In this document: piece after piece, positions 1 to 64,000 of the stretch
Layout of the letters: each line of letters starts with the position of its first letter
Position numbering within the stretch: the stretch's first letter is position 1
NCBI GenBank assembly: GCA_020725865.1
Contig: DYEC01000011.1
Span: 1 to 64,000 of the forward strand
DNA from: Anaerolinea sp.
GTDB taxonomy: Bacteria > Chloroflexota > Anaerolineae > Anaerolineales > Anaerolineaceae
DNA: 64,000 nucleotides
Reading direction: 5' to 3'
Program-made: the position numbers and the translations under genes
The notes under the pieces: generated by a model
Database searches by the model: none
Told to the model about the DNA's origin: nothing
Seen by the model: only the letters and a program-made list of their open reading frames with translations

Positions 1-308
1 ACCGGCGAAACAGTATTGAGGAAATAACAGATATACAGGCTTATACTGAGATCCGAGGAATACGGGTAACTGGTGAGCGCTTGCGTCATGCTCAATATAA
101 GCATCCTGAAATACGCGGAGTGATAGAATTTATTCAGCGTGGTTTGCTTTCGCCGGATGCAATAACAGACAAAGGGGATGTTCGTGTATATCATGTCGGG
201 CTTAACCGTATATCATCCCGCGGCAATCCGTTGTATCTCAATATCGCCGTAAGACTGGGAGAAAGTCCATTTATGCTTACCAGTTACATTGCTCCGATTA
301 AAAAGTAA
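1..308 (+). CDS. C-terminal end of a phage head-morphogenesis protein, possible PBECR-type nuclease-fold domain (partial)
   Basis: The reading frame is open from base 3 to the TAA at 306-308, so this is the tail of a gene that starts outside the window; the TTG at 81 is internal. The visible 101 residues contain 'YKHPEI', a helix, then 'LLSPDAI' and alternating beta strands ending in 'MLTSYIAP'. This layout resembles the barnase/EndoU/colicin/RelE-like (PBECR) domains often fused to the C-terminus of Mu gpF-type minor head proteins. Its position just upstream of the gp10-like and capsid genes fits such a protein. The domain call rests on pattern similarity only; the portal/MuF part cannot be seen. 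Confidence 0.5.
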   Translation, partial: RRNSIEEITDIQAYTEIRGIRVTGERLRHAQYKHPEIRGVIEFIQRGLLSPDAITDKGDVRVYHVGLNRISSRGNPLYLNIAVRLGESPFMLTSYIAPIKK

Positions 309-385
309 AACTCCGGGCAAACTTGCACGAGGTTTGCATCTCCCTTGCGGGCGTGCTTTGCAGCGACATTTACACCACCGGAGTA
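309..385 (+). other. Structured intergenic element between two head genes
   Basis: The 112-base gap holds nested inverted repeats. ACTCCGG at 310-316 pairs with CCGGAGT at 378-384, closing a domain that contains a perfect 6-bp hairpin, GCAAAC (317-322) with GTTTGC (332-337). No T-run follows, so it is not an ordinary terminator. It may be an mRNA processing or translation-control element. The function is unknown. Confidence 0.35.
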
Positions 386-420
386 ATTTCAGTATAGCAT
401 AATTTGATGGTGAATTCAAG

Positions 421-1017
421 ATGGACAAGTCCATGTTCGTACAAGTAGAGGGTTTACGAGAGCTTACCCGGTTATCAGGACAATTTGATGACCTGAGCGA
501 AAAGGTTTACTTTCCAATTCATGATGCGATGGGGCAAGCCGGCAAACTGCTTGAAGACCAGATCAAGCAAAATCTGACCGACAATGACAGCGTAGCCACA
601 GGTGATTTGCGTGCCAGCGTGTCATCCAGCGAGGTAAAAATTTCAAAAGAGGCGATATTTGTGGAAGTTGGCGCAGGACGCGGGTTACCATACGCACAGG
701 CGGTGGAATACGGAACAAAGCCGCACACACCGCCGCTTTCGATTACAGAGCCCGGACAACCGCTTTATGAATGGGTGAAGATCAAGCAGTTAGCCGGCAC
801 ATACTCAGTAAGAACGGGCAGGCGGCTGGGGAGCAAAGCCAAACAGATTGATGAAAACCGCACAATGGCGCGGGCAATTTGGGCGCACATTCGCAAATAC
901 GGGACAAAGGCGCATCCATATTTTGCACCAGCAATTGAGCAGACCAGAGAACGGATTATGAAATTATTTGAAGAAGCCGTAGAAAAAATTGCGGAAAGTA
1001 TTCTGAAAAAGTCTTGA
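421..1017 (+). CDS. HK97 gp10-like head-tail / tail-completion protein
   Basis: A 198-residue protein of the HK97-gp10_like family, which joins the head-tail connector to the tail tube. Family features visible are 'ATGDLRASV' near residue 60, the 'YAQAVEYGT' motif with 'KPHTPP' near residue 95, and the closing 'YGTKAHPYFAPAIEQTRE' near residue 165, followed by a charged C-terminal helix. It is longer than the usual 120-150 residues because of an insertion between the two motifs. The ATG at 421 follows a poor Shine-Dalgarno sequence. In many phages this gene lies after the capsid genes; here it lies before them. Confidence 0.75.
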   Translation: MDKSMFVQVEGLRELTRLSGQFDDLSEKVYFPIHDAMGQAGKLLEDQIKQNLTDNDSVATGDLRASVSSSEVKISKEAIFVEVGAGRGLPYAQAVEYGTKPHTPPLSITEPGQPLYEWVKIKQLAGTYSVRTGRRLGSKAKQIDENRTMARAIWAHIRKYGTKAHPYFAPAIEQTRERIMKLFEEAVEKIAESILKKS

Positions 1018-1043
1018 CTTTTGCTGTTTGTTTGTTCTATAAT
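1014..1043 (+). promoter_or_regulatory. Strong sigma70-type promoter inside the head operon
   Basis: TTGACT (1014-1019), an 18-bp spacer and a perfect TATAAT (1038-1043). The -35 box overlaps the stop codon of the gp10-like gene. Predicted transcription start is about 1050, at the beginning of the structured leader RNA. Confidence 0.7.
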
Positions 1044-1049
1044 TGAATT

Positions 1050-1200
1050 GACAATTCAGCCCGGAAGGGCAGGCTGCAAACCGAGTCGCGGAAGAACCCG
1101 ATAGGAGCGCAGTAACACTCTCACAGAAAGCTGGCAGAGCCGGCGAGGGTAAGTGTGACCATCATCAGATGGGTGCTCTTACTTTCGCCGGCTTTTTGTT
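1050..1200 (+). ncRNA. Unclassified ~150-nt structured leader / small RNA with its own promoter and terminator
   Basis: The segment starts just after a consensus promoter and ends in a long terminator hairpin, with no plausible coding frame. It begins with a GCCC-GGAA-GGGC tetraloop hairpin (1059-1070). A middle domain can close through CTGC (1074-1077) and GCAG (1109-1112). GCTGGC (1130-1135) pairs with GCCGGC (1139-1144) in a short hairpin that excludes the left arm of the terminator. Mutually exclusive hairpins are the hallmark of an attenuator or riboswitch-like leader. It could control the protease-capsid genes directly downstream or act as a free small phage RNA. It does not match any RNA family I can recognise. 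Confidence 0.55.
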
Positions 1201-1204
1201 TTGG
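1138..1204 (+). terminator. Intrinsic terminator/attenuator just before the prohead protease RBS
   Basis: A perfect 9-bp stem, AGCCGGCGA (1138-1146) with TCGCCGGCT (1185-1193), continues inward through GTAAG/CTTAC and ACCATC/GATGGGT, and is followed by TTTTTGTTTT. The GGAGG ribosome-binding site of the next gene starts right at the end of the T-run, which fits attenuation of that gene. Confidence 0.75.
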
Positions 1205-1215
1205 AGGTTTTGCTT

Positions 1216-2592
1216 ATGCCATATCCGAATGAACACGCTGCTCGACTGGTTGATCCAGATCGCTTTGACGCCGATTCATTCCGCCGCGTGAACGATAAAT
1301 TCGGCGAAGGAATTCATGCTATCTTCGGAAAGCTCAAGGGGGAAGAGAACATGACCTTGCAGGCGATCCGCTTTGACGCGGGGAAATTTACCGCCGAGGA
1401 AGCGCGCCAATGGCTGAAGGCACATGATTACGAGCCAATCGCTTTCGAGGAAGCCGAAGGAGAGAAAGCCGAAAAGGGTTTATCTTACTTCATGCCGCTG
1501 CAAAAGGTGATCGAGGCAAAGCGTGAGGTATGGGGCGTTGCGGCAATCGAACAGCCCGACCAGAGCGGTGAGATCATGGATTATCAGAGGTCCAAGCCGC
1601 ACTTTTGGGCGTGGTCGAAGCGGGTGCAAAAAGCCAGCGGCGGCAAATCCTGCGGTAATGTGCGCGAAAGCCACACCAGCAAAGCGGTCGGCAAGGTGAT
1701 CAAGCTGCTTTTCGATGATGCGGCTAAGGCGGTGCGTGTGGGGGTGAAGGTGATTGACGGCGAGGCATGGCAGAAGGTAGTCGAGGGGGTATTCACCGGT
1801 TTTTCCATCGGCGGGCGGTATGGCGAGCGCTGGGAAGACCCGCTGAATAAGGGTTATGTGCGTTACGAAGCCATTCCGAACGAGATTTCTCTGGTGGATT
1901 TGCCCTGCATTCCTGGGGCAACTTTTGAGATGATCAAGGCGGACGGCAGTCGGGCAGTTTTTCCAATACTCAGTACTAAAGGAGAGACGATGAAAGAGAA
2001 AGTTCAACATTTACTCAAACAGGCAGAAGGCGAAACGCTGGACGAAGAAAAAATCCAGCAGATCGCCGAGGAAATTGCTGCCATTCTGGAAGAACAATCC
2101 ACGGCGGAGGGAGACGGCGAAGACGCGAACAATGCGGCAGAAAGCGAAGAAAACCCGGAGAACGGGGAAGAGGAAGCGGCTGAAGAGCAGCCGAAGGTGC
2201 TGACTGCTGAGGATGTGCGCGAGATTGTGTTGTCCATTCTTGCCGAGCTCGGATTGGTTGAACGGAGCGGAACCGATTTGAAGTTGGGTGCAAAAATTCA
2301 GGGACTTGCCAAATCGGGGAATGAAGCCTTGAAAGCCGTAGAGGAGTTGAAGAAACAGCTCGCCGGCGATATAGCCAAGCTTGCGGTCGAGGTGGAAACA
2401 CTCAGTAAGCGCGGGGGGAGCGGTCCGGTTTTGCGCGAGCTGGGGATATTGACGCCGCAGGCAAGCGCGGCACTACAAAAGGCTGAAGCCTTGAAGACTG
2501 CACTGCAATCGGTGACCGATCCGCTGGCTGAACAAGCCTTGCGCAATGAAATTGCGCGGTTAGAAATTCAAGCGATTCAAACCAAAGCATAA
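1216..2592 (+). CDS. Prohead protease fused to scaffold-like region (XkdF/S78-like)
   Basis: 458 residues. The N-terminal ~75 residues ('PYPNEHAARL', 'RFDAGKFTAEEARQWLK') are a module commonly found ahead of phage prohead proteases. Residues ~95-245 form the protease: 'WGVAAIEQPDQSGEIMD', the histidine in 'RESHT' and the serine in 'GVFTGFSIGG' are the likely catalytic pair, ending with 'IPNEISLVDLPCIPGA'. The remaining ~200 residues are acidic, Glu/Ala-rich and helical, as expected for a scaffold or delta domain removed during capsid maturation. I chose the ATG at 1216 because GGAGG lies 8 bases upstream; the TTG at 1201 would begin within the terminator tail. It sits 9 bases before the capsid gene. 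Confidence 0.8.
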   Translation: MPYPNEHAARLVDPDRFDADSFRRVNDKFGEGIHAIFGKLKGEENMTLQAIRFDAGKFTAEEARQWLKAHDYEPIAFEEAEGEKAEKGLSYFMPLQKVIEAKREVWGVAAIEQPDQSGEIMDYQRSKPHFWAWSKRVQKASGGKSCGNVRESHTSKAVGKVIKLLFDDAAKAVRVGVKVIDGEAWQKVVEGVFTGFSIGGRYGERWEDPLNKGYVRYEAIPNEISLVDLPCIPGATFEMIKADGSRAVFPILSTKGETMKEKVQHLLKQAEGETLDEEKIQQIAEEIAAILEEQSTAEGDGEDANNAAESEENPENGEEEAAEEQPKVLTAEDVREIVLSILAELGLVERSGTDLKLGAKIQGLAKSGNEALKAVEELKKQLAGDIAKLAVEVETLSKRGGSGPVLRELGILTPQASAALQKAEALKTALQSVTDPLAEQALRNEIARLEIQAIQTKA

Positions 2593-2601
2593 GGAGAAAC
2601 T

Positions 2602-4089
2602 ATGATTGACAATCTTTCTCAATTGACCCAACAGGCAATTGCCGAGTTTAAAAAGGCGCTGGCGCAGCCAATGGACCCGGCACAGTTGAAGAAAGCCGGC
2701 GTGACGCAGGCAACCGGATTAGTGGCATATGATCTGCAAGCGCCAGCCAAGAATCTGGTGCCGGTGCTGACGCCGATCCGCAACCGCACGCCGCGCGTTT
2801 CCGGCGGCGGAGGCACTTCGACCAACTGGAAGGCGGTTACCGGCATCAACACAGCCGGCTTGCGCGGGTTTGTGCCGGAAGGCGAACGCAACGGCGTGAT
2901 AACAACCGCGGTGCAGGATAAAAGCGCGCCTTACCGCACACTCGGACTTGAGGACAGCATTACCTTCGAAGCGGAGCGCGCCGCGGTTGGTTTTGAAGAT
3001 ATCCGTTCAACGCAGGCACAGCGTCTGCTTTGGGCGACCATGATCGAAGAGGAGCTCGCCGATCTGGGCGGCAACTATTCGGTTGCATTAGGGACGCCGA
3101 CTGCTCCGACCGTGACCGTGGAAAACTCGGGCGGCTCAATTGGCGCAGGCACATATAATGTGATTGTTGTGGCGCTGACGCTGTACGGTTACCTGGCTTC
3201 TTCACTGACGAACGGCGTTGTTGGTCAGGTGAGCGTTACACCAGCCAGTGGCGGTTCGGCATTTACATACGGCGGCGGCTCGTCTAACAAATCCCAAGCG
3301 ACCAGCACCGGCGCATTGACCGGTTCGACCAACGTGATCAAGGCTAAGGTGACACCAGTGCCGGGCGCGGTGGCTTATGCCTGGTATGTCGGCACAAGCG
3401 GTAGTGAATTGCTGCAGGCAATCACCACCATTAACAGCGTTGTCTTGACCAGTCTGGTCGAATCCGAGCGGCAGAATGCCAGCGCAATCACGGCGGATAA
3501 TTCCCGCAATTTGCTCAGCTATGACGGTATTCTGTATCAAGCTTGGGCAGACAATTCTGGCGCATATATCAAAAACATGGCAACCGGAACACCTGGCATT
3601 GGCACGGCATTATCTGCTTCCGGTGACGGCGGTATTACTGAAATCAATGAGATGTTCCGCTGGATGTGGGATAACTACCGGTTGTCTCCGACGCGCATCT
3701 ATGTCAATGCGCAGGAGGCGGACAATATCACCAAGAAAGTTCTGGAGGCGACCGCGGCACAGATTCCATATGTTACCGGCATGGAATTTACTGCCGGCAT
3801 GCGGGTGAAAAGTCTGCTCAACCGCTTTGCGATGGGCGTTGCTCCGGAAGTACCGCTGGAGATTCATCCCAACCTGCCGCCCGGCACGCTGGTGGCGGTT
3901 ACCGAGCAGCTGCCTTACCCGATTAATGGTGTACCCAACGTCATGGAGATGCGTCTGCGTCAGGATTACTACCAGATTGAGTGGCCGCAGCGCACGCGGA
4001 AGTATGAGAGCGGCGTGTATTTCGACGGCGTTTTTGCTCACTACTTCCCGCCCTCAATCGGGATTATTACCAACATCGGCAACGGATAA
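2602..4089 (+). CDS. Major capsid protein (HK97-like fold) with inserted Ig-like domain
   Basis: 495 residues. The N-terminal part ('VLTPIRNRTPRVSGGGG', 'GLEDSITFEAERAAVGFEDI') and C-terminal part ('ITEINEMFRWMWDNYRLSPT', 'IYVNAQEADNI', 'RQDYYQIEWPQRTRKYESGV') fit an HK97-type major capsid protein. Residues ~165-285, beginning 'PTAPTVTV' and containing 'PVPGAVAYAWYVGTSG', look like an Ig/fibronectin-like beta sandwich inserted into the capsid fold, probably displayed on the capsid surface. The position after the protease/scaffold gene and the size support the call. AGGAGA precedes the ATG. Confidence 0.85.
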   Translation: MIDNLSQLTQQAIAEFKKALAQPMDPAQLKKAGVTQATGLVAYDLQAPAKNLVPVLTPIRNRTPRVSGGGGTSTNWKAVTGINTAGLRGFVPEGERNGVITTAVQDKSAPYRTLGLEDSITFEAERAAVGFEDIRSTQAQRLLWATMIEEELADLGGNYSVALGTPTAPTVTVENSGGSIGAGTYNVIVVALTLYGYLASSLTNGVVGQVSVTPASGGSAFTYGGGSSNKSQATSTGALTGSTNVIKAKVTPVPGAVAYAWYVGTSGSELLQAITTINSVVLTSLVESERQNASAITADNSRNLLSYDGILYQAWADNSGAYIKNMATGTPGIGTALSASGDGGITEINEMFRWMWDNYRLSPTRIYVNAQEADNITKKVLEATAAQIPYVTGMEFTAGMRVKSLLNRFAMGVAPEVPLEIHPNLPPGTLVAVTEQLPYPINGVPNVMEMRLRQDYYQIEWPQRTRKYESGVYFDGVFAHYFPPSIGIITNIGNG

Positions 4090-4100
4090 GTATTATGAAT

Positions 4101-4142
4101 GGTCTGATTGCCGGGCGGCTTCGGCTATCCGGCAGTCAGACC
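4101..4142 (+). repeat. Very stable hairpin after the capsid gene
   Basis: GGTCTGATTGCCGG (4101-4114) pairs with CCGGCAGTCAGACC (4129-4142) with one G-T wobble, and the loop contains C-TTCG-G. There is no T-run, so it is better explained as an mRNA-stabilising or processing hairpin that keeps capsid message abundant than as a terminator. Confidence 0.6.
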
Positions 4143-4155
4143 AGGTGAGGCAAGG

Positions 4156-4386
4156 ATGAAAAGATACCGCATGGTTGATTCAACGATTGTTACCATCAGC
4201 CAGGGCGAGTTTACTGCCGCCGTCAAAGACGGCATGATCGAGCTGCCCGATGAACTGGCGAGGGATTTTCTCCAATTGGGCATGATTGCTCCGGCAAATA
4301 CTGAGTGTGAGGAAAAGGCAGATGACGGATTACACCAGCCTGAGCAGCGTCAAACTAGCGCTCGGAAGCGCACAAACGACCGATGA
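4156..4386 (+). CDS. Small phage protein between capsid and connector genes
   Basis: 76 residues from the ATG at 4156, which follows GAGGCAAGG. The N-terminus, 'MKRYRMVDSTIVTISQGEF', 'GMIELPDELARDFLQLGMI', resembles short proteins that often sit between major capsid and head-tail connector genes. The last ~30 residues are polar and read over the start of the next gene, in another frame. Function unknown; a head-completion or decoration role is only a guess from position. Confidence 0.55.
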   Translation: MKRYRMVDSTIVTISQGEFTAAVKDGMIELPDELARDFLQLGMIAPANTECEEKADDGLHQPEQRQTSARKRTNDR

Positions 4387-4900
4387 TACGCTGCTGGCAT
4401 CATTGATCACGCAAGCCAGCCGGGTGATTGACCGCTACTGTGCGGGTCATTTGAACAGTGATGACTACTTCGTGCGCGCGGCGGTGACGGATGCCGTACT
4501 GACTGGAATTGTTGCTCATGATGGGTGGCTGTACTGCTGGCCGCGCAAGCCGATTGTGGAGAGCGTGACGGCGCTGGCGTACCGTGATTTTGGGGATAAG
4601 ACGTGGCAGGACATTAACATTGCGGAGTGGGTCACGGTGGAAGGATACACGGTCAAAGCAGGTGGTTTTTTGACGCCGCGCCGTGTGCAGGTGAAAATTT
4701 CGTTCACCGGCGGGTTCAATCCGCTGCCCGATGACCTGGTCAATGCCGCCACATTGCTGAGTGTGCGTTTTTACCGCGAGGTGAAGAGCGGGCTGGGCGA
4801 TTCGATCGGTGTGGCTGAGCTGGGCACGCTGACTTACACAAAGGCGCTGCCGGTGCGTGTGATTGAGATGTTGAAGCCGTACAAGCGGGTGACAGCATGA
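4322..4900 (+). CDS. Head-tail connector (gp6-like)
   Basis: 192 residues. The N-terminal pattern 'DYTSLSSVKLALGSAQTTDD' followed by 'LITQASRVIDRYCAG' is the helical start of gp6/gp15-type head-tail connector proteins, and a later beta-rich stretch is followed by 'PDDLVNAATLLSVRFYREVKSG'. It forms the ring between portal and tail. The start at 4322 lies inside the preceding gene (65-base overlap), with AAAAGG upstream; the next gene overlaps by 4 bases (ATGA). Confidence 0.7.
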   Translation: MTDYTSLSSVKLALGSAQTTDDTLLASLITQASRVIDRYCAGHLNSDDYFVRAAVTDAVLTGIVAHDGWLYCWPRKPIVESVTALAYRDFGDKTWQDINIAEWVTVEGYTVKAGGFLTPRRVQVKISFTGGFNPLPDDLVNAATLLSVRFYREVKSGLGDSIGVAELGTLTYTKALPVRVIEMLKPYKRVTA

Positions 4901-5364
4901 CAACGATTGATCAAATTCGTCAGCGGTTAGCGGAAATCCAGGCAGCGGTATCGGGGGTGAAGCGGGCGTATACTCGCGCGCCGCAGGCGCTGGCGGACAG
5001 CGATCTGCCGGCTTTCTGCACATTTGCCGGCGGGAGTGTAATCAATCCAATCAGCGAAACCCTGATCGAGGAAACGCGCACCTGGCTGATGCGCTTGTAT
5101 GTGAAGCCCATACTGAGCGGTATAGATGGCGAAGCGGAGAAAGCAGCAGAGGAATTTTTGATCCAGGTTCGGAACACGTTTCTCTCGCATCCACAGTTGG
5201 GCAAAGGTACCAAAGATGCCGTTTTGTCGTTTGTCGAAAAAGTTGTCTGGCTCGGTGATAACGGCATTCAGATTCTGCCATATGCCGGGCAGAATTATTT
5301 GGGCGTTGAGTTTCGAGTGAACATTGTGACGATTGTCCCATTGACAATCGCAAAATACGAATGA
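4897..5364 (+). CDS. Phage tail-terminator / minor tail-like protein
   Basis: 155 residues, start overlapping the connector gene by 4 bases. It starts with a helix ('TIDQIRQRLAEIQAAVSGVKRAYT') and continues with alternating strands and helices, ending 'YLGVEFRVNIVTIVPLTI'. Size and fold pattern fit tail-terminator or head-closure proteins (lambda gpU or SPP1 gp17-like), and the position between connector and tail tube fits this. I do not recognise a specific family. Confidence 0.5.
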   Translation: MTTIDQIRQRLAEIQAAVSGVKRAYTRAPQALADSDLPAFCTFAGGSVINPISETLIEETRTWLMRLYVKPILSGIDGEAEKAAEEFLIQVRNTFLSHPQLGKGTKDAVLSFVEKVVWLGDNGIQILPYAGQNYLGVEFRVNIVTIVPLTIAKYE

Positions 5365-5376
5365 TGGAGATACGAG

Positions 5377-5670
5377 ATGAACGCAGAGGATTTATCTATG
5401 ATTGCAGGCGCAATTTTGTCGCTTGCGTTTTCGTATGTTCCCGGTTTGAGCGGGAAATATGAGCAGTTAGCCGCAGAACAGAAGCGGCTGATCATGCTGG
5501 CGCTGGTTGTGATTGTGGCCGGTGTGATTTATGGGTTGAGCTGCGCGGGGCTAGCCGACAAACTCGGTTTGTCTGTTGCCTGCGACGAAGCAGGGCTGAT
5601 CGGCCTGGTGCGGGCGGTTTTACTGACGGCCGTTGCCAATCAAGGGACGTATGCGCTGACGAAACGGTAA
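5377..5670 (+). CDS. Small membrane protein, holin-like candidate
   Basis: 97 residues with a hydrophobic N-terminal segment ('MIAGAILSLAFSYVPGL'), a strong transmembrane segment ('LIMLALVVIVAGVIYGLSC', residues ~38-56) and a third moderately hydrophobic helix ('GLIGLVRAVLLTAVAN'). Short proteins with two or three membrane helices in phages are often holins. Its place in the middle of the morphogenesis module, far from the endolysin at 15268, is unusual for a holin. It is 5 bases from the next membrane gene. Confidence 0.5.
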   Translation: MNAEDLSMIAGAILSLAFSYVPGLSGKYEQLAAEQKRLIMLALVVIVAGVIYGLSCAGLADKLGLSVACDEAGLIGLVRAVLLTAVANQGTYALTKR

Positions 5671-5674
5671 TCAT

Positions 5675-5971
5675 ATGGACACATCGCTGTATTCATTACT
5701 TGCGCAAATTCCTCTGGTCGGCATTTTCATTTGGTTCGTGTTGGAGATGATGAAGCGCTACAGTGAGGAACGCACCTACCGTGATACGCAATGGCGGGAG
5801 TTTCTGAAGGATTTGCGTGACGCGCAGAATGCGGCCGTTGCCAGGTTGGCAGAGGAAATCAAGTGCATCGCGATTGAAGTTGCCCAAATGCGTGAATCAC
5901 TGAACCGCCATGAGATCAATACCGAACGCCGCTTTAGCAACTTAAAACGGAAAGATGTTGAAGAAACATGA
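5675..5971 (+). CDS. Small membrane protein with coiled coil (XhlA/holin-accessory-like)
   Basis: 98 residues: one N-terminal membrane segment ('LLAQIPLVGIFIWFVLEMM') then a charged helical tail ('AVARLAEEIKCIAIEVAQMR') with heptad character. This resembles the hemolysin XhlA-type or spanin-like accessory proteins that pair with holins. It is placed tightly between the preceding membrane gene and a zinc-ribbon gene that overlaps it by 4 bases, suggesting co-translation. Function inferred from shape only. Confidence 0.5.
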   Translation: MDTSLYSLLAQIPLVGIFIWFVLEMMKRYSEERTYRDTQWREFLKDLRDAQNAAVARLAEEIKCIAIEVAQMRESLNRHEINTERRFSNLKRKDVEET

Positions 5972-6150
5972 AGCTATCAAAAGATGATGTGTCAAAAAAG
6001 AAGTGTCCGCTTTGCGGTGCGGGGCTGATGCCGGTACAACAAGCCGGCAAGATTGTATATATCTGCACCTGCGGCGGCATTTCAAGAACGGTGATTGAAG
6101 TTTTACCTGAAAAACAAATAGAAGGAGAACAAAATGACAGCTCCAACTGA
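5968..6150 (+). CDS. Small zinc-ribbon protein
   Basis: 60 residues with 'CPLCGAGLM' near residue 13 and 'YICTCGG' near residue 31, a four-cysteine zinc ribbon. The start overlaps the upstream stop (ATGA), and the end overlaps the next gene start by 17 bases. Such ribbons occur scattered in phage operons; its partner is unknown. Confidence 0.6.
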   Translation: MKLSKDDVSKKKCPLCGAGLMPVQQAGKIVYICTCGGISRTVIEVLPEKQIEGEQNDSSN

Positions 6151-6943
6151 AAAGACATTAAATTATGGATTACGGTATGCGAGCGTATTTGAACTGGATG
6201 CAAACGGATATCCAAAAGCCAGCGGAACAACTGCTTACGAGGGAATCCAATTCAAAGGTTCGACGGCGTTTGAATTGAACGTGCCGGATGCGCGCAAGCT
6301 GACCGGCTTAGGTGAGGATGGCATTACCCAGGTCGTCTATCTTCCGCCAACAGAGGGGGCGGATGCACGGCTGAACGTAGAAGCGGCAGACCCGGTTTTG
6401 GCTGCACTATTGGACGGGACGAAAGTCGCCACGGTAGGAGAAGCAAGTATCATCGGCATTGCGACCGATAAGCAGGGCTTCGAGCCGCGCGTGGCATTGC
6501 TGTTGTACCAGGCTGCGAAGGGTCTTGAGACTGGTAAAACCTACTGGCACAGTTTTATTATCCCGTCGGCTCAGGTGGTGCGGAAGACGCCGGGCATGGG
6601 AGCAGACAAGGCGGTCACACAGTATCAAGTTGCACCGAATCGGGTGCGCAAGCATTTATGGGGCGTCCAGTTTTCCAATGCTACTGAGGGCTTTCTGGAG
6701 GCACAGGTGCTTGAAGTTTGGAGCAATTACCCGCTGCGGATTGCATCGTATCTGGGCGATGGAACGACAACGGCATTCAACTTTCCAGAAAATTTTCCGG
6801 CGGTTGCAACTGATGGGATTAAGGTGTGGAAAAACGGCACAGAGGTTACCAGTGGTTTGACAAAAACGGTAACCGGTATCACCTTTTCGACTGCTCCAGC
6901 CAACAATGATGTGATTGTTGTCTTACGTGAGGTTGCCGGGTAA
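6134..6943 (+). CDS. Major tail tube protein
   Basis: 269 residues, ATG preceded by GAAGGAG. The N-terminal ~200 residues ('NYGLRYASVFELDANGYP', 'FKGSTAFELNVPDARKLTG', 'FIIPSAQVVRKTPGMG') follow the pattern of siphovirus tail tube subunits. The last ~65 residues ('YLGDGTTTAFNFPENFPAV', 'VWKNGTEV', 'GITFSTAPANNDVIVV') form a separate beta domain of the kind seen on tail fibres and tube decorations, so the tube probably carries external knobs. It lies directly before the tail assembly chaperones, as usual. Confidence 0.8.
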   Translation: MTAPTEKTLNYGLRYASVFELDANGYPKASGTTAYEGIQFKGSTAFELNVPDARKLTGLGEDGITQVVYLPPTEGADARLNVEAADPVLAALLDGTKVATVGEASIIGIATDKQGFEPRVALLLYQAAKGLETGKTYWHSFIIPSAQVVRKTPGMGADKAVTQYQVAPNRVRKHLWGVQFSNATEGFLEAQVLEVWSNYPLRIASYLGDGTTTAFNFPENFPAVATDGIKVWKNGTEVTSGLTKTVTGITFSTAPANNDVIVVLREVAG

Positions 6944-6946
6944 GAG

Positions 6947-7282
6947 ATGAAAACTCTCGAACTCACAGTCGGAAATGTAACCGCCCATCTGAAAGTTTGC
7001 GAAGCAACGACGCTGATGGGACTTCGGCGCGGGAAGATAGCGGCTGAAGCCGGAAACGAAGACAATCCGCTTATCTGGTTTGCCCGCCGTTTTATGTATC
7101 CCGATTTAATGGCTTGCACGATTGGAGAGATTGACGGTAAGCCGGTGGAAGAACTGACCTTTGACGAATTTCTTGCTCTGCCAGATCAGGTTACCGATGC
7201 CTGGCTTGCGGCGGTATATGAGGTCAATCCTCACTGGCAGCCGCGTCTGCCAGAGCCGGCAGAGCAGGAAAAAAAACGCTAG
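6947..7282 (+). CDS. Tail assembly chaperone G
   Basis: 111 residues, located 3 bases after the tail tube gene and upstream of the tape measure, the standard place for the lambda G-type chaperone. The N-terminus ('LELTVGNVTAHLKVCEAT') starts with beta strands and ends in a lysine-rich tail encoded by a run of eight A's just before TAG. This run is a -1 slippery site, producing the longer GT form described separately. Confidence 0.75.
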   Translation: MKTLELTVGNVTAHLKVCEATTLMGLRRGKIAAEAGNEDNPLIWFARRFMYPDLMACTIGEIDGKPVEELTFDEFLALPDQVTDAWLAAVYEVNPHWQPRLPEPAEQEKKR

Positions 7283-7515
7283 AAGCCTACCGCTGGCTAA
7301 CGCGTTACTATGGAGAAGACGCGGGCATGCCAAACCTGCCGGAGCATGTAAATTTTCATCATCCAATTGAACAGGTTGCCCGCGTCATTCAATTGCTAGA
7401 TTTATCAAACTGGAGTTGGACGGTGCAAGATATATTGAGTATGCCGGAGGCTTGGGCTGACGACTTGATCACGGCGCGTTATTGCGGCTGGATACTGGCT
7501 AAATCAGAGCATTAA
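6947..7515 (+). CDS. Tail assembly chaperone GT, made by programmed -1 frameshift
   Basis: At 7270-7276 the message has the heptamer A-AAA-AAA in the correct zero-frame phase, two codons before the G stop. Slipping back one base continues as 'KKTLEAYRWLTRYYGEDAGM' and stays open to 7515, giving about 189 residues. The T part is rich in aromatic residues and helical ('PIEQVARVIQLLDLS'). Lambda and most long-tailed phages make G and GT this way, and GT binds the tape measure. The ATG at 7327 could start a free T protein, but the continuous -1 frame from the slippery run favours frameshifting. Confidence 0.8.
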
Positions 7516-7696
7516 GAAACATGACAATCAGACATATACCGCTCAAAAGGAGAACAAAAAGCAGTAAAACCAGGATTTTCAGATGGTTTCTTGTGGTATT
7601 TTTCTCTTGGCTGTATTCGAGCATGTCCCGATATTTTTCCCAGTCCACATTGTCGGGTTCATCTTTTCTTCGTCTTGAACTGCCGAACATGATCAT
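7499..7696 (-). CDS. Opposite-strand small membrane protein (moron candidate)
   Basis: 65 residues, the only leftward gene inside the structural module. It has a hydrophilic N-terminal part ('SSRRRKDEPDNVDWEKYRDM') and one transmembrane helix near the C-terminus ('ILVLLLFVLLLSGICLIVMF'). AGGAG lies 9 bases upstream of the ATG at 7696. A TATAAT on the same strand (7721-7716) is only 5 bases before the AGGAG, so the promoter is uncertain. It is convergent with GT (17-base overlap) and fits a moron that alters the host surface or blocks superinfection. Function unknown. Confidence 0.6.
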   Translation of the reverse strand: MIMFGSSRRRKDEPDNVDWEKYRDMLEYSQEKNTTRNHLKILVLLLFVLLLSGICLIVMFLNALI

Positions 7697-7745
7697 GATG
7701 ATACGCTCCTAAACCATTATACGAAATTTTTTGAGAAATGTTGCT

Positions 7746-9842
7746 ATGGACGAAAAACAACTCAAAATCATGTTGATGTTTGGATCAGATGCTTCGAAAG
7801 CTGAAGCTGGTTTGACGAAATTGGTGCAACGATTCGAACAGTTGGGACAGCGGGCGCAAGAACTGCGACAAACGTTGAAAGTGTTTCGCTCAACGCAGCA
7901 AGACACCTCCGTTCTTGAAAAGGAATTGAATGATGTAGAGCAGGAAATGCGGCAGATCGCCGGTGAGGCGCGCAAGGTACAAAGCGAAATAAAAGGGATA
8001 ACGAAAGGTTCGCAGGATATAAGGGATAACCTGTACAATTTGCGCGATATTGGCGAGAAAATTTCGCAAGCGGGGCGATATTTCAGCAATGCAGGCAATG
8101 CGATTTTGTCTCCGCTTATGCAGGCGTCTCGATTATTTTTATCCACAACTACGCAGAGTGATCCCCTGGTCATGCGCTGGAAGAATGAAATGGGTGAGAT
8201 ACAGGACGCATGGCTGCGGATCGGAGGGGTGGCAACGAACGAACTTTTACCGCTGCTTGAAAACGCATCCGATTTTATGAAAAAGCTGGCGGATTTTGTT
8301 GAGGCGAATCCTGAGGTGGTTAAAATCGCGCTAGGGGCTGGAGCAGGATTTAAAATAGTTGGCGAGGTATTACAAGCGGCTGGCGCACTAACTATACTTA
8401 CCGGGACACTAAAGCAGCTTGGATTGCCGGGACTGCTGGGTGGATTGGGTACGGTTGGTGGGGCGACACTGCTCAATCCGTATGTATTGACAACCGCGGC
8501 TGTCGGCACTGCGGCAACAATCGGCTATGGCGCTATTGCGAAGACTGAATTTGGACAGCGGCGCAATATGCAAGATGCACCGGGGCAGCTTGCAACCATC
8601 GCGGCGTATTATGCCGGACAATACGGACTGGGGGGATCGGAAGAACGGGCACGGAAATGGGCGCTGGCGATTGGCGAATTGACCGGGGCGATCGAACGTC
8701 ATACAGCAGCAGTTGAACGGGATACTGCAGCAACACAACAACAATTGGATGCCTTTGAAGCTTATGAAACTTCGCGGAAAAACCGTGCCGAATATGAAAA
8801 ACGGTCAGAGGAGCAGCGTAATCAGATTATTGAGGAATTTGCACAACAGCGTGCAGAAATCGAACGAAATTATGAATCGGAACGTACCTCGTTAATTACT
8901 CAGTATGCCGAGCAAAGGGCTGATTTAATCGCACAATTTGCTCAATCAGAGTTACGCACCGAGCAGGATTATTATTTACAGCGGGCAAGATTGGCACAAC
9001 AATATCAGGTTGATGTACAGCGGGCAGAAGAGGATCATCAGCGCCGGATGCGCCGGATGCAGGAAAGCCATAATGACCGTGTGCGTGAGCTGGTGGGCGA
9101 ACGAGATGCGCTTGGGCTGGTGCGTGAACAGCGTGCTTACGAGCGGGAGCGACAGGAAGCGGAAGAGGATTACCGCATAGAGGCAGCACGGCGCTCTGAA
9201 GATTTTGCACGCCAGTTGCAGGAGATGGAAGCTAATTTTGCGCTGCAGCGTGCCAGGCGTCTGGAAGATTTTCAGCAGCAATTAGCCGATCTGCAAATTC
9301 AGCACCAAAAAAGACTGGCATTATTGGATAAACAACGTGCAGAAGAATTGGCTCGTTTGCAAAAACAGCAAAACGATAAACTCGCACAATTTAATAAGAA
9401 CTATCAGGAAGAGCTGAAATTGCTCGTACAAGCCGAGCAAAACCGGCTGTCAGTTTTGCGGTCTCTGGCGATCAACGATCAGGCGGCATTACAGCAAGCC
9501 GGCATGGAGCTGACGGCACGCTATAAGACATGGCTGGAACAACAGGTGAATACTTTTGCCGTTGCCGGTGTGCAAGGGCGCGCTTCGGGCGGTCTGGTCA
9601 ATGCGTGGCAGGCATATATTGTCGGAGAGGAAGGTCCTGAGCTGTTTGTTCCGACGGTGAGCGGCTCAATCATACCGCATTCGCTGACACGCAGTATATT
9701 AACTTCTACGGCGCAGCCTGCCAGCCGGGTTGTCGAAATGCGCATTGAGACATCCTCACTGACGCTCAATCAAGTTTTGCGGGAAGTGGATAAACGGTTA
9801 AGGCAACGCGACCGGGCATTAGTCGGCGCATTCGGAGGATAG
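7746..9842 (+). CDS. Tape measure protein
   Basis: 698 residues. Residues ~20-90 are a heptad-rich coiled coil, ~200-275 a hydrophobic Gly/Ala-rich segment likely able to cross a membrane, and ~310-600 a very long Gln/Glu/Arg-rich coiled coil ('RAEIERNYESERTSLITQYA'). The end, 'GRASGGLVNAWQAYIVGEEG', 'PELFVPTVSGSIIP', is the recurring tape-measure C-terminal motif. At about 1.5 Å per residue the tail would be roughly 100 nm. I prefer the ATG at 7746 to the upstream TTG; the ribosome-binding site is weak. Confidence 0.85.
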   Translation: MDEKQLKIMLMFGSDASKAEAGLTKLVQRFEQLGQRAQELRQTLKVFRSTQQDTSVLEKELNDVEQEMRQIAGEARKVQSEIKGITKGSQDIRDNLYNLRDIGEKISQAGRYFSNAGNAILSPLMQASRLFLSTTTQSDPLVMRWKNEMGEIQDAWLRIGGVATNELLPLLENASDFMKKLADFVEANPEVVKIALGAGAGFKIVGEVLQAAGALTILTGTLKQLGLPGLLGGLGTVGGATLLNPYVLTTAAVGTAATIGYGAIAKTEFGQRRNMQDAPGQLATIAAYYAGQYGLGGSEERARKWALAIGELTGAIERHTAAVERDTAATQQQLDAFEAYETSRKNRAEYEKRSEEQRNQIIEEFAQQRAEIERNYESERTSLITQYAEQRADLIAQFAQSELRTEQDYYLQRARLAQQYQVDVQRAEEDHQRRMRRMQESHNDRVRELVGERDALGLVREQRAYERERQEAEEDYRIEAARRSEDFARQLQEMEANFALQRARRLEDFQQQLADLQIQHQKRLALLDKQRAEELARLQKQQNDKLAQFNKNYQEELKLLVQAEQNRLSVLRSLAINDQAALQQAGMELTARYKTWLEQQVNTFAVAGVQGRASGGLVNAWQAYIVGEEGPELFVPTVSGSIIPHSLTRSILTSTAQPASRVVEMRIETSSLTLNQVLREVDKRLRQRDRALVGAFGG

Positions 9843-9844
9843 GG

Positions 9845-10225
9845 ATGGCGGATTTCAAGATTGGGACGACGCTGGCAGGGATGACAAATATCGAAACTTT
9901 GACAACGCCGCTGCCCGTGCCGCGCGCGGTGTTTAAGGAATATGCTGAGTATATATCGGCTGCCAGCGGACGGACTTATGGACGCGGATATCCATCCTGT
10001 CAATGGATATTTTCCCTGTTGACTTCTGCCCAGCGGCAGCAGCTAAAGACATTCTGTCCTGGCGCATCTGCTGCTGTATACATTCGCACATTGACCAACA
10101 GCGATACGTATGCGAATTTTCAGGCGGTCATGCACTGGCCGGAAGAAGAAGAGCGCGACCCGTCAAAGCGCCGTGACCGGCTGGAGCTGACGATTCTATT
10201 CACGCATTTGGTGGCAGCAACATGA
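9845..10225 (+). CDS. Minor tail protein
   Basis: 126 residues, 2 bases after the tape measure gene. Features include 'GRTYGRGYPSCQWIFSLLTS', 'QRQQLKTFCPGASAAVYI' and 'RRDRLELTILFTHL'. Small proteins with this layout follow the tape measure in many siphophages of Gram-positive-like hosts and probably form part of the distal tail. It overlaps the next gene by 4 bases. Confidence 0.6.
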   Translation: MADFKIGTTLAGMTNIETLTTPLPVPRAVFKEYAEYISAASGRTYGRGYPSCQWIFSLLTSAQRQQLKTFCPGASAAVYIRTLTNSDTYANFQAVMHWPEEEERDPSKRRDRLELTILFTHLVAAT

Positions 10226-13077
10226 GCCGGGCGGCGACATCACAAGAACTGGCGATTTTACGGTCGGACGGACTGGCGGCACGGCTGTTTGCCATCATCG
10301 ATCAGCCGGCTGTGGTGTATCAGTGCCGGGTCAATCAAACATTTGCTACGCATGACAGGGTTGCGCAGTTTGCTTATGGCAATGCCAGCGGGAATCTCTC
10401 GGATGTACTGCCCGGCATGACGGTGCTGGTCGGTACAAGTCAGGGGGCATGGGACAGGGGACTGGTGCGGGTGCGCAAAACGTGGACGTCTAACACGGCG
10501 TATATCGGCGAGACATCCGAAATCAAGTGGGAAAACGGTTTGTATATCACGGTGATTGATGAATTTGCAATCTGGCCCAGGCACGTGCGCATATCGGGGC
10601 AAACCGCTTACATGGACTACGATATTGCGTACAGCAATCAGCATAGCGTGTTTGCGCCTGTGCCGTGTCTTGGTCCTGACCGGGTGTTGAAGCTGGACGG
10701 GGCGAGTGTCTCGACGCAATTGGATGCATCCAAATCGTGGGCAATTGGGTCGAGCATCAGCGGCTATGCGTGGAGCGTGGTGCGCGGTTCGGCGACACTG
10801 CAAAATGCGAACACAGCCACGCCGACATTGACGGCGACGACGGCGGGGCGAATTTTGCTGAAATGCACCGTGACGGCGGCAAACGGTGCAAGCGCAACGG
10901 GATACCGCACTGTTTATGTGTACAGTGCGGCAAATCCGCCAACGGAAATCGAGCTGGATGATTTTTCCGGCAGTATCGAGCGCGGCGGTTTCGAGTTTGC
11001 CGTCCGCTTGCCGATTTCACCAGGATTTACGCCGCGCGATTACTGCAAAGTCATTCTGTTTGCAGAGGAGTGTCCGCAATCTATTGGACCGATCGGCGGG
11101 GCAGAGAACGTGCTGGCAATCGGCTGGATGAACGAATCGGAATGCGAGGTGGATGACAAGAGCGGCACAGCGATACTCAGTATCAAGGGGGCGAATTACT
11201 GGTTGACGCGGATCGGCGGGTATCCGGTCGGTGTGGAGACGGTGAGCGGGACGCCGTCGAAGTGGACGCAGATGCAGAACCTGACGGTGGATAAGGCGCT
11301 GTGGCATTTGCTTTACTGGCGGACAACGCTGACGAACTGCTGTGATGTATTTCTGACGGGGGACAGCCGGCAGGCGAGCGCGCTCCAGGCGGTGAGCGGG
11401 TCACTGTGGCAGCAGATCAGGACGATTGCCGAAGAGAGTATTTTTGCACGCCCGATGTGCGATCCATACAGCCGGTTGTTTGTGGAAGTCGAAACGAATC
11501 TTGTACCGGAAGACGCGCGGGGCGGTTTTCCCGTCATCATGGAACTGACAAAAGATGATTACAGAGACGTTCGTGTAGAATTGCGCACGCCTGAAACGGC
11601 ACGGGTGGAGCTTTCGGGCGTTGCGGGGACAAAAGCGATTTTTTCCCGTGCGCCGGGCGAGGTTTTCAAACGGTTTGGTCAGGTGCTGGTCAAGGACAGG
11701 CTGCTGCTGAGCAGTCAGGCGCAGGCAAACCAGCTTGCCGGTCTGGTGCTGGGCAGGGAAAACCGGGCTTTTGACGTTTCGATTGATTTGGTCAGCGCGA
11801 ACAGGCTGATCACTTTGGCGCCGCGGCAGTATTTGCGGCTGACCATTTCGGCAGGGGATACGCCGGCGGGATTTGTCTACAGCGGCAAAATTGTCCCGCG
11901 TGAGGTATCCATCGAACACGATGCGGCAACAGGAATACTGAGTATGACGGTTGCGGCGGAGCCGGAGACGTTTGAGCAAATCAGCGTGACGCAGCCGCCG
12001 CCAAAGGTGGCGAAGATCAACCTGCCGGAGCAGCCGGAGTTGAATATCAGCGACTGGGCAATTGTACCGACCGGATTTCTTTCGTACCCGAATGTGCTTT
12101 CGATTATTGATGCGCCGGGGGCTGCTTGCCGCAGCGGGGCGGATACAAGTGCGAACGGTCCATATAACCAATGGATCAGCGGGACATTGCAGGTGCGCAA
12201 TACGGCATTGCGTTCATACAGTCTTTTTTATGCACGACCGGGGTCATCACCGAATCCGACACGGTACACGATCAATGCGCAGTTTTTGACGCGCAATTAT
12301 GATTCGATGACGTGGAGCGAGACAACGGCAGATGACTGGTATTCGGTATATCTGCTGGATCGCTACGGAAACCGCATTGCGACAGGAATACACGATACGG
12401 TTGTTGATCTGCGCCAACGGACGGGCTATTTCAATCCGCCGGCCGGGGTGGACTGCTGGGGAGTAGAGATTGCGCTCAACAGTGATGTTATTCAGACCAT
12501 TGATCCGACGATGGTGGATTTGATTTATTTGGAACATCCGTGGAGCAGTCATCAGACGGCAGATTTCAGCTGGGGAAAATACGCAGAAGGCGGCGTGTGG
12601 CTGCGGGCGGCGGGAAGGTGGAACAATGCGTTATATTCCTGGACCGGATACAAAATTCGTCTGAACCAATCGGGCGGGTATAACAACTGGTGGGTATATC
12701 TTTACGGAAAAATCTCGACCAAAATCGGCATACTCGAAGAGAACTGGCCGCCGAACGACAAACGCGGACTGCGCTTGTACTTTATGGGCAGTGCGGATAA
12801 TCCTGATGTAGCGACGGCAGAAGGTCCGAAGGAAGGCGGGATGCTGGAGGGATATGCTGTGCTGCAAAATACGGCCAGAACGCCGATTGAAGAACGGGAT
12901 ATGCTGATTGTATATGGTGTGACGTGGACAGGGACGTTGACTAAAGATGCAAAGAATGTGGATATACAGGTAGACTGGCAAATCTGGCCGATCCCGACAA
13001 AGAAATTGATCATTGATTCTGTGTATCTCTGGAATGTGTGTAAGCATGTGAATTATCTGGATATTTTGGGACAATGA
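10222..13077 (+). CDS. Large distal tail / baseplate hub protein with PKD/Ig-like domain
   Basis: 951 residues. The N-terminal 150 residues are beta-rich. Residues ~150-235 contain 'VLKLDGASVSTQLDASKSW', 'ISGYAWSVVRGSATL', 'GRILLKCTVTAANGA', a PKD/Ig-like domain. The middle (~240-610) resembles baseplate hub proteins ('YRDVRVELRTPETARVEL', 'LAGLVLGRENRAFDVSIDLV'), and the last ~340 residues are a further beta-sandwich region, perhaps carbohydrate-binding. It overlaps both neighbours by 4 bases, so the tail-tip genes are translationally coupled. Confidence 0.65.
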   Translation: MSRAATSQELAILRSDGLAARLFAIIDQPAVVYQCRVNQTFATHDRVAQFAYGNASGNLSDVLPGMTVLVGTSQGAWDRGLVRVRKTWTSNTAYIGETSEIKWENGLYITVIDEFAIWPRHVRISGQTAYMDYDIAYSNQHSVFAPVPCLGPDRVLKLDGASVSTQLDASKSWAIGSSISGYAWSVVRGSATLQNANTATPTLTATTAGRILLKCTVTAANGASATGYRTVYVYSAANPPTEIELDDFSGSIERGGFEFAVRLPISPGFTPRDYCKVILFAEECPQSIGPIGGAENVLAIGWMNESECEVDDKSGTAILSIKGANYWLTRIGGYPVGVETVSGTPSKWTQMQNLTVDKALWHLLYWRTTLTNCCDVFLTGDSRQASALQAVSGSLWQQIRTIAEESIFARPMCDPYSRLFVEVETNLVPEDARGGFPVIMELTKDDYRDVRVELRTPETARVELSGVAGTKAIFSRAPGEVFKRFGQVLVKDRLLLSSQAQANQLAGLVLGRENRAFDVSIDLVSANRLITLAPRQYLRLTISAGDTPAGFVYSGKIVPREVSIEHDAATGILSMTVAAEPETFEQISVTQPPPKVAKINLPEQPELNISDWAIVPTGFLSYPNVLSIIDAPGAACRSGADTSANGPYNQWISGTLQVRNTALRSYSLFYARPGSSPNPTRYTINAQFLTRNYDSMTWSETTADDWYSVYLLDRYGNRIATGIHDTVVDLRQRTGYFNPPAGVDCWGVEIALNSDVIQTIDPTMVDLIYLEHPWSSHQTADFSWGKYAEGGVWLRAAGRWNNALYSWTGYKIRLNQSGGYNNWWVYLYGKISTKIGILEENWPPNDKRGLRLYFMGSADNPDVATAEGPKEGGMLEGYAVLQNTARTPIEERDMLIVYGVTWTGTLTKDAKNVDIQVDWQIWPIPTKKLIIDSVYLWNVCKHVNYLDILGQ

Positions 13078-14207
13078 CTCTGAAGCGAAAATTACAACAG
13101 GCGCTCGCAGGCAAGCAGGATGCTGTAAAAGTTTTTCCGGCGGTGTTGGGAAACGCTGCCGGGGTTGTATCGGTCGGCGGCAAGCCGAATTACGTGTATG
13201 TGACGATGGGCGATATTACACTGACGGCTTACAACACGCGGGTTGCGCCGCAGCCGGGATTGCCCGTGTATGTTGGATATGAAGCCGGCCAGCCGGGGCT
13301 GCTGCAAGTGCTTGGGGTGCGGGCGGTTGAGGATGCCGATGGAGTGTATCAGACGCCGGGACATCATAAACTGCATGAGTTTCCGACGGGAGCGGATATT
13401 GTCTGGGTGCAGTTGCGGCAGATGATGCCGCTGCGGATCACGCCGGCAGGCGGGATGACCATCGCAGTGTACCGCGGGGTTGTATGGACCGGCAGCGGTT
13501 ATCAGGTTATATCCGATACGGTTGATCTGACACCCTACCGTCCAACTGCGAGCGGGAAAGCCCGCTATGTACTGGTGACGATAAATACCAGCGGAGCTGT
13601 GCAGATTACGGCGGGAAGTGAAGTAAACTTGAGCGCGCTAACGCTGGCGGATATTCCTGCCATGCCGAGCGGGACGGCGTATGTGCTGGGGGCGATACGG
13701 TTATATGCGCTGCAAACAGCGATACAGGAGGCAGCAACCGACACGGACATTGTGGACCTGCGGTTTCCGATGCGGCATACTCATACGGCGGCGGAGGCTG
13801 GCGGACATGATCCGGTAACGGTGGTGGACAGCAGTACGGTAGATTTTACGCTGAGCGGTCAGCAGTTGACGGCGGAGGTGAAGCCGGAAGGGATCAAGCT
13901 GGATGATTTGGGAACACCGGATGACAATACGGATTTGAATGCGACGACAAGCCGTCACGGGCTGCTGCCGAAACTGCCGGGCAATACAGGGGTTTATCTG
14001 CGGGGAGATGGAACATGGGCGACGCCACCGGGAAGCGGCGGCGGGGGAATAGCCATCGAGGAACTGGACGGTACGCCAAGCGTATCTGATGTAACGTTGA
14101 TCCGCGTATCGAACGGGACGCTGACGGACGAAGGGAATGGCGTTGTGCAACTGGACACAGGGGGAAGCAGTAATATGGATATTCTTGCAGTACAGATTTT
14201 CAGCTGA
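13074..14207 (+). CDS. Tail fibre / tail-tip protein
   Basis: 377 residues. The N-terminal domain ('VGGKPNYVYVTMGDITLTAY', 'PGLPVYVGYEAGQPGLLQVL') looks like an OB-type spike domain. The middle has 'FPMRHTHTAAEAGGHDPV', and the C-terminal part has 'SRHGLLPKLPGNTGVYLRGD' followed by 'GTWATPPGSGGGG', a shaft motif common in phage tail fibres. It probably links the baseplate to the receptor-binding proteins encoded next. Confidence 0.7.
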   Translation: MTLKRKLQQALAGKQDAVKVFPAVLGNAAGVVSVGGKPNYVYVTMGDITLTAYNTRVAPQPGLPVYVGYEAGQPGLLQVLGVRAVEDADGVYQTPGHHKLHEFPTGADIVWVQLRQMMPLRITPAGGMTIAVYRGVVWTGSGYQVISDTVDLTPYRPTASGKARYVLVTINTSGAVQITAGSEVNLSALTLADIPAMPSGTAYVLGAIRLYALQTAIQEAATDTDIVDLRFPMRHTHTAAEAGGHDPVTVVDSSTVDFTLSGQQLTAEVKPEGIKLDDLGTPDDNTDLNATTSRHGLLPKLPGNTGVYLRGDGTWATPPGSGGGGIAIEELDGTPSVSDVTLIRVSNGTLTDEGNGVVQLDTGGSSNMDILAVQIFS

Positions 14208-14217
14208 GGAAGAGAAA

Positions 14218-14571
14218 ATGGCGGCATATTCGAAACTGGCTTTGAGCGCATCAACAAATGGGAAACAGATTAAGGTGGCGGCAACAAGCAGCCCGGGAAC
14301 AAGCGTGCATACTGCGGTAAGCGGGACATCAAATTATGATGAAATATGGATTTGGGCAATGAATCAGCATACTGCGGACGTGGCGCTTACCATCGAATGG
14401 GGCGGGACATCTAATCCGGATGATCAGATTACGGTAACGTTATTGCCAAAAGCAGGATTGACCTTAGTGATACCGGGATTAGTACTGCAAAATGAATTGG
14501 TGGTCAAAGCATTTGCAACGACTGCCAATGTTGTGCTGCTATCAGGTTTTGTGAACAGGATTACGGCATGA
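14218..14571 (+). CDS. Small tail-associated beta protein
   Basis: 117 residues starting at the ATG at 14218, preceded by GAGGAAGAG. The sequence is Thr/Val-rich and beta-stranded ('NGKQIKVAATSSPGTSVHTA', 'DEIWIWAMNQHTADVALTIE', 'PDDQITVTLLPKAGLTLVIP'), a jelly-roll-like pattern seen in phage tip and decoration proteins. It overlaps the next gene by 4 bases. No specific family recognised. Confidence 0.55.
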   Translation: MAAYSKLALSASTNGKQIKVAATSSPGTSVHTAVSGTSNYDEIWIWAMNQHTADVALTIEWGGTSNPDDQITVTLLPKAGLTLVIPGLVLQNELVVKAFATTANVVLLSGFVNRITA

Positions 14572-15260
14572 AACTGACAGATATTTTGACGCATTCGATA
14601 CGGGGACGGGAACGAACGCCGGGAATGGTTGATGCGGCTCGAACGCGCTCAGCTCAATTTAACCCGGCCAGTCTTGGCAACTGCATCCTGTGGTATGACA
14701 TGAGCGATGATACGGGGAATGACGGTGAAGCCATCACAAGTATTACGGATAAATCCGGAGCAGGGAGAAACGGAAGCTGTACGAATATTGTCCGCTGTAA
14801 ACATCCGATAACCGGCAAGACAGGTTTTTTTTGCTACCATCCAAACTCGTATGTTAGTTATACAGCGGCATCCATCCGCACCGCAGCGATCGTTGCGGAC
14901 TATGGGGGCGGTTATGGATTCTTGATTACAGACAGCAGTAACTATAACTGGCATGGTGGAGTAATCAATTGTCTAAACGCGACATATGCAGCAAATGAAG
15001 TAAAAAACGGCGCCTGGCGGATCAATGGTTTAACCATTACACCAACCTCCTATAAATGGCGTACGAGCCCACAGGTGATTACGGTAATCACAACGGGAAA
15101 TGTCAGCCAGAATCGCTTGGGATACGATCGCACATATAACAGTAATTATTGGAAATATTATGAAGTGATATTTTATTCGGATGCTAAGACATCGGATCAA
15201 ATCCGTCAGCTCGAGTTATACCTGGCAGATAAGTGGAAAGTGCCATTACAACTGGTGTGA
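14568..15260 (+). CDS. Receptor-binding tail protein with LamG-like domain
   Basis: 230 residues. After a short Arg-rich leader, 'NPASLGNCILWYDMSDDTGN', 'AITSITDKSGAGRNG', and the end, 'WKYYEVIFYSDAKTSDQIRQ', 'LELYLADKWKVPL', match LamG/concanavalin-like sandwich domains used by tail fibres to bind glycans. The middle is aromatic- and Asn-rich. As the last tail gene before the endolysin it is the best candidate for the host-range determinant. Confidence 0.65.
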   Translation: MKLTDILTHSIRGRERTPGMVDAARTRSAQFNPASLGNCILWYDMSDDTGNDGEAITSITDKSGAGRNGSCTNIVRCKHPITGKTGFFCYHPNSYVSYTAASIRTAAIVADYGGGYGFLITDSSNYNWHGGVINCLNATYAANEVKNGAWRINGLTITPTSYKWRTSPQVITVITTGNVSQNRLGYDRTYNSNYWKYYEVIFYSDAKTSDQIRQLELYLADKWKVPLQLV

Positions 15261-15267
15261 GGTTTGT

Positions 15268-15993
15268 ATGGAGAAAACTCTGGGTATTGATGTTTCATTC
15301 TGGCAGGATGATAACACCACCCCGCAGCAGGTGAATTGGAAAAAAGCGAAAGCGGCAGGGGCGGTGTTTGCGTTTATCAAGGCGAGCCAGGCGACATACA
15401 TGGATGAGGATTTTCGATACAACTGGAAGGAAGCAAAAGCGGCCGGTATCTTGCGCGGGGCTTATCACTATTTCGATTACCGTGTGGCGCCAAAACCGCA
15501 GGCGCAGTTTTTGATTGGATTGCTGAAAGCTGATGCCGGGGAGCTGCCGCCGGTGATGGACCTGGAGCGCAATCCCTACTGGCCTCTGCCATCACGGGAA
15601 AATTTACTCAAGGCGACGCAGGTTTTTCTTGGCGAGCTGGAAGCCGCCTTTGGCAGAAAGCCGCTTTTCTACACCAATCCGAGCATGATTTATTACACGC
15701 TGAAGCCCGTCCCCGCCTGGCTTACTGAGTATCCGCTGTGGATTGCGCATTACGGCGTGCCGCAGCCGACCATGATTTCGCCGTGGACCAGGTGGACGTT
15801 CTGGCAGTGGACTGACAAAGGGGATGGGCTGCTGTTCGGGATGGAGAGCAAACAGGTGGATATGAACTGGTTCAATGGCACCGAAGCTGAACTTCGCCAA
15901 TGGGCTGGTCTGGAGCTTCCGGTATCTGCCCCTGAGCCAACACTGGAGGAAAAAGTCGCCAAACTTTGGGCAGCGCACCCGGAGCTGCATTAG
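15268..15993 (+). CDS. GH25 muramidase endolysin
   Basis: 241 residues, a glycoside hydrolase family 25 lysozyme cutting the N-acetylmuramic acid to N-acetylglucosamine bond in peptidoglycan. 'LGIDVSFWQ' (Asp8), 'GAVFAFIKASQ', 'RGAYHYFDY' and the DxE motif in 'PPVMDLER' (Asp98, Glu100) mark the catalytic barrel. It has no signal peptide, so it needs a holin for release. The C-terminal ~30 residues are a short charged helix rather than a recognisable wall-binding domain. The start at 15268 has GTGAGG upstream. It converges with the integrase 10 bases away. Confidence 0.9.
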   Translation: MEKTLGIDVSFWQDDNTTPQQVNWKKAKAAGAVFAFIKASQATYMDEDFRYNWKEAKAAGILRGAYHYFDYRVAPKPQAQFLIGLLKADAGELPPVMDLERNPYWPLPSRENLLKATQVFLGELEAAFGRKPLFYTNPSMIYYTLKPVPAWLTEYPLWIAHYGVPQPTMISPWTRWTFWQWTDKGDGLLFGMESKQVDMNWFNGTEAELRQWAGLELPVSAPEPTLEEKVAKLWAAHPELH

Positions 15994-16003
15994 GAATGGT
16001 GAA

Positions 16004-16951
16004 TTACAGCCGCCAGTTGTCCACCGGTGAAGCGCGGCGGTGGGCGGCTTGGATATCGGTTTGTGCAATGTTCAGGTAACGGCGTACCATTTCAAGGGAC
16101 GAATGACCAAGAATACGCTGGAGCGTGAAGATATCTCCGCCATTGCGAAGGTATTCAATGGCAAAGGTATGGCGAAAGCGGTGAGGGTGGACATGTGGTA
16201 CGGCGGCAGATTTTCCTAATTGCTGTAACAGCGACCGAATCGAACTAAGCGACAATTGAAATAGTGGTTGTCTTGGGTCTATCTTGTTTTGACTGAGATA
16301 ATGCCACAAAGCCAACGATGTTTTTTTGCTGATTGGAACAATGCGCGATTTTGTTTTTTTGCCGGTGCCATAAGGCGAAACATAAATTTCCAACGCGTCC
16401 AGGCGGATATCGGCAACTTTTAGACGGCCTATTTCTCCCAGCCGTAAGCCAGTATCGAGCATAAGCAAAATCAGGGCGATGTTGCGTTTTGCGGTCTTAC
16501 GCCGCATTAGGACGATTTTGCCATTGCGTTGAGCGCGGGCAAATTCAGCAGCCTTGAGCAGCCGCTTGATTTCCTCTTCCGTAAAGGGCTGAATCTCCGG
16601 TGTGAAAAATTTCAGACGCGGTAAATCACTGGCAGGATTTTTGTCTATCAATCCGTTCTTGTGAGCCCAGCGAAAAAACGAGCGCAAGGCTTTCCAGTAA
16701 TTGTCTACGGCGCTGCTGCTTAGAGGTGAGCCTTTGCGGGTACTGTACTGGTCTCTCTCGGGTATATACTCAGTAACCAGATAATGCATAAACTGTTTGA
16801 GTGCGGCAGAGGTGATTTGTTTGAGTGGTAAATCGCCCAAGTGGCGTATTAAATGACGCAAAGCCGGGTGATAGGTGCGGTAGGCAGTAGAGGCAGAATG
16901 TTGCAAGGAGAAATCGAGTAAAAATCCTTCGACAGCTTTTGAAAGCAACAA
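16004..16951 (-). CDS. Tyrosine recombinase (prophage integrase)
   Basis: 315 residues. An N-terminal SAM-like arm/core-binding domain (~1-110) is followed by the catalytic domain with Arg170 ('LDTGLRLGEIGRL'), the HxxR box (His257, Arg260 in 'HPHRFRHTFA'), His283 ('ILGHSS') and the nucleophile Tyr292 ('VRRYLNIAQ'). All catalytic residues are present. The start is TTG at 16951 with AAGGAA upstream; it lies within an inverted repeat. The gene faces the tail genes and sits about 90 bases from the 3' end of tRNA-Gly, consistent with integration at that tRNA. Confidence 0.85.
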   Translation of the reverse strand: MLLSKAVEGFLLDFSLQHSASTAYRTYHPALRHLIRHLGDLPLKQITSAALKQFMHYLVTEYIPERDQYSTRKGSPLSSSAVDNYWKALRSFFRWAHKNGLIDKNPASDLPRLKFFTPEIQPFTEEEIKRLLKAAEFARAQRNGKIVLMRRKTAKRNIALILLMLDTGLRLGEIGRLKVADIRLDALEIYVSPYGTGKKTKSRIVPISKKTSLALWHYLSQNKIDPRQPLFQLSLSSIRSLLQQLGKSAAVPHVHPHRFRHTFAIEYLRNGGDIFTLQRILGHSSLEMVRRYLNIAQTDIQAAHRRASPVDNWRL

Positions 16952-17010
16952 GGCTGATATTCCTTTCTTCGGTATGATCTTAATCCGAAATCGTGAATAT
17001 CAGCCTTGTT
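16947..17010. repeat. Perfect 16-bp inverted repeat at the integrase start, similar to the tRNA anticodon arm
   Basis: AACAAGGCTGATATTC (16947-16962) and GAATATCAGCCTTGTT (16995-17010) are exact inverted copies 32 bases apart. The arm sequence AAGGCTGAT recurs at 17080-17088 and ATATCAGC at 17068-17075, inside the tRNA-Gly anticodon arm. The arms may be recombinase binding sites, so the integrase could repress its own gene or bind here during recombination. Confidence 0.6.
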
Positions 17011-17040
17011 TTTTGCGGGAGGTTGATATTGGCAAATAGG

Positions 17041-17112
17041 AGCGGGCGACGGGATTCGAACCCGCGGATATCAGCTTGGAAGGCTGATGCCTTACCGCTT
17101 GGCCACGCCCGC
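17041..17112 (-). tRNA. tRNA-Gly (anticodon UCC)
   Basis: The reverse complement folds as a 72-base cloverleaf: acceptor GCGGGCG with CGCCCGC, discriminator U, anticodon arm TCAGC-CTTCCAA-GCTGA, and T-arm with GGTTCGAATCC. No CCA is encoded. The 3' end points towards the prophage, the usual orientation for a tRNA used as an attachment site. Confidence 0.95.
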
Positions 17113-17122
17113 ATGTATTTGT

Positions 17123-17151
17123 ATTTTACCCGCGCCGGGGAGGAAGGTCAA
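17123..17151 (-). promoter_or_regulatory. Promoter of tRNA-Gly
   Basis: Read leftward: TTGACC (17151-17146), a 17-bp spacer, then TAAAAT (17128-17123), about 10 bases before the mature tRNA 5' end at 17112. Confidence 0.65.
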
Positions 17152-17159
17152 GACCGGCA

Positions 17160-17188
17160 TAGACTGTTCCCGCCGGGCGGTTTATAAT
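17160..17188 (+). promoter_or_regulatory. Promoter giving a leaderless M23 peptidase mRNA
   Basis: TAGACT (17160-17165), 17-bp spacer and TATAAT (17183-17188). The GTG start at 17196 is only 7 bases after the -10 box, so transcription and translation should start at the same point. It is divergent from the tRNA-Gly promoter. Confidence 0.6.
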
Positions 17189-17195
17189 TGCCGCG

Positions 17196-17915
17196 GTGAA
17201 ACACCGGGCGAAGCTCCTGCTTTCTGTTGTTCTGGTTGCCGTGATGGTGGCCGCTTATTTTTTGTTGCGTGGGGCGCACAATCTGCGGCGCAGCCTGAAC
17301 GTACGCGAGTGGATTCGCAACCCGCAGGCGCACCCTGACTGGATGGTCCGCGCAGGCATGCATTGCGGCAATGCCCCTTTCCTGATCCCTACCGATGGCT
17401 TCATTGGTTTTCTGTGGGACGATTCCTTTCGCCCGGGTCACCGTCATCAGGGGATTGATATCTTCGGCGGGACGTCTCCCGGTCAGACTCCGATTATCTC
17501 CGCTTATGATGGCTTTCTGACCCGTCTGCCAGACTGGAAATCCAGCCTCATCCTGCGCATTCCCAATGACCCCCTGCAGCCCGGGCGGCAGATCTGGCTC
17601 TACTATACTCATCTGGCGGACGCCGAGGGGGCATCTTTTATCGTTCCCGAGTTCCCGCCCGGAACAGTTGAGGTGTTCATCAAGTCGGGAACATTGCTCG
17701 GTTATCAGGGTAATTACTCCGGCGATCCCGATCAGCCGGTGGGTGTTCACTTGCATTTCTCCATTGTGCTGGATGACGGCAAAGGGCGCTTTCGCAACGA
17801 GCTGGAGATCCGTAACACGCTTGACCCTTCACCTTATCTGGGATTGCCACTGAATGCAAAACAAAACCCGGATATCATCCCAACCTGCGCCAATGCCGCC
17901 CAGCCTGCCCGATGA
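17196..17915 (+). CDS. M23 (LytM/peptidase) family protein
   Basis: 239 residues with an N-terminal membrane anchor ('LLLSVVLVAVMVAAYFLLRG'), placing the rest outside the cell. The zinc site motifs are present: 'HRHQGIDIF' (HxxxD) and 'VGVHLHFSIV' (HxH). M23 enzymes cut peptide cross-links in cell-wall or other glycine-containing peptides. The GTG start fits a leaderless promoter. The substrate is uncertain, since Anaerolineae envelopes are not uniform. Confidence 0.75.
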   Translation: MKHRAKLLLSVVLVAVMVAAYFLLRGAHNLRRSLNVREWIRNPQAHPDWMVRAGMHCGNAPFLIPTDGFIGFLWDDSFRPGHRHQGIDIFGGTSPGQTPIISAYDGFLTRLPDWKSSLILRIPNDPLQPGRQIWLYYTHLADAEGASFIVPEFPPGTVEVFIKSGTLLGYQGNYSGDPDQPVGVHLHFSIVLDDGKGRFRNELEIRNTLDPSPYLGLPLNAKQNPDIIPTCANAAQPAR

Positions 17916-18043
17916 AACCCGCAGCCGGGCATATGCATCTGTAGAGCGCAGTTTTGTTCATTTCCGCTTGATACGCCGAATAAATATTTGACGTATAATA
18001 AAATCAATAACCAGACGGCTTTTTTGCATTTTGGCAGGGAGAT

Positions 18044-18853
18044 ATGCTGACATTTCGCGACCTTGTTAGCGGGCTGAAATCGCTGGGTCTGAATCCTAAA
18101 CAACCGCTGATTGTACATGCCTCGCTGGATTCCTTTGGGGAGGAAGTGCGCGGCGGTGCACAAACCCTGCTGGGTGCTTTGCTGTTGACCAGCGACGCCA
18201 TCATGATGCCAACTTTCACCTACAAAACCATGCTCATTCCAGAAAGCGGACCGGACAACAACGGCATCACCTATGGCAGCGGTACTGCCCTCAACCGGCT
18301 GGCAGAATTTTACCGCCCGGATATGCCCGCCGATCCGCTGATGGGCATGCTGGCGGAAACGCTCCGCCAACACCCGCACGCACAGCGCTCCAGCCACCCG
18401 ATTTTATCCTTTTCGGGTATCAATGTCGGCGAAGCGCTGCAGGCGCAAACCCTGCGCGAACCGCTGGCGCCCATCCAGCAGTTGGCACAGATGCATGGCT
18501 GGGTTTTGTTGATCGGGGTAGATCACACGGTCAATACCAGTATTCATCTTGCCGAGCGTTTGGCTGGACGCCATCAGTTTGTGCGCTGGGCACTGACTCC
18601 CGCTGGTGTAAAGGAATGTCTACACTTTCCGGGATGTTCGGATGGCTTCCATCAGGCAGAAACGGACCTCATTCCGATCACCAAACGGGTGATGATTGGC
18701 AAAGCGTTGATTCGTGCCCTGCCCCTGCGTTCGATGCTGGACATTCTCAGGCAAAAGATCGAAGCCGACCCGCTGGCGCTTTTGTGTGAGCGGGCGGATT
18801 GCGAGCGCTGCCAGGCGGTTCGCAGGGCGCTCGACCTTCAGCCTGTAACCTAG
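18044..18853 (+). CDS. AAC(3)-family aminoglycoside N-acetyltransferase-like protein
   Basis: 269 residues of the Antibiotic_NAT family, which transfers acetyl from acetyl-CoA to an amino group. Family features: 'LIVHASLDSFGEEVRGGAQT', 'DAIMMPTFTYK', 'MLAETLRQHPHAQRSSHP' and 'WVLLIGVDHTVNTSIHLAE'. The last ~30 residues carry a 'LLCERADCERC' cysteine cluster not typical of the resistance enzymes. A TATAAT lies at 17994-17999 and GGGAG precedes the ATG. Members outside resistance loci often act on other amines, so antibiotic resistance should not be assumed. Confidence 0.75.
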   Translation: MLTFRDLVSGLKSLGLNPKQPLIVHASLDSFGEEVRGGAQTLLGALLLTSDAIMMPTFTYKTMLIPESGPDNNGITYGSGTALNRLAEFYRPDMPADPLMGMLAETLRQHPHAQRSSHPILSFSGINVGEALQAQTLREPLAPIQQLAQMHGWVLLIGVDHTVNTSIHLAERLAGRHQFVRWALTPAGVKECLHFPGCSDGFHQAETDLIPITKRVMIGKALIRALPLRSMLDILRQKIEADPLALLCERADCERCQAVRRALDLQPVT

Positions 18854-18876
18854 GTGGACCTGTTTGCGGCGCTTCG

Positions 18877-20442
18877 ATGTCGGAAGATAGCACTCGCTCT
18901 TCTCTGGAACTTCTTTACAATATCAGCCGTGAGCTGGCAAAGTCGCTTGATTTGCATACGGTTTTGCCGCGTGTGTTGCTACTCTCAGTCCATAACCTGA
19001 AAGCCGAGCGCGGTTCGCTGGTCGTGCTGGATGAAAAGCAGGAGCCACTCGATGCTGCTATTGTGGTCAATGATCAGCTCATCCAGCACACGGTGGAACG
19101 CATCCAGGCAACGCTGGATCAGGGGCTGGCGGGATGGGTATTGCGCGAACGCAAAGCCGTTCTGGTGCCCGATACCTCTCAGGACGCGCGCTGGCTACGC
19201 CGCTTTGATGATACCCAAAGCCGGACCGGACCCAAATCGGCAATGTGCATTCCTCTTCTGGCAGGCAGGAAGATCGTCGGTATTTTGACCATTGTTCACC
19301 CTGTGCCGGGTTTTTTCAACGAAGATCATCTGGCATTGTTGCAGTCCATCGCCGATCAGGCGGGGATTGCTATCAACAATGCTCTGCTCTTTGCTTCGTT
19401 ACAATCAGCAACCCGCCGCTACCGTGAACTGTTCGAGGATAACCTCAACCCATTATTGATCAGTGATTGGGAAGGCAAAATTCTGGAAGCCAATCGTGCC
19501 GCTGCCCGACTGACCTCATACAGCCCGGCGAAGCTGGCGAGCATGACCATTGCCGATTTGCACCACGACGGCGTTTCTCATATTGCCGAAAGCAGCGCCG
19601 CGCTGCATGCCGGAGAAACGGTTTCTTATGAAACCGAGCTGTTGTTAAAGAGCGGCAAAACGCATCCGGTCGAAGTCTTTGTGCAGATGGTGAATATAGA
19701 TGGACAGGATCATCTGCAGTGGACGCTGCGCGATATCGCCGAACGCAAAGCGCTGGAAACCTTGCGTGAGAACCTGATTGCCATGATTTATCATGACCTG
19801 CGCTCGCCGCTTTCAAATATTGTTTCCAGCTTGGATATGATCGAGACGATCACAACCCCGCAGGATGAAGCGCTGGAGGCGGTGTTTACCATCGCCCACC
19901 GCTCCACCGAGCGCCTGCAGCGCCTGATTGATTCACTGCTCGATATTCATCGTCTGGAAGCCGGTCAGCCGATTGGCAGTCAAAAAACTGTTGAGGTGTC
20001 ATCACTGGTGCGCTACGCTGTTGAGGCTGTTCAACCGATCATTTACAGCAAACAGCAAACCCTGACCACCGAAGAGCTGGATGCTCTGCCGTTGGTGCGG
20101 GTGGACGAGGATATGATTCGCCGCGTGCTGATTAACCTGCTGGAAAATGCCGCCCGTTTTACACCGTTGGAAGGGACGATCACCATTCATGGCAAACAGG
20201 TAGATGAATGGGTACAGCTTTGCGTGCAGGATAGCGGACCCGGTATCCCCAAAGAGGCTCAAGAGCTGATTTTTGATAAATTTGCCCGTCTGGACACCGA
20301 GCGCTATCCCAAGGGCATCGGTTTGGGGCTGGCATTTTGCCGTCTGGCAATCCGGGCGCATGGGGGTAAAATCTGGGTGGAAAGCACACCGGGTGAGGGT
20401 AGTTGTTTCTTTTTTACACTGCCGGTCGCCCAGCCCGCCTGA
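18877..20442 (+). CDS. Soluble GAF-PAS sensor histidine kinase
   Basis: 522 residues without membrane segments. A GAF domain (~20-165, 'EDHLALLQSIADQAGIAINN') is followed by a PAS domain (~180-300, 'RYRELFEDNLNPLLIS'), a HisKA dimerisation helix with phospho-accepting His in 'MIYHDLRSPLSNI', and an ATPase domain with 'NLLENAARFT', 'DSGPGIPKEA' and 'GIGLGLAFCRLAI'. It should sense a cytoplasmic signal and phosphorylate a response regulator, but none is encoded next to it. I chose the ATG at 18877, which starts just before the GAF domain; no strong ribosome-binding site is seen. Confidence 0.9.
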   Translation: MSEDSTRSSLELLYNISRELAKSLDLHTVLPRVLLLSVHNLKAERGSLVVLDEKQEPLDAAIVVNDQLIQHTVERIQATLDQGLAGWVLRERKAVLVPDTSQDARWLRRFDDTQSRTGPKSAMCIPLLAGRKIVGILTIVHPVPGFFNEDHLALLQSIADQAGIAINNALLFASLQSATRRYRELFEDNLNPLLISDWEGKILEANRAAARLTSYSPAKLASMTIADLHHDGVSHIAESSAALHAGETVSYETELLLKSGKTHPVEVFVQMVNIDGQDHLQWTLRDIAERKALETLRENLIAMIYHDLRSPLSNIVSSLDMIETITTPQDEALEAVFTIAHRSTERLQRLIDSLLDIHRLEAGQPIGSQKTVEVSSLVRYAVEAVQPIIYSKQQTLTTEELDALPLVRVDEDMIRRVLINLLENAARFTPLEGTITIHGKQVDEWVQLCVQDSGPGIPKEAQELIFDKFARLDTERYPKGIGLGLAFCRLAIRAHGGKIWVESTPGEGSCFFFTLPVAQPA

Positions 20443-20470
20443 GAAACAAAACTCTGATACAGGAGAACAC

Positions 20471-21343
20471 ATGCAGGAAATTGCTCCCCGTGTTTATATC
20501 GAAACTTCTTATGCAGGCGTCACATTAGGCGCCATTAACTGGTCGCATGGGTTGATTCTGATAGACGCCCCCTTTCGCCCGGAAGATGCCCGTTCCTGGC
20601 GCTCATCACTGCTGAATCTGGGAGGCGGTGTGGACCGGATGCTGGTCAATCTGGATGGGCATTTTGACCGCACCCTGGGCAGCCGTCTATTGGATTGCAT
20701 GGTGATCGGACATGAAAAATTGGTACAGATTTTCCGCTCCCGTCCCGTTACCCTCAAAGCGCAAATGGCGGAAACCGGATCGGAATGGGAATTACAGCCC
20801 ACTTTCGGCAGTGTGCGCTGGCTGCCGCCCGAAATCACCTTCACCGACCGCCTTCAGGTGCACTGGGATGAGGAACAATCGCTTATCCTGGAAGCTCGCT
20901 TTGGTCCCAACCCGGCTGCTATCTGGGCAATTTTACCGGGCGATAAAGTGGTCTTCGTTGGAGATGCTGTCATGCCGCATCAGCCGGCTTTTCTGGCAAA
21001 TGCCAGCATTCCCCTCTGGCTGGAAACGCTCAACCTGTTGTTATCTGCCGATTATCGCGAATATATCATCATCAGCGGGCGCGGAGGGATGGTGACCACC
21101 AGCGAAGTCAAATGGCAAATCCGCTATCTGGAAAAAGCGCAGCAGCTTTTGGAAGAACTGGCGGCACGCCGCGCCGCTGTGGAAGAAACTGAAAGTCTGG
21201 TCAAGCCGTTGCTGGCAGGCATAACAATTACCCCTGAAAATCAAGAACTTTACCGGCAGCGCCTGATTCATGGCTTGCGGCAATACTACACCCGTCATTA
21301 TGCTTCAATGCGCGGTGAAGCCGGCGGGGATAACGCATCCTGA
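20471..21343 (+). CDS. Metallo-beta-lactamase-fold protein with a degenerate metal site
   Basis: 290 residues, AGGAGA before the ATG. The fold pattern is clear: 'GAINWSHGLILIDAPFRPED', 'MLVNLDGHFDRTLGS', 'DKVVFVGDAVMP' and 'YIIISGRGGM'. The usual HxHxDH reads DGHFDR, and the usual GHG near the end reads GRG, so most zinc ligands are replaced. It is therefore probably not a normal hydrolase; it might bind one metal or act as a sensor. It begins 29 bases after the histidine kinase and is probably co-transcribed with it. Confidence 0.65.
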   Translation: MQEIAPRVYIETSYAGVTLGAINWSHGLILIDAPFRPEDARSWRSSLLNLGGGVDRMLVNLDGHFDRTLGSRLLDCMVIGHEKLVQIFRSRPVTLKAQMAETGSEWELQPTFGSVRWLPPEITFTDRLQVHWDEEQSLILEARFGPNPAAIWAILPGDKVVFVGDAVMPHQPAFLANASIPLWLETLNLLLSADYREYIIISGRGGMVTTSEVKWQIRYLEKAQQLLEELAARRAAVEETESLVKPLLAGITITPENQELYRQRLIHGLRQYYTRHYASMRGEAGGDNAS

Positions 21344-21371
21344 TCGCCGGTTTGAGCCTGCCTGAGGCAGC

Positions 21372-21401
21372 GCCGCGTCATAAAAAGACGCGGCTTTATT
21401 T
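21372..21401 (+). terminator. Intrinsic terminator
   Basis: GCCGCGTC (21372-21379) pairs with GACGCGGC (21387-21394), 7-base loop, followed by TTTATTT. It ends the kinase/MBL-fold unit just before the aldolase gene. Confidence 0.8.
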
Positions 21402-21425
21402 CATCATACAAACACTGGAGGAACA

Positions 21426-22202
21426 ATGTCTGGATTGAACGGCAAGGTGCTTAAGGAACGCCTGCAACAGGGGCAGACCCTGATCGGCGCATGGATCACG
21501 GTCACCGATCCCACGGTGGCGCGCATGTTTGCCCAGATTGGCTTTGACTTTCTGATGATTGATCTGGAACACAGCGCCATTCATCAGGAAAGTTTGCAGC
21601 AAATTGTGCTGATGTTTGAGGGGACAGACACCTGCCCGCTGGTGCGCGTTCCCTGGCATGATCTCGTTTGGGTTAAATGGGCGCTGGATTGCGGCGCAGA
21701 GGGTATTCTTTTTCCCAATATCCGCAATGCCGAGGAAGCACGCCGGGCGGTGCGTCTGACGAAATACCCGCCGGATGGCGAACGCGGCTTTTTCCCCCGT
21801 GTGGCATCCAATTTCCTGAACCAGCTCAATGAGTATCTGGATGGCATCAATGAGCGCATCAACGTCTGGATTCAAATTGAGGATTTGCAGGGCATCCGTA
21901 ATCTGGATGAAATCTTTGCTGTTGGCGGTTTTGATGCGGTGCTGGTTGGTCCTGCCGATCTCTCGCTTTCAATGGGGATTTTGGGGCAGTGGGAACATCC
22001 ACAGTTCAAGCAGGCGCTTGAGGCCGTTCTCGCCGCCGGTCGGCGTTATGGCATTCCGATCGGTTATCCGGCGGATGATTCGAGCGCCCATGCCGTGCGG
22101 CGGCTCAAAGAGGGTTTTCAGTTTGTCACCGCCGGGGTGGATGGCTTGTTTGCCCAGCGCGCGGCGCGCGAAACACTCCAGACACTGCGCGCAGTTCAAT
22201 AA
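21426..22202 (+). CDS. HpcH/HpaI family aldolase
   Basis: 258 residues, class II (metal-dependent) aldolase of the HpaI/GarL/RhmA group, which cleaves 2-keto-3-deoxy or 4-hydroxy-2-oxo acids to pyruvate plus an aldehyde. Motifs: 'LIGAWITVTDPTVARMFAQI', 'FDFLMIDLEHSAI', 'DCGAEGILFPNIRNAEEA', 'YPPDGERGFFPR', 'VWIQIEDLQGIRNL' (metal-binding Glu) and 'VLVGPADLSLSMGI' (metal-binding Asp). GGAGGAAC precedes the ATG. It is a single-gene unit between two terminators; the exact sugar-acid substrate cannot be told. Confidence 0.85.
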   Translation: MSGLNGKVLKERLQQGQTLIGAWITVTDPTVARMFAQIGFDFLMIDLEHSAIHQESLQQIVLMFEGTDTCPLVRVPWHDLVWVKWALDCGAEGILFPNIRNAEEARRAVRLTKYPPDGERGFFPRVASNFLNQLNEYLDGINERINVWIQIEDLQGIRNLDEIFAVGGFDAVLVGPADLSLSMGILGQWEHPQFKQALEAVLAAGRRYGIPIGYPADDSSAHAVRRLKEGFQFVTAGVDGLFAQRAARETLQTLRAVQ

Positions 22203-22230
22203 CATCGCACGATCTTGACGAGCAAACAAA

Positions 22231-22270
22231 GACCCCGCAGGTTTTCAATGCCTGTGGGGTCTTTCTGTTT
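22231..22270 (+). terminator. Strong intrinsic terminator
   Basis: GACCCCGCAGG pairs with CCTGTGGGGTC around a short loop, followed by TTTCTGTTT. It ends the aldolase gene; the A-rich left flank may also let it serve the converging deacetylase gene. Confidence 0.85.
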
Positions 22271-22285
22271 GAGGATTGATCTTGA

Positions 22286-23101
22286 TCAACGCAAACCGGT
22301 AAACAAATCGTTCTCGCTCTGTTGATCTCGGTTGACCAGGCTGTAAACCCGGTAGAAGGTCTGAACAGCCCAATCACTGAGATCAAAATTTTCGGGGATA
22401 TTTTGAATCTGCCCCATCAGCTCCTGCACTTGCGTCTGGTGGCAGGCGATGGCGGCAAGACCGGTCTCCCAGTGTGCTCGGGCGTCAATCCACGCCGTGG
22501 CAGCCCAGCTGGGCCAGCCGAAGTGACGGCGGATTTCCCCGTCCACCCGATATTTGATCTGCTCACCGGTGACGGCGGTATAAAGACTGACCAGCCGCTC
22601 GGTGTCAATCATGAAATACACCTTTGGAACGCGGTAAGCCGGGCGTCTTTCAGCGTCATGATATTCGGAATCTGCCGCGGCGACCACTGCACCGAGCGTG
22701 AACTGTGAAACAGCGATATGATCCGGATGACCGTAGGCGCCGGTCGGGTCGAAGGTGACCACCACCTGCGGACGCACCCGCCGCAGATGGCAAACAATTT
22801 TGCCAATAGCTTCCAGCGCATCCACCTGAGCCAGTTCGCCGTCCATGTAATCCAGAAAGTTGACCTCCTGTACGCCCAGAACTTTTGCCGCTTCCATTAG
22901 CTCTTGCTCGCGCAGTCTGCCCAGCGCCTGCGGACCGGGGTTTTCCTCCGGCGCGCCCGACCAGCCGCGCTCGCCGCGCGTTGCGGTCAGCAGACTGATC
23001 TGAACCCCCTCGGCGGCGTATTTCGCCAGCGTAAACCCCACCCCCAGCGCCTCGTCATCCGGGTGCGCCGTAATGCACATCAGCTTGAGCGGTTCAGACA
23101 T
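22286..23101 (-). CDS. LmbE/PIG-L family deacetylase
   Basis: 271 residues. The zinc-binding motif 'CITAHPDDEALGVGFTLAKY' lies near the N-terminus and 'GAYGHPDHIAVSQFT' near residue 130. The family removes N-acetyl groups from GlcNAc-linked substrates such as mycothiol or bacillithiol precursors and other glycoconjugates. The ATG at 23101 has AGGAGG upstream; the longer upstream frame lacks one. It stands alone between convergent and divergent neighbours, so its role is not fixed by context. Confidence 0.85.
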   Translation of the reverse strand: MSEPLKLMCITAHPDDEALGVGFTLAKYAAEGVQISLLTATRGERGWSGAPEENPGPQALGRLREQELMEAAKVLGVQEVNFLDYMDGELAQVDALEAIGKIVCHLRRVRPQVVVTFDPTGAYGHPDHIAVSQFTLGAVVAAADSEYHDAERRPAYRVPKVYFMIDTERLVSLYTAVTGEQIKYRVDGEIRRHFGWPSWAATAWIDARAHWETGLAAIACHQTQVQELMGQIQNIPENFDLSDWAVQTFYRVYSLVNRDQQSENDLFTGLR

Positions 23102-23442
23102 CCTGTCCTCCTTTACGCAGTAGATCGAAAAGATACCCCTATTGTACAAAAACCCCGCAAAGGCTACAATGATGCCTTCGTGCTGTGCGATGATCAGCCC
23201 GCCTGAAAAGCGGGTGTGGAGAACTTAATCAATTCGTCCCGTTATTTCTCAACCTTGGACGTAATTCATCTTTGCGGCTGCAGTTACTGCGAATGTGGCT
23301 GGGTGATAGTTACCCATACGGCATGTGTATCAATCCATTGAAAATATGCAGGAAGGATGCTCACATCAGAGACTTGCGGATAACAACAGCCTGATATATA
23401 TTAGGTTTATCAATTTTTCCAGTCAAGGACGGGAAAGCCACA
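23102..23442. other. Intergenic region between LmbE deacetylase and kinase genes
   Basis: A 341-base gap between two divergent genes. I see only the deacetylase ribosome-binding site at its left end and an A+T-rich stretch (about 23380-23420) before the kinase gene that could hold the promoter. No confident hairpin, repeat or coding frame. Confidence 0.4.
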
Positions 23443-25596
23443 ATGAACGGATGGGTGGGCAAGTTCTTAGGGCGGTATCAGGTGGTGGAACTGCTGGGCG
23501 AAGGGGGCATGGCGACGGTGTACAAAGCCGTGGATACCCGATTGGACCGCGAGGTTGCCATCAAAGCCATTCGCAGTGAGGATTTTCCGCCCAGTCAGGC
23601 GGAGCGGCTGCGCAAGCGCTTTGACCGCGAGGCGCGGGTGCTGGCGCAGTTGACACATACGAACATCGTGCCGATTATAGACTACGGCGAGCATGAAGGA
23701 GCGCCGTATCTGGTAATGCCGTATCTGCCGGGCGGGGCGCTCAAACGCAGGGAAAAGGGTATGCCTTGGCGGGAGGCGCTGCGGCTGGTACTGCCCATTG
23801 CCGATGCGCTGGCGTATGCACATGCACACGGCATCTTGCATCGCGATGTTAAGCCCTCCAACATTCTGATGACCGAAACCGGACTGCCGATGCTCTCGGA
23901 TTTTGGCATTGCCCGGCTGCTGGAGGACGAAAGCGGGCACACGCTGACTGGGACTGGGGGAATCGGGACACCAGGCTATATGGCGCCGGAACAAGTGGTA
24001 GGCAGCAAAGGGCTTGATGTGCGGGCAGATGTGTATTCCTTGGGAGTAGTACTGTACGAGCTGGTTGCCGGGCGTATGCCATTTGAAGCCGAGCGTCCCT
24101 CGGGTATTCTGTTAAAACAGATGACTGAAGCCCCGCCGCCGCTAGGTCAGGTGGTGAAAGATATACCGCCCGAGTTGGAACGCGTGCTAATGAAAGCGCT
24201 GGCGCGCAACCGCGAAGAACGCTACGCAGGCATGGTAGCTTTTGCAAAAGCGCTGCAGCGGGTACTGGAGGCGGACGAACGTCGTCAGCTGGCAGAGACA
24301 ATTACCCGCTTACCGTCGTCTCAAGTAAAAACAGTTCGTTCGGTTGAATTGCCAGAAGTTGCCAAGCATCCACAACCTGTACAGCAAACAAATGGGACAA
24401 TAACTTCTGGTAAACGGTCACCGGCTGGAATGATATTGACATTAACTGGTATAGTATCGTTTCTGCTAGTTGCATTAGGATTGATGACACTGCAAGTATG
24501 GAAAGGAGGGAGTGGACAACAGCTTGTAATTACACAAGTGACACTACCACAAATAACGATAGACCACCCAACATTGACACCGTTGCCAGTTGAAGAATCA
24601 CAAGTCCAGACACAGACATCCACTTCAAACGTGCCAACGGTTACTCAAACGGTTACCCAAATGTCCACCACTGAGACTCTGCCGACCGAGACAACAGCAC
24701 CGACCGAGACACAATCGCCTCAACCAATAATTATCCAGCCATCCTCGTTAATAAACGCAACTTTGCCCTCTGTCCTCATTCGTATTCGCGAGCAAGATTG
24801 GATGGAAACTGTGCTCGTGCCGGCAGGCGAGTTTCCAATGGGATCGCTAGAGAAAGAGGTTGATGATGTTACTGAGCGTTGTAAGTTAGCGGAGCCAAAC
24901 TGTTCTCGCAATTGGTTCACAGACGAAACACCCCAACATAAAGTGTATCTCGATGAGTTTTGGATTGACCGTACAGAAGTAACCAATGAGATGTATGCAC
25001 GCTGCGTACGAATGGGTAAGTGTACGCCGCCAGTTTCCTATGCTTCATATACTCGCAGCAACTATTATGACGATCCACAGTACGCAAATTATCCAGTTAT
25101 CTATGTGAACTGGGAACAGGCACAGGCTTACTGTAAATGGGCAGGGGCAGAATTACCCACAGAGGCACAGTGGGAAAAAGCAGCGCGCGGTACAGATGGG
25201 AGGTGGTATCCATGGGGAAACGAATTCAAGTGTGGTTTGGGAAACTTTGACGACGATGCGACTGATGGCGATCAGTATGTTGTGATGGGCGGCCCGAATT
25301 GTGATGGTTATTCAGACACATCTCCTGTAGGAAGTTTTCCCGCGGGAGCAAGTCCCTACGGAGCGCTGGATATGGCAGGAAACGTATGGGAATGGGTACA
25401 AGACTGGTATGATGCCGGTTATTACTCGGGACCGCAATCTGTTAATCCATCCGGGCCAAGTTCTGGGGAGGAACGAGTGATGCGAGGCGGTTCTTGGACT
25501 AGTCCTGATATCGACAATCGAACTACCTTTCGTTACAAACAAACCCTCGATTTTACTTCTTACCGCCTTGGTTTTCGATGCGCGTTTTCCCCGTGA
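23443..25596 (+). CDS. Transmembrane Ser/Thr protein kinase with extracellular SUMF1/FGE-like domain
   Basis: 717 residues. The PknB-type kinase (~10-275) has the glycine loop 'LLGEGGMATVYKAV', Lys41, 'HRDVKPSNIL' (Asp135), 'DFGIARL' and 'GTPGYMAPEQ'. One membrane helix (~329-351) is followed by a Thr/Pro-rich spacer and, at ~450-715, a formylglycine-generating-enzyme-like domain ('EFPMGSLEKEV', 'LPTEAQWEKAARG', 'MAGNVWEWVQDWY', 'VMRGGSW'). The two catalytic cysteines of true FGE are absent (the region reads 'SWTSPDIDNRTTFRYKQ'), so this is more likely a ligand-sensing domain of C-type-lectin-like fold. No modified partner is encoded nearby. Confidence 0.9.
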   Translation: MNGWVGKFLGRYQVVELLGEGGMATVYKAVDTRLDREVAIKAIRSEDFPPSQAERLRKRFDREARVLAQLTHTNIVPIIDYGEHEGAPYLVMPYLPGGALKRREKGMPWREALRLVLPIADALAYAHAHGILHRDVKPSNILMTETGLPMLSDFGIARLLEDESGHTLTGTGGIGTPGYMAPEQVVGSKGLDVRADVYSLGVVLYELVAGRMPFEAERPSGILLKQMTEAPPPLGQVVKDIPPELERVLMKALARNREERYAGMVAFAKALQRVLEADERRQLAETITRLPSSQVKTVRSVELPEVAKHPQPVQQTNGTITSGKRSPAGMILTLTGIVSFLLVALGLMTLQVWKGGSGQQLVITQVTLPQITIDHPTLTPLPVEESQVQTQTSTSNVPTVTQTVTQMSTTETLPTETTAPTETQSPQPIIIQPSSLINATLPSVLIRIREQDWMETVLVPAGEFPMGSLEKEVDDVTERCKLAEPNCSRNWFTDETPQHKVYLDEFWIDRTEVTNEMYARCVRMGKCTPPVSYASYTRSNYYDDPQYANYPVIYVNWEQAQAYCKWAGAELPTEAQWEKAARGTDGRWYPWGNEFKCGLGNFDDDATDGDQYVVMGGPNCDGYSDTSPVGSFPAGASPYGALDMAGNVWEWVQDWYDAGYYSGPQSVNPSGPSSGEERVMRGGSWTSPDIDNRTTFRYKQTLDFTSYRLGFRCAFSP

Positions 25597-25811
25597 AGTA
25601 AGAAAGGGACAAAAAATATTTTTCCTCGAGCGGATTATTGTAAAACGAGACTAATATTGTCCAGCCCTCCCAATGACGCAATGTTTCAAGATGCTACGTT
25701 TACAGTGTGCTTAGAAGAGTTTTTTATCCTGAACACGCCTGCAAAATGAACACTTTTTGAGAAGGTCAAGTTGGTTTACAATAGGGCAAAATCCACTGAT
25801 AGAGGTAAAAA

Positions 25812-26027
25812 ATGGCAGAGCAATTATCCCCGGGTGATTTTGTGACCTTTGTCAAACAGGGCGGGATACCGGTGCGGGTGGTGCGCTATGGCGGCGTGTA
25901 TGTGCGGTATGTTTCTTACGGCGGCAAGCCGGTGACCATCTCTCATTACGAAGGCACGCCGATCACCATCGAGCGCGAAGCCGAATTACCGCAGGAAATC
26001 CGCGAGGAGATCGGCTATGACGTCTGA
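25812..26027 (+). CDS. Small beta-rich protein of unknown function
   Basis: 71 residues with AGAGG upstream. The core is a repeated strand pattern around glycines ('IPVRVVRYGGVYVRYVSYGG', 'KPVTISHYEGTPITIE'), suggesting a small barrel. The end overlaps the DinB-family gene by 11 bases, so they are likely co-translated. No family recognised. Confidence 0.6.
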   Translation: MAEQLSPGDFVTFVKQGGIPVRVVRYGGVYVRYVSYGGKPVTISHYEGTPITIEREAELPQEIREEIGYDV

Positions 26028-26529
26028 ACTGCATCCGCTGGTGATCCAATTGCGCTTTGCCCGCCAGAGTCTGCTACGCGGTTTGGAGGGCGTTTCTGAA
26101 GAGGATGCCCGCCGCCGGCTGGAGCCGATGAACTGCCTGAGCTGGATTGTGGGACATCTGGCGAATATCGAAAACCGCTGGTGGGTCTTGCTGGCGCAGG
26201 GAGAGGAATTACTGCCCGAGCTGAACGAGCTGGTGGGCTACGGCAAACCTGCCAGCACGCCCCCGCTGGCAGAGATGCGCACTGCGTGGCAGACCATTAC
26301 CAGAGCTGCCGACCGCTATCTGGATACGGTTACAACCGAAACCCTGCAACAGTATTTTATTTGGAAGGGCAAACCGCGCCCCGAAACCATCGGCACCATG
26401 CTTTTGCGCTGTATCTACCATTACTGGTATCATATCGGCGAAGCCAGCGCCATCCGTCAACTGCTGGGACATTCCAGCCTGCCCGAATATATCGGTGATA
26501 TGTCCATGGCGCCCTATCAGCCAGAGTAA
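26017..26529 (+). CDS. DinB-family protein
   Basis: 170 residues forming the four-helix DinB/YfiT-like fold, usually metal-binding with three histidines. Candidates are the His in 'WIVGHLANIENRWW' and two in 'YHYWYHIGEASAIRQLLGH'. Family members include thiol-dependent transferases (bacillithiol or mycothiol S-transferases and maleylpyruvate isomerases), but many have no known role. It overlaps the preceding small gene and converges with the FecR-like gene across a terminator. Confidence 0.75.
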   Translation: MTSELHPLVIQLRFARQSLLRGLEGVSEEDARRRLEPMNCLSWIVGHLANIENRWWVLLAQGEELLPELNELVGYGKPASTPPLAEMRTAWQTITRAADRYLDTVTTETLQQYFIWKGKPRPETIGTMLLRCIYHYWYHIGEASAIRQLLGHSSLPEYIGDMSMAPYQPE

Positions 26530-26552
26530 GCAAAACCGCTGGAACGGTGTAT

Positions 26553-26587
26553 CAAAAAAGCGCCTGCTCCCCCTTTGATCAGGCGCT
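26553..26587 (-). terminator. Intrinsic terminator of the ECF sigma/FecR operon
   Basis: On the minus strand AGCGCCTG (26587-26580) pairs with CAGGCGCT (26566-26559) and is followed by a run of six T's. It lies just downstream of the FecR-like gene and may also stop the converging DinB gene poorly. Confidence 0.8.
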
Positions 26588-26611
26588 GTGGGTAGCAATG
26601 CCCGGCAATCG

Positions 26612-28279
26612 TTAGGGCTTTTGCTTGTCCGGTTTGGGTTTCTGGGTGGGTTTGCCGTGCTGTGGCATTTTGGGCGTTGGCTGGGGGTGTAGCTTTGGCT
26701 CCACGGTTTTCTTGATGTTGCCCCAGCCCATGCCGGAAGCGCGCATAGCAAAGATTTCCGCCACTGGTCTGCCGCTTTGCTGTGCCATTTCGTAAGCCAG
26801 ATCAATCTCGCCAAAGCCGTAACCCTGACAGAACCAGCTCATGATCTCGTTATATGAAACGCCCCAGCGCGTTGCCAGCCGCAAACCCTCCGGGTGTTGC
26901 CATTCGCCGCCCCCGCAGCCGGCGCGCTCTCCCTCAAAGGTCGGTTCGGGTGTGACGGAGACTTCGGGCGTGGCGGTTATCGGCTTGACTGTACCGGTGG
27001 GTGAGGTTTCGGGTGTGAGGCTTTGCGCCACCACAGGGCTGGGAGTTGGTTCTTCGCTTTCCTCTTCCTGTTCCAGCGCCTCAATTTCTTTTGCCAGCCA
27101 GGAACCGTCTTTCTGAACGGCGAAGTTCACGCTGACCACATCCCCAACAGAAAGATCACCGGAAAATTCTGTTTGCTCGTTCACGGTAATCGTCTTGCCC
27201 CCGATGATCCACACGTTGTTGCTGATGGACTCGATGACGCCGGTAAAGCGCAGTTTCACCTTATTGTTCTTTGCATACGTGAGACGATCGGCAAGGTAAG
27301 CGCCATCCGGCAGAATGCGCCCGCGCGCCAGCACCCAATCGCCGACCTGGAATCCATCGGCAAGCGTGTCATCCACGCGGATAGGAACGCCGGCGATGAC
27401 CCATGTGTTATCCTCGATTGCCTGAATCATCCCCTGAATAAAGAAGGCATACGCCGGTTCGTCCGGTGTGCTCTGGGGTTCTACCAGCGTCGCCTGTCCG
27501 GCAGTCAGAAAGACGGTTGTGTCGCCTTCGCTGACCGCTACCCTGCCGCGGTCTACCGCGTAATATACACCGTCATCGGGGATGACATCCACCGCGAAAG
27601 CCGTACCGTGCACCTCGGCTATGCCGGCAGGCGTCAGCACCCTGTAAAAAGCGCTCCCGCCGCGCAGTCTGACTACCTGATGGCTGGTCTCGCCGTAAAG
27701 CTGGCGCAATTGCAGCATGAGCGTTTTCCGCCAGTGTCCGCCTAATTGCTCAATTAACAAAGCTGTGTCCGGCTCGATAAGGGTGCGGCTGCCCTCGAAG
27801 TACACCAGCGCAGCGCGCGAATCGGGACGTGTACGTACAACCTGCCCCTGGCGAAGGCTCTGTCCTTCGCTAGCCACCGTCCAATCCTGCGCCTCCGGTG
27901 ACGAGGCTACTTCGACCACACCCTGAATATCGGCTAGGGTGGCGGTTCGTGCGCCGGGCGGTGTGCCGAAGGCCAGCAGCAGAAAGGCAAACACCGCAGC
28001 CCCCGCCAGTCCCAGCGATGTCAGCGCGCCGATCCACTTCCATGAGATGCGCCTGCTGCGGGCACCGCTCCCTGCGGCGGCGATTACCCGTTTGCGCTGT
28101 GCCTGTGCCTTAAGCGGATCCAGGGCTGGGTGGCCGGCGCTGCGGATTTGCGCCGCCGTGCACAGCAAACCTGCCAGTTCGGGTTCGTCGGCGGGCAGGC
28201 TGGGAAGAATATCATCGAGCGACTCACCTGCATCCAGACGTTGCAGGGCGTTTTCCAGAAGATCATCCTGTTGTACCAT
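26612..28279 (-). CDS. FecR-like membrane protein with DUF5666-type repeats, likely ECF sigma partner
   Basis: 555 residues. A cytoplasmic N-terminal ~80 residues precede a membrane helix (~84-107). A FecR domain follows (~115-265; 'VVRTRPDSRAALVYFEGSRT', 'GIAEVHGTAFAVDVIPDDGV'), then two beta repeats of DUF5666 type ('AIEDNTWVIAGVPIRVD', 'SISNNVWIIGGKTITVN'), a Thr/Pro-rich linker, and a C-terminal helical domain ('YNEIMSWFCQGYGFGEIDLA'). The start overlaps the sigma gene by 17 bases, the usual sigma/anti-sigma order. It lacks an obvious zinc-finger anti-sigma motif, so inhibition of the sigma factor is inferred. Confidence 0.75.
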   Translation of the reverse strand: MVQQDDLLENALQRLDAGESLDDILPSLPADEPELAGLLCTAAQIRSAGHPALDPLKAQAQRKRVIAAAGSGARSRRISWKWIGALTSLGLAGAAVFAFLLLAFGTPPGARTATLADIQGVVEVASSPEAQDWTVASEGQSLRQGQVVRTRPDSRAALVYFEGSRTLIEPDTALLIEQLGGHWRKTLMLQLRQLYGETSHQVVRLRGGSAFYRVLTPAGIAEVHGTAFAVDVIPDDGVYYAVDRGRVAVSEGDTTVFLTAGQATLVEPQSTPDEPAYAFFIQGMIQAIEDNTWVIAGVPIRVDDTLADGFQVGDWVLARGRILPDGAYLADRLTYAKNNKVKLRFTGVIESISNNVWIIGGKTITVNEQTEFSGDLSVGDVVSVNFAVQKDGSWLAKEIEALEQEEESEEPTPSPVVAQSLTPETSPTGTVKPITATPEVSVTPEPTFEGERAGCGGGEWQHPEGLRLATRWGVSYNEIMSWFCQGYGFGEIDLAYEMAQQSGRPVAEIFAMRASGMGWGNIKKTVEPKLHPQPTPKMPQHGKPTQKPKPDKQKP

Positions 28280-28829
28280 CTTTTTCCTCCGCTGGTTTGA
28301 GGAGTTCGCGCAGGGTAATTAAAGCGCGCCGTTGCAGACCTTTGACCGCATCCTCGCTTTTGTGCAGGGTAGCAGCGACCTCGGCGATGGGCATCCCAAC
28401 CACAAAGCGCATCAACACCACTTCGCGCTGCTCGTCGTTGAGCCTTGCAAGCGCTTTTGAGAGCCGGGTGCTGGTCAGCCGCTGGTGAGCAGTATCTTCG
28501 GGGTCTTGTTCCAGAGCGGGCAGGCTTTCGTGGAGCGGCTGGGTGGAGCGGTTGTGGTTACGGCGAAAGTGATCAATGGACAGGTTGCGGGCGATCTGGA
28601 ACAGCCAGGCGCGAAAGGTCGCTGCGCTGCTGCGGTATGCCGGCAGTGCCTGAACCATCTTGAGAAACACCTCGCCGGTCAGGTCTTCGGCAGTCTGCAA
28701 ATCGGCAGTGCGGTACGCCAGATAGCGGAAGATGCTCTGGTAATGGCGCTCGTAAAGCTGCCCGGCAGCTTCGGGACTGCCCTGCCGGGCGAGGGCGATG
28801 AGGTTGGGAATGGTTTCTGTCTCTTTCAA
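28263..28829 (-). CDS. ECF-type RNA polymerase sigma factor
   Basis: 188 residues. Region 2 is 'YERHYQSIFRYLAYRTADLQ', 'TAEDLTGEVFLKMVQALPAY', 'FRAWLFQIARNLSIDHFRRN'; region 4 is 'LNDEQREVVLMRFVVGMPIA', 'EVAATLHKSEDAVKGLQRRA'. It lacks domains 1 and 3, typical of ECF factors. It is the first gene of a two-gene operon with the FecR-like membrane protein, so it probably answers an envelope signal. Target genes are unknown. Confidence 0.9.
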   Translation of the reverse strand: MKETETIPNLIALARQGSPEAAGQLYERHYQSIFRYLAYRTADLQTAEDLTGEVFLKMVQALPAYRSSAATFRAWLFQIARNLSIDHFRRNHNRSTQPLHESLPALEQDPEDTAHQRLTSTRLSKALARLNDEQREVVLMRFVVGMPIAEVAATLHKSEDAVKGLQRRALITLRELLKPAEEKDGTTG

Positions 28830-28958
28830 CCGGCGTGAACCCTCAAGTTTCTTATAGATTCAAACGCAACAGGGAGGAAAAAGAGTCGTTCACACACAGG
28901 TGGAAAACGGGTGGTTTATTGAGAGCTGGCAGCAAAGAATTGGGGAATGAAAAAACCA

Positions 28959-29048
<90 letters not shown>

Positions 29049-29135
29049 GGGGTGGCTGTAATTATACAGTGTTTCTCTTCATTTGGGGAGAAACGCGGCA
29101 TGTGCGGAACTGCGCTCGGCCGGCATTTGTACTGT

Positions 29136-29735
29136 TCAAACAGGCGATCCGGCGGTGCTGTCGGCGTTTCTGAAATTAGTGCGGATTTCTGTCCATTTCA
29201 CCCGTCCCGTTTGAACCGCATTTCTGACTTGTCTTTCCCGCTCGCTGAGTGAGGAGGAGCCGGTTTTGATCTCGGCAAAAACAATTTCCCTGACATTTTC
29301 GTCATTCAGCCCGTCAAAGATGATCAGGTCAATCGGACTGCCGATGAAACGGGCATCTTTTGGATTGTAAGTAAAATCGGGCAGATAGGGCACGAGATGT
29401 TCGGTAATTTTGCCGGTGATGACCGACTGGCTGCGCTGGATAGCATCCTCACGGATGAGCTTTTCATACTCCGCCTTCCACTTTTCAAATTCCACCTTCA
29501 TCTCCGCGCGGGCAGTTTCTAACTGCTGTTTGCGGGATTGCTCCAGTTCCTGTTCACGCCATTTCTGCAATTGTTCCTGTGCTTTCTGAAAGGCGAGCTG
29601 TGTTTGTTTGCGGTATTCCTCGGCAATTTTGGACTTAAGCGAGTAGTATTGATAGACTAGAAAAGCCACTGCACCGATGGCGATGATGAGCAGCGCCGCC
29701 AGCACTAGAAGAATAACAAACAAAGGGTCTTGCAT
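29136..29735 (-). CDS. Holliday-junction-resolvase-related membrane-anchored nuclease (Endonuc_Holl family)
   Basis: 199 residues. An N-terminal membrane helix ('VILLVLAALLIIAIGAVAFL') leads into a charged coiled coil (~35-110), then a restriction-like nuclease core: 'ITEHLVPYLPDFTYNPKDAR', 'FIGSPIDLIIFDGL' (catalytic Asp), 'VREIVFAEIKTGSSSLSERE' (ExK). This is the 'endonuclease related to archaeal Holliday junction resolvase' family. ATG at 29735 is preferred because GAGG lies 6 bases upstream. Its biological role is unproven. Confidence 0.8.
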   Translation of the reverse strand: MQDPLFVILLVLAALLIIAIGAVAFLVYQYYSLKSKIAEEYRKQTQLAFQKAQEQLQKWREQELEQSRKQQLETARAEMKVEFEKWKAEYEKLIREDAIQRSQSVITGKITEHLVPYLPDFTYNPKDARFIGSPIDLIIFDGLNDENVREIVFAEIKTGSSSLSERERQVRNAVQTGRVKWTEIRTNFRNADSTAGSPV

Positions 29736-29839
29736 GGGAAACCTCATGATTCGTGAATATAATCAGCAGTGCCTGTCAAAATTATACATAATAAAATACC
29801 CCCGGGTGTTCCTTGCTGAGCAGGTCATGCGTCTCTCCC

Positions 29840-29867
29840 TAGACACCCCATTTAAATGGCATATAAT
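29840..29867 (+). promoter_or_regulatory. Promoter of the MacB-type exporter operon
   Basis: TAGACA (29840-29845), 16-bp spacer and TATAAT (29862-29867). Predicted start about 29874, leaving a leader of about 85 bases before the permease gene. Confidence 0.6.
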
Positions 29868-29959
29868 AGTCTTTAATCTTTGCGATGGTCGCGCAAGTGA
29901 ACGAACTGCGCGGCTATTCTTGCGCAAGAATGGATTGTCCGTGCCGGAGCAAAAGGGTA

Positions 29960-32212
29960 ATGAACATCATCTTCCGCAATCTCCTGCGCCGCAAGACCCG
30001 CACGCTGATCAGCGTGGTCGGGATTAGCATTGGCGTGGCGGCTATTATCCTGCTGGGGGCAATGTCCAAAGGACTGGAAGCGGGTTACTCCTCCATTCTC
30101 ACCGGCACCAAAGCCGACCTGATTCTTTCCCAGCCGGATGCCGTTGAGCTGAGTTACAGCTCGGTGGATGAATCGGTCGGCAAAGAACTGGAAAATATGC
30201 CCGAGGTTGCCGAAGTTACCGGCATGATTGAGGGATTTCTCCAGTCCGAAGGTGCATTCTACATGTTCCTGTTCGGTTATCCCGAAGACAGTTTTGCACT
30301 GGAAAGGTTCACGATCAAAGAGGGGATTTCGCTCAGTGACAAGACAGCACACACGCAGCGCGGCAAACCGCTGATACTGGGTTCCGCCGCCGCCGAAGCC
30401 TTAAAGAAAAAAGCCGGTGATACCCTGCGCGCCGGTGAGACGGTTTTCCGCATTGTCGGCATTTACGAAACCGGCGATGCCTTTGAGGATAGCGGCGCTG
30501 TGCTGAACCTGCACGATGCGCAGGAGCTTCTCGGCAAGCCCCGGCAGGTCAGCCTGTTTTACATCCGCTTGAAAGACCCGCAGTTGCGCGCGCGGCTACA
30601 GGCACGGGTAGAGCGTCTCTGGCCCAATCTGGAACTGGCTGGCACACGCGAATTGGCAGACAAGCAGATTTTCGATGACATGATGGGTGCCTACACCATG
30701 GTCTTTGCCGGGCTGGCAATCATCCTTGGCGGTGTGGGGATGATGAATGCCCAACTGATGTCAGTCTTTGAGCGGACGCGTGAGATCGGCGTGCTGCGCG
30801 CGGTGGGCTGGAGCAGCCGTCGCGTATTGGGAATGATCCTTGGTGAATCCCTGCTCGTGTGTATTGCTGGCGGCGCGCTGGGGGTCGGGCTGGGGTATTC
30901 GGGGCTGGTGGCAATCTCAAAAGTTACCGTGATGATGGGGATGAGCCCGGACAGCATGACACCGGGACTGGTAGCACAGGCAATGGTCACCGTGGTGATC
31001 CTCGGACTGGTGGGCGGTTTGTACCCTGCCTGGCGGGCTTCGCGCCTGCAGCCGGTGGAGGCGCTGCGTTATGAGGGCGGGAGCACCGGTCAGCGGGTGA
31101 AACGCATCCGCTTTGGCGATATGGCAATTCAAAGCCTGCGCCAGCGTTCCGTCCGCACCCTGCTGACCCTATCCGTGATTGCCATCACCGTCGGCGCGCT
31201 GATGGCATTTCAGGCAGTCCTGGATGGCGCCGCCGAGTCCTTCACTCAAATTGCATTGGGTGCAGATGCAGAGATCATGGTGCGGCAGGCAAATATCTCC
31301 GATACCAGTACCAGCGCGCTGGATGAACGGGTCGTGGACCGTATTGCTGCCATGCCGGAGGTTGCAGGGGTGAGCGGACTGGCTTTTACCGCCGTCGTGC
31401 TACCTGAGGGCAAGGGCTTCTTTATCCTGCAGGGCTATCAGCCGGGCACCTTTGCCATGAAGCGTTTCCATATCATCGAGGGCGAAACTCTGACCCGCAA
31501 CCGGCAGATGATTATCGGCAAACAGATGGCTGACTCGTTGAATAAAGGAGTTGGCGACACGATTGTGCTGAGCGGGGTCCGTTTTCAGATTGTAGGGATT
31601 TATGAAAGCAGCGTGAGCTGGGAGGGGCTGGGCGGCGTGATCACCCTGCGCGATGCACAAACCTTTATGGGGCGCCCACGCAAGGTGACCATGGTCACCG
31701 TCAAGTTAAAAGACCCTTCGCAGGCTTCCGCCGTCGTGGACAAAATCAACCGGATGCCGGATGCCGCCGCTGCGCTGGCAGGCGAGTTCATCCGCCAAAC
31801 ACCGGATATGCAGGCTTCCGGTGCTTTGATGAATGGTATTTCCATGCTGGCGATCATCGTGGGTGGGCTGGGGGTCATGAACACGATGCTGATGTCGGTC
31901 TTTGAACGGACGCGGGAGATCGGTGTTCTGCGCGCGGTGGGCTGGCGGCGGCGGGCAGTCATGTCATTGATCCTGCGCGAAGCAGTGTTGCTGGCACTGC
32001 TGGGTGGACTGGGAGGAATGATTTTTGCGCTGGTTGTGTCGTTTGGCATCATGAACGCCCCAATGATGGGTGATATGCTCAAACCGGTGTGGAGCGCCGG
32101 AACGTTTATTCAAGCCATTTTAATCTCGCTGGTTCTGGGTGCGCTGGGCGGTTTCTACCCGGCTTATCGTGCCACCCGTTTGCAGCCTGTGGAGGCATTG
32201 CGTTATGAATAA
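29960..32212 (+). CDS. MacB/FtsX-type ABC permease, two fused copies
   Basis: 750 residues. Two similar halves, each with an N-terminal membrane helix, an extracellular MacB_PCD domain and a FtsX core. The first half ends 'AWRASRLQPVEALRYEGG' near residue 375; the second ends 'AYRATRLQPVEALRYE'. Matching motifs include 'VGGVGMMNAQLMSVFERTRE' type sequences followed by 'IGVLRAVGW' in both halves. A single chain could thus form the pseudo-dimer that normally needs two permeases. It heads an operon with an adaptor lipoprotein and ATPase, an efflux or lipid/peptide export system. ATG at 29960 follows AAAAGGG closely. Confidence 0.85.
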   Translation: MNIIFRNLLRRKTRTLISVVGISIGVAAIILLGAMSKGLEAGYSSILTGTKADLILSQPDAVELSYSSVDESVGKELENMPEVAEVTGMIEGFLQSEGAFYMFLFGYPEDSFALERFTIKEGISLSDKTAHTQRGKPLILGSAAAEALKKKAGDTLRAGETVFRIVGIYETGDAFEDSGAVLNLHDAQELLGKPRQVSLFYIRLKDPQLRARLQARVERLWPNLELAGTRELADKQIFDDMMGAYTMVFAGLAIILGGVGMMNAQLMSVFERTREIGVLRAVGWSSRRVLGMILGESLLVCIAGGALGVGLGYSGLVAISKVTVMMGMSPDSMTPGLVAQAMVTVVILGLVGGLYPAWRASRLQPVEALRYEGGSTGQRVKRIRFGDMAIQSLRQRSVRTLLTLSVIAITVGALMAFQAVLDGAAESFTQIALGADAEIMVRQANISDTSTSALDERVVDRIAAMPEVAGVSGLAFTAVVLPEGKGFFILQGYQPGTFAMKRFHIIEGETLTRNRQMIIGKQMADSLNKGVGDTIVLSGVRFQIVGIYESSVSWEGLGGVITLRDAQTFMGRPRKVTMVTVKLKDPSQASAVVDKINRMPDAAAALAGEFIRQTPDMQASGALMNGISMLAIIVGGLGVMNTMLMSVFERTREIGVLRAVGWRRRAVMSLILREAVLLALLGGLGGMIFALVVSFGIMNAPMMGDMLKPVWSAGTFIQAILISLVLGALGGFYPAYRATRLQPVEALRYE

Positions 32213-32257
32213 TGATTTCCTCATGTATAATTGAAGGTGGAGAGAAAGGAGGAGGAC

Positions 32258-33448
32258 ATGCGTCGAACCCCACAAACCCTCGTCTTCACATGGATGGCAT
32301 TGCTGGTCGTGACCCTGACCTCTGCCTGTGGTCAGGCTACTCCCACTCCGGCGCCCGTAGCCGAGTCGGAAACATCTGCCTTTACAACTAAAGTGAGCGC
32401 CACCGCTCAGGTGGTGCCGGTGCGCTGGAGCACATTGAGTATGCAGGCGTCTGGTGTTGCTGAAAAAGTTTTTGTCACTGAGGGTCAAGGTGTGGCAGAG
32501 GGACAGGTGCTGGTGCGGCTCTCCGGCGGCGAAAATGCCAGAGCTGCGCTAAAAGCCGCTGAACTGGAGTTGCTCTCTGCACAACAGGCGCTGGATGATC
32601 TGTACGAGAATCACGGGCAAATGCTCGCTGCTGCTGAACAGCGTCTGGCAAACGCCAAAAAGGCGCTGGATAAAGCCAAAGACCAGCAAACCTGGAAGCA
32701 ATATCAGCCCGGTGACAAGGATTCGGTTGACATTGCTTGGGGCGATGTGATTGAGGCACAACAAGCTGTTGAGGATGCTGAAGAGTTGTTCTCCTTCTAT
32801 GCTGACCGTCCGGAGGATGACCCGGACCGGGCAAGGGCGTTGAAATATCTGGCTTCGATGCGCAAGCGGCTGGAAACTGCCAAGCGCAATTACAATTATC
32901 TGGTTTCGTTGCCGGATGAAATTGAAAAAGGCATTGCCGATGCCAATCTGGCAGCAGCGCAGGCAGAGGTGGATGCCGCCCAGCGCGAAGTTGATAAACT
33001 TAAAGATGGACCCGACCCGGATCAGCTTTCGCTGGCAAAGGCGCGTCTGGCAAATGCCGAAGAGCAGGTCAAAGCAGCCCAAAAGGCGCTCGACAATCTG
33101 GAACTCAAAGCACCCTTTGACGGTACAGTCAGCCGGGTATATCTGCGTGAAAATGAATGGGTTACTCCCGGCGTGCCGGTGCTGTTGCTGGCAGACCTCT
33201 CCGAAATGCAGGTGGAAACTACCGACCTGAGCGAGATTGATGTGGCACAGGTGCGCGAGGGCAATCTGGTGGAAATCACCTTTGACGCCTTGCCGGACGT
33301 GGTTGCACAGGGCAAAGTGATCCGCATCGCACCCAAAGCCGCCGAAACCTCCGGCGTGAACTATACCGTCACGATTCAGTTTTTAGAAATGCCCAGCGGT
33401 CTGCGCTGGGGCATGACAGCTTTTGTAGATATTCAGGTCGAACCATAA
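32258..33448 (+). CDS. HlyD/MacA-type efflux adaptor lipoprotein
   Basis: 396 residues. The signal peptide ends in a lipobox ('LTSACGQ', Cys24). A biotinyl-lipoyl half ('GVAEKVFVTEGQGVAEGQVL') leads to a long coiled-coil hairpin (~85-260), then the second lipoyl half ('APFDGTVSRVYLRENEWVTP') and beta barrel ('AQVREGNLVEITFDALPD'). It should link the permease to its substrate outside the membrane. GGAGGA precedes the ATG. No outer-membrane channel gene is nearby, in keeping with a monoderm envelope. Confidence 0.85.
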   Translation: MRRTPQTLVFTWMALLVVTLTSACGQATPTPAPVAESETSAFTTKVSATAQVVPVRWSTLSMQASGVAEKVFVTEGQGVAEGQVLVRLSGGENARAALKAAELELLSAQQALDDLYENHGQMLAAAEQRLANAKKALDKAKDQQTWKQYQPGDKDSVDIAWGDVIEAQQAVEDAEELFSFYADRPEDDPDRARALKYLASMRKRLETAKRNYNYLVSLPDEIEKGIADANLAAAQAEVDAAQREVDKLKDGPDPDQLSLAKARLANAEEQVKAAQKALDNLELKAPFDGTVSRVYLRENEWVTPGVPVLLLADLSEMQVETTDLSEIDVAQVREGNLVEITFDALPDVVAQGKVIRIAPKAAETSGVNYTVTIQFLEMPSGLRWGMTAFVDIQVEP

Positions 33449-33466
33449 CAAAAAGGTATTCAGCCC

Positions 33467-34318
33467 ATGACGACTCAACCGACCTGGATTATTGAAACGC
33501 GCGAACTGGTCAAAATTTACGGCGAGAACCACGCCGGTGTGCGCGCACTGGACCGCGTCAACCTGCGTGTCTCGCCCGGCGAACTGCTGGCAGTGATGGG
33601 ACCGAGTGGTAGCGGCAAATCCACATTGCTGAATATCATCGGTGCGCTTGACCTGCCTACAAGCGGGCAAGTGCTGGTCAATGGTGAGGACCTGGCCCAA
33701 ATCAAGAACCTCGACGAATTCCGCTCAAAGACGGTTGGGTTTGTCTTTCAGTTACACAATCTGTTGCCTACCATGACCGCCCGCGAGAATGTGGAAATTC
33801 CGATGATCGGGCATTTGAGCGCGGCGGAACGTAAACGCCGCTCGGAGGAACTACTGACGCTGGTGGGGCTGGGAGATCGGGCAGACCACCTGCCGGGACA
33901 ACTCTCAGGAGGACAACGCCAGCGGGTGGCGATTGCGCGTGCGCTGGCAAATAACCCGCCCATTATTCTGGCAGATGAGCCAACCGGCGCGCTGGATTCT
34001 GTCAGCGGCGCGGAATTGATGCAATTACTGCGCGAACTGAACCAGCGGCAGGGCGTCACGGTTGTTGTAGTGACCCATGATCTGGGTGTTGCCCGCCAGA
34101 CCAACCGGGTTGTCTTTATGCAGGATGGGCGCATTATCCGCGAAGATTACATCGGCACGCCGCTGGAAGAAGACCTCAAGCTCTGGGCGCATTCCGGGCT
34201 GGGTCAGCGTATCCTAAACGGCGACAAAGAGCTGCTGCAAACGCTGGGCATCTCAGAAAAAGAGAGCACGGCACTGCAAAAACTGCTGCAGAGTATCAAA
34301 CACGAGCAGACGGGATAG
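33467..34318 (+). CDS. MacB/LolD-type ABC transporter ATPase
   Basis: 283 residues with Walker A 'GPSGSGKSTLL', Q-loop 'FVFQLHNLLP', signature 'LSGGQRQRVAIARALA', Walker B 'IILADEPTGALDS' and H-loop 'VVTHDL'. It energises the two-copy permease encoded two genes upstream. A C-terminal ~50-residue extension after the ATPase core is helical and charged. Gap to the adaptor gene is 18 bases. Confidence 0.9.
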   Translation: MTTQPTWIIETRELVKIYGENHAGVRALDRVNLRVSPGELLAVMGPSGSGKSTLLNIIGALDLPTSGQVLVNGEDLAQIKNLDEFRSKTVGFVFQLHNLLPTMTARENVEIPMIGHLSAAERKRRSEELLTLVGLGDRADHLPGQLSGGQRQRVAIARALANNPPIILADEPTGALDSVSGAELMQLLRELNQRQGVTVVVVTHDLGVARQTNRVVFMQDGRIIREDYIGTPLEEDLKLWAHSGLGQRILNGDKELLQTLGISEKESTALQKLLQSIKHEQTG

Positions 34319-34357
34319 TTTCTTTTACTCATCTTCAGCTCCCCAAAGGAAAAAATT

Positions 34358-34813
34358 ATGGATATGATCACTTTTACCACCTGTCATCTGGTGAAGAGTG
34401 AAGACCTGAACCATCATGGCACGCTTTACGCGGGTCGAGCTTCTGAATGGTTTGTCGAATCGGGGTTTATTGCCGCCGCCAGCCTGACCCGCCCGGAAAA
34501 CATCGTTTGCCTGCGCATTCACGGGATGACCTTCAAGCGCCCGATTCGTCTGGGGGAGGTGTTGCGGTTTGAAAGCAAGATCATTCTGACCGGCAAGAGC
34601 CGGCTGGTGGCATACATCTGCGTCAAAACGCATCAGGATGAGGATGTTCTGCTGAGCGGCTTTATCACCTTTGTCCATGTAGACAGAGATGGACATCCTA
34701 TCCCGCACGGCATTGAGGTCACGCCAACCAACACGGAGGACCTCAAACTTGCCAAAGAAGCCAAAGCGCTGATTGCTGCCGAAAAGGAGATTGCCTCATC
34801 GCTGGTTGAATAG
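34358..34813 (+). CDS. Hotdog-fold acyl-CoA thioesterase
   Basis: 151 residues of the YciA/ACOT7-like group: 'VKSEDLNHHGTLYAGRASEW' carries the family's substrate-site helix start, followed by 'RIHGMTFKRPIRLGEVLRFE' and 'SGFITFVHVDRDGHPIPHG'. It hydrolyses acyl-CoA to free acid and CoA in the cytoplasm; chain length is unknown. AAAGGA precedes the ATG. It follows the exporter operon by 39 bases without a clear terminator. Confidence 0.8.
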   Translation: MDMITFTTCHLVKSEDLNHHGTLYAGRASEWFVESGFIAAASLTRPENIVCLRIHGMTFKRPIRLGEVLRFESKIILTGKSRLVAYICVKTHQDEDVLLSGFITFVHVDRDGHPIPHGIEVTPTNTEDLKLAKEAKALIAAEKEIASSLVE

Positions 34814-34837
34814 GTTTAGCCGGTTCTGGAGGATGGT

Positions 34838-36070
34838 CTAGCGCATCGCCTGATCCAAATCCGCAATGATGTCTTCGGCGTTCTCCACTCCTACCGAAAG
34901 CCGCACCAATCCATCGGTGATACCCATCCTGTGCCGTTCTTCGGGAGGCACGGTCGTGTGGGTCATGCTGGCAGGGTGAGAAATCAGGGTATCCAGATTA
35001 CCCAGGCTAACCGCCAGCACACAGACGCGCACCCGGTTCATCATCGCCTTGCCGGCTTCCAATCCACCTTTCAGCTCAAACGATACCATCCCGCCAAAAG
35101 CGTGCATCTGCCGCTTTGCCAACTCATGCTGGGGGTGCTCGGGCAGGGCGGGGTAAAACACCCGCTCAACGGCTGGGTGCGTGGAGAGAAACTCCGCTAC
35201 CTGGCGGGCGTTCTCGCAATGCGCTTTCATGCGCAGTTCAAATGTTTTCAGCCCCAGACTGGTCAGCCAGGCGTCAAAGGGACCGGCTGACCCGCCCAGC
35301 GTTTCCAGCGTCTTGCGCAGTTCGTTTTGCACAAAGTCAAGATGATGGCTGACCACCGCGCCGCCCACTACCGCACCGTGACCGGAGAGATATTTGGTAG
35401 TGGAGTGTACCACCAAATCACAACCGAGCGTCAGCGGACGCTGGCAGAAGGGAGTGGCAAAGGTGTTGTCTACCATGACCCAGGCGCCATAGCGGTGAGC
35501 AATTTCCGATACTGCTCTCAGATCGGTCAGCGCCAGCGTGGGGTTGGCGGGGGTTTCGGCAACCGCCAGCACGGCATCCGGGTGAGCCGCAAAAGCGCGC
35601 TCCCACTGTTCGGGAGAGGGGTCGCTCAGCCAGATCACGTTAATACCAAAGCGCGGGGCAATGCTATGCAGAAAGTTGAAAGTGGCGCTGTACAATGCAC
35701 GCTGGGCAATCACCGTCTGTCCCTGGCTGACCTTTGCCAGAATGGCGGTGGTGATGGCTGCCATACCGCTTGAAAACAGGTGTCCGTCAACCAGCTCCTC
35801 GGGTGATCGCTGCGGCTGAGCGCGCAGCAGGTCAAACCCTTCCAGCGCGGCAATTTTGCGCACTGCCTGCGTCTGATTGGGATTGCCCAAACGGGTGTAG
35901 ATGTAACCGGGGCGTTCATGACGGAACAGCGCCGCCCCGCTATCAACATCTTCAAAGGCAAAGGTGGAAGTCTGATAGATTGGCGTCACATGCGCATGCA
36001 GGGCATCTTCATGCTCGCCGTGATGGATTACCAGCGTGCCCATGCCATGCCCGGAATGAAATGTTGACAT
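34838..36070 (-). CDS. Cys/Met metabolism PLP enzyme (methionine gamma-lyase / cystathionine gamma-synthase type)
   Basis: 410 residues. 'YQTSTFAFEDVDSGAALF', 'YTRLGNPNQTQAVRKIAALE', 'FSSGMAAITTAIL', the PLP lysine in 'VVHSTTKYLSGHGAVVGGAV', and 'LAVSLGNLDTLISHPASMTH' identify the family. Members make or break C-S bonds of homocysteine, methionine or cystathionine; sequence alone does not separate lyase from synthase here. AGGAGA and a TATAAT (36109-36104) lie upstream on the minus strand. Confidence 0.85.
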   Translation of the reverse strand: MSTFHSGHGMGTLVIHHGEHEDALHAHVTPIYQTSTFAFEDVDSGAALFRHERPGYIYTRLGNPNQTQAVRKIAALEGFDLLRAQPQRSPEELVDGHLFSSGMAAITTAILAKVSQGQTVIAQRALYSATFNFLHSIAPRFGINVIWLSDPSPEQWERAFAAHPDAVLAVAETPANPTLALTDLRAVSEIAHRYGAWVMVDNTFATPFCQRPLTLGCDLVVHSTTKYLSGHGAVVGGAVVSHHLDFVQNELRKTLETLGGSAGPFDAWLTSLGLKTFELRMKAHCENARQVAEFLSTHPAVERVFYPALPEHPQHELAKRQMHAFGGMVSFELKGGLEAGKAMMNRVRVCVLAVSLGNLDTLISHPASMTHTTVPPEERHRMGITDGLVRLSVGVENAEDIIADLDQAMR

Positions 36071-36298
36071 GGTGGTATGTTCTCCTTATGGTGATATGAA
36101 GGTATTATAATCCACACATGTTCCTGCTGAACGGCAGGATTTCAGACTGGCACAATAACCTGTCGGGTAAAAATTTTTCATGCCCCGTTTTCGCAAAATT
36201 GCGTCCTGTTTTGCAAGCCGTGTTTCACTTATCTTTATCATTGTACCAACACTCTCTTTCCCTCGAATTTGCCTCATGTTTAAGATAAAATTGTGCAC

Positions 36299-37258
36299 AT
36301 GAAGCCACATCACACCCCTCACCTTGAACGCCGTCTGATTTTATCCTTAGGTTTCACAGGATTTATTTTCCTTGCCGAGTTGCTCGGCGGCTTTTGGACG
36401 GGCAGTCTGGCGCTGCTTTCGGATGCGGCGCATGTCTTTATGGATATGTTTGCCATCGGCTTGAGTTACCTCGCGCTGCGCCTGTCTGCCTTGCCTGCTG
36501 ATGACCGCCATACCTACGGCTGGCATCGGCTGGAGGTGCTGGCGGCGCTGTTGAACGGTATCACCCTGCTGGTGATTTCAGTTGGCATCTGGTATGAGGC
36601 GTATCAACGCTGGCTGGAGCCGCCGCAAGTGCGTTCACTGGAGATGTTTATCATTGCCGTCATCGGGCTGGTGGTCAACCTGATTGTAGCGCTGGTGCTT
36701 TCGGGGCGGCATGAGCATTTAGAGCCAAAGTATGACCAGCAGCATCAGCACATTCACAACGGTACACCGCACAATCACACCCGCAAAGACCTGAACATTC
36801 ATTCCGCTTTTCTGCATGTCATCGGCGATGCTGTTTCTTCGATGGGTGTCATCCTCGCCGCTTTGATCATCTGGCGCACCGGCTGGTACTGGGTGGATGC
36901 GCTTGCCAGTGCGCTGATCGGTGTGATCATTCTGGTCAGTGCATTGCGTGTGACGCGCGCCGCGTTGCACATTCTGGTCGAAGGAACACCGGAGGGAATT
37001 TCACCGCAAGCACTGGCAAAGGGTATGCTATCTGTTGACTCTGTGGATGATGTGCATGATCTGCATGTCTGGAGCATTTGCTCAGGTCATGTGGCGCTCA
37101 GTGCCCATGTGGTACTGGATGAGGAAGGATACCAGCAGCAGGGGGAAGTGATGAGTCAATTGAAAGAGCACCTGCGCAGCGGTTACGGTATCGAGCATAC
37201 CACTATTCAATTTGAAGAAGTGCCCTGCGAGCAGGGGAACGGCTGCGGGTCGTCTTAA
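36299..37258 (+). CDS. CDF-family cation efflux protein (zinc type)
   Basis: 319 residues, six membrane helices. The metal site residues are in 'LLSDAAHVFMDMFAIGLSYL' (HxxxD) and 'HVIGDAVSSMGVILAALIIW' (HxxxD), with a His-rich cytoplasmic loop between helices 4 and 5 ('HQHIHNGTPHNHTRKD'), as in ZitB/CzcD. The C-terminal domain has 'VHDLHVWSICSGHVALSAHV'. It exports Zn2+ or similar ions in exchange for protons. A TAAAAT box (36286-36291) ends only 7 bases before the ATG, suggesting a leaderless mRNA. Confidence 0.9.
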   Translation: MKPHHTPHLERRLILSLGFTGFIFLAELLGGFWTGSLALLSDAAHVFMDMFAIGLSYLALRLSALPADDRHTYGWHRLEVLAALLNGITLLVISVGIWYEAYQRWLEPPQVRSLEMFIIAVIGLVVNLIVALVLSGRHEHLEPKYDQQHQHIHNGTPHNHTRKDLNIHSAFLHVIGDAVSSMGVILAALIIWRTGWYWVDALASALIGVIILVSALRVTRAALHILVEGTPEGISPQALAKGMLSVDSVDDVHDLHVWSICSGHVALSAHVVLDEEGYQQQGEVMSQLKEHLRSGYGIEHTTIQFEEVPCEQGNGCGSS

Positions 37259-37324
37259 GGGGGATCGGGCTTGCGTTTGGGATAAGTACAGGACGGGTTG
37301 AAAACCTGCCGTTGCCTGTCAAGA

Positions 37325-38977
37325 TTATTGCAGATACTCACGCAGGTGCCGCGAGCGCGTGGGGTGGCGCAGTTTGCGCAGTGCTTTGGCTTCAATCTGG
37401 CGGATGCGCTCGCGGGTAACGTTGAAATAGCGGCTGACCTCTTCCAGCGTGTGGTCTTTGCCGTCAATCAAACCGAAACGCAGTTCCAGCACCTGCCGCT
37501 CGCGCTCTGAAAGCGCCGCCAGTGCGTTCTGCACCTGTTCGCGCAAGATTTCGCGCGCTGCGGCATCCACCGGCTCCAGTGCTTCGTCATCTTCAATAAA
37601 ATCTCCCAACTGGCTGGATTCCTCATCGCCCACCGGGCGCTCCAGCGAAACCGGTTCTTCCGCCGATTGCAGGATGCGCTGCACCTTGGAAACTGCGGCA
37701 AGCAGGCGGCGGTGTACTCCCGGTTCAAGGGGAAGTCCCAACGCTCTAGAGCGTTTGATCGTCTGGATATCCTCATTGGAAAGCAGATCGGATTCCAGAG
37801 CCAGCTCTTCGAGGGTCGGCTCACGCCCATTGACCTGCACCAGTGAACGCTGGACGCGCATTAGGCGGGTGATGGCTTCAAAGAGGTGCACCGGAATGCG
37901 GATGGTGCGCGCCTGCTCGGCAATGTAGCGGCTGATGGATTGCCGAATCCACCACGTGGCATACGTGCTGAATTTGAAACCGCGCGCCGGGTCAAATTTG
38001 GTCACTGCACGCAGCAGTCCCAGGTTGCCCTCTTGAATCAGATCGAGGAAAGAAATGCCGCGTCCCAGATAGCGCTTGGCAATGCTGACCACCAGCCGCA
38101 GATTGGAGCGAATCAGCACTTGACTGGCTTCCTCAGCGCGCCAGTGGACATTTTCCAGTTCGGTGGCTAACACCGGTTCCGGCGGCAGGTATTTTTCAAA
38201 ATACACCTGTTTAGGCAGACGACCTCTTTTTTGGATATAACGCAGCACTGCATTCGCTGTTGGCTCGGGCAGGAGGTACATGCGCACAAAAACCCCAAAG
38301 GCATTTTGCGCCAGTTCATCCCAGTCGTCATTTTTGCCCCATTGCTCGTTGGATAAATATGAACGCAGGTAAGAAGGGGCATCGGATTGCCAATCATGCT
38401 GCAGCATTTGTGCTTCGGCTAACATTAGACCGAGATCGGGCATCTGCTCATAATTCAGTCGCCGGATATCCTGTTCCAGTGTTTGCCAGAAAGCCAGCAA
38501 TTCTCGGATGATCGTTTGATACAGAGTGCGAAAATGCCCTGCAGCAGGTTCTTCGACCTCCTGTGCCTTTTCCTCGTGACTCTCCATCAAGTTTGTTGCT
38601 GCAATGCGCGTGGCAAGACGAAACTCGCTGTCGGCATCCAGCAGACTGATCTGCCCGATTTCTTTCAGGTAAAGCCGTACCGGGTCTTCAGTGAGTTCCG
38701 CTGCCAGGGCAGGGTTCTCCAGCAGTGCCAGCGGGTCTTCAATGACTTCGCTGAGTTCTTCACCTGCCTGAACCAGCACCTGTACATCCGGCTCTTCTTT
38801 CTCCAAAATTTCTTCGTCCATGAATGCGATTTCCTCTTCGTTGAGCGGTTCAGCCACTTCAAGGCTGGAATGTGGAGCAGGTTGTGCCCTGCGCACCGGC
38901 GGTTTGCGGGTTGTCCTGGGTGGGCGCGGGCGTTTTTCAGGTGTCTCTGGCGGCTTGGTGGTTTTCTTTCTCGCCAT
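37325..38977 (-). CDS. rpoD: Primary RNA polymerase sigma factor
   Basis: 550 residues. Basic, Pro-rich N-terminus, then region 1.2 ('[20 protein letters not shown]'), region 2 ('ANLRLV'-like '[20 protein letters not shown]', '[20 protein letters not shown]', '[20 protein letters not shown]'), region 3 ('[20 protein letters not shown]') and region 4 ('[20 protein letters not shown]'). It directs transcription of housekeeping genes. On the minus strand TATAGT (38991-38986) ends 8 bases before the ATG, so it may also be expressed from a leaderless promoter besides read-through from dnaG, 48 bases upstream. Confidence 0.95.
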
Positions 38978-39025
38978 ACGGTTTAACTATACCATAAATA
39001 ATCAGAATGCAAGTTTTCTTGCGGC

Positions 39026-40936
39026 TCAATCCACCACAATGGGCTGACCCAGTGCTGTGTTCAACCGCTTCAGCGTTTCGGTGTACTGTTGCACTAATTC
39101 GCGGTAGCTTTCCAATTGCTCACCGCCGCTTTCCTGCAAATCTTTTTGCAATTGTGTTAACTCTGCCAGTTCCTCTTTGACGCGCGTCAGGCGCAGGCGA
39201 AACATTGAGCGGATCAAGTCCTCGACCAGTCGTTCGCTGGTCGGCTCGCCTTTTGGCAGCGGTGCCCAGAGCTGTTGCAGCAACCCTTCCAACACCGGCG
39301 GTGTATTGGCAAGGATAAAAGCGGGCGGTTCAGCCTCGTCCTGTTCCAATGCGGTAACGATCAGCCGTCCCAGCATTTGATGGCTGCTTTCCAGCAACTC
39401 TTCAGGCATGAAGCGGCTCAAGCCGGCTTTTTGCAGGGCGCGGTCCAGCAAGTAGAGCGCATCCGGCTGGCGCAGCAGTAACCGCAGAATATGCATCTCC
39501 AGCGAGCGCACCAGATTCTGCGTGGTCTGAACCAGCACCGGAACTGCGGTTGTTTGCGGGGGAGTTGAGCGGGCGGTGCGGCGAGATGGCTGGGGCAGAG
39601 GTTTTCCCATACCAATCAGCGCGCGCTCATCTATGCGCAGTAAGCGTGCCAGCCGTTGACGATATGCCTCTCGCTCGACCGGATTAGGCACATCTTCAAT
39701 CAAAGGGAGGACACGGGCAGCGATGTCGCTTTTCACTTTCGGGTCTTCCAGGTCACGTCCAGCGGCAAGCGTTTCCATGACATGGGTGACAATCGGACGG
39801 GCAGCGGCAAGGATGGCAGTCCATTCTTCAGGGTTGCGCAACGCTACTTCGTCCGGGTCCATCCCGGCGGGAATCGTGGTCACGCGCAGGTCTGCCTGCA
39901 GGCGCCCTTCCTGACGCAGTAGCCCGCGCGCGTCAAATACCAGCTCCGTGCTGTGATCCATTGCCTGACGCGCCACTTCCAGCCCGCGCAGGGTGGCTTT
40001 TTCTCCGGCGGCATCGGCATCCAGCGCCAGCACAATGCGCCGCGTCAGCCGTTTGAGCAGGCGGAGCTGATCTTCAGTCAGCGCGGTGCCCATTGGCGAG
40101 ACGGTATTGGTAAAACCGCATTGGTGCAGGATAACTACATCCAGATAGCCCTCAACGATCACCGCCTGATCCTGAGTGCGGATGGTTTTGCGCGCCAGGT
40201 CCAGCCCGTAGAGCAGCCTGCCCTTGTCAAACAAGCGGCTCTGTGGCGAGTTGAGAAATTTAGGCTGATCGTTCGGGTCAAGGATGCGCGCGCCAAAGCC
40301 TGCCATGTGTCCCTGCGGGTCGCGGATGGGGAAAAGAATACGGTTGCGGAAACGGTCATAAAAACCTGACATGCCTTCGCGCTGGCTTGCCAGCCCGGCG
40401 TTGAGCAGGTCAGCGGTGGAATAGCCGCGGGCGGTGAAATGGCTGACCGCTGCTTCCCATGCGTCTGGCGCATAGCCCAGCCCAAATTGTTCGATGGTCT
40501 CCAGTTTCAGCCCGCGCTTCAGCAGATAATCCAGCGCCGGCTTGCCCGCCGGATTGTTAAGCAGATGGTGGCGGTAGAAGATCACCGCTTCTTCCAGCAG
40601 GGTGCGCAGACGTTCCAGCTCTTCATCTTCCGCCTGCTTCTGGGGTGTGGGCGCTTCCAGCGGGACGCCCGCCCGCCGTGCCAGATATTGCAGCGCCTGC
40701 TGGAAATCCCAGCCCTCTTTTTTCATCAGAAACTTGAAGATGTCTCCGCCTTCGTTGCACTGGCCAAAACAGCGCCAGGTGCCCGAATCGGGGAAGACCG
40801 CAAAAGCCGGTGTGCGTTTGTTCTCATGGAATGGGCAAAATCCCGTATAACTGCGCCCGGAACGTCGCAGTTTGACCGTCTCGCCGATCAGCTCAACGAT
40901 GTCTATACGAGCTTTGATTTCGTCAATTGTGGACAT
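39026..40936 (-). CDS. dnaG: DNA primase
   Basis: 636 residues. The N-terminal zinc ribbon ('GFCPFHENKRTPAFAVFP', 'WRCFGQCNEGGDIFKF') has one extra residue between the last two cysteines (CxxxC rather than CxxC). The TOPRIM core shows 'AVIVEGYLDVVILHQCGFTN' and 'IVLALDADAAGEKATLRGLE'. The C-terminal ~170 residues should bind the replicative helicase. It synthesises RNA primers for replication. dnaG-rpoD adjacency matches the macromolecular synthesis operon; rpsU is not next to it. Confidence 0.95.
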   Translation of the reverse strand: MSTIDEIKARIDIVELIGETVKLRRSGRSYTGFCPFHENKRTPAFAVFPDSGTWRCFGQCNEGGDIFKFLMKKEGWDFQQALQYLARRAGVPLEAPTPQKQAEDEELERLRTLLEEAVIFYRHHLLNNPAGKPALDYLLKRGLKLETIEQFGLGYAPDAWEAAVSHFTARGYSTADLLNAGLASQREGMSGFYDRFRNRILFPIRDPQGHMAGFGARILDPNDQPKFLNSPQSRLFDKGRLLYGLDLARKTIRTQDQAVIVEGYLDVVILHQCGFTNTVSPMGTALTEDQLRLLKRLTRRIVLALDADAAGEKATLRGLEVARQAMDHSTELVFDARGLLRQEGRLQADLRVTTIPAGMDPDEVALRNPEEWTAILAAARPIVTHVMETLAAGRDLEDPKVKSDIAARVLPLIEDVPNPVEREAYRQRLARLLRIDERALIGMGKPLPQPSRRTARSTPPQTTAVPVLVQTTQNLVRSLEMHILRLLLRQPDALYLLDRALQKAGLSRFMPEELLESSHQMLGRLIVTALEQDEAEPPAFILANTPPVLEGLLQQLWAPLPKGEPTSERLVEDLIRSMFRLRLTRVKEELAELTQLQKDLQESGGEQLESYRELVQQYTETLKRLNTALGQPIVVD

Positions 40937-40977
40937 GGTCAGGTAGCATGTTCCCCATAAAACGGGTAAAGAAACTA

Positions 40978-41015
40978 ATCACTTCAGAAACCGTAAGTGC
41001 GTTCTCTGAAGTGAT
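40978..41015 (-). terminator. Possible terminator of the propeller lipoprotein gene
   Basis: ATCACTTCAGA (40978-40988) and TCTGAAGTGAT (41005-41015) form a perfect 11-bp stem. Reading leftward it is followed by a moderately T-rich tail (TTAGTTTCTTT). It lies between the lipoprotein gene and dnaG. Confidence 0.55.
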
Positions 41016-41069
41016 TCTACCAGTTTTTGGGTATTTGAGCGTTTGTTCTAATGTTACGATTGCCGGTAA

Positions 41070-43682
41070 TCAACGGGTGATGCGCGGATTGACCCAAACG
41101 GCATGACCATTCCCCGGCGGGTCGCTGCCGAAATCGTACACCGCGAGTGTACAGCTTGTCGAACCTGCCCAGCTGTCAAGCGGCACCACCCAGTCTTTCA
41201 CAGGGGTGTTGTTGATGTCGTCATAGTACTGTGCTTCCTGAACATATCCCGACCCGCAGGTAAAGCGGAAGAGCACCGAGCAGACCTTATACCCTTGCTC
41301 ACAGCCGATGACGGCGCGGAATTTGTCACCTGCCTGAATGGCAGGAACGGTAAACACGCCCTGTGTGCCCTCCGTGCCTGGGATAATGATCAACGATTTG
41401 AGAGTATAGCTGGTGCCGCTATGCAGGGTAACGCTGTTGACCACCGTCTTTGAGCCGCCCGTGCCGATTGTCCAACTCCCGCTGGCTTCGGCGAAGTTGA
41501 AAATCACGCTGGGGGTGGCGGTATTGGTTGCGGTGCCCGTGTGGGTAGGGGTGCGGGTGATCGTGGGGGTACGGGTAATGGTTGGTGGGGCTGTATTGGT
41601 CGGGGTGCGCGTTTCGGTGGGTGTGCGTGTCTCGGTCGGCGTGCGGGTTTCGGTGCGCGTTGGGGTGACAGTGCGCGTGCGGGTGGGTGTGGTATAGGTC
41701 AGGGGACCATAACGCAGGATAATGCCGCCGCTGCCCACTGCCCAGCCGCTCTTGTTTGAGAGCATGACCAGATCGTACAGGTTATTTGCCGTCGGGCTGG
41801 GCTGGTTACGCCAGGCACTGCCGTTCCAGTAATAGAGCGTACCGTTGTTGCCTACCAGCCAGCCGTCACTGGTGCTTGTCAGGTCAAGGGCATTCGCTAC
41901 ATACCCGGCGGGCAAATCCAGTCCCTTGCTCCAGTTACTGCCGTTCCAGCGGTAGAGCGCCGTGCCGAGCGATTCCATCCATCCGTAAGAGGAACTGGCA
42001 AACGCGGCATAACCCGACTTTGTGGGGAAACTGACCGGGTTCCAGGCACTGCCGTTCCAGCGGTAGAGCCGTTGACCGGTGACCCAGCCATCATTCGCTG
42101 AGATCATGTACACTCTTGCACCGCTGTTGGTGGAGTCACCGTAGTCGTACCAGCTCCAGACGCTGCCGTTCCAACGTAATAGACGCGTTCCGTCGAGGCA
42201 ATGCTCCGCCGTTGCCCAGCCGTCGCTGGCGCTGACCATCGAAATCGAATACGGGCCGCCGCAGAGGTTTGCCGGAGCGCCAAAGTCAAACCAATTCAAG
42301 CCATTCCAGCGCAGGATGACACCTTCGCCCACTGCCCAGCCGTCATTGATCGAGAGCATATCCACATCCAGCAGGTTGTTGGTGGTAGGACTGGGAGCCA
42401 GCGACCATTCTGCACCGTTCCAGCGCACAATCATGCCGCCGTTGCCTACCGTCCAGACGTCGTTCGAGCTGGCGTAGTCAATGGCGTTCAGCGTCTGACC
42501 GCCGCCGATGGTGGTATAGGTTACCCATGAGTAGGCAGGTCCGCTGGTGGGGGTAGGTCCGGTCGGCGTGATTGTCCGGGTTGGGGTGCGGGTGAAGCCG
42601 GCTTGAACCGTTTTGGTCAGCGTAGCAGGGGAAGAGGTATTGGTAATACTGCGGGTGACGGTGATCTTGACCGGAATCGGGTCACTGTGGGTGGGTCCAA
42701 TTCCAAAGGTTGTATTGATATCGTTGAGGATTTTCCAGTAACCGGTGTAGGTGCCGGCAATGTTGGGCGATTTCATCTGCACATACAGGTCAATTGTCTG
42801 TCCGGGTGCGACCTCTTGCGGGAGGAAGATCTTTTGGGGTGCGCCCAGTTGGTAACCCGTGTCAAAAACCAGAGCGTATTTTTTGCTCCAGGTACAGCCG
42901 CCAACGTTGCGCAGGCGAAACAGCCTTGTGAAGGTGACGCCGGGCGGCATGGCATTCGCATCCGGTACAGTCAGCTCGGAGAGCGACTGCACCGCATCAC
43001 ATACATTCGGGTCCATCCCTGCCAGGGTAATGGTGGGGGTGGCGGTTTTTGTCGGTCCGGGCGTCATGGTGGGACCGCCAACCTGTATGGTGACCGGCAA
43101 TGCCGGGTTGGATTCGGCGTCAATGCCGATCACTTTGTTATCGGCGTTGCGGAATTTCCACAGACCGGTGTATTTGCCGTTATTGGTCGGGGCAGTCAGA
43201 TTCAGAACCAGTTCCACCACACCGCCGGGAGGCACATCCTGTGTCAGGTAAAGTGGTTGCGTGCCGCCCATATCCGTGCCGCTGTAAAACACCATGGCGT
43301 ACTTTTTATTCCATGTGCAGGTGCCGACATTCTTGAGCTGCCATTTCATCTGGAAAGGAAACCCCGGCGGGTATTGGCTGGCGACAGGAGAGAGCTGTTC
43401 TTTCACCAGCACAGCCCAATCGCAGGCATCCACGTGAGTCAGTTGTGTGCTGGTTAAGCTGGGGGTGGCAGTGGCAGAAGGTTGGGTGGCTGTGGGGAAA
43501 AGCGCGGTGACGGTTTGCCGGATGGCAGATTCAACGGCGGCAGTTTGGTCCTGCGGCGGTGCAGCCTGCAACAATGCGGTGAGGTCGCTCAATGTGCAAC
43601 TGCTCAAGGCAAACAGCAGAATCGGCAGAAGGATAATTAACGTACCCCATTGCTTTGAAAGAAACGCCCGGTCCTTTTTCAT
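41070..43682 (-). CDS. Large secreted lipoprotein: two NBR1-type Ig domains, seven-bladed propeller, C-terminal beta domain
   Basis: 870 residues. The lipobox is 'LLFALSSC' (Cys29). Two Ig-like domains (~85-205 and ~230-350) share 'PPGFPFQMKWQLKNVGTCTW' and 'PPGVTFTRLFRLRNVGGCTW' motifs typical of NBR1-like Ig folds. Residues ~395-680 hold seven blades marked by repeats such as 'SINDGWAVGEGVILRWNG', 'SANDGWVTGQRLYRWNG', and 'LSNKSGWAVGSGGIILRYG'. A Thr/Pro/Arg repeat linker leads to a C-terminal sandwich that may bind carbohydrate. Likely an envelope or matrix adhesion protein. The ATG at 43682 follows AAAGGA; the upstream ATG at 43700 lacks one. Confidence 0.8.
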   Translation of the reverse strand: MKKDRAFLSKQWGTLIILLPILLFALSSCTLSDLTALLQAAPPQDQTAAVESAIRQTVTALFPTATQPSATATPSLTSTQLTHVDACDWAVLVKEQLSPVASQYPPGFPFQMKWQLKNVGTCTWNKKYAMVFYSGTDMGGTQPLYLTQDVPPGGVVELVLNLTAPTNNGKYTGLWKFRNADNKVIGIDAESNPALPVTIQVGGPTMTPGPTKTATPTITLAGMDPNVCDAVQSLSELTVPDANAMPPGVTFTRLFRLRNVGGCTWSKKYALVFDTGYQLGAPQKIFLPQEVAPGQTIDLYVQMKSPNIAGTYTGYWKILNDINTTFGIGPTHSDPIPVKITVTRSITNTSSPATLTKTVQAGFTRTPTRTITPTGPTPTSGPAYSWVTYTTIGGGQTLNAIDYASSNDVWTVGNGGMIVRWNGAEWSLAPSPTTNNLLDVDMLSINDGWAVGEGVILRWNGLNWFDFGAPANLCGGPYSISMVSASDGWATAEHCLDGTRLLRWNGSVWSWYDYGDSTNSGARVYMISANDGWVTGQRLYRWNGSAWNPVSFPTKSGYAAFASSSYGWMESLGTALYRWNGSNWSKGLDLPAGYVANALDLTSTSDGWLVGNNGTLYYWNGSAWRNQPSPTANNLYDLVMLSNKSGWAVGSGGIILRYGPLTYTTPTRTRTVTPTRTETRTPTETRTPTETRTPTNTAPPTITRTPTITRTPTHTGTATNTATPSVIFNFAEASGSWTIGTGGSKTVVNSVTLHSGTSYTLKSLIIIPGTEGTQGVFTVPAIQAGDKFRAVIGCEQGYKVCSVLFRFTCGSGYVQEAQYYDDINNTPVKDWVVPLDSWAGSTSCTLAVYDFGSDPPGNGHAVWVNPRITR

Positions 43683-43814
43683 ATGGGGTTTCCTTTCCAT
43701 AAAATAATTCTCGCGCAGGCTGAGGTCGGTGAAGTTTACAATTTTGTTAAGTTATTAAGAATATTATACAGGAAAATGCCTGTGAATGATCTCTGGCATA
43801 CGAGAAAGTCAATT

Positions 43815-45002
43815 TCATGACCGGACAAGGCGCTTTTCGGGCAGCATGAACACAAACGGCAGCCCTGCCAGAAGCAGCGCCGCGCTGATGTAATAGACCC
43901 AGACCAGCCCAAAGTAATCTGCCAGCGTACCCACCAATACCGCCGCCAGACCGTTGATGACAAAGTTAATGGACATGTAAATACCGTTTGCCAGGGCGCG
44001 GTTTTCGGGGTAGTTTTCCTGAACAACTGCCATTGCTACCGGCGTCAGCGACAGGCTGGTAAAACCTAACAGCAGAAGCAGCGGTAACCGCGCCCAACTG
44101 CCGGCAATTACAAACAGAAACAGGAAGAATGACGACAGGATCAATGAAGCCATCATCACCTTTCGCCGTCCCAAATGGTCGCTGATGGTTCCGCCCAGCA
44201 TTGCTCCTGCCACGCCGGCTGCTTCCATAATGGAAAGGGAGGCACCTGCCAGCCACAGGCTGTCGCCCTGCTCGGTCAGAAAGGTCGGCAGGAAGGTCGG
44301 CAGACCGATGGAGATAAAACTGCGGAAAATCTGCAGAAAAGTCAGCGGCAGCAGAATCGGCAGCATACGGCGCAGTGCAGCGCCTACATCCACAGTCTGC
44401 CCGTAGTTGACCGGGCGGTAGGGCAGGCGGCGCAGACGGAAGAACAGCACCAGCGAAGCCAGCGCTCCTACCACCATCATCAAAGGTAAACCTGGCAGGG
44501 TGAGGTAGGTGGCGGCGCCTACCGCAAGGATAGGCCCGAGTGTGCGTCCCAGCTCGCCGCCCACCATCCACAGGCTCATCCCGCGCCCAAGCTTATTTCC
44601 CGAAAGCGCACCTGTCATCACCGGTGCTACCGAGTGAAAAGCGGCTGTGCTGAAACCGGCAACCGTGAGCAGAATCACCAGCACGCCATAGATTGGCGCA
44701 ATGCCGATCAGGCTCATCGCCGCGCCGGTAACAAGCGGTCCCAGAATGGCGATCCAGCGCAAGTCGTGGCGGTCTACCACATAACCCAGAAAAGGCTGCA
44801 ACAAAGACGGAAATTGCAAAAGCGAGGAAAGAAACCCCACCTGTGTTTTGGTCAACGCCAGTTTCTCGATGAGCAGCGGTAGCAGCGGCGAAAGATACGC
44901 CGGGTAACTGTCATGAACTGCATGACCGCTGATAATCGTCAATACCGGTCCGGTCTGAAATTCTTCTTCTTTTTGAACAGATTTGGCAAGCGCAACGTTC
45001 AT
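43815..45002 (-). CDS. Major facilitator superfamily transporter
   Basis: 395 residues from the ATG at 45002, about 12 membrane helices. The cytoplasmic loop motifs 'GYVVDRHDLRWIAILG' and 'GGTISDHLGRRKVMMASLIL' mark the two halves, and 'GHAVHDSYPAYLSPLLPLLI' near the N-terminus is characteristic of the fosmidomycin-resistance (Fsr)-like branch. Substrate unknown. No good ribosome-binding site is visible before either possible ATG (45044 or 45002). Confidence 0.8.
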   Translation of the reverse strand: MNVALAKSVQKEEEFQTGPVLTIISGHAVHDSYPAYLSPLLPLLIEKLALTKTQVGFLSSLLQFPSLLQPFLGYVVDRHDLRWIAILGPLVTGAAMSLIGIAPIYGVLVILLTVAGFSTAAFHSVAPVMTGALSGNKLGRGMSLWMVGGELGRTLGPILAVGAATYLTLPGLPLMMVVGALASLVLFFRLRRLPYRPVNYGQTVDVGAALRRMLPILLPLTFLQIFRSFISIGLPTFLPTFLTEQGDSLWLAGASLSIMEAAGVAGAMLGGTISDHLGRRKVMMASLILSSFFLFLFVIAGSWARLPLLLLLGFTSLSLTPVAMAVVQENYPENRALANGIYMSINFVINGLAAVLVGTLADYFGLVWVYYISAALLLAGLPFVFMLPEKRLVRS

Positions 45003-45157
45003 AACGCTAAACGAACCCCTGAGTGTACTGGAATGACAAAGCATGTTCTAGTGTACCCGTAAACGTTAGAATCGGGTAGTGGAGAATGCCAATAGATAAT
45101 GCCAGCGCAGGGCGGTTTTTTGCTATAAGAAAATGCTGGTGAAAAGTTGTCTGAATT

Positions 45158-45706
45158 TTAGAGGAACCCGTTGCGTTTGATGCCCGCCGCCTGAACCAGT
45201 GTACCGAATAGCGTTAACACGGCAACCCCGATACTAGCAGGTAACGGCGGCAGGGGCAGGTGTCCGGTCACTGCCCAGAGGATCAGCACCGCCCCGCACA
45301 ATGCCGAGAGAAGGCTCAAAGCCCAGTCATACGCCAATGCAACCAGCAGCGCGGCAATTGCTCCGCCCAGCAGAAACACCCCCAGCGCGGTCAGATTTTG
45401 CGGCAGCGGCAGGTGATACACCCGCGCCAGAATCAGAGCCGCCATGCCCAGCGCTGGAAAGCTGACCAACACCACCGCCAGCCGGAACATGTGGCTCAAG
45501 AGGTATGAGAAGAGGATGCCCATTACTGCGCCGGCGGCCAGCCGCGCCCAAAACGGCTGTTCGGCGGCGAACTGCGCCACCAAAAGCCAGCCGAAGAGAA
45601 ACCCGCTCAGGGTGACAAAACCATAAACCAGCCTCCGCCCGCTTAAAAGCAGCAGCAATCCCGTTCCCAACATGAGAAACAGCCAGATGTTCAAACCCTG
45701 TTCCAT
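45158..45706 (-). CDS. Polytopic membrane protein of unknown function
   Basis: 182 residues from the ATG at 45706 (GGGAG 10 bases upstream), almost entirely hydrophobic with about seven helices ('IWLFLMLGTGLLLLLSGRRL', 'YGFVTLSGFLFGWLLVAQFA', 'LLGGAIAALLVALAYDWALS'). The spacing resembles DUF4203-type proteins. No charged motif suggests a substrate. Confidence 0.6.
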   Translation of the reverse strand: MEQGLNIWLFLMLGTGLLLLLSGRRLVYGFVTLSGFLFGWLLVAQFAAEQPFWARLAAGAVMGILFSYLLSHMFRLAVVLVSFPALGMAALILARVYHLPLPQNLTALGVFLLGGAIAALLVALAYDWALSLLSALCGAVLILWAVTGHLPLPPLPASIGVAVLTLFGTLVQAAGIKRNGFL

Positions 45707-45875
45707 ACGGTCAAAGCTCCCGCGATGTTCGGGTGCAATTTGTGTGCCGGCAAGAACAAAGAACGAGGGCGGAAGCAAAAAAACGCTTCTCTCCCGCTAA
45801 ATGAACGCAGGCAGGTTATCGAGGCGCACTTGAAGGTATCTCTTACCGGCGGTTGAGGAGTGATAAAATACATAA

Positions 45876-45904
45876 TTGACTCATGATTTACCGTTTGTTA
45901 TACT
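45876..45904 (+). promoter_or_regulatory. Promoter of the iorA operon
   Basis: TTGACT (45876-45881), 17-bp spacer, TATACT (45899-45904) with TG one base upstream (extended -10). It has the same layout as the promoters at 52980 and 59992. Predicted start about 45911. Confidence 0.75.
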
Positions 45905-45921
45905 TCTAATTAGTGAAATAG

Positions 45922-45940
45922 TGTTCCATTATATGGAACA
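45922..45940. promoter_or_regulatory. Palindromic operator 1 (IclR-type candidate)
   Basis: TGTTCC-ATTATAT-GGAACA, a 19-bp palindrome 17 bases after the -10 box, within the transcribed leader. Copies occur at 53026 and 60036. Confidence 0.75.
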
Positions 45941-45985
45941 AAAAGCGACTCCCTTCTCACCTTACAAATGAAATAAGGAGGCATT

Positions 45986-47851
45986 TTGGCCAGACAGATC
46001 ATAAACGGAAATGAGGCGTTGGCACTGGGTGCGCTGAGCGCCGGGGTCAAAGTGGTTACCGGCTACCCAGGTACACCATCCACCCGCTGTCTTGCCAGCC
46101 TACTGGCGCTTGATCTCCCGCAGCGGCATATTGAATGGAGCACCAATGAGAAAGTGGCGCTGGAGATCGCTGCCGGAGCAGCCTGGGCAGGACAGCGTGC
46201 CCTGTGCACCATGAAGATGTCCGGTCTCAATGTGGCTTACGATTCACTGATCTCGATTGCCTATTCCGGTGTGGTGGGCGGGCTGGTAATTTATGTTGCC
46301 GATGATCCCGGTGTCAATGCCGGCATGGCAGAACAGGACTCGCGCGGTTTTGCCATCATGGCAGACCTGCCGATGCTGGAACCCGCCTCGCCGGTGGAAG
46401 CCTACCGGCTGATGCAGGATGCTTTTGAGCTTTCTGAAGAGACCGGCACGCCGGTTTTCATCCGTCTGGTGACGGCGGTGGCGAATTCCAAAACAGTTGT
46501 GGATGTGGAAGATTACGGTTTGCCGCCGCAACGCGAGGCGCAATTGATCCGCGATATTAACCGCTTCACCAAAGCCGGCGCGGCAATCTGTATGCAGCAG
46601 CACCGCGACCTGATTGCCCGTTTGGATAAAGCGGGCGAGTGGATTGCTGCACATGGGCTGAATGAACTCAACCTTTCCGCAGCGCCCAATGGGCTGGGCG
46701 TTGTGGCGGCTGGGGTTGCGATTGCTTATTTGGATGAGGGTTTTGAACTGGCAGAGCGTTACGGCTTTGACCCACAGGCGGTTTCACTGCTCAAGGTGCG
46801 GGCAGTGCATCCCTTCCCGGCTGCGGAAGCGCGCACATTGCTGGAACACTGCCAGACCGTGCTGGTGCTGGAAGAGCTGGAGCCGCATATCGAAAAGAGC
46901 CTGGCAGCCGAAGCCTACCGCATGAACTGGCAGGGGCGAATCATCGGCAAGCTGGACGGAACCTTCAGTCGTGTGGGCGCCTATGACGTGCGTCAGGTAA
47001 TTGAAGGGCTGGACAGGGCGCTGGGGCTTTCCATCCCGGCAGAGGCACTGCAGGGCTATGCCGCCGAACAGTATGCCGCCGCCCGTCCGATCACCGTCTG
47101 CGCCGGCTGTCCGCACCGCGGCACGTTTATGGCGATCAACGAAGCACTGCGCAAACTGCGTTACCGCAAGGATGAGGTGATGGTCACCGGCGATATTGGC
47201 TGTACCATTCTGGGGATGAACCCGCCGTTTAATACGGTCTGGAATGAAGTCTCAATGGGCGCCAGCATCGGGCTGGCGCAGGGCTATGTTCATGCCGGGG
47301 TCAAGACGCCGGTTATTGCCACCATGGGTGACTCGACCTTCTTTCATGCCGGCATTCCCGGTCTGATCAATGCCATCCAGCATCAGGTGCCGCTGACACT
47401 GATCATCATGGATAACGGCTGGACGGCGATGACAGGGATGCAGGTCAACCCGGGAACATGCGCCACTTTTCAGGGCGAAGGCGGTCAGCAGATAGATATC
47501 GCAAAAATCGTTCCGGCGTTGGGAGTGGATCACTTTTACCAGATGGATCCGTCCGATTTGCGCTCTTCGGTAGAAATCCTGAAAGAAGCCATCCAGCAGC
47601 CGGGCGTCAAGGTGGTGTTGTCGCGCATGGAGTGCGCCATCCAGTTCCACCGTCGCGGGGATAATACTGAGCTGGCGGTGGTGGATATGGAAAAATGTGC
47701 CTTGTGCAAGCTGTGTATTACACAAACCGGCTGCCCGGCTTTGAGTATCGAAGAAGGCGAGTTGAAGATTGATCCGGCGCTGTGCACCGGCTGCAGCCTG
47801 TGCATGGCGGTTTGTAATCTGAATGCCATTCACATGGAGCGGGTGAAATGA
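45986..47851 (+). CDS. iorA: Indolepyruvate:ferredoxin oxidoreductase, alpha subunit
   Basis: 621 residues. It oxidatively decarboxylates aryl 2-oxo acids (from Trp, Phe, Tyr) to acyl-CoA, reducing ferredoxin. The pyrimidine domain starts 'GNEALALGALSAGVKVVTGY'. The TPP site is in 'MVTGDIGCTILGMNPPFN' and 'TPVIATMGDSTFFHAGI', 'LIIMDNGWTAMTGMQVNP'. The C-terminus holds two [4Fe-4S] clusters ('CALCKLCITQTGCP', 'CTGCSLCMAVC'). The start is TTG, supported by AAGGAGG 6-8 bases before it. It overlaps iorB by 4 bases and follows operator 1. Confidence 0.92.
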   Translation: MARQIINGNEALALGALSAGVKVVTGYPGTPSTRCLASLLALDLPQRHIEWSTNEKVALEIAAGAAWAGQRALCTMKMSGLNVAYDSLISIAYSGVVGGLVIYVADDPGVNAGMAEQDSRGFAIMADLPMLEPASPVEAYRLMQDAFELSEETGTPVFIRLVTAVANSKTVVDVEDYGLPPQREAQLIRDINRFTKAGAAICMQQHRDLIARLDKAGEWIAAHGLNELNLSAAPNGLGVVAAGVAIAYLDEGFELAERYGFDPQAVSLLKVRAVHPFPAAEARTLLEHCQTVLVLEELEPHIEKSLAAEAYRMNWQGRIIGKLDGTFSRVGAYDVRQVIEGLDRALGLSIPAEALQGYAAEQYAAARPITVCAGCPHRGTFMAINEALRKLRYRKDEVMVTGDIGCTILGMNPPFNTVWNEVSMGASIGLAQGYVHAGVKTPVIATMGDSTFFHAGIPGLINAIQHQVPLTLIIMDNGWTAMTGMQVNPGTCATFQGEGGQQIDIAKIVPALGVDHFYQMDPSDLRSSVEILKEAIQQPGVKVVLSRMECAIQFHRRGDNTELAVVDMEKCALCKLCITQTGCPALSIEEGELKIDPALCTGCSLCMAVCNLNAIHMERVK

Positions 47852-48450
47852 ATTACGACATTTATCTGGTCGGTGTGGGGGGGCAGGGCGTGCTGACGAT
47901 TGCCGAATTGATTACCGAGGCGGCATACTTGCAGGGGCTGCCGGTAAATTATTATCCCACCGAGGGGATGGCGCAGCGCGGCGGGTTTGTCAAGGCGCAG
48001 GTGCGGCTGGGGCGCCGTTTTGTCGGTCCGAATATCCCCGAAAAAGGAGCAGATCTGGCGATCTCGATGGAGCTTTCCGAATCGCTCAAGGCAGTGCGGT
48101 TTCTCAAACCCGGCGGCGATTTTGTGCTCTGGGGACATATCTGGCTGCCAACGGCTGCCATGCTGGGCAAGGCGCCGTATCCGACGCTGGACACAGTGCG
48201 CGGGCAGATCGAGCGGGCGGGCGCGCGCCTGCATTATCTCGATCCGCACAATCTGCCGCTCTTTCAGGGCGAACTGGTGCCGGATAACCTCTACGTGCTG
48301 GGTGCGGCGCTGGGGTGCAGTTCACTGGGGAAAGTCCTTTCCGTTGAGGCAGTCAAACAGGCGGTGCGCGGGCGCTGGCAGAAAGCCGCCGAGCGCAATT
48401 TGTTCGCCCTGCAGGCTGGCATGGAAGCGTTGATCGAAGTTGAGGGATAG
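47848..48450 (+). CDS. iorB: Indolepyruvate:ferredoxin oxidoreductase, beta subunit
   Basis: 200 residues, the gamma-domain subunit that pairs with IorA: 'LVGVGGQGVLTIAELITEAA' and 'YYPTEGMAQRGGFVKAQVRL' match the family, as does 'ISMELSESLKAVRFLKPGGD'. It is translationally coupled to iorA (ATGA overlap) and followed after 3 bases by the acyl-CoA synthetase gene, so the acyl-CoA product is made and used by one operon. Confidence 0.9.
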   Translation: MNYDIYLVGVGGQGVLTIAELITEAAYLQGLPVNYYPTEGMAQRGGFVKAQVRLGRRFVGPNIPEKGADLAISMELSESLKAVRFLKPGGDFVLWGHIWLPTAAMLGKAPYPTLDTVRGQIERAGARLHYLDPHNLPLFQGELVPDNLYVLGAALGCSSLGKVLSVEAVKQAVRGRWQKAAERNLFALQAGMEALIEVEG

Positions 48451-48453
48451 GTT

Positions 48454-50493
48454 ATGAGTGTGCATCGCTTTTTCAACCCGCGCGGCGTGGCAGTGGTCGG
48501 CTCGATGAGTGAAGGCAAACTGGGTTATGAACTGCTGCGCCAGATAATTCTGGGTGGTTATCGTGGCAGGCTGTATGTGGTCAACCCAAAGGCACAAGGA
48601 GCGCTGGATGTTCCGGCTTTTTCTGCAATAGATAACATCGAAGGCGAGCTTGATCTGGCAGTGATCGCCTCGCCGGCGCCGACAGTTGCCGAGACGTTAC
48701 GCGCCTGCGGTAGGCGCGGTGTGCAAGCGGCGGTGGTGATCTCGTCCGGTTTTGGGGAAGTGGGCAACCATGCCGGCGAAGAAGAATTAAAGCAGGTGGC
48801 AAGTCAATACGGGATTCGCGTCATCGGTCCGAACTGCGCCGGCATTGTCAGCACAAGCTGTAATCTGTATGCGACGCTGGAAGTGCGCCCGCCGGCAGGC
48901 AAGATGGCGTTTATCTCACAGAGCGGCGCGCTGGGCGGGGCGGTGCTTGCCTGGGCAGAAGAGCAGGGCGTAGGTATCTCCAAGTTTGTCAGCTACGGCA
49001 ACCGTGCCGATCTGGATGAGCTGGAATTGCTACCCTATCTGGCGGAAGACCCGGAAACGCGCGTTGCCGCGCTGTATATCGAATCGGTGGCGGATGGACG
49101 GCGCTTTATGGAAGTGGTGCGCGAATTTTGCCGCCGCAAGCCGCTGGTGGTGATCAAATCCGGGCGTACGGCGTCTGGTCAGCGGGCTGCGCTTTCGCAT
49201 ACCGGTTCGCTGGCAGGGGCGGATGCTGTTTATGATGCCGCACTGAAGAGCAGCGGCGCCATCCGTGTCGATACAGTTGAAGATATGTTCGACCTGTGCA
49301 AGGGGTTTGTTTTTCTGCCGCCGGTGACGGGTAAAAAGGTGGTGATTGTGACCAACTCCGGCGGTCCGGGTATCCTGGCGGCAGACCGCGCCGAGAGTAC
49401 AGGGCTGGAGGTCAAAGCACCCTCGCCTGAAGCTCGTCAGCGTCTGGCAGAGGTCTTACCGCCGTTTTGTGCGCTGGGCAACCCGGTGGATTTGACCGTG
49501 CAGGGCACGGAAGAACACTTCCGTCAGACGCTTGAGACATTGCTGGAGGAATACGATGCGGCGCTGGCGATTAACGTCGCCACGCCGTATCTGGATTCGG
49601 TGGCGCTGGCACGCGGGGTTTGCGATGCCGCACAGCACAGCCGCAAACCGGTCACCGCCAGCTTTATGGCGGGGACGCTGGTGGCATCCAGTGTGGCATA
49701 TCTTCGTCAACGCGGCATTCCCGATTTTGCTGTTGGTGAGCGGGCAGTGACCGTGCTGGCGCACATGGCAGCCTATGAAGCCAGACGCGCAGTCCTCCAG
49801 TCTGTCCCCGAAATCCCCCAGCCGGCTGGGGCATTGCCGCTGAACGAACAGGGCGAATTTCTGGAGCCGCAGGCGATGAGCTGGCTGAACGCGCATGGTG
49901 TACCGGTGCCGCCGTTCCACTTTGCCGGCGATGAGGCGGCGGCAGTGGAAGGCTGCCGGGCAGTGAGTTATCCGGCGGTGATGAAAGTGGTCTCTCCGCA
50001 GATCATTCACAAATCCGAAGTTGGCGGGGTGATTGTCGGCATTAGCAGTGACGAAGAGGCAAGGGAGGCATTCCGCAGGCTGGAAACCATCGGGCGGGGT
50101 AAACAACTGCGCGGTGTGGTGGTTTACCCGCAGTTGCCCAAGGCGCAGGAAGTGTTGCTGGGTTGCTCGCGTGACCCGCAATTCGGTCCGGTGGTCGTGC
50201 TGGGCATGGGCGGCATCTATACCGAGATTCTAAAAGATATTTCCCTGCGGGTTGCACCGGTCACGCGGGAAGAGGCGCTTGCGATGATCCGCGAATTGAA
50301 AGCCTACCCGATCTTAAGCGGGGCGCGCGGTCAGTCGCCTTGTGATCTGGACGCGCTGGCGGAAACGATAGTAAACTTCTCGCGGTTGCCGTTTCTGTAT
50401 CCTGAAATTCAAGAGATAGATCTCAATCCGGTCTTTCTATTCCAAAAAGGTCTGCTGGTTGCAGACGTCAGAGTCATTCGCGGAGGGAGCTGA
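48454..50493 (+). CDS. Acyl-CoA synthetase (ADP-forming), fused alpha and beta domains
   Basis: 679 residues. The N-terminal CoA-binding and ligase part (~1-455) has 'FFNPRGVAVVGSMSEGKLGY', 'VIGPNCAGIVST', 'AFISQSGALGGAVLAWAEEQ' and the phosphohistidine motif 'ALSHTGSLAGADAVYDAAL'. The C-terminal ATP-grasp part (~470-679) has 'SYPAVMKVVSPQIIHKSEVG' and 'VVLGMGGIYTEILKDISLRV'. It turns acyl-CoA, ADP and phosphate into acid, CoA and ATP. Next to iorAB it should conserve energy from aryl- or branched acyl-CoA. Order alpha-beta in one chain is common in bacteria. Confidence 0.9.
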   Translation: MSVHRFFNPRGVAVVGSMSEGKLGYELLRQIILGGYRGRLYVVNPKAQGALDVPAFSAIDNIEGELDLAVIASPAPTVAETLRACGRRGVQAAVVISSGFGEVGNHAGEEELKQVASQYGIRVIGPNCAGIVSTSCNLYATLEVRPPAGKMAFISQSGALGGAVLAWAEEQGVGISKFVSYGNRADLDELELLPYLAEDPETRVAALYIESVADGRRFMEVVREFCRRKPLVVIKSGRTASGQRAALSHTGSLAGADAVYDAALKSSGAIRVDTVEDMFDLCKGFVFLPPVTGKKVVIVTNSGGPGILAADRAESTGLEVKAPSPEARQRLAEVLPPFCALGNPVDLTVQGTEEHFRQTLETLLEEYDAALAINVATPYLDSVALARGVCDAAQHSRKPVTASFMAGTLVASSVAYLRQRGIPDFAVGERAVTVLAHMAAYEARRAVLQSVPEIPQPAGALPLNEQGEFLEPQAMSWLNAHGVPVPPFHFAGDEAAAVEGCRAVSYPAVMKVVSPQIIHKSEVGGVIVGISSDEEAREAFRRLETIGRGKQLRGVVVYPQLPKAQEVLLGCSRDPQFGPVVVLGMGGIYTEILKDISLRVAPVTREEALAMIRELKAYPILSGARGQSPCDLDALAETIVNFSRLPFLYPEIQEIDLNPVFLFQKGLLVADVRVIRGGS

Positions 50494-50497
50494 TTTT

Positions 50498-51601
50498 ATG
50501 ACTTTTCACATCAAACCACAGCCGGGCGTCAGCCAGATTCCGGTCTATAAGCCTGGGCGCCCAATCGAAGAGGTGCAAAAGCAGTTTGGCATTACCGATG
50601 TCATCAAGCTGGCATCCAACGAAAATCCGCTGGGGACGTCCCCAAAAGCGGTGGAAGCTATCCGTCAGGCAGCCACACAAATCAATATGTATCCGGACGG
50701 CAAAAGCGCCGTGCTGGCGGCGGCGCTGGCGCGGCGTTTCAATGTTCAGCCGGAGCAGGTGGCGGTAGGCAATGGAGCTGATGGGCTGATCATGGAACTG
50801 TGTATGGCGTATCTGGACGAGCAGAGCGAAGTGGTGGTCAGCCGCTCTTCCTTCCCAATGTATGATGTCTTCAGCCATACCATGCGCGCCCATCTGGTCA
50901 AGACGCCGCTCAAAGAGTACGGGCTGGACTTGCAAGCGATGGCGCGCGCCATCACCGACCGTACCAAACTGGTGTTTGTCTGCAATCCAAACAATCCCAC
51001 CGGCACGGCTTTGCGCGCCGCTGAAGTGGAAGCTTTTTTGAGAGACGTGCCGGAACATGTCATCGTAATCTTTGATGAGGCATATTACGAATATGCCGCC
51101 TCGCCGGAGTTTCCAGATACAATCGAGTACGTGCGGCAAGGGGTACAGAACGTGGTTGTACTGCGCACCTTCTCAAAGGCGTATGGGCTGGCAGGAATTC
51201 GTGTGGGGTATGGTTTTGGCAGTGCCCCGTTGCTGGCGCCTTTGAAGCTGGTTAAGGAGCCGTTTGCGGTCAATCTGCTGGCGCAGGCAGCCGGGCTGGC
51301 GGCATTGGAGGATGATGAGTTTTGTGCCCGCTCGGTGGCACTCAACAATGAGGGCAAAGCGTATCTCTACCGCGAGTTTGAGCGGCTGGGTTTATTCTAC
51401 GTGCCAACGCATACCAACTTCATCCTGACGCGGCTGGGTCCAAAGATGCTCTGGCTGGTAGAGCGGCTGATGGAACATGGGGTCATCATCCGCCCCGGCG
51501 ACGCCTACGATTTGCCTGAATTTGCCCGCATCACCATCGGCACACCGGAGCAAAACCGTCGTCTGGTACGGACCTTGGAACAGTTGTTGACGGAAATGTG
51601 A
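50498..51601 (+). CDS. HisC-like aminotransferase
   Basis: 367 residues of the histidinol-phosphate/aromatic aminotransferase group: 'IKLASNENPLGTSPKAVEAI', 'VAVGNGADGLIMELCMAYLD', 'VFVCNPNNPTGTALRAAEVE', and the PLP lysine in 'RTFSKAYGLAGIRVGYGFGS'. HisC enzymes often also act on Phe and Tyr. Located after iorAB and the acyl-CoA synthetase rather than in a his operon, it is likelier to make aromatic 2-oxo acids for IorAB. I chose ATG 50498, which follows GGAGGGAG; it starts 4 bases after the preceding stop. Confidence 0.85.
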   Translation: MTFHIKPQPGVSQIPVYKPGRPIEEVQKQFGITDVIKLASNENPLGTSPKAVEAIRQAATQINMYPDGKSAVLAAALARRFNVQPEQVAVGNGADGLIMELCMAYLDEQSEVVVSRSSFPMYDVFSHTMRAHLVKTPLKEYGLDLQAMARAITDRTKLVFVCNPNNPTGTALRAAEVEAFLRDVPEHVIVIFDEAYYEYAASPEFPDTIEYVRQGVQNVVVLRTFSKAYGLAGIRVGYGFGSAPLLAPLKLVKEPFAVNLLAQAAGLAALEDDEFCARSVALNNEGKAYLYREFERLGLFYVPTHTNFILTRLGPKMLWLVERLMEHGVIIRPGDAYDLPEFARITIGTPEQNRRLVRTLEQLLTEM

Positions 51602-51664
51602 GCGCGACAGCCGGGTGTGGCAGATTTTGTTTATCAGTAGCTTAATCATTGTGGAGGCTTAGCG

Positions 51665-52951
51665 ATGAAAATCGAGCTGGCGTATGGACGCAATGGACTG
51701 ACGGTTGATCTGCCCGAACCCTGCGATGTGATTGAACCGCATCCTGTGCCGGGGCTGGCGGATGAGCGGGCGGCTTTGCTGGACGCGCTGCGTCATCCGC
51801 TTGGCTGTCCGGCGCTAGCGGAACTGGTCAAACCGGGGATGCGGGTGGTGGTGGCACACAGCGACATCACCCGTGCCACACCCAATGAGCGCATCCTGCC
51901 GGTCATCCTTGCCGAATTGGAAGGAGCAGGGGTACGGCGGGAGGACATCACCCTGCTCAATGCTTTAGGCACGCACCGCCGCCATACCGAAGCGGAGATG
52001 CGCGCCCTGCTGGGGGATGATGTCTATAACAATTACCGCTGTCTGCAGCATGATCCGCATGATGCCGAAAACCTGATCTCGCTAGGCGTGACCTGTTTCA
52101 ACCATCCGGTGCGGCTCAACCGCCTGCTGGTGGAAGCAGATTTCAAAATTCTGACTGGCTTTATTGAGCCGCACCTGTTTGCCGGCTTCAGCGGCGGTCC
52201 GAAGTGCGTCCTGCCGGGGTTGGCGGGCGCTGAAAGTGTGCTGACCAATCACGGCTTGGACATGGTTGGGCATCCCAACGCCAATTTTGGCATTACCGAG
52301 GGCAACCCGCTCTGGGAAGAGATGATGGAAATGGCACTGCGCCTGAGCAATGTCTTTCTGCTCAACGTGACCATGAACCGTCAGCGGCAGATTACTGGCG
52401 TCTTTGCCGGCGATTTGCGCACCGCGCACCGCGCCGGCTGCGAATTTGCCCGCCAATCGGTGATGGTCAAAGTGGATACGCCCTATGATGTCGTGGTGAC
52501 CACCAACAGCGGCTACCCGCTGGATCAGAACCTGTACCAGACCTCGAAGGGAATGCGCGCCGCACAGCGTGTGGTGCGGCGCGGCGGGGCGATTCTCATG
52601 GCGGCTGCCTGCGAGGACGGCATCCCCAATGACGGCAACTATGCGCGGCTGATTGCTCAGGCGGGGTCGTTGCAAGGACTGCATGAAATGCTGGCACAGC
52701 CTGGCTTCGCCGCCGAAGACCAGTGGCAACTCCAGATACAGGCGATGCTGCAGGACTGGGCAGATGTGTACGTCTATAGTGATGGGTTGAGCGATGAGCA
52801 GATTCGCACCGCTCTGTTCATTCCGTGCCGTGATATTGAACGCACCGTGCGCGAGCTGCAGAAAAAATACGGACCTCGCCTGTGCGTGCTACCCGAAGGT
52901 CCGCAAGTGATTGCGTATGTAGAACAGTTAATCAACCCGACTTCAGGCTAG
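51665..52951 (+). CDS. LarA-like (nickel-pincer) racemase/epimerase
   Basis: 428 residues of the lactate racemase (DUF2088) family. Motifs: 'VVAHSDITRATPNERILPVI', 'LNALGTHRRHTEAEMRALLG' (His residues that contact cofactor and substrate), 'FIEPHLFAGFSGGPKCVLPG' (cofactor-binding Lys) and 'HPNANFGITEGNPLWEE'. LarA enzymes interconvert 2-hydroxy-acid stereoisomers using a nickel-pincer NAD-derived cofactor made by LarB, LarC and LarE, none of which is in the window. In this operon it may prepare one isomer for the dehydrogenase encoded at 53120. GGAGG precedes the ATG. Confidence 0.85.
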   Translation: MKIELAYGRNGLTVDLPEPCDVIEPHPVPGLADERAALLDALRHPLGCPALAELVKPGMRVVVAHSDITRATPNERILPVILAELEGAGVRREDITLLNALGTHRRHTEAEMRALLGDDVYNNYRCLQHDPHDAENLISLGVTCFNHPVRLNRLLVEADFKILTGFIEPHLFAGFSGGPKCVLPGLAGAESVLTNHGLDMVGHPNANFGITEGNPLWEEMMEMALRLSNVFLLNVTMNRQRQITGVFAGDLRTAHRAGCEFARQSVMVKVDTPYDVVVTTNSGYPLDQNLYQTSKGMRAAQRVVRRGGAILMAAACEDGIPNDGNYARLIAQAGSLQGLHEMLAQPGFAAEDQWQLQIQAMLQDWADVYVYSDGLSDEQIRTALFIPCRDIERTVRELQKKYGPRLCVLPEGPQVIAYVEQLINPTSG

Positions 52952-52979
52952 TTTTTTAAATTTTTCGCAAAAAAGGGTA

Positions 52980-53009
52980 TTGACAAATACGTTTGATTTT
53001 TGCTATACT
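52980..53009 (+). promoter_or_regulatory. Promoter of the dehydrogenase-iclR operon
   Basis: Consensus TTGACA (52980-52985), 18-bp spacer, TATACT (53004-53009) preceded by TGC. Its start-to-end layout is the same as at 59992. Predicted start about 53016. Confidence 0.85.
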
Positions 53010-53025
53010 GGTATTTGTGAAACTC

Positions 53026-53044
53026 TGTTCCGTATAATGGAACA
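53026..53044. promoter_or_regulatory. Palindromic operator 2 (IclR-type candidate)
   Basis: TGTTCC-GTATAAT-GGAACA, 16 bases after the -10 box, in the leader of the operon that contains the IclR-family gene itself, so autoregulation is likely. Confidence 0.78.
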
Positions 53045-53119
53045 CAGATTATCGGTATGCTGTCCCCTGTAATTGACAATTGAATCTCATCGGCGTGCAA
53101 AGGAAACAGAAAAACCTTT

Positions 53120-54235
53120 ATGCCTTCTGAATCGTATCATATTCCTGCGGAGAGACTGCGGCGGTTTGCGACCGAGGTGTTTGTTCGTGCCGGGATGGCG
53201 CGCGCCGATGCAGAAATCAGCGCTGATGTGCTGGTGGCGGCTGACCTGCGCGGCATCGAATCGCACGGCGTCAGCCGTCTGCGCATGTACTATGACGGAT
53301 TGAAATCCGGGCGGCACAACCCGCAAACATACTTTGAAATCATCAGCGACAAAGACTCGGCGGTGGTGGTGGATGCGCATGAAAGCATGGGGCATCCGGT
53401 GGGCGTGCGTGCCATGCGGCTGGCGATTGATAAAGCGCGCCAGTACGGTACCGGTGCGGTGGCGGTGCGTAATTCATCACACTTCGGCATTGCCGGCTAT
53501 TACACCCTGCTGGCAGTGCAGGCAGGCATGATCGGCTTGAGCTTCACCAATGCCCGCCCATCCGTGGCACCCACCTTTGGCGTGCGCCCGATGCTGGGCA
53601 CCAACCCGATTGCCTTTGGCGTGCCAACCGATGAGGAATGTCCGTTCCTCTTCGACGCGGCAACGTCCATTATCCAGCGCGGTAAGATCGAGGTGATGGC
53701 GCGGGAGGGCAAACCAATGCCGCCAGGTTGGGTGATTAGCCGTGATGGCGAGTTGCTTACCGATGCCCGCCGCGCCGATGCCGGATTTGCAACGGGCGAG
53801 AATGCACTCTTGCCGCTGGGCGGCGCGGGCGAACTGATGGGTGGTCACAAAGGCTTTGGGCTTTCGGTAATGGTCGAATTGCTTTGCACAGCGCTACAGG
53901 ATAATGCCTATATGGGACACTTGCCTCCCGGTAAAGGGTTGCCGGCACAGGTAGGACATTTCTTCATGGCGATTGACATCGAACATTTTATCCCGCTGGA
54001 GCGATTTAAGGCGATCAGCGGCGGCATTGTGCGTGAGCTGCGCGCAGCGGAAAAGGCGCCGGGTCAAAACCGCATCTATACCGCTGGCGAAAAAGAATTT
54101 GAGCTGGAAAAATGTCATCTGCAGAGCGGAATCCCCATCAGCGCTAACTTGCTGAACGAACTCAAGGTTTTGCAGGTTGAAGCGGGGCTGGGAGATGATT
54201 GGCTTGTGTATCATCAGACGGGGGAGGTTGTATGA
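53120..54235 (+). CDS. Ldh_2/MDH2-family NAD(P)-dependent 2-hydroxyacid dehydrogenase
   Basis: 371 residues. 'DVLVAADLRGIESHGVSRLR', 'VRNSSHFGIAGYYTLLAV', 'SFTNARPSVAPTFGVRPMLG', 'TNPIAFGVPTDEECPFLFDA' and 'GGHKGFGLSVMVELLCTALQ' define the malate/L-sulfolactate/ureidoglycolate dehydrogenase family, which is unrelated to the Rossmann-fold malate dehydrogenases. It oxidises a 2-hydroxy acid to a 2-oxo acid. The neighbours suggest an aryl- or alkyl-lactate, but ureidoglycolate cannot be excluded. It overlaps the IclR gene (ATGA). Confidence 0.88.
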   Translation: MPSESYHIPAERLRRFATEVFVRAGMARADAEISADVLVAADLRGIESHGVSRLRMYYDGLKSGRHNPQTYFEIISDKDSAVVVDAHESMGHPVGVRAMRLAIDKARQYGTGAVAVRNSSHFGIAGYYTLLAVQAGMIGLSFTNARPSVAPTFGVRPMLGTNPIAFGVPTDEECPFLFDAATSIIQRGKIEVMAREGKPMPPGWVISRDGELLTDARRADAGFATGENALLPLGGAGELMGGHKGFGLSVMVELLCTALQDNAYMGHLPPGKGLPAQVGHFFMAIDIEHFIPLERFKAISGGIVRELRAAEKAPGQNRIYTAGEKEFELEKCHLQSGIPISANLLNELKVLQVEAGLGDDWLVYHQTGEVV

Positions 54236-55080
54236 AACGCGTGTTTGAGCAGGAGCGGCTGAGAAAAGAAGCCAGCGGGATGAGCACCATCAATCGAATG
54301 TGCGCGATTCTCAACACCTTTAGCGAAGAGCAAAAGGTGTTAACCTTGAGTGATATTGGACGGCGGATTAACCTGCCCAAGAGCACCACCCACCGGCTGC
54401 TGGCGACGCTGGAAGCACAGGGTATTCTGATGCGTGATAACGAGGGGCGCGGCTACCGGCTGGGGTATCAGCTCATCCGCTGGGGAACGCTGGCGCAAAG
54501 CTCACTGGATTTGCGCAATCTGGCACTGCCCATCCTGCAAAAACTTTCCACGGATACGCAGGAGACAGCAGTGTTATCCGTGATTGATTACGCTCACATG
54601 GCTGCTATCTGGCTGGAGCAAATCGAAAGCCCGCAGGCAGTACGATGGGTGAAGCGAGTCGGTCAGCGGGTGTATTTACACGCCGGCGCTTCTTCCAAGG
54701 TGTTGTGGGCATTCCTGCCGGAGGAGGAAATCGAGTATATTTTGAACCGCATTGAGCTTGTCCCCATCCAGTCCAGCACGATTACCGACAAAGAGAGGAT
54801 GCGCCGGGAACTGCATGAAATTCGCCGGCGCGGCTATGCGGTTTCGATTGAAGAAACCGATCCAGGTGCCATGGGCGTCGCAGCCCCGGTTTATGACCAT
54901 CGCAATAAGGTGGTGGCTGGGATTGGTATCATTGCCCCGATCAGCCGTGTTCCAGAGGAACTGATTCCTGAAGTGGCGAAAACGGTATTGGACGCCAGTT
55001 ACCAGCTTTCCAGGCTGCTCGGGGCACATGTAACGGGAAAGCTCGCCGCGGGGAAGGAGGTGGTTGGAAGGATTGGATAA
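54232..55080 (+). CDS. IclR-family transcriptional regulator
   Basis: 282 residues. The N-terminal winged helix ('INRMCAILNTFSEEQKVLTL', 'SDIGRRINLPKSTTHRLLAT', 'LEAQGILMRDNEGRGYRLGY') is followed by the GAF-like effector domain ('VKRVGQRVYLHAGASSKVLW', 'GYAVSIEETDPGAMGVAAPV', 'NKVVAGIGIIAPISRV'). IclR proteins usually bind 13-20-bp palindromes as dimers. It is coupled to the dehydrogenase gene and lies at the centre of three operons sharing TGTTCC-N7-GGAACA, so it is the natural candidate for binding those sites. The effector is unknown, perhaps a 2-oxo or hydroxy acid. Confidence 0.9.
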   Translation: MKRVFEQERLRKEASGMSTINRMCAILNTFSEEQKVLTLSDIGRRINLPKSTTHRLLATLEAQGILMRDNEGRGYRLGYQLIRWGTLAQSSLDLRNLALPILQKLSTDTQETAVLSVIDYAHMAAIWLEQIESPQAVRWVKRVGQRVYLHAGASSKVLWAFLPEEEIEYILNRIELVPIQSSTITDKERMRRELHEIRRRGYAVSIEETDPGAMGVAAPVYDHRNKVVAGIGIIAPISRVPEELIPEVAKTVLDASYQLSRLLGAHVTGKLAAGKEVVGRIG

Positions 55081-55144
55081 AAAGTCACCGATTTAAGCGC
55101 ATTGTAACCAATTAAGTTTTTTCTGGAAGATTTAAGGAGGAACC

Positions 55145-56485
55145 ATGTATCGTAAAAATCTGTTTTCGCTGCTGGCGTTTGTGGTCATCGCCGTCATGTT
55201 GCTGACTGCCTGTCAGCCGCAGACCGTTGAAGTGGTCAAAACCGTTGTGGTTGAGAAAGAAGGACAGCAGGTTGTGGTAACAGCCACGCCCGCCCCGGTT
55301 GAGAAGAAGCCCCTGCCGGATAAGATTGTCGTCGGCGTGGTACAGCCCTTGACCGGCACCTTCGCGGTCTTTGGTCAGGAATCCAAGATCGGCGCCGAAT
55401 TGGCGATCAAGCACATCAACGAGGCGGGTGGTATCAAATCTTTGGGTGGAATTCAGCTCGAAATGGTTGTTGAGGATGCCGGCGACAACCCCGACAGCTC
55501 CAAGCTGGCAACTGAAAGCATCATTAGCAAGCATCGTCCGGTTGCCATCCTGGGTATGTACATCAGCCGCTTTGTGATGGCTTCTTCGGAAGTGACTGAC
55601 CGCGAGAAAGTCATCCTGATCGCCGACGCGCTGGTGCCAAAGGTTACCCAGATGGGTCGCCAGTATCTCTTCCGCCCCGGACCGACTGCTTCGGACCACG
55701 GACGGATGGCGTACAACTTCGTCAAGGACACTTTCAAAGAGAACAACTTTGAACTGAAGAGCATTGCTTTATTGAACGAGGACTCTGCCAACGGTCGTGC
55801 AAACACATTGGGCGCTTCCGAAGCCGCGCTACAGGATATGTTGCCGATTGTCACCGCCCTGGAATATCCGTATGACATCACCGATGCCACCCAGATTGTT
55901 CAGCAACTGGCTGCTGCTAAGCCTTCGGCAGTCATCCACACCCCGTATTTCAACGATGCCATCGTGTTTGGCAAAGCCTTCAAAGAGACCGGTCTGTATC
56001 CGCCATTCATCGCTGGTGCAGGCGCCTGCGGCTACACCGACCCCGAATCGATCAAGGCGTTGGGTGATGCGGCTGAGGGTTTGACCAACACTTACAGCTA
56101 CAATCCGGAACAGGATACTCCGCAGAACAAGAAATTCGTTGAGGAATTCAAAGCGCTTAAGGGCTACATCCCCACCGAAGCGGCTGGCATGAACTACTAC
56201 GGCGCCATGGTGTTGTATGAGGCGCTGGAATACGCCGGCAAGAACTTCCCGGATGATCCGCTGAATCCCGACAACCTGCGGGCGGCGTTCATGGCGCTCG
56301 ACCTGACCACCGGTCCGGCAGCCGAGACCTACCCCAGCGGCCACATCAAATTTGACGGCAAGGGCGATAACGCCTATCCCGGTGTAGTTGTCCTGCAGGT
56401 GCAGAACGGCGAGCCGAGAGTCGTCTATCCGGTGGAAGTGCGCAAAGTTAACCCCATCTTCCCGAACCCGCATTACAAACCGTAA
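55145..56485 (+). CDS. livK: Branched-chain-type ABC transporter substrate-binding lipoprotein
   Basis: 446 residues. The lipobox 'VMLLTACQPQ' (Cys23) anchors it outside the membrane. A Thr/Val linker ('TVEVVKTVVVEKEGQQVV') leads to a type I periplasmic-binding fold ('KIVVGVVQPLTGTFAVFGQE', 'AELAIKHINEAGGIKSLGGI', 'TVMLF'-like region replaced by 'ERVILIADALVPK'-type sequence near residue 155). LivK-type proteins bind amino acids, amides, urea or aromatic acids, so the ligand is open. AAGGAGG precedes the ATG. Confidence 0.88.
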   Translation: MYRKNLFSLLAFVVIAVMLLTACQPQTVEVVKTVVVEKEGQQVVVTATPAPVEKKPLPDKIVVGVVQPLTGTFAVFGQESKIGAELAIKHINEAGGIKSLGGIQLEMVVEDAGDNPDSSKLATESIISKHRPVAILGMYISRFVMASSEVTDREKVILIADALVPKVTQMGRQYLFRPGPTASDHGRMAYNFVKDTFKENNFELKSIALLNEDSANGRANTLGASEAALQDMLPIVTALEYPYDITDATQIVQQLAAAKPSAVIHTPYFNDAIVFGKAFKETGLYPPFIAGAGACGYTDPESIKALGDAAEGLTNTYSYNPEQDTPQNKKFVEEFKALKGYIPTEAAGMNYYGAMVLYEALEYAGKNFPDDPLNPDNLRAAFMALDLTTGPAAETYPSGHIKFDGKGDNAYPGVVVLQVQNGEPRVVYPVEVRKVNPIFPNPHYKP

Positions 56486-56528
56486 AAATTTCCCGGCGGG
56501 TTGTAGCCCCTTTGTGCAACCCGTCACC

Positions 56529-56572
56529 GCTCTGGCTCCTCTGCAATGACCCTTTTTATGAGGAGCCAGAGC
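56529..56572 (+). repeat. Hairpin between substrate-binding protein and permease genes
   Basis: GCTCTGGCTCCTC (56529-56541) and GAGGAGCCAGAGC (56560-56572) are exact inverted copies. No T-run follows. Such hairpins protect the upstream message, so the binding protein would be made in excess over the membrane parts. Confidence 0.65.
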
Positions 56573-56615
56573 AACCCGCAAGGGATGGATGAGAAATCTT
56601 TGAAAGGATAAGGAT

Positions 56616-57479
56616 ATGACCGATACCCTGCTCCAAAGCATTATTACCGGCGTGTTGATGGGTTTCGTTTACGCGCTGATTGCAGTGGGGTTGTCTATTA
56701 TCTATGGGGTTATGAATGTGGTTAATTTCGCCCATGGCGACTTTGTCATGCTTTCAATGTACCTCTCCTATATGGCAGGCACATTGCTGGTATGGGACGC
56801 AGTGGCGACCCCATTGATTACCGTTCCACTGCTGTTTTTGTTTGGCTTTATCACCTACTATTTGTTAATTGATAAAACGCTACGGCAGTTGTATGTGGTA
56901 CAGCTGGCGGTAACCGTGGGTTTGCAGATTTTCCTGCGCTCATTGGCACTGATTGTCTGGAAAGCTCAACCGCGCGCTCTGCAATACTCCATCATTCAGG
57001 GAAACATTGAATTTTTTGGATACAGCATTCTGACATCCCGCCTGATAGCGGCAGTGGTCAGCCTGATTTTCATTGCGGCGATTGCCTATTTTTTGAACAA
57101 GACATGGGCTGGGGCGGCAATTCGCGCTGCCTCAGATGATTTGGATACTGCTTCTTTGATGGGTGTCAATTATCACCGGACGTACGCGCTGACGTTTGCG
57201 ATCGGTGCTGCGCTGACGGCAATTGCCGGCGGGTTATTGATGAGCTTTCAGCAGACCGACCCGCAGGGCGGTATGCGTTTTGGCGTGCTGAGCTGGTGTG
57301 TAATGGCACTGGCTGGCTTAGGGTCACTGCCCGGACTGATCGCCGCCGGTGTAATTGTCGGCGTGGCAGAAGCGGTAGCAGTCACCTTTTTTGATCCGCG
57401 TTCGCGTTTGCTGGCAATTTACATGATCTTTATCCTGGTATTGTGGCTCAAGCCGCGCGGATTGTTCGGGAGGAAATAG
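56616..57479 (+). CDS. livH: Branched-chain-type ABC transporter permease LivH
   Basis: 287 residues, about eight membrane helices. 'GFVYALIAVGLSIIYGVMNV' with 'VNFAHGDFVMLSMYLSYMAG' near the N-terminus and 'IRAASDDLDTASLMGVNYHR' (the loop that contacts the ATPase) are LivH hallmarks, as is 'LAGLGSLPGLIAAGVIVGVA'. It forms the transmembrane channel with LivM. Confidence 0.92.
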   Translation: MTDTLLQSIITGVLMGFVYALIAVGLSIIYGVMNVVNFAHGDFVMLSMYLSYMAGTLLVWDAVATPLITVPLLFLFGFITYYLLIDKTLRQLYVVQLAVTVGLQIFLRSLALIVWKAQPRALQYSIIQGNIEFFGYSILTSRLIAAVVSLIFIAAIAYFLNKTWAGAAIRAASDDLDTASLMGVNYHRTYALTFAIGAALTAIAGGLLMSFQQTDPQGGMRFGVLSWCVMALAGLGSLPGLIAAGVIVGVAEAVAVTFFDPRSRLLAIYMIFILVLWLKPRGLFGRK

Positions 57480-57481
57480 CC

Positions 57482-58492
57482 ATGAACATAGCTGCTTTTC
57501 TCAAAAGAAATGTGGGCTGGTTTGCTCTGTTGCTGGTGGCGGCAGTGCTTCCCCTGCCATTGCAGAAACAACAGTACACGATGGTGTTATTTATGCTCAT
57601 CGTTTTATATGCTGTTTTAGCGACGGCATGGAACATCATCGGCGGCATGGCCGGTCAGCTTGATCTGGCGGCAGGGGCATATCTGGGCATGGGCGCTTTT
57701 ACCACCGGAACGTTATTGTTGCGTTGGGAGGTGACCCCATGGGTGGGGATGTTTATCGGCGCCCTCATGGCGGTTTTGCTTTCGTTGTTGATCGGCTATC
57801 CGCTGTTTGGCTTCAAGATAAAAGAAGTATGGTATGCGTTGAGTTCACTGGCGTTGTGTGAAGTGTTGCGGGTGATCTTCCTGATGTGGGATGAGGTGGG
57901 TGGACCAACAGAAGTCTACCTGCCCACTGTCAACTCGCCCCTGTATTCGATGCGGTTTACAACTGCAACACCTTTTTACTACATTTTGTTGGTCTTGCTG
58001 GTTGTTGCGCTGGTGATTAACTTCCGCATCCGTGCCACCAAACTGGGGTATCAACTGCTGGCTTTGGGTGAGGATGAAGACGCCGCTGAAGTGTTGGGAA
58101 TCGATGCCCGCGCCGCAAAGCTGAAAGCATTGGTCATTTACGCCTTTCTTTGTGGTCTTGTGGGGGGTGTATATGCCTGCTTCTACGGCTATCTGCATCC
58201 TTCGTTTTTTGATGCCGATATCAGCACCGAGGTTGCTATCTTTGGCATTGTTGGCGGTATGGGCATTATCTATGGTCCGTTGCTGGCGACAATTCTGCTG
58301 GTCGGCGTCCGTGAACTCTTGCGCGCCCGGCTGGGAGGCGGACTGGAGGGGCTGTATCTGGTGGTGTATGCAGTTGTGCTGATTGTGGTTGCCTTGTATC
58401 AGCCGCGCGGCATTGCGCCGCTGGTCAGCAGTGTGTTGCAAAAGCTGCGCAATGCACTAGCCCCCGGAAAAAAAGAGGCTTCTTGGAGGTGA
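57482..58492 (+). CDS. livM: Branched-chain-type ABC transporter permease LivM
   Basis: 336 residues with about nine helices. 'ATAWNIIGGMAGQLDLAAGA' followed by 'YLGMGAFTTGTLLLRWE', and the ATPase-contact loop 'LLALGEDEDAAEVLGIDARA' identify LivM. Start at 57482, 2 bases after livH; the next gene follows after 3 bases with GGAGG upstream. Confidence 0.92.
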   Translation: MNIAAFLKRNVGWFALLLVAAVLPLPLQKQQYTMVLFMLIVLYAVLATAWNIIGGMAGQLDLAAGAYLGMGAFTTGTLLLRWEVTPWVGMFIGALMAVLLSLLIGYPLFGFKIKEVWYALSSLALCEVLRVIFLMWDEVGGPTEVYLPTVNSPLYSMRFTTATPFYYILLVLLVVALVINFRIRATKLGYQLLALGEDEDAAEVLGIDARAAKLKALVIYAFLCGLVGGVYACFYGYLHPSFFDADISTEVAIFGIVGGMGIIYGPLLATILLVGVRELLRARLGGGLEGLYLVVYAVVLIVVALYQPRGIAPLVSSVLQKLRNALAPGKKEASWR

Positions 58493-58495
58493 GCG

Positions 58496-59226
58496 ATGGA
58501 AAATCATCAGCCCTTACTAAAAGCGGTTGACCTGACAGTAGATTTCGGCAGTCTGCGGGCGGTCAACCACATGAATCTGGAAGTCCAGCGCGGAGAACTA
58601 GTCGGCTTGATCGGACCCAATGGCGCCGGAAAAACCACCGCCTTCAACGCACTGACCGGCTTAATCATGCCGAATGAGGGCAAGGTATTCTTCAAGGGTC
58701 ACGATGTCACACACATGCTGCCGCACAAACGCTGTCAGATGGGCATGTCGCGCACGTTTCAGGTCATCCGTCCTTTTGTGCATTTGACAGTGGAAGATGC
58801 GGTGCGTGTTGGGGCGTATAACCGCCATGGCGAGCGCACGGTCAAATCAAAAGTAGATCAAGTGCTCGAGATGTGCGAGCTGGGTGAAATGCGCAACCGC
58901 GTGTGTGCCGACCTGGGGCTGGCAACATTGCGGCGTATTGAGCTGGCTCGGGCGCTGGCAACCGAACCGGAGTTATTGCTGTTGGATGAAGCTGGTGCAG
59001 GATTGAACGAAACCGAGCTGGCCGGCTTTATGAAACTCCTGCACCGTCTAAATGAGGAAGAACATATTACCCTGCTGGTGGTGGAGCATGTGATGAAGAT
59101 GGTGATGGGCGTCTGTCGCCGCATTATCGTGTTGGATTCGGGTGAGGTAATTGCCGAAGGCACTCCAGAGCAGATCAGTGCCAATCCCAGAGTAATTGAA
59201 GCCTATCTTGGAAAGCGAGCGGTGCT

Positions 59227-59230
<4 letters not shown>
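58496..59230 (+). CDS. livG: Branched-chain-type ABC transporter ATPase LivG
   Basis: 244 residues. Walker A 'GLIGPNGAGKTTAFNALTGL', 'MSRTFQVIRPFVHLTVEDAV' (Q-loop), signature region 'ADLGLATLRRIELARALATE' (degenerate: no LSGGQ), Walker B 'ELLLLDEAGAGLNETELAGF', H-loop 'LLVVEHVMKMVMG'. The missing LSGGQ (reads LGLATLRRIE) is a variant seen in some LivG proteins. It overlaps livF by 4 bases. Confidence 0.88.
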
Positions 59231-59928
<698 letters not shown>

Positions 59929-59940
59929 AATTTTGTAGCC

Positions 59941-59979
59941 GGGGTGTCGGGGAACGTCTGTCGGCATCCCCTGTTTTTA
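59941..59979 (+). terminator. Terminator of the importer operon
   Basis: GGGGTGTC (59941-59948) pairs with GGCATCCCC (59963-59971) through one bulge and a G-T wobble, then TGTTTTT. It separates operon 2 from the promoter at 59992. Confidence 0.65.
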
Positions 59980-59991
59980 GCGGACAGGGGA

Positions 59992-60021
59992 TTGACAAAC
60001 GGGGATTGAAAATGCTATACT
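59992..60021 (+). promoter_or_regulatory. Promoter of the aminotransferase-pyrB-Mo hydroxylase operon
   Basis: Consensus TTGACA (59992-59997), 18-bp spacer, TATACT (60016-60021) preceded by TGC. Both boxes, the spacing and the TGC match the promoter at 52980. Confidence 0.85.
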
Positions 60022-60035
60022 ATATAATGAAACAC

Positions 60036-60054
60036 AGTTCCATTAAGCGGAACA
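60036..60054. promoter_or_regulatory. Palindromic operator 3 (IclR-type candidate)
   Basis: AGTTCC-ATTAAGC-GGAACA, 14 bases after the -10 box. It differs from the other two copies by one base in the left arm. Confidence 0.72.
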
Positions 60055-60114
60055 TTTCGCCGATCTCGCTCACCCCGGCGGATTTTATCCTTAAGTCAAG
60101 GAGATGCCTCTGTC

Positions 60115-61224
60115 ATGTCTGAACCGGTCATTCGTTTCACCCGCGGTGTTCCCCCGCCGGAAACCTTCCCCAAAGAACGTCTGGCAGAATGCGCCTGTGC
60201 GGTACTGGAAAAATATGGTGATGTAGTACTGCAATATGGACCATCGGCGGGTTTCACCGCTCTGCGGCAATGGATTGCTGCCGAGTCGGGTGTCGAAGAG
60301 AGTCGTACCATCATCGGTCAGGGGTCGCTGCATCTGCAGGATATGCTGGCAAGAGTTTTGCTTGAACCGGGCGATGTTGCCTATGTAGAAGAACCCACCT
60401 ATGACCGCACGGTGACGCTACTCAGACGCAGCGGCGCGCGCGTGGTCGGTTTCCCGCTTGGTGCTGAAGGCCCGGATGTGGAAGAGATGGAGCGGCGGCT
60501 GAAGGATGGTGAGCGCCCAAAGCTGTTTTATGTGATCCCTGATTTTCAAAATCCCAGCGGGATGGTTATTCCGCTGGAAACCCGCCGGTGCATCGCTGAA
60601 CTGGCGCGGGAGTATGATTTCTGGATCATTGAGGATTCGCCTTACCGCAGACTGCGCTACGCCGGCGAAGATGTACCGGCGTTGTTTGATCTGTGCCCTG
60701 AGCGCACGGTGCGCATGTCCTCTTTTAGCAAGCTGATCAGCCCGGGGTTGCGCGTGGGGTATGCAGTGTTGCCCGCGCCGCTGACAAAGCCTTTACTCAA
60801 ATATGCGGAAGATTCTTATATTAATCCCAGTTATTTCAATCAGGCAATTGTGTATGAATATATTCAGCGCGGCTATCTGGATGAAGCTTTGCCTTTCCTG
60901 AAGAGCCTGTATGCGCCGCGCCTGCAAGCCGCGCTGAACGCGCTGGATCGCGAGATGGACGGGCTGGCGGATTGGGTCAGACCTCAGGGCGGGTTTTTTG
61001 TCAGCGTCGTGCTGAGGACTGCGGTGGATGCCGACAGCCTGCTGGATGCCGCTGCAAAAGCCGGACTGATTCTTTCCGATGGGCGCGGGTTTTATGTGGA
61101 ACGGGACGGCAGCCGCTTTATCCGCCTGCCGTTTTGCGCGCTGACGGTGGAAGAAATTGAGCTGGGTATCCAGCGTCTGGCGCAGGTGGTACGAGAACTA
61201 ACAACTGAAACTGCAAGGAGATGA
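60115..61224 (+). CDS. PLP-dependent aminotransferase, LysN/MocR-type fold I
   Basis: 369 residues. 'VLQYGPSAGFTALRQWIAAE', 'RTIIGQGSLHLQDMLARVLL', 'YVIPDFQNPSGMVIPLETRR', 'IIEDSPYRRLRY' and the PLP lysine in 'MSSFSKLISPGLRVGYAVLP' place it with 2-aminoadipate/aromatic aminotransferases lacking a DNA-binding domain. It converts an amino acid to a 2-oxo acid. AAGGAG lies 11 bases before the ATG. It heads operon 3 under operator 3. Confidence 0.85.
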   Translation: MSEPVIRFTRGVPPPETFPKERLAECACAVLEKYGDVVLQYGPSAGFTALRQWIAAESGVEESRTIIGQGSLHLQDMLARVLLEPGDVAYVEEPTYDRTVTLLRRSGARVVGFPLGAEGPDVEEMERRLKDGERPKLFYVIPDFQNPSGMVIPLETRRCIAELAREYDFWIIEDSPYRRLRYAGEDVPALFDLCPERTVRMSSFSKLISPGLRVGYAVLPAPLTKPLLKYAEDSYINPSYFNQAIVYEYIQRGYLDEALPFLKSLYAPRLQAALNALDREMDGLADWVRPQGGFFVSVVLRTAVDADSLLDAAAKAGLILSDGRGFYVERDGSRFIRLPFCALTVEEIELGIQRLAQVVRELTTETARR

Positions 61225-61229
61225 AACCG

Positions 61230-62162
61230 ATGTCTGAATTTTTGGGAATGGATATCTTGCACGGCGGTCAATTCAGCCGAGACCAGCTTGAACATATCAT
61301 GGATGTGGCGGAGGATTTCCGCAGGCGGCTGGAAACTCATAAATCACTCGATTTACTGCGCGGCTATGTGATGGCTGCGCTGTTTTTTGAACCCAGCACG
61401 CGCACCCGTCTCTCCTTTGAGACGGCAATGTACCGGCTGGGCGGTAACGTGATCGGCTTTTCTTCTGCCGAGTCCACTTCGGTTGCCAAAGGCGAAACGC
61501 TTGCAGATACCATCCGCACGGTGGATCAGTACGCCGATGTGATTGCCATGCGCCACCCGGCAATCGGCTCCGCGGCTGAGGCGGCGGCGATTGCCGAAGC
61601 GCCGGTGCTGAACGGCGGCGATGGCGCAGGTCAGCATCCCACGCAGGCACTGCTTGATCTTTATACCATCCGCCGCGAGCTGGGACGGGTGGACGGCATC
61701 ACGCTGGTGCTGTGCGGTGACCTGAAATTCGGGCGCACTGTCCACTCGGGCGTGGAGATTTATAAGCATTACAACGTGCGGCTGATTTTCGTCGCTCCCG
61801 ATGCGCTCAAAATGCCCGCGGAAGTAACCGAGCGGCTGCGTGCCGCGGGTGTTCAGTTTGAAGAGACCACCGATTTGCCGGCGGCGCTCAAACAGGCGGA
61901 TGCATTATATATGACCCGTATTCAAAAGGAACGTTTTGCCGACCCGGCGGAATATGAAAAGCTGAAGGGCAGTTATATCTTGACCCGTGAGATGATTGAG
62001 CAGATTAACCCGCGTCTGGTCACACTGCATCCGCTGCCGCGGGTGAACGAGATTGCCACCGATGTCGATTCGCACCCCGGTGCAGCATATTTCCGTCAGG
62101 CAAAGAACGGCGTCTATACCCGCATGGCACTGCTGGCGCTGGTGACCGGACGGGTTTCGTAA
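61230..62162 (+). CDS. pyrB: Aspartate carbamoyltransferase catalytic chain
   Basis: 310 residues with all active-site motifs: 'FFEPSTRTRLSFETAMYRLG' (carbamoyl phosphate), 'ESTSVAKGETLADT' (mobile Ser/Lys loop), 'AMRHP', 'GGDGAGQHPTQALLDLYTIR', 'GDLKFGRTVHS', 'MTRIQKERF' (aspartate) and 'TLHPLPRVNEIATDVDSHPG'. The enzyme makes N-carbamoyl-aspartate in pyrimidine synthesis. No pyrI or other pyr gene is next to it; instead it sits between an aminotransferase and a Mo hydroxylase, so it may recycle carbamoyl groups in a catabolic setting. ATG 61230 has AAGGAG 9 bases upstream; ATG 61221 would abut it. Confidence 0.88.
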   Translation: MSEFLGMDILHGGQFSRDQLEHIMDVAEDFRRRLETHKSLDLLRGYVMAALFFEPSTRTRLSFETAMYRLGGNVIGFSSAESTSVAKGETLADTIRTVDQYADVIAMRHPAIGSAAEAAAIAEAPVLNGGDGAGQHPTQALLDLYTIRRELGRVDGITLVLCGDLKFGRTVHSGVEIYKHYNVRLIFVAPDALKMPAEVTERLRAAGVQFEETTDLPAALKQADALYMTRIQKERFADPAEYEKLKGSYILTREMIEQINPRLVTLHPLPRVNEIATDVDSHPGAAYFRQAKNGVYTRMALLALVTGRVS

Positions 62163-62204
62163 GGTTCTCTGCGCGATTGTGTAGCGCGGAGGTGGGAGGT
62201 TCTT

Positions 62205-64000
62205 ATGGAGACAAAAGATTTCAAGATTGTGGGTAAGGTTACCCCGCGCAAGGATGGCGTGGCGAGAGTAACCGGGCAAGAGATTTACTCTACCGATGTC
62301 ATTCTGCCGCGCATGCTGCATGCGCGCACGGTGGCTTCACCTTATGCGCACGCAATCGTTAAGAGCATTGATACCAGCGAGGCGGAAGCAATGGGCGCGG
62401 TAGTGATCACCTTTGATGATATTCCCAAGGTGCGCTACAACGAGCGGGTCATTACCGTACCCTGGGTATTGCACAAAGACCGTTATGTGCTGGAAAACCG
62501 CGCCCGCCGCATGGGCGAGGCGGTGGCGGCGGTGGCGGCTGAAACTGAAGAACTGGCAGAGAAAGCCGCCCGGGCAGTGAAAGTGGAATATGAGCCGCTG
62601 CCGGTGGTTCTTGACCCGTTTGAGGCAATGAAACCCGGCGCCCCCCAGCTTTATGAGACCGTGATGTACGGCGAGAAGGAAATCCCGGTGGTGAACAACA
62701 TTGCCTGTCAGCGTGAGCTGGTGGAAGGTGACGCGGACAAAGCCTTTGCTGAAGCCGACATCATCGTCGAAGGTACCTTCGACACAGGAAAAATCTATCA
62801 TGCTCAAATGGAACCCAAGACAGCGGTTGTCCAGCCCGAACCTAACGGCGGGATAAGCGTTTGGGCGACGGTGCAGTCCATCCACAATACCCGCATCGTG
62901 CTGGGGCAGATTTTTGGCATCCCGCTGAGCAAAATCAACGTCCACCGCATGACGGTCGGCGGGTCATTTGGCTCCAGCATTCAAATGAACACCGTCATCC
63001 CGATTTGCGCCGCGCTGGCGCTCAAAGCGCGCCGTCCGGTCAAGCTGATGTCCACCCGTGAAGAAGACATGAATGACCACACCCGCTACCCGATGCACAT
63101 GCACCTGCAATTGGCGGCAAAAAAAGACGGCACGCTGATCGGCGCCAAAGAAGAGGTGGTGGTGGATATTGGCGCACATATCCTTCAGGCGTATTCCTAT
63201 CTGGGTGTGATGGTCGGCTGGCTGGTTTCGCTTTACCGCATTCCCAACATCTACTACCGCGGCGTGGCGGTCTACACCAACAAGCCGCCGTCCTGCGCCA
63301 TGCAGGGGTATGGCAACCCGCAGGTTACCTTCGCGGCGGAATCGTTGATGGAAGAACTGGCGGAAAAGCTGGGAATGGATCCGCTTGAACTGAAGCTGAA
63401 GAACTATGTTGGTCTGGGGGATACCTTCTGGGGACAGGGTCCCATGGTGCGCTCGATCGTGCGCAGTGACGGCGTACCGGAAATGCTGCGCCGCGGGGCA
63501 GAACTGATTGGCTGGTATCGCCGTCAGCCGAGCGGTTCGCAGAGCGGCCGTTACCGCCGCGGGATCGGTATGGCGCGCGGTTTCCATACTTCCAGCGCCG
63601 GCGCCCCCAAGCCGGGGGATGTGATTGACTTCTCCGGCGCAATGGTCAAAATCAACCCGGATGGCTCGGTGGATGTGGTTTCGGCTGTGGTGGATCACGG
63701 CGGTGGTACGCTGGAGGCGATGGCAAAGCTGGTTGCTGAAACGCTGTGTGTTCCGCTGGATAAGGTGAATGTTGCGCCGGCTGAAACCACCTCGACACTG
63801 TATGATGTTTGCACGCATGCCACGCGCGGCGTTTATGCCGGCGGCGGTGCGGCAGTACGGGTTGCACAGATGGTACGCAAGGAATTACTGGAAACTGCCG
63901 CAGGGTATCTGGGTGTTTACCCGGAGGCGCTGGAGCTGAAGCTGGATGAGGAAGCCGGCGAGGGTGTAATCTTCTGTCCGGCGATCCCGGAGAAACGCAT
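62205..64000 (+). CDS. Molybdenum hydroxylase large subunit (xanthine dehydrogenase/aldehyde oxidase family), partial
   Basis: The frame is open from the ATG at 62205 (GGGAGG upstream) to the window end, at least 598 residues. 'DGVARVTGQEIYSTDVILPR', 'LHARTVASPYAHAIVKSIDT' form the first domain. The molybdopterin domain shows 'WATVQSIHNTRIVLGQIFGI', 'MTVGGSFGSSIQMNTVIPIC' and 'SCAMQGYGNPQVTFAAESLM'. In xanthine dehydrogenases the last motif normally has Arg-Gly-Phe-Gly; here Met-Gln-Gly-Tyr-Gly replaces it, so the substrate may not be a purine. The catalytic Glu and the FAD and Fe-S subunits lie beyond the window. Confidence 0.85.
   Translation, partial: METKDFKIVGKVTPRKDGVARVTGQEIYSTDVILPRMLHARTVASPYAHAIVKSIDTSEAEAMGAVVITFDDIPKVRYNERVITVPWVLHKDRYVLENRARRMGEAVAAVAAETEELAEKAARAVKVEYEPLPVVLDPFEAMKPGAPQLYETVMYGEKEIPVVNNIACQRELVEGDADKAFAEADIIVEGTFDTGKIYHAQMEPKTAVVQPEPNGGISVWATVQSIHNTRIVLGQIFGIPLSKINVHRMTVGGSFGSSIQMNTVIPICAALALKARRPVKLMSTREEDMNDHTRYPMHMHLQLAAKKDGTLIGAKEEVVVDIGAHILQAYSYLGVMVGWLVSLYRIPNIYYRGVAVYTNKPPSCAMQGYGNPQVTFAAESLMEELAEKLGMDPLELKLKNYVGLGDTFWGQGPMVRSIVRSDGVPEMLRRGAELIGWYRRQPSGSQSGRYRRGIGMARGFHTSSAGAPKPGDVIDFSGAMVKINPDGSVDVVSAVVDHGGGTLEAMAKLVAETLCVPLDKVNVAPAETTSTLYDVCTHATRGVYAGGGAAVRVAQMVRKELLETAAGYLGVYPEALELKLDEEAGEGVIFCPAIPEKR

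Follow-up and report, generated by a model that had tools for sequence, protein, structure and literature searches.

Genes and features at the locus

The window analyzed here, a 64,000-nt stretch of an Anaerolinea genome whose base 1 is the first base of its contig, carries the right part of a prophage. The region of interest (1014–1204) is the gap between two genes on the forward strand. Upstream lies an ORF at 421–1017 for an HK97 gp10-like tail-component protein (Pfam PF04883, 1e-7; PHROG tail completion/Neck1), and downstream, preceded by the leader described below, is a gene at 1216–2592 (ATG at 1216) that by its sequence matches probably encodes the head-maturation protease. The head maturation protease label comes from PHROG families phrog_9427 (3.1e-10) and phrog_80; the same ORF has a better match to phrog_21715 (3.6e-15), a family without a function, and also matches phrog_617 (2.8e-10), named major head protein, with a Pfam Peptidase_S78_2 match under the cut-off. 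The next ORF (2602–4089) belongs to a PHROG family without a function (4.4e-124) and is presumed, from its position only, to encode the capsid protein. Further downstream are genes for a tape-measure-like protein, an endolysin and an integrase, the last of which (16004–16951, minus strand) adjoins a tRNA gene (17041–17112); this pairing of integrase and tRNA genes (16004–17112) probably marks the right end of the prophage. These neighbors on both sides agree with the preliminary description, which had placed the region in a prophage head operon. With the terminase of a relative as query, none was found in the genome of the window, a result that says little. The gene order in the relative G007 is terminase, portal, Mu F-like, gp10-like and leader, which places the leader inside the late operon.

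Between the end of the preceding ORF (3–308) and the gp10-like gene, we also observed a stretch at 310–390 that is closed by CTCCGG/CCGGAG, contains inner hairpins and is 90% identical in one related locus (L020). We rejected it as a second structured RNA: its fold is no better than those of shuffled sequences (z of -0.24), and among the loci at hand it occurs only in L020 and L091, which are one contig.

Promoter and predicted structure of the leader RNA

A sigma-70-type promoter, TTGACT-N18-TATAAT, lies at 1014–1043 on the forward strand and agrees with the consensus at 11 of 12 positions, its -35 hexamer overlapping the stop codon of the gp10-like ORF. The number of promoter-like sites in the first 8 kb is not beyond chance (9, against 6.4 ± 2.9 in shuffles), yet the near-consensus promoter noticed earlier does stand out among them by score, the other eight agreeing at only 9 of 12 positions. 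Judging from the folding, with a start near 1049–1051 placed from the -10 element and an end given by the U-tract, the leader RNA probably spans 1050–1197. Its minimum free energy is -68.3 kcal/mol, compared to -47.8 ± 4.05 kcal/mol for 200 dinucleotide shuffles (z of -5.06), none of which was as stable.

The 5′ part of the RNA forms a predicted sensor domain of helices P1–P4. P1 (1059–1070, GCCC-GGAA-GGGC) is the hairpin with a GNRA-type loop that had been recognized before, and among the ten homologous sequences introduced below its C-G pair at alignment positions 4/11 is changed to G-C in four. The P2 stem (1073–1077 with 1109–1113) encloses a short helix P2b (1081–1082 with 1104–1105) and the P3/P4 hairpin (1086–1101), whose apical loop AAGAA contains an AGA (1093–1095) that is invariant in 10 of 10 leaders. 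The unpaired bases between the sensor helices, AG, GA/UA and AAC, are conserved as well.

Downstream of the sensor, an antiterminator at 1117–1150 consists of P5 (1117–1122 with 1145–1150) and P6 (1130–1135 with 1139–1144, loop AGA at 1136–1138), as indicated by covariation and predicted folds. The preliminary description had reported a hairpin at 1130–1144 that excludes the left arm of the terminator; this hairpin, GCTGGC-AGA-GCCGGC, is present and its 3′ strand is common to the terminator, but P5, in which ACTCTC pairs with GAGGGT, had been overlooked, and because of this pairing the antiterminator is longer and the hairpin is its tip. The intrinsic terminator (1138–1202) comprises a hairpin (1138–1193), in which the 3′ strand of the antiterminator serves as the left arm, and a U-tract. 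It is a strong one and longer than noted earlier: folded from 1138, it has 16 continuous outer pairs, rather than the 9 bp reported, plus an inner stem (-39.3 kcal/mol). A consensus terminator scan did not list it, probably owing to the loop limit of the scan. The tract TTTTTGTTTT (1193–1202) follows the hairpin, and directly 3′ of it, where the ribosome-binding site of the protease gene had been placed, we read GGAGG (1203–1207), 8 nt before the ATG.

When the RNA of the window is stopped before the right arm of the terminator, the antiterminator is predicted to form (at 102 and 132 nt); at lengths of 108–126 nt, P5 gives way to a nearby alternative of similar energy and P6 stays. In the leaders homologous to this one, hereafter class A, P6 is predicted in all ten prefixes lacking the right arm, and the terminator is the minimum free energy structure of all ten full-length RNAs. 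P5 is formed only in part in the predicted prefixes of one of them (L021), where a helix between the 5′ end of the leader and the antiterminator strand was also predicted; we discarded this helix, for which no counterpart was seen by eye in the other leaders. The predicted folds, together with the covariation presented below, describe an antiterminator and an intrinsic terminator that are mutually exclusive and have a strand in common. In all ten class A leaders an invariant AGA loop is found in both the sensor hairpin and the antiterminator hairpin, and in the most divergent leader (L130) these two hairpins share only the AGA and not the letters of their stems. A leader peptide was considered and rejected: the single ATG between 1050 and the start of the protease gene, at 1169, is not kept in place in the relatives, by eye.

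Searches against Rfam 15 agree with the earlier statement that the RNA fits no known family. At gathering scores no family matched the leader, and the whole window gave two tRNAs only; at E ≤ 10, the leader region matched only three eukaryotic families, far under their cut-offs, and 12 related loci yielded one tRNA and nothing else. In the literature searched, where few subscription journals were covered, this leader RNA is not described, nor does a description appear in the accessible portions of PMC9378689, PMC3369931, PMC2864571 and PMC6606751. Comparative sequence analysis indicates that the leader is a real, conserved and new RNA family of attenuator kind, and we infer its function in the phage.

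Homologous leaders in related phages

Class A leaders precede the protease gene in nine other prophages or phage contigs. A BLAST search of 147 genomes of the family gave 11 with a match at E ≤ 0.01, including the window's own: four contain most of the leader (L009–L012), two match in the promoter, P1 and the terminator end only and belong to class B, described below (L013 and L014), and four were taken as chance (L015–L018). A profile search with the protease collected 59 loci from viral contigs and a further 12 from genome contigs. We then built a covariance model, R1, from six leaders and ran it over 69 sources, which gave 10 matches; L020, L021 and L028/L095, all outside the building set, scored 82–88 bits. 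Over a 400-genome sample of the order R1 gave five matches including the window's own, and over 396 genomes of the class only the window's own, both runs being over samples and with stricter filters that lose weak matches. One of the five matches in the order sample, L130 (63 bits, E of 9e-10), comes from another family of the order and is very divergent. We regard it as a true homologue because it occupies the same place, between a gp10-like gene and the protease gene that all class A leaders precede, and keeps the unpaired AGA, UA and AAC and the GNRA loop. Between its promoter and P1, L130 has an extra hairpin (about 1430–1490, GACGG..CCGTC by eye) that we did not see in the rest of class A.

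Named hosts of class A leaders are a Levilinea MAG, Anaerolineae bacterium Ch132, Thermanaerothrix daxensis and Anaerolineaceae UBA9135. The prophage in Thermanaerothrix daxensis (leader L080; G112, L131 16793–19452) looks truncated and may not be inducible; it seems to be without the part left of the Mu F-like gene, directly beyond which lie host-like genes; the RNA is kept. An exact-pattern search over the phylum found the leader in 1 of 400 genomes, which was the window's own. Other pattern matches (L094, L096–L115 and L117–L121), with surroundings lacking the rest of the leader, were taken as chance. Among annotated phage records, 109 have relatives of the protease and none gave a DNA match.

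Covariation supports both alternative structures

Covariation was counted in an alignment, A6, of ten distinct class A leaders, whose rows are related and were fitted to the model structure, toward which A6 therefore leans. MAFFT put the ACTCTC strand of L020, L021 and L095 in the wrong place (alignments A3 and A4), and A6 was used instead. Dropped before the count were L019 and L028, with the same leaders as L080 and L095 respectively, and L090–L093, which are the same contigs as L021, L020, L027 and L019; L025 has no upstream DNA.

Across P1–P4 and P5/P6, 97.5% of 285 cells are paired and 13 of 29 pairs show two-sided changes, a number reached by none of 500 shuffles and far from the 0 to 3 obtained with slid partners; further pair types were as high in 3 of 500 shuffles. 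RNAalifold on A6 returned the same 29 pairs. For the sensor alone, all 165 cells are paired and 8 of 17 pairs have two-sided changes (0/500 shuffles; pair types 23/500), and for the antiterminator alone the count is 5 of 12 pairs (0/500; covariation score 1/500, pair types 45/500). A large share of this signal comes from L130, which was found with the structured model to which A6 was then fitted, and on which alone 8 of the 13 two-sided pairs depend. Within P3/P4, 5 of 6 pairs have two-sided changes, four of these in L130 only. With L130 removed, 5 of 29 pairs remain two-sided, as many as in 35 of 500 shuffles; the sensor retains 3 of 17 (71/500 as high) and the antiterminator 2 of 12 (175/500). 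The number of paired cells without L130 still exceeds that of all shuffles for the whole structure and for the sensor, but not for the antiterminator (46/500). Exceptions to the pairing are a non-standard P5 pair in L021, L095 and L130, a broken outermost P6 pair in L082, L027 and L080, and C-C at the innermost P6 pair of L130, beside the loop.

In the strand shared by antiterminator and terminator, three columns have changed together with both partners. Given as strand:antiterminator:terminator, these changes are C:G:G to G:C:C in L130, C:G:G to T:A:A in L020, L021, L095 and L130, and T:A:A to C:G:G in L095; two of the three columns are thus independent of L130. Such three-way covariation is the signature of a transcription attenuator and is hard to account for unless both structures matter. 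The riboswitch- or attenuator-like architecture first proposed from the letters of the window is supported by its homologues, with the reservation that much of the signal comes from L130. Of the covariance search suggested in the preliminary description, the comparison of homologues showed covariation, and the Rfam part returned no family match.

Other leaders at the same site and enrichment of terminators

Unrelated leaders of similar layout precede the protease gene in related phages, and we sorted these into classes B, C and D. Class B comprises distinct RNAs in close relatives (L081 2830–2985 in Bellilinea caldifistulae, L022 2839–2983, L024 760–904 and L029 2854–2987; duplicates are L083, with the same RNA as L081, and L023 and L026, the same as L022). 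These share with class A the promoter and, except in L029, the P1 hairpin; the rest is unrelated in sequence and attenuator-like, with another long stem and an inner AGGACG..CGUCCU-like hairpin that recurs in the antiterminator hairpin, as a close copy in L022, L024 and L029 and as a loose one in L081. Class C is represented by L038 (708–833), where we see by eye a consensus sigma-70 promoter (TTGACA-N16-TATAAT), a leader of about 125 nt and a terminator, and where a GUGUCC/GGGCGC antiterminator is predicted; the upstream DNA of L040 is identical. Class D leaders belong to more distant phages (upstream of position 3001 in L030, L032, L034 and L039, and of 2001 in L158). By eye they share an element resembling ACG-GGUGUUGAACGGCC and, immediately ahead of the protease gene, a strong terminator, with an antiterminator that folds clearly in two of the five (L158 and L032). 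In two more loci, L165 and L169, other leaders again are combined with a terminator.

We counted a terminator wherever the 130 nt before a start codon contained a hairpin at least as stable as -10 kcal/mol with a T-run after it. The 83 loci considered were listed by hand from those fetched, leaving out contig duplicates, N-terminal-only relatives (L073–L077, L084–L089), and L151 and L152, among others; dropping near-duplicates and loci with less than 150 nt of upstream DNA left 53. Such a terminator stands before the protease gene in 21 of these 53 distinct loci, compared to 7 of 188 other ORF starts in the same loci (Fisher, 1.6e-10), and without classes A and B in 9 of 40 compared to the same 7 of 188 (P of 3e-4), both P values being too good since related phages are counted as independent. 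L130 and L158 were scored as lacking a terminator, but by eye both have one, either farther upstream or with a broken T-run. With 32 of the 53 protease loci scored negative by the script, the arrangement is common but not general. The enrichment before the same protease in diverse phages suggests a principle wider than this one RNA.

Proposed mechanism and significance

We think it probable that the leader is a cis-acting transcription attenuator, off by default, that gates the protease gene and the genes after it and is released by a trans-acting factor. The choice between antiterminator and terminator is supported by the sequence comparisons above; the factor, the direction of control and the transcription itself are what we infer. 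RNA polymerase would start at the 1014–1043 promoter in the lysogen too. By default, the more stable terminator would take the place of the antiterminator, with release of a short, roughly 150-nt RNA, so that the protease gene and those following it (presumed capsid, tail) would stay off; we take the terminator as the default because it is the most stable state in all ten class A RNAs. A factor that recognizes RNA, most probably encoded by the phage and produced upon induction, would bind the AGA-loop hairpins of both sensor and antiterminator, and by holding the antiterminator would let transcription continue into the head operon. That the AGA loop is invariant in both hairpins suggests that one factor reads both, and the echo of one hairpin by the other in class B, in other letters, speaks for a hairpin-binding protein over a small ligand. 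We found no trans-acting factor for the leader. Because RNA polymerase arriving from the upstream head genes must also cross this terminator, the element could control the protease gene and those after it independently of the promoter in use. It may also tune dosage rather than act as an on/off gate.

A wider reading is possible, which we put forward tentatively: that across a broad group of temperate phages, quickly replaced attenuator RNAs gate the head operon. The same site would carry at least four sequence-unrelated leaders (A–D), all having a promoter, sensor and antiterminator of their own, and in classes A and B the antiterminator would repeat the sensor hairpin, letting a single RNA-binding factor recognize the two. 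If true, this would be a general RNA gate for late genes that evolves by exchange, much as repressor/operator pairs are swapped between phages. Control of late genes is little known outside model phages, and the leader is a concrete RNA element that may decide the timing of head making in phages of Anaerolineae. A phage protein in the role of the trans-acting factor would be a new late antiterminator directed by RNA.

Alternative explanations and comparison with known systems

The features of the leader can be read in other ways. Its own promoter, strong terminator and structured body would suit a stand-alone small RNA of about 145 nt that targets host or phage mRNAs in trans and lies before the protease gene by chance; such an RNA needs neither a conserved antiterminator nor three-way covariation nor, in classes A and B, a constant place before the protease gene, and we hold this to be very unlikely. 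As in transcriptional riboswitches, a sensor domain is followed by a choice between antiterminator and terminator, and if the sensor were an aptamer, a metabolite or ion would set that choice. The compact domain with its conserved unpaired AG, GA/UA and AAC, the antiterminator strand directly after it and an expression platform resembling those of riboswitches all fit. However, the leader differs from riboswitches in matching no Rfam family, the leader-length class A matches whose context was inspected all precede the head protease gene and no metabolic gene, and the unrelated replacement leaders of classes B–D would need a different aptamer each time, which makes a riboswitch unlikely in our judgment.

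Two phage systems have to be weighed together with these. In phage lambda, the late promoter pR′ is followed by a short leader, the 6S RNA, then by the terminator tR′ and the late genes. The order of promoter, leader, terminator and late genes is the same here, so that the promoter could be a constitutive late one, the short terminated RNA could be extended by a Q-like protein loaded via promoter DNA, and the folds would be secondary. According to the accessible text of PMC6606751, Q loads through promoter DNA; it requires a site to bind between -35 and -10 as well as a -10-like sequence within the first transcribed bases. When a script takes the best upstream site of each class A and B leader, it agrees with the promoter consensus at 10 or 11 of 12 positions in 14 of 14, and TGTTC or TGTGC (TGTKC) closes the spacer before the -10 in all 14. 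A -10-like AACAAT or GACAAT near the transcript start is found in 8 of 14 but is missing in six (L078, L079, L080, L021, L095 and L130), and by eye no Q-site-like direct repeat is conserved in the class A/B promoter spacers. Lambda-type control would leave unexplained the covarying sensor domain and antiterminator that set this leader apart, and we consider it distinctly unlikely. The put RNA of phage HK022 acts by direct binding to RNA polymerase, which then reads through terminators, and a leader that, like putL (PMC9378689, accessible part), has two stem-loop domains in tandem shortly after a phage promoter might do likewise. This structured RNA after a phage promoter is the only resemblance. 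As described there, put is about 70 nt long, has two stem-loops and serves early promoters in early operons, and that part of the source describes no competing antiterminator hairpin, whereas the leader has one that shares a strand with its terminator; this last contrast is with put as described there. We regard a put-like action as highly improbable.

The probable attenuator with a trans-acting factor would work like the antitermination controlled by ANTAR proteins (EutV/NasR/AmiR). In the accessible part of PMC3369931, the target RNAs of these proteins have a pair of small hairpins ahead of an intrinsic terminator, together with a mutually exclusive alternative structure, hexanucleotide loops whose first base is A and fourth is G, and linkers of 5–12 nt between the hairpins in the Enterococcus faecalis eut genes. 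We rejected the leader as an ANTAR target on both loop and linker: its loops are AGA triloops or pentaloops (3 or 5 nt, in 10 of 10) and not hexanucleotides, and its first hairpin is nested in P2 and ends at 1101, about 28 nt before P6 starts at 1130. The ANTAR protein family PF03861 matched nothing in the genome of the window, but nothing in 14 control genomes either. What the leader has in common with these targets, as far as they are described there, is the presence of two small hairpins and of a terminator set against an exclusive alternative.
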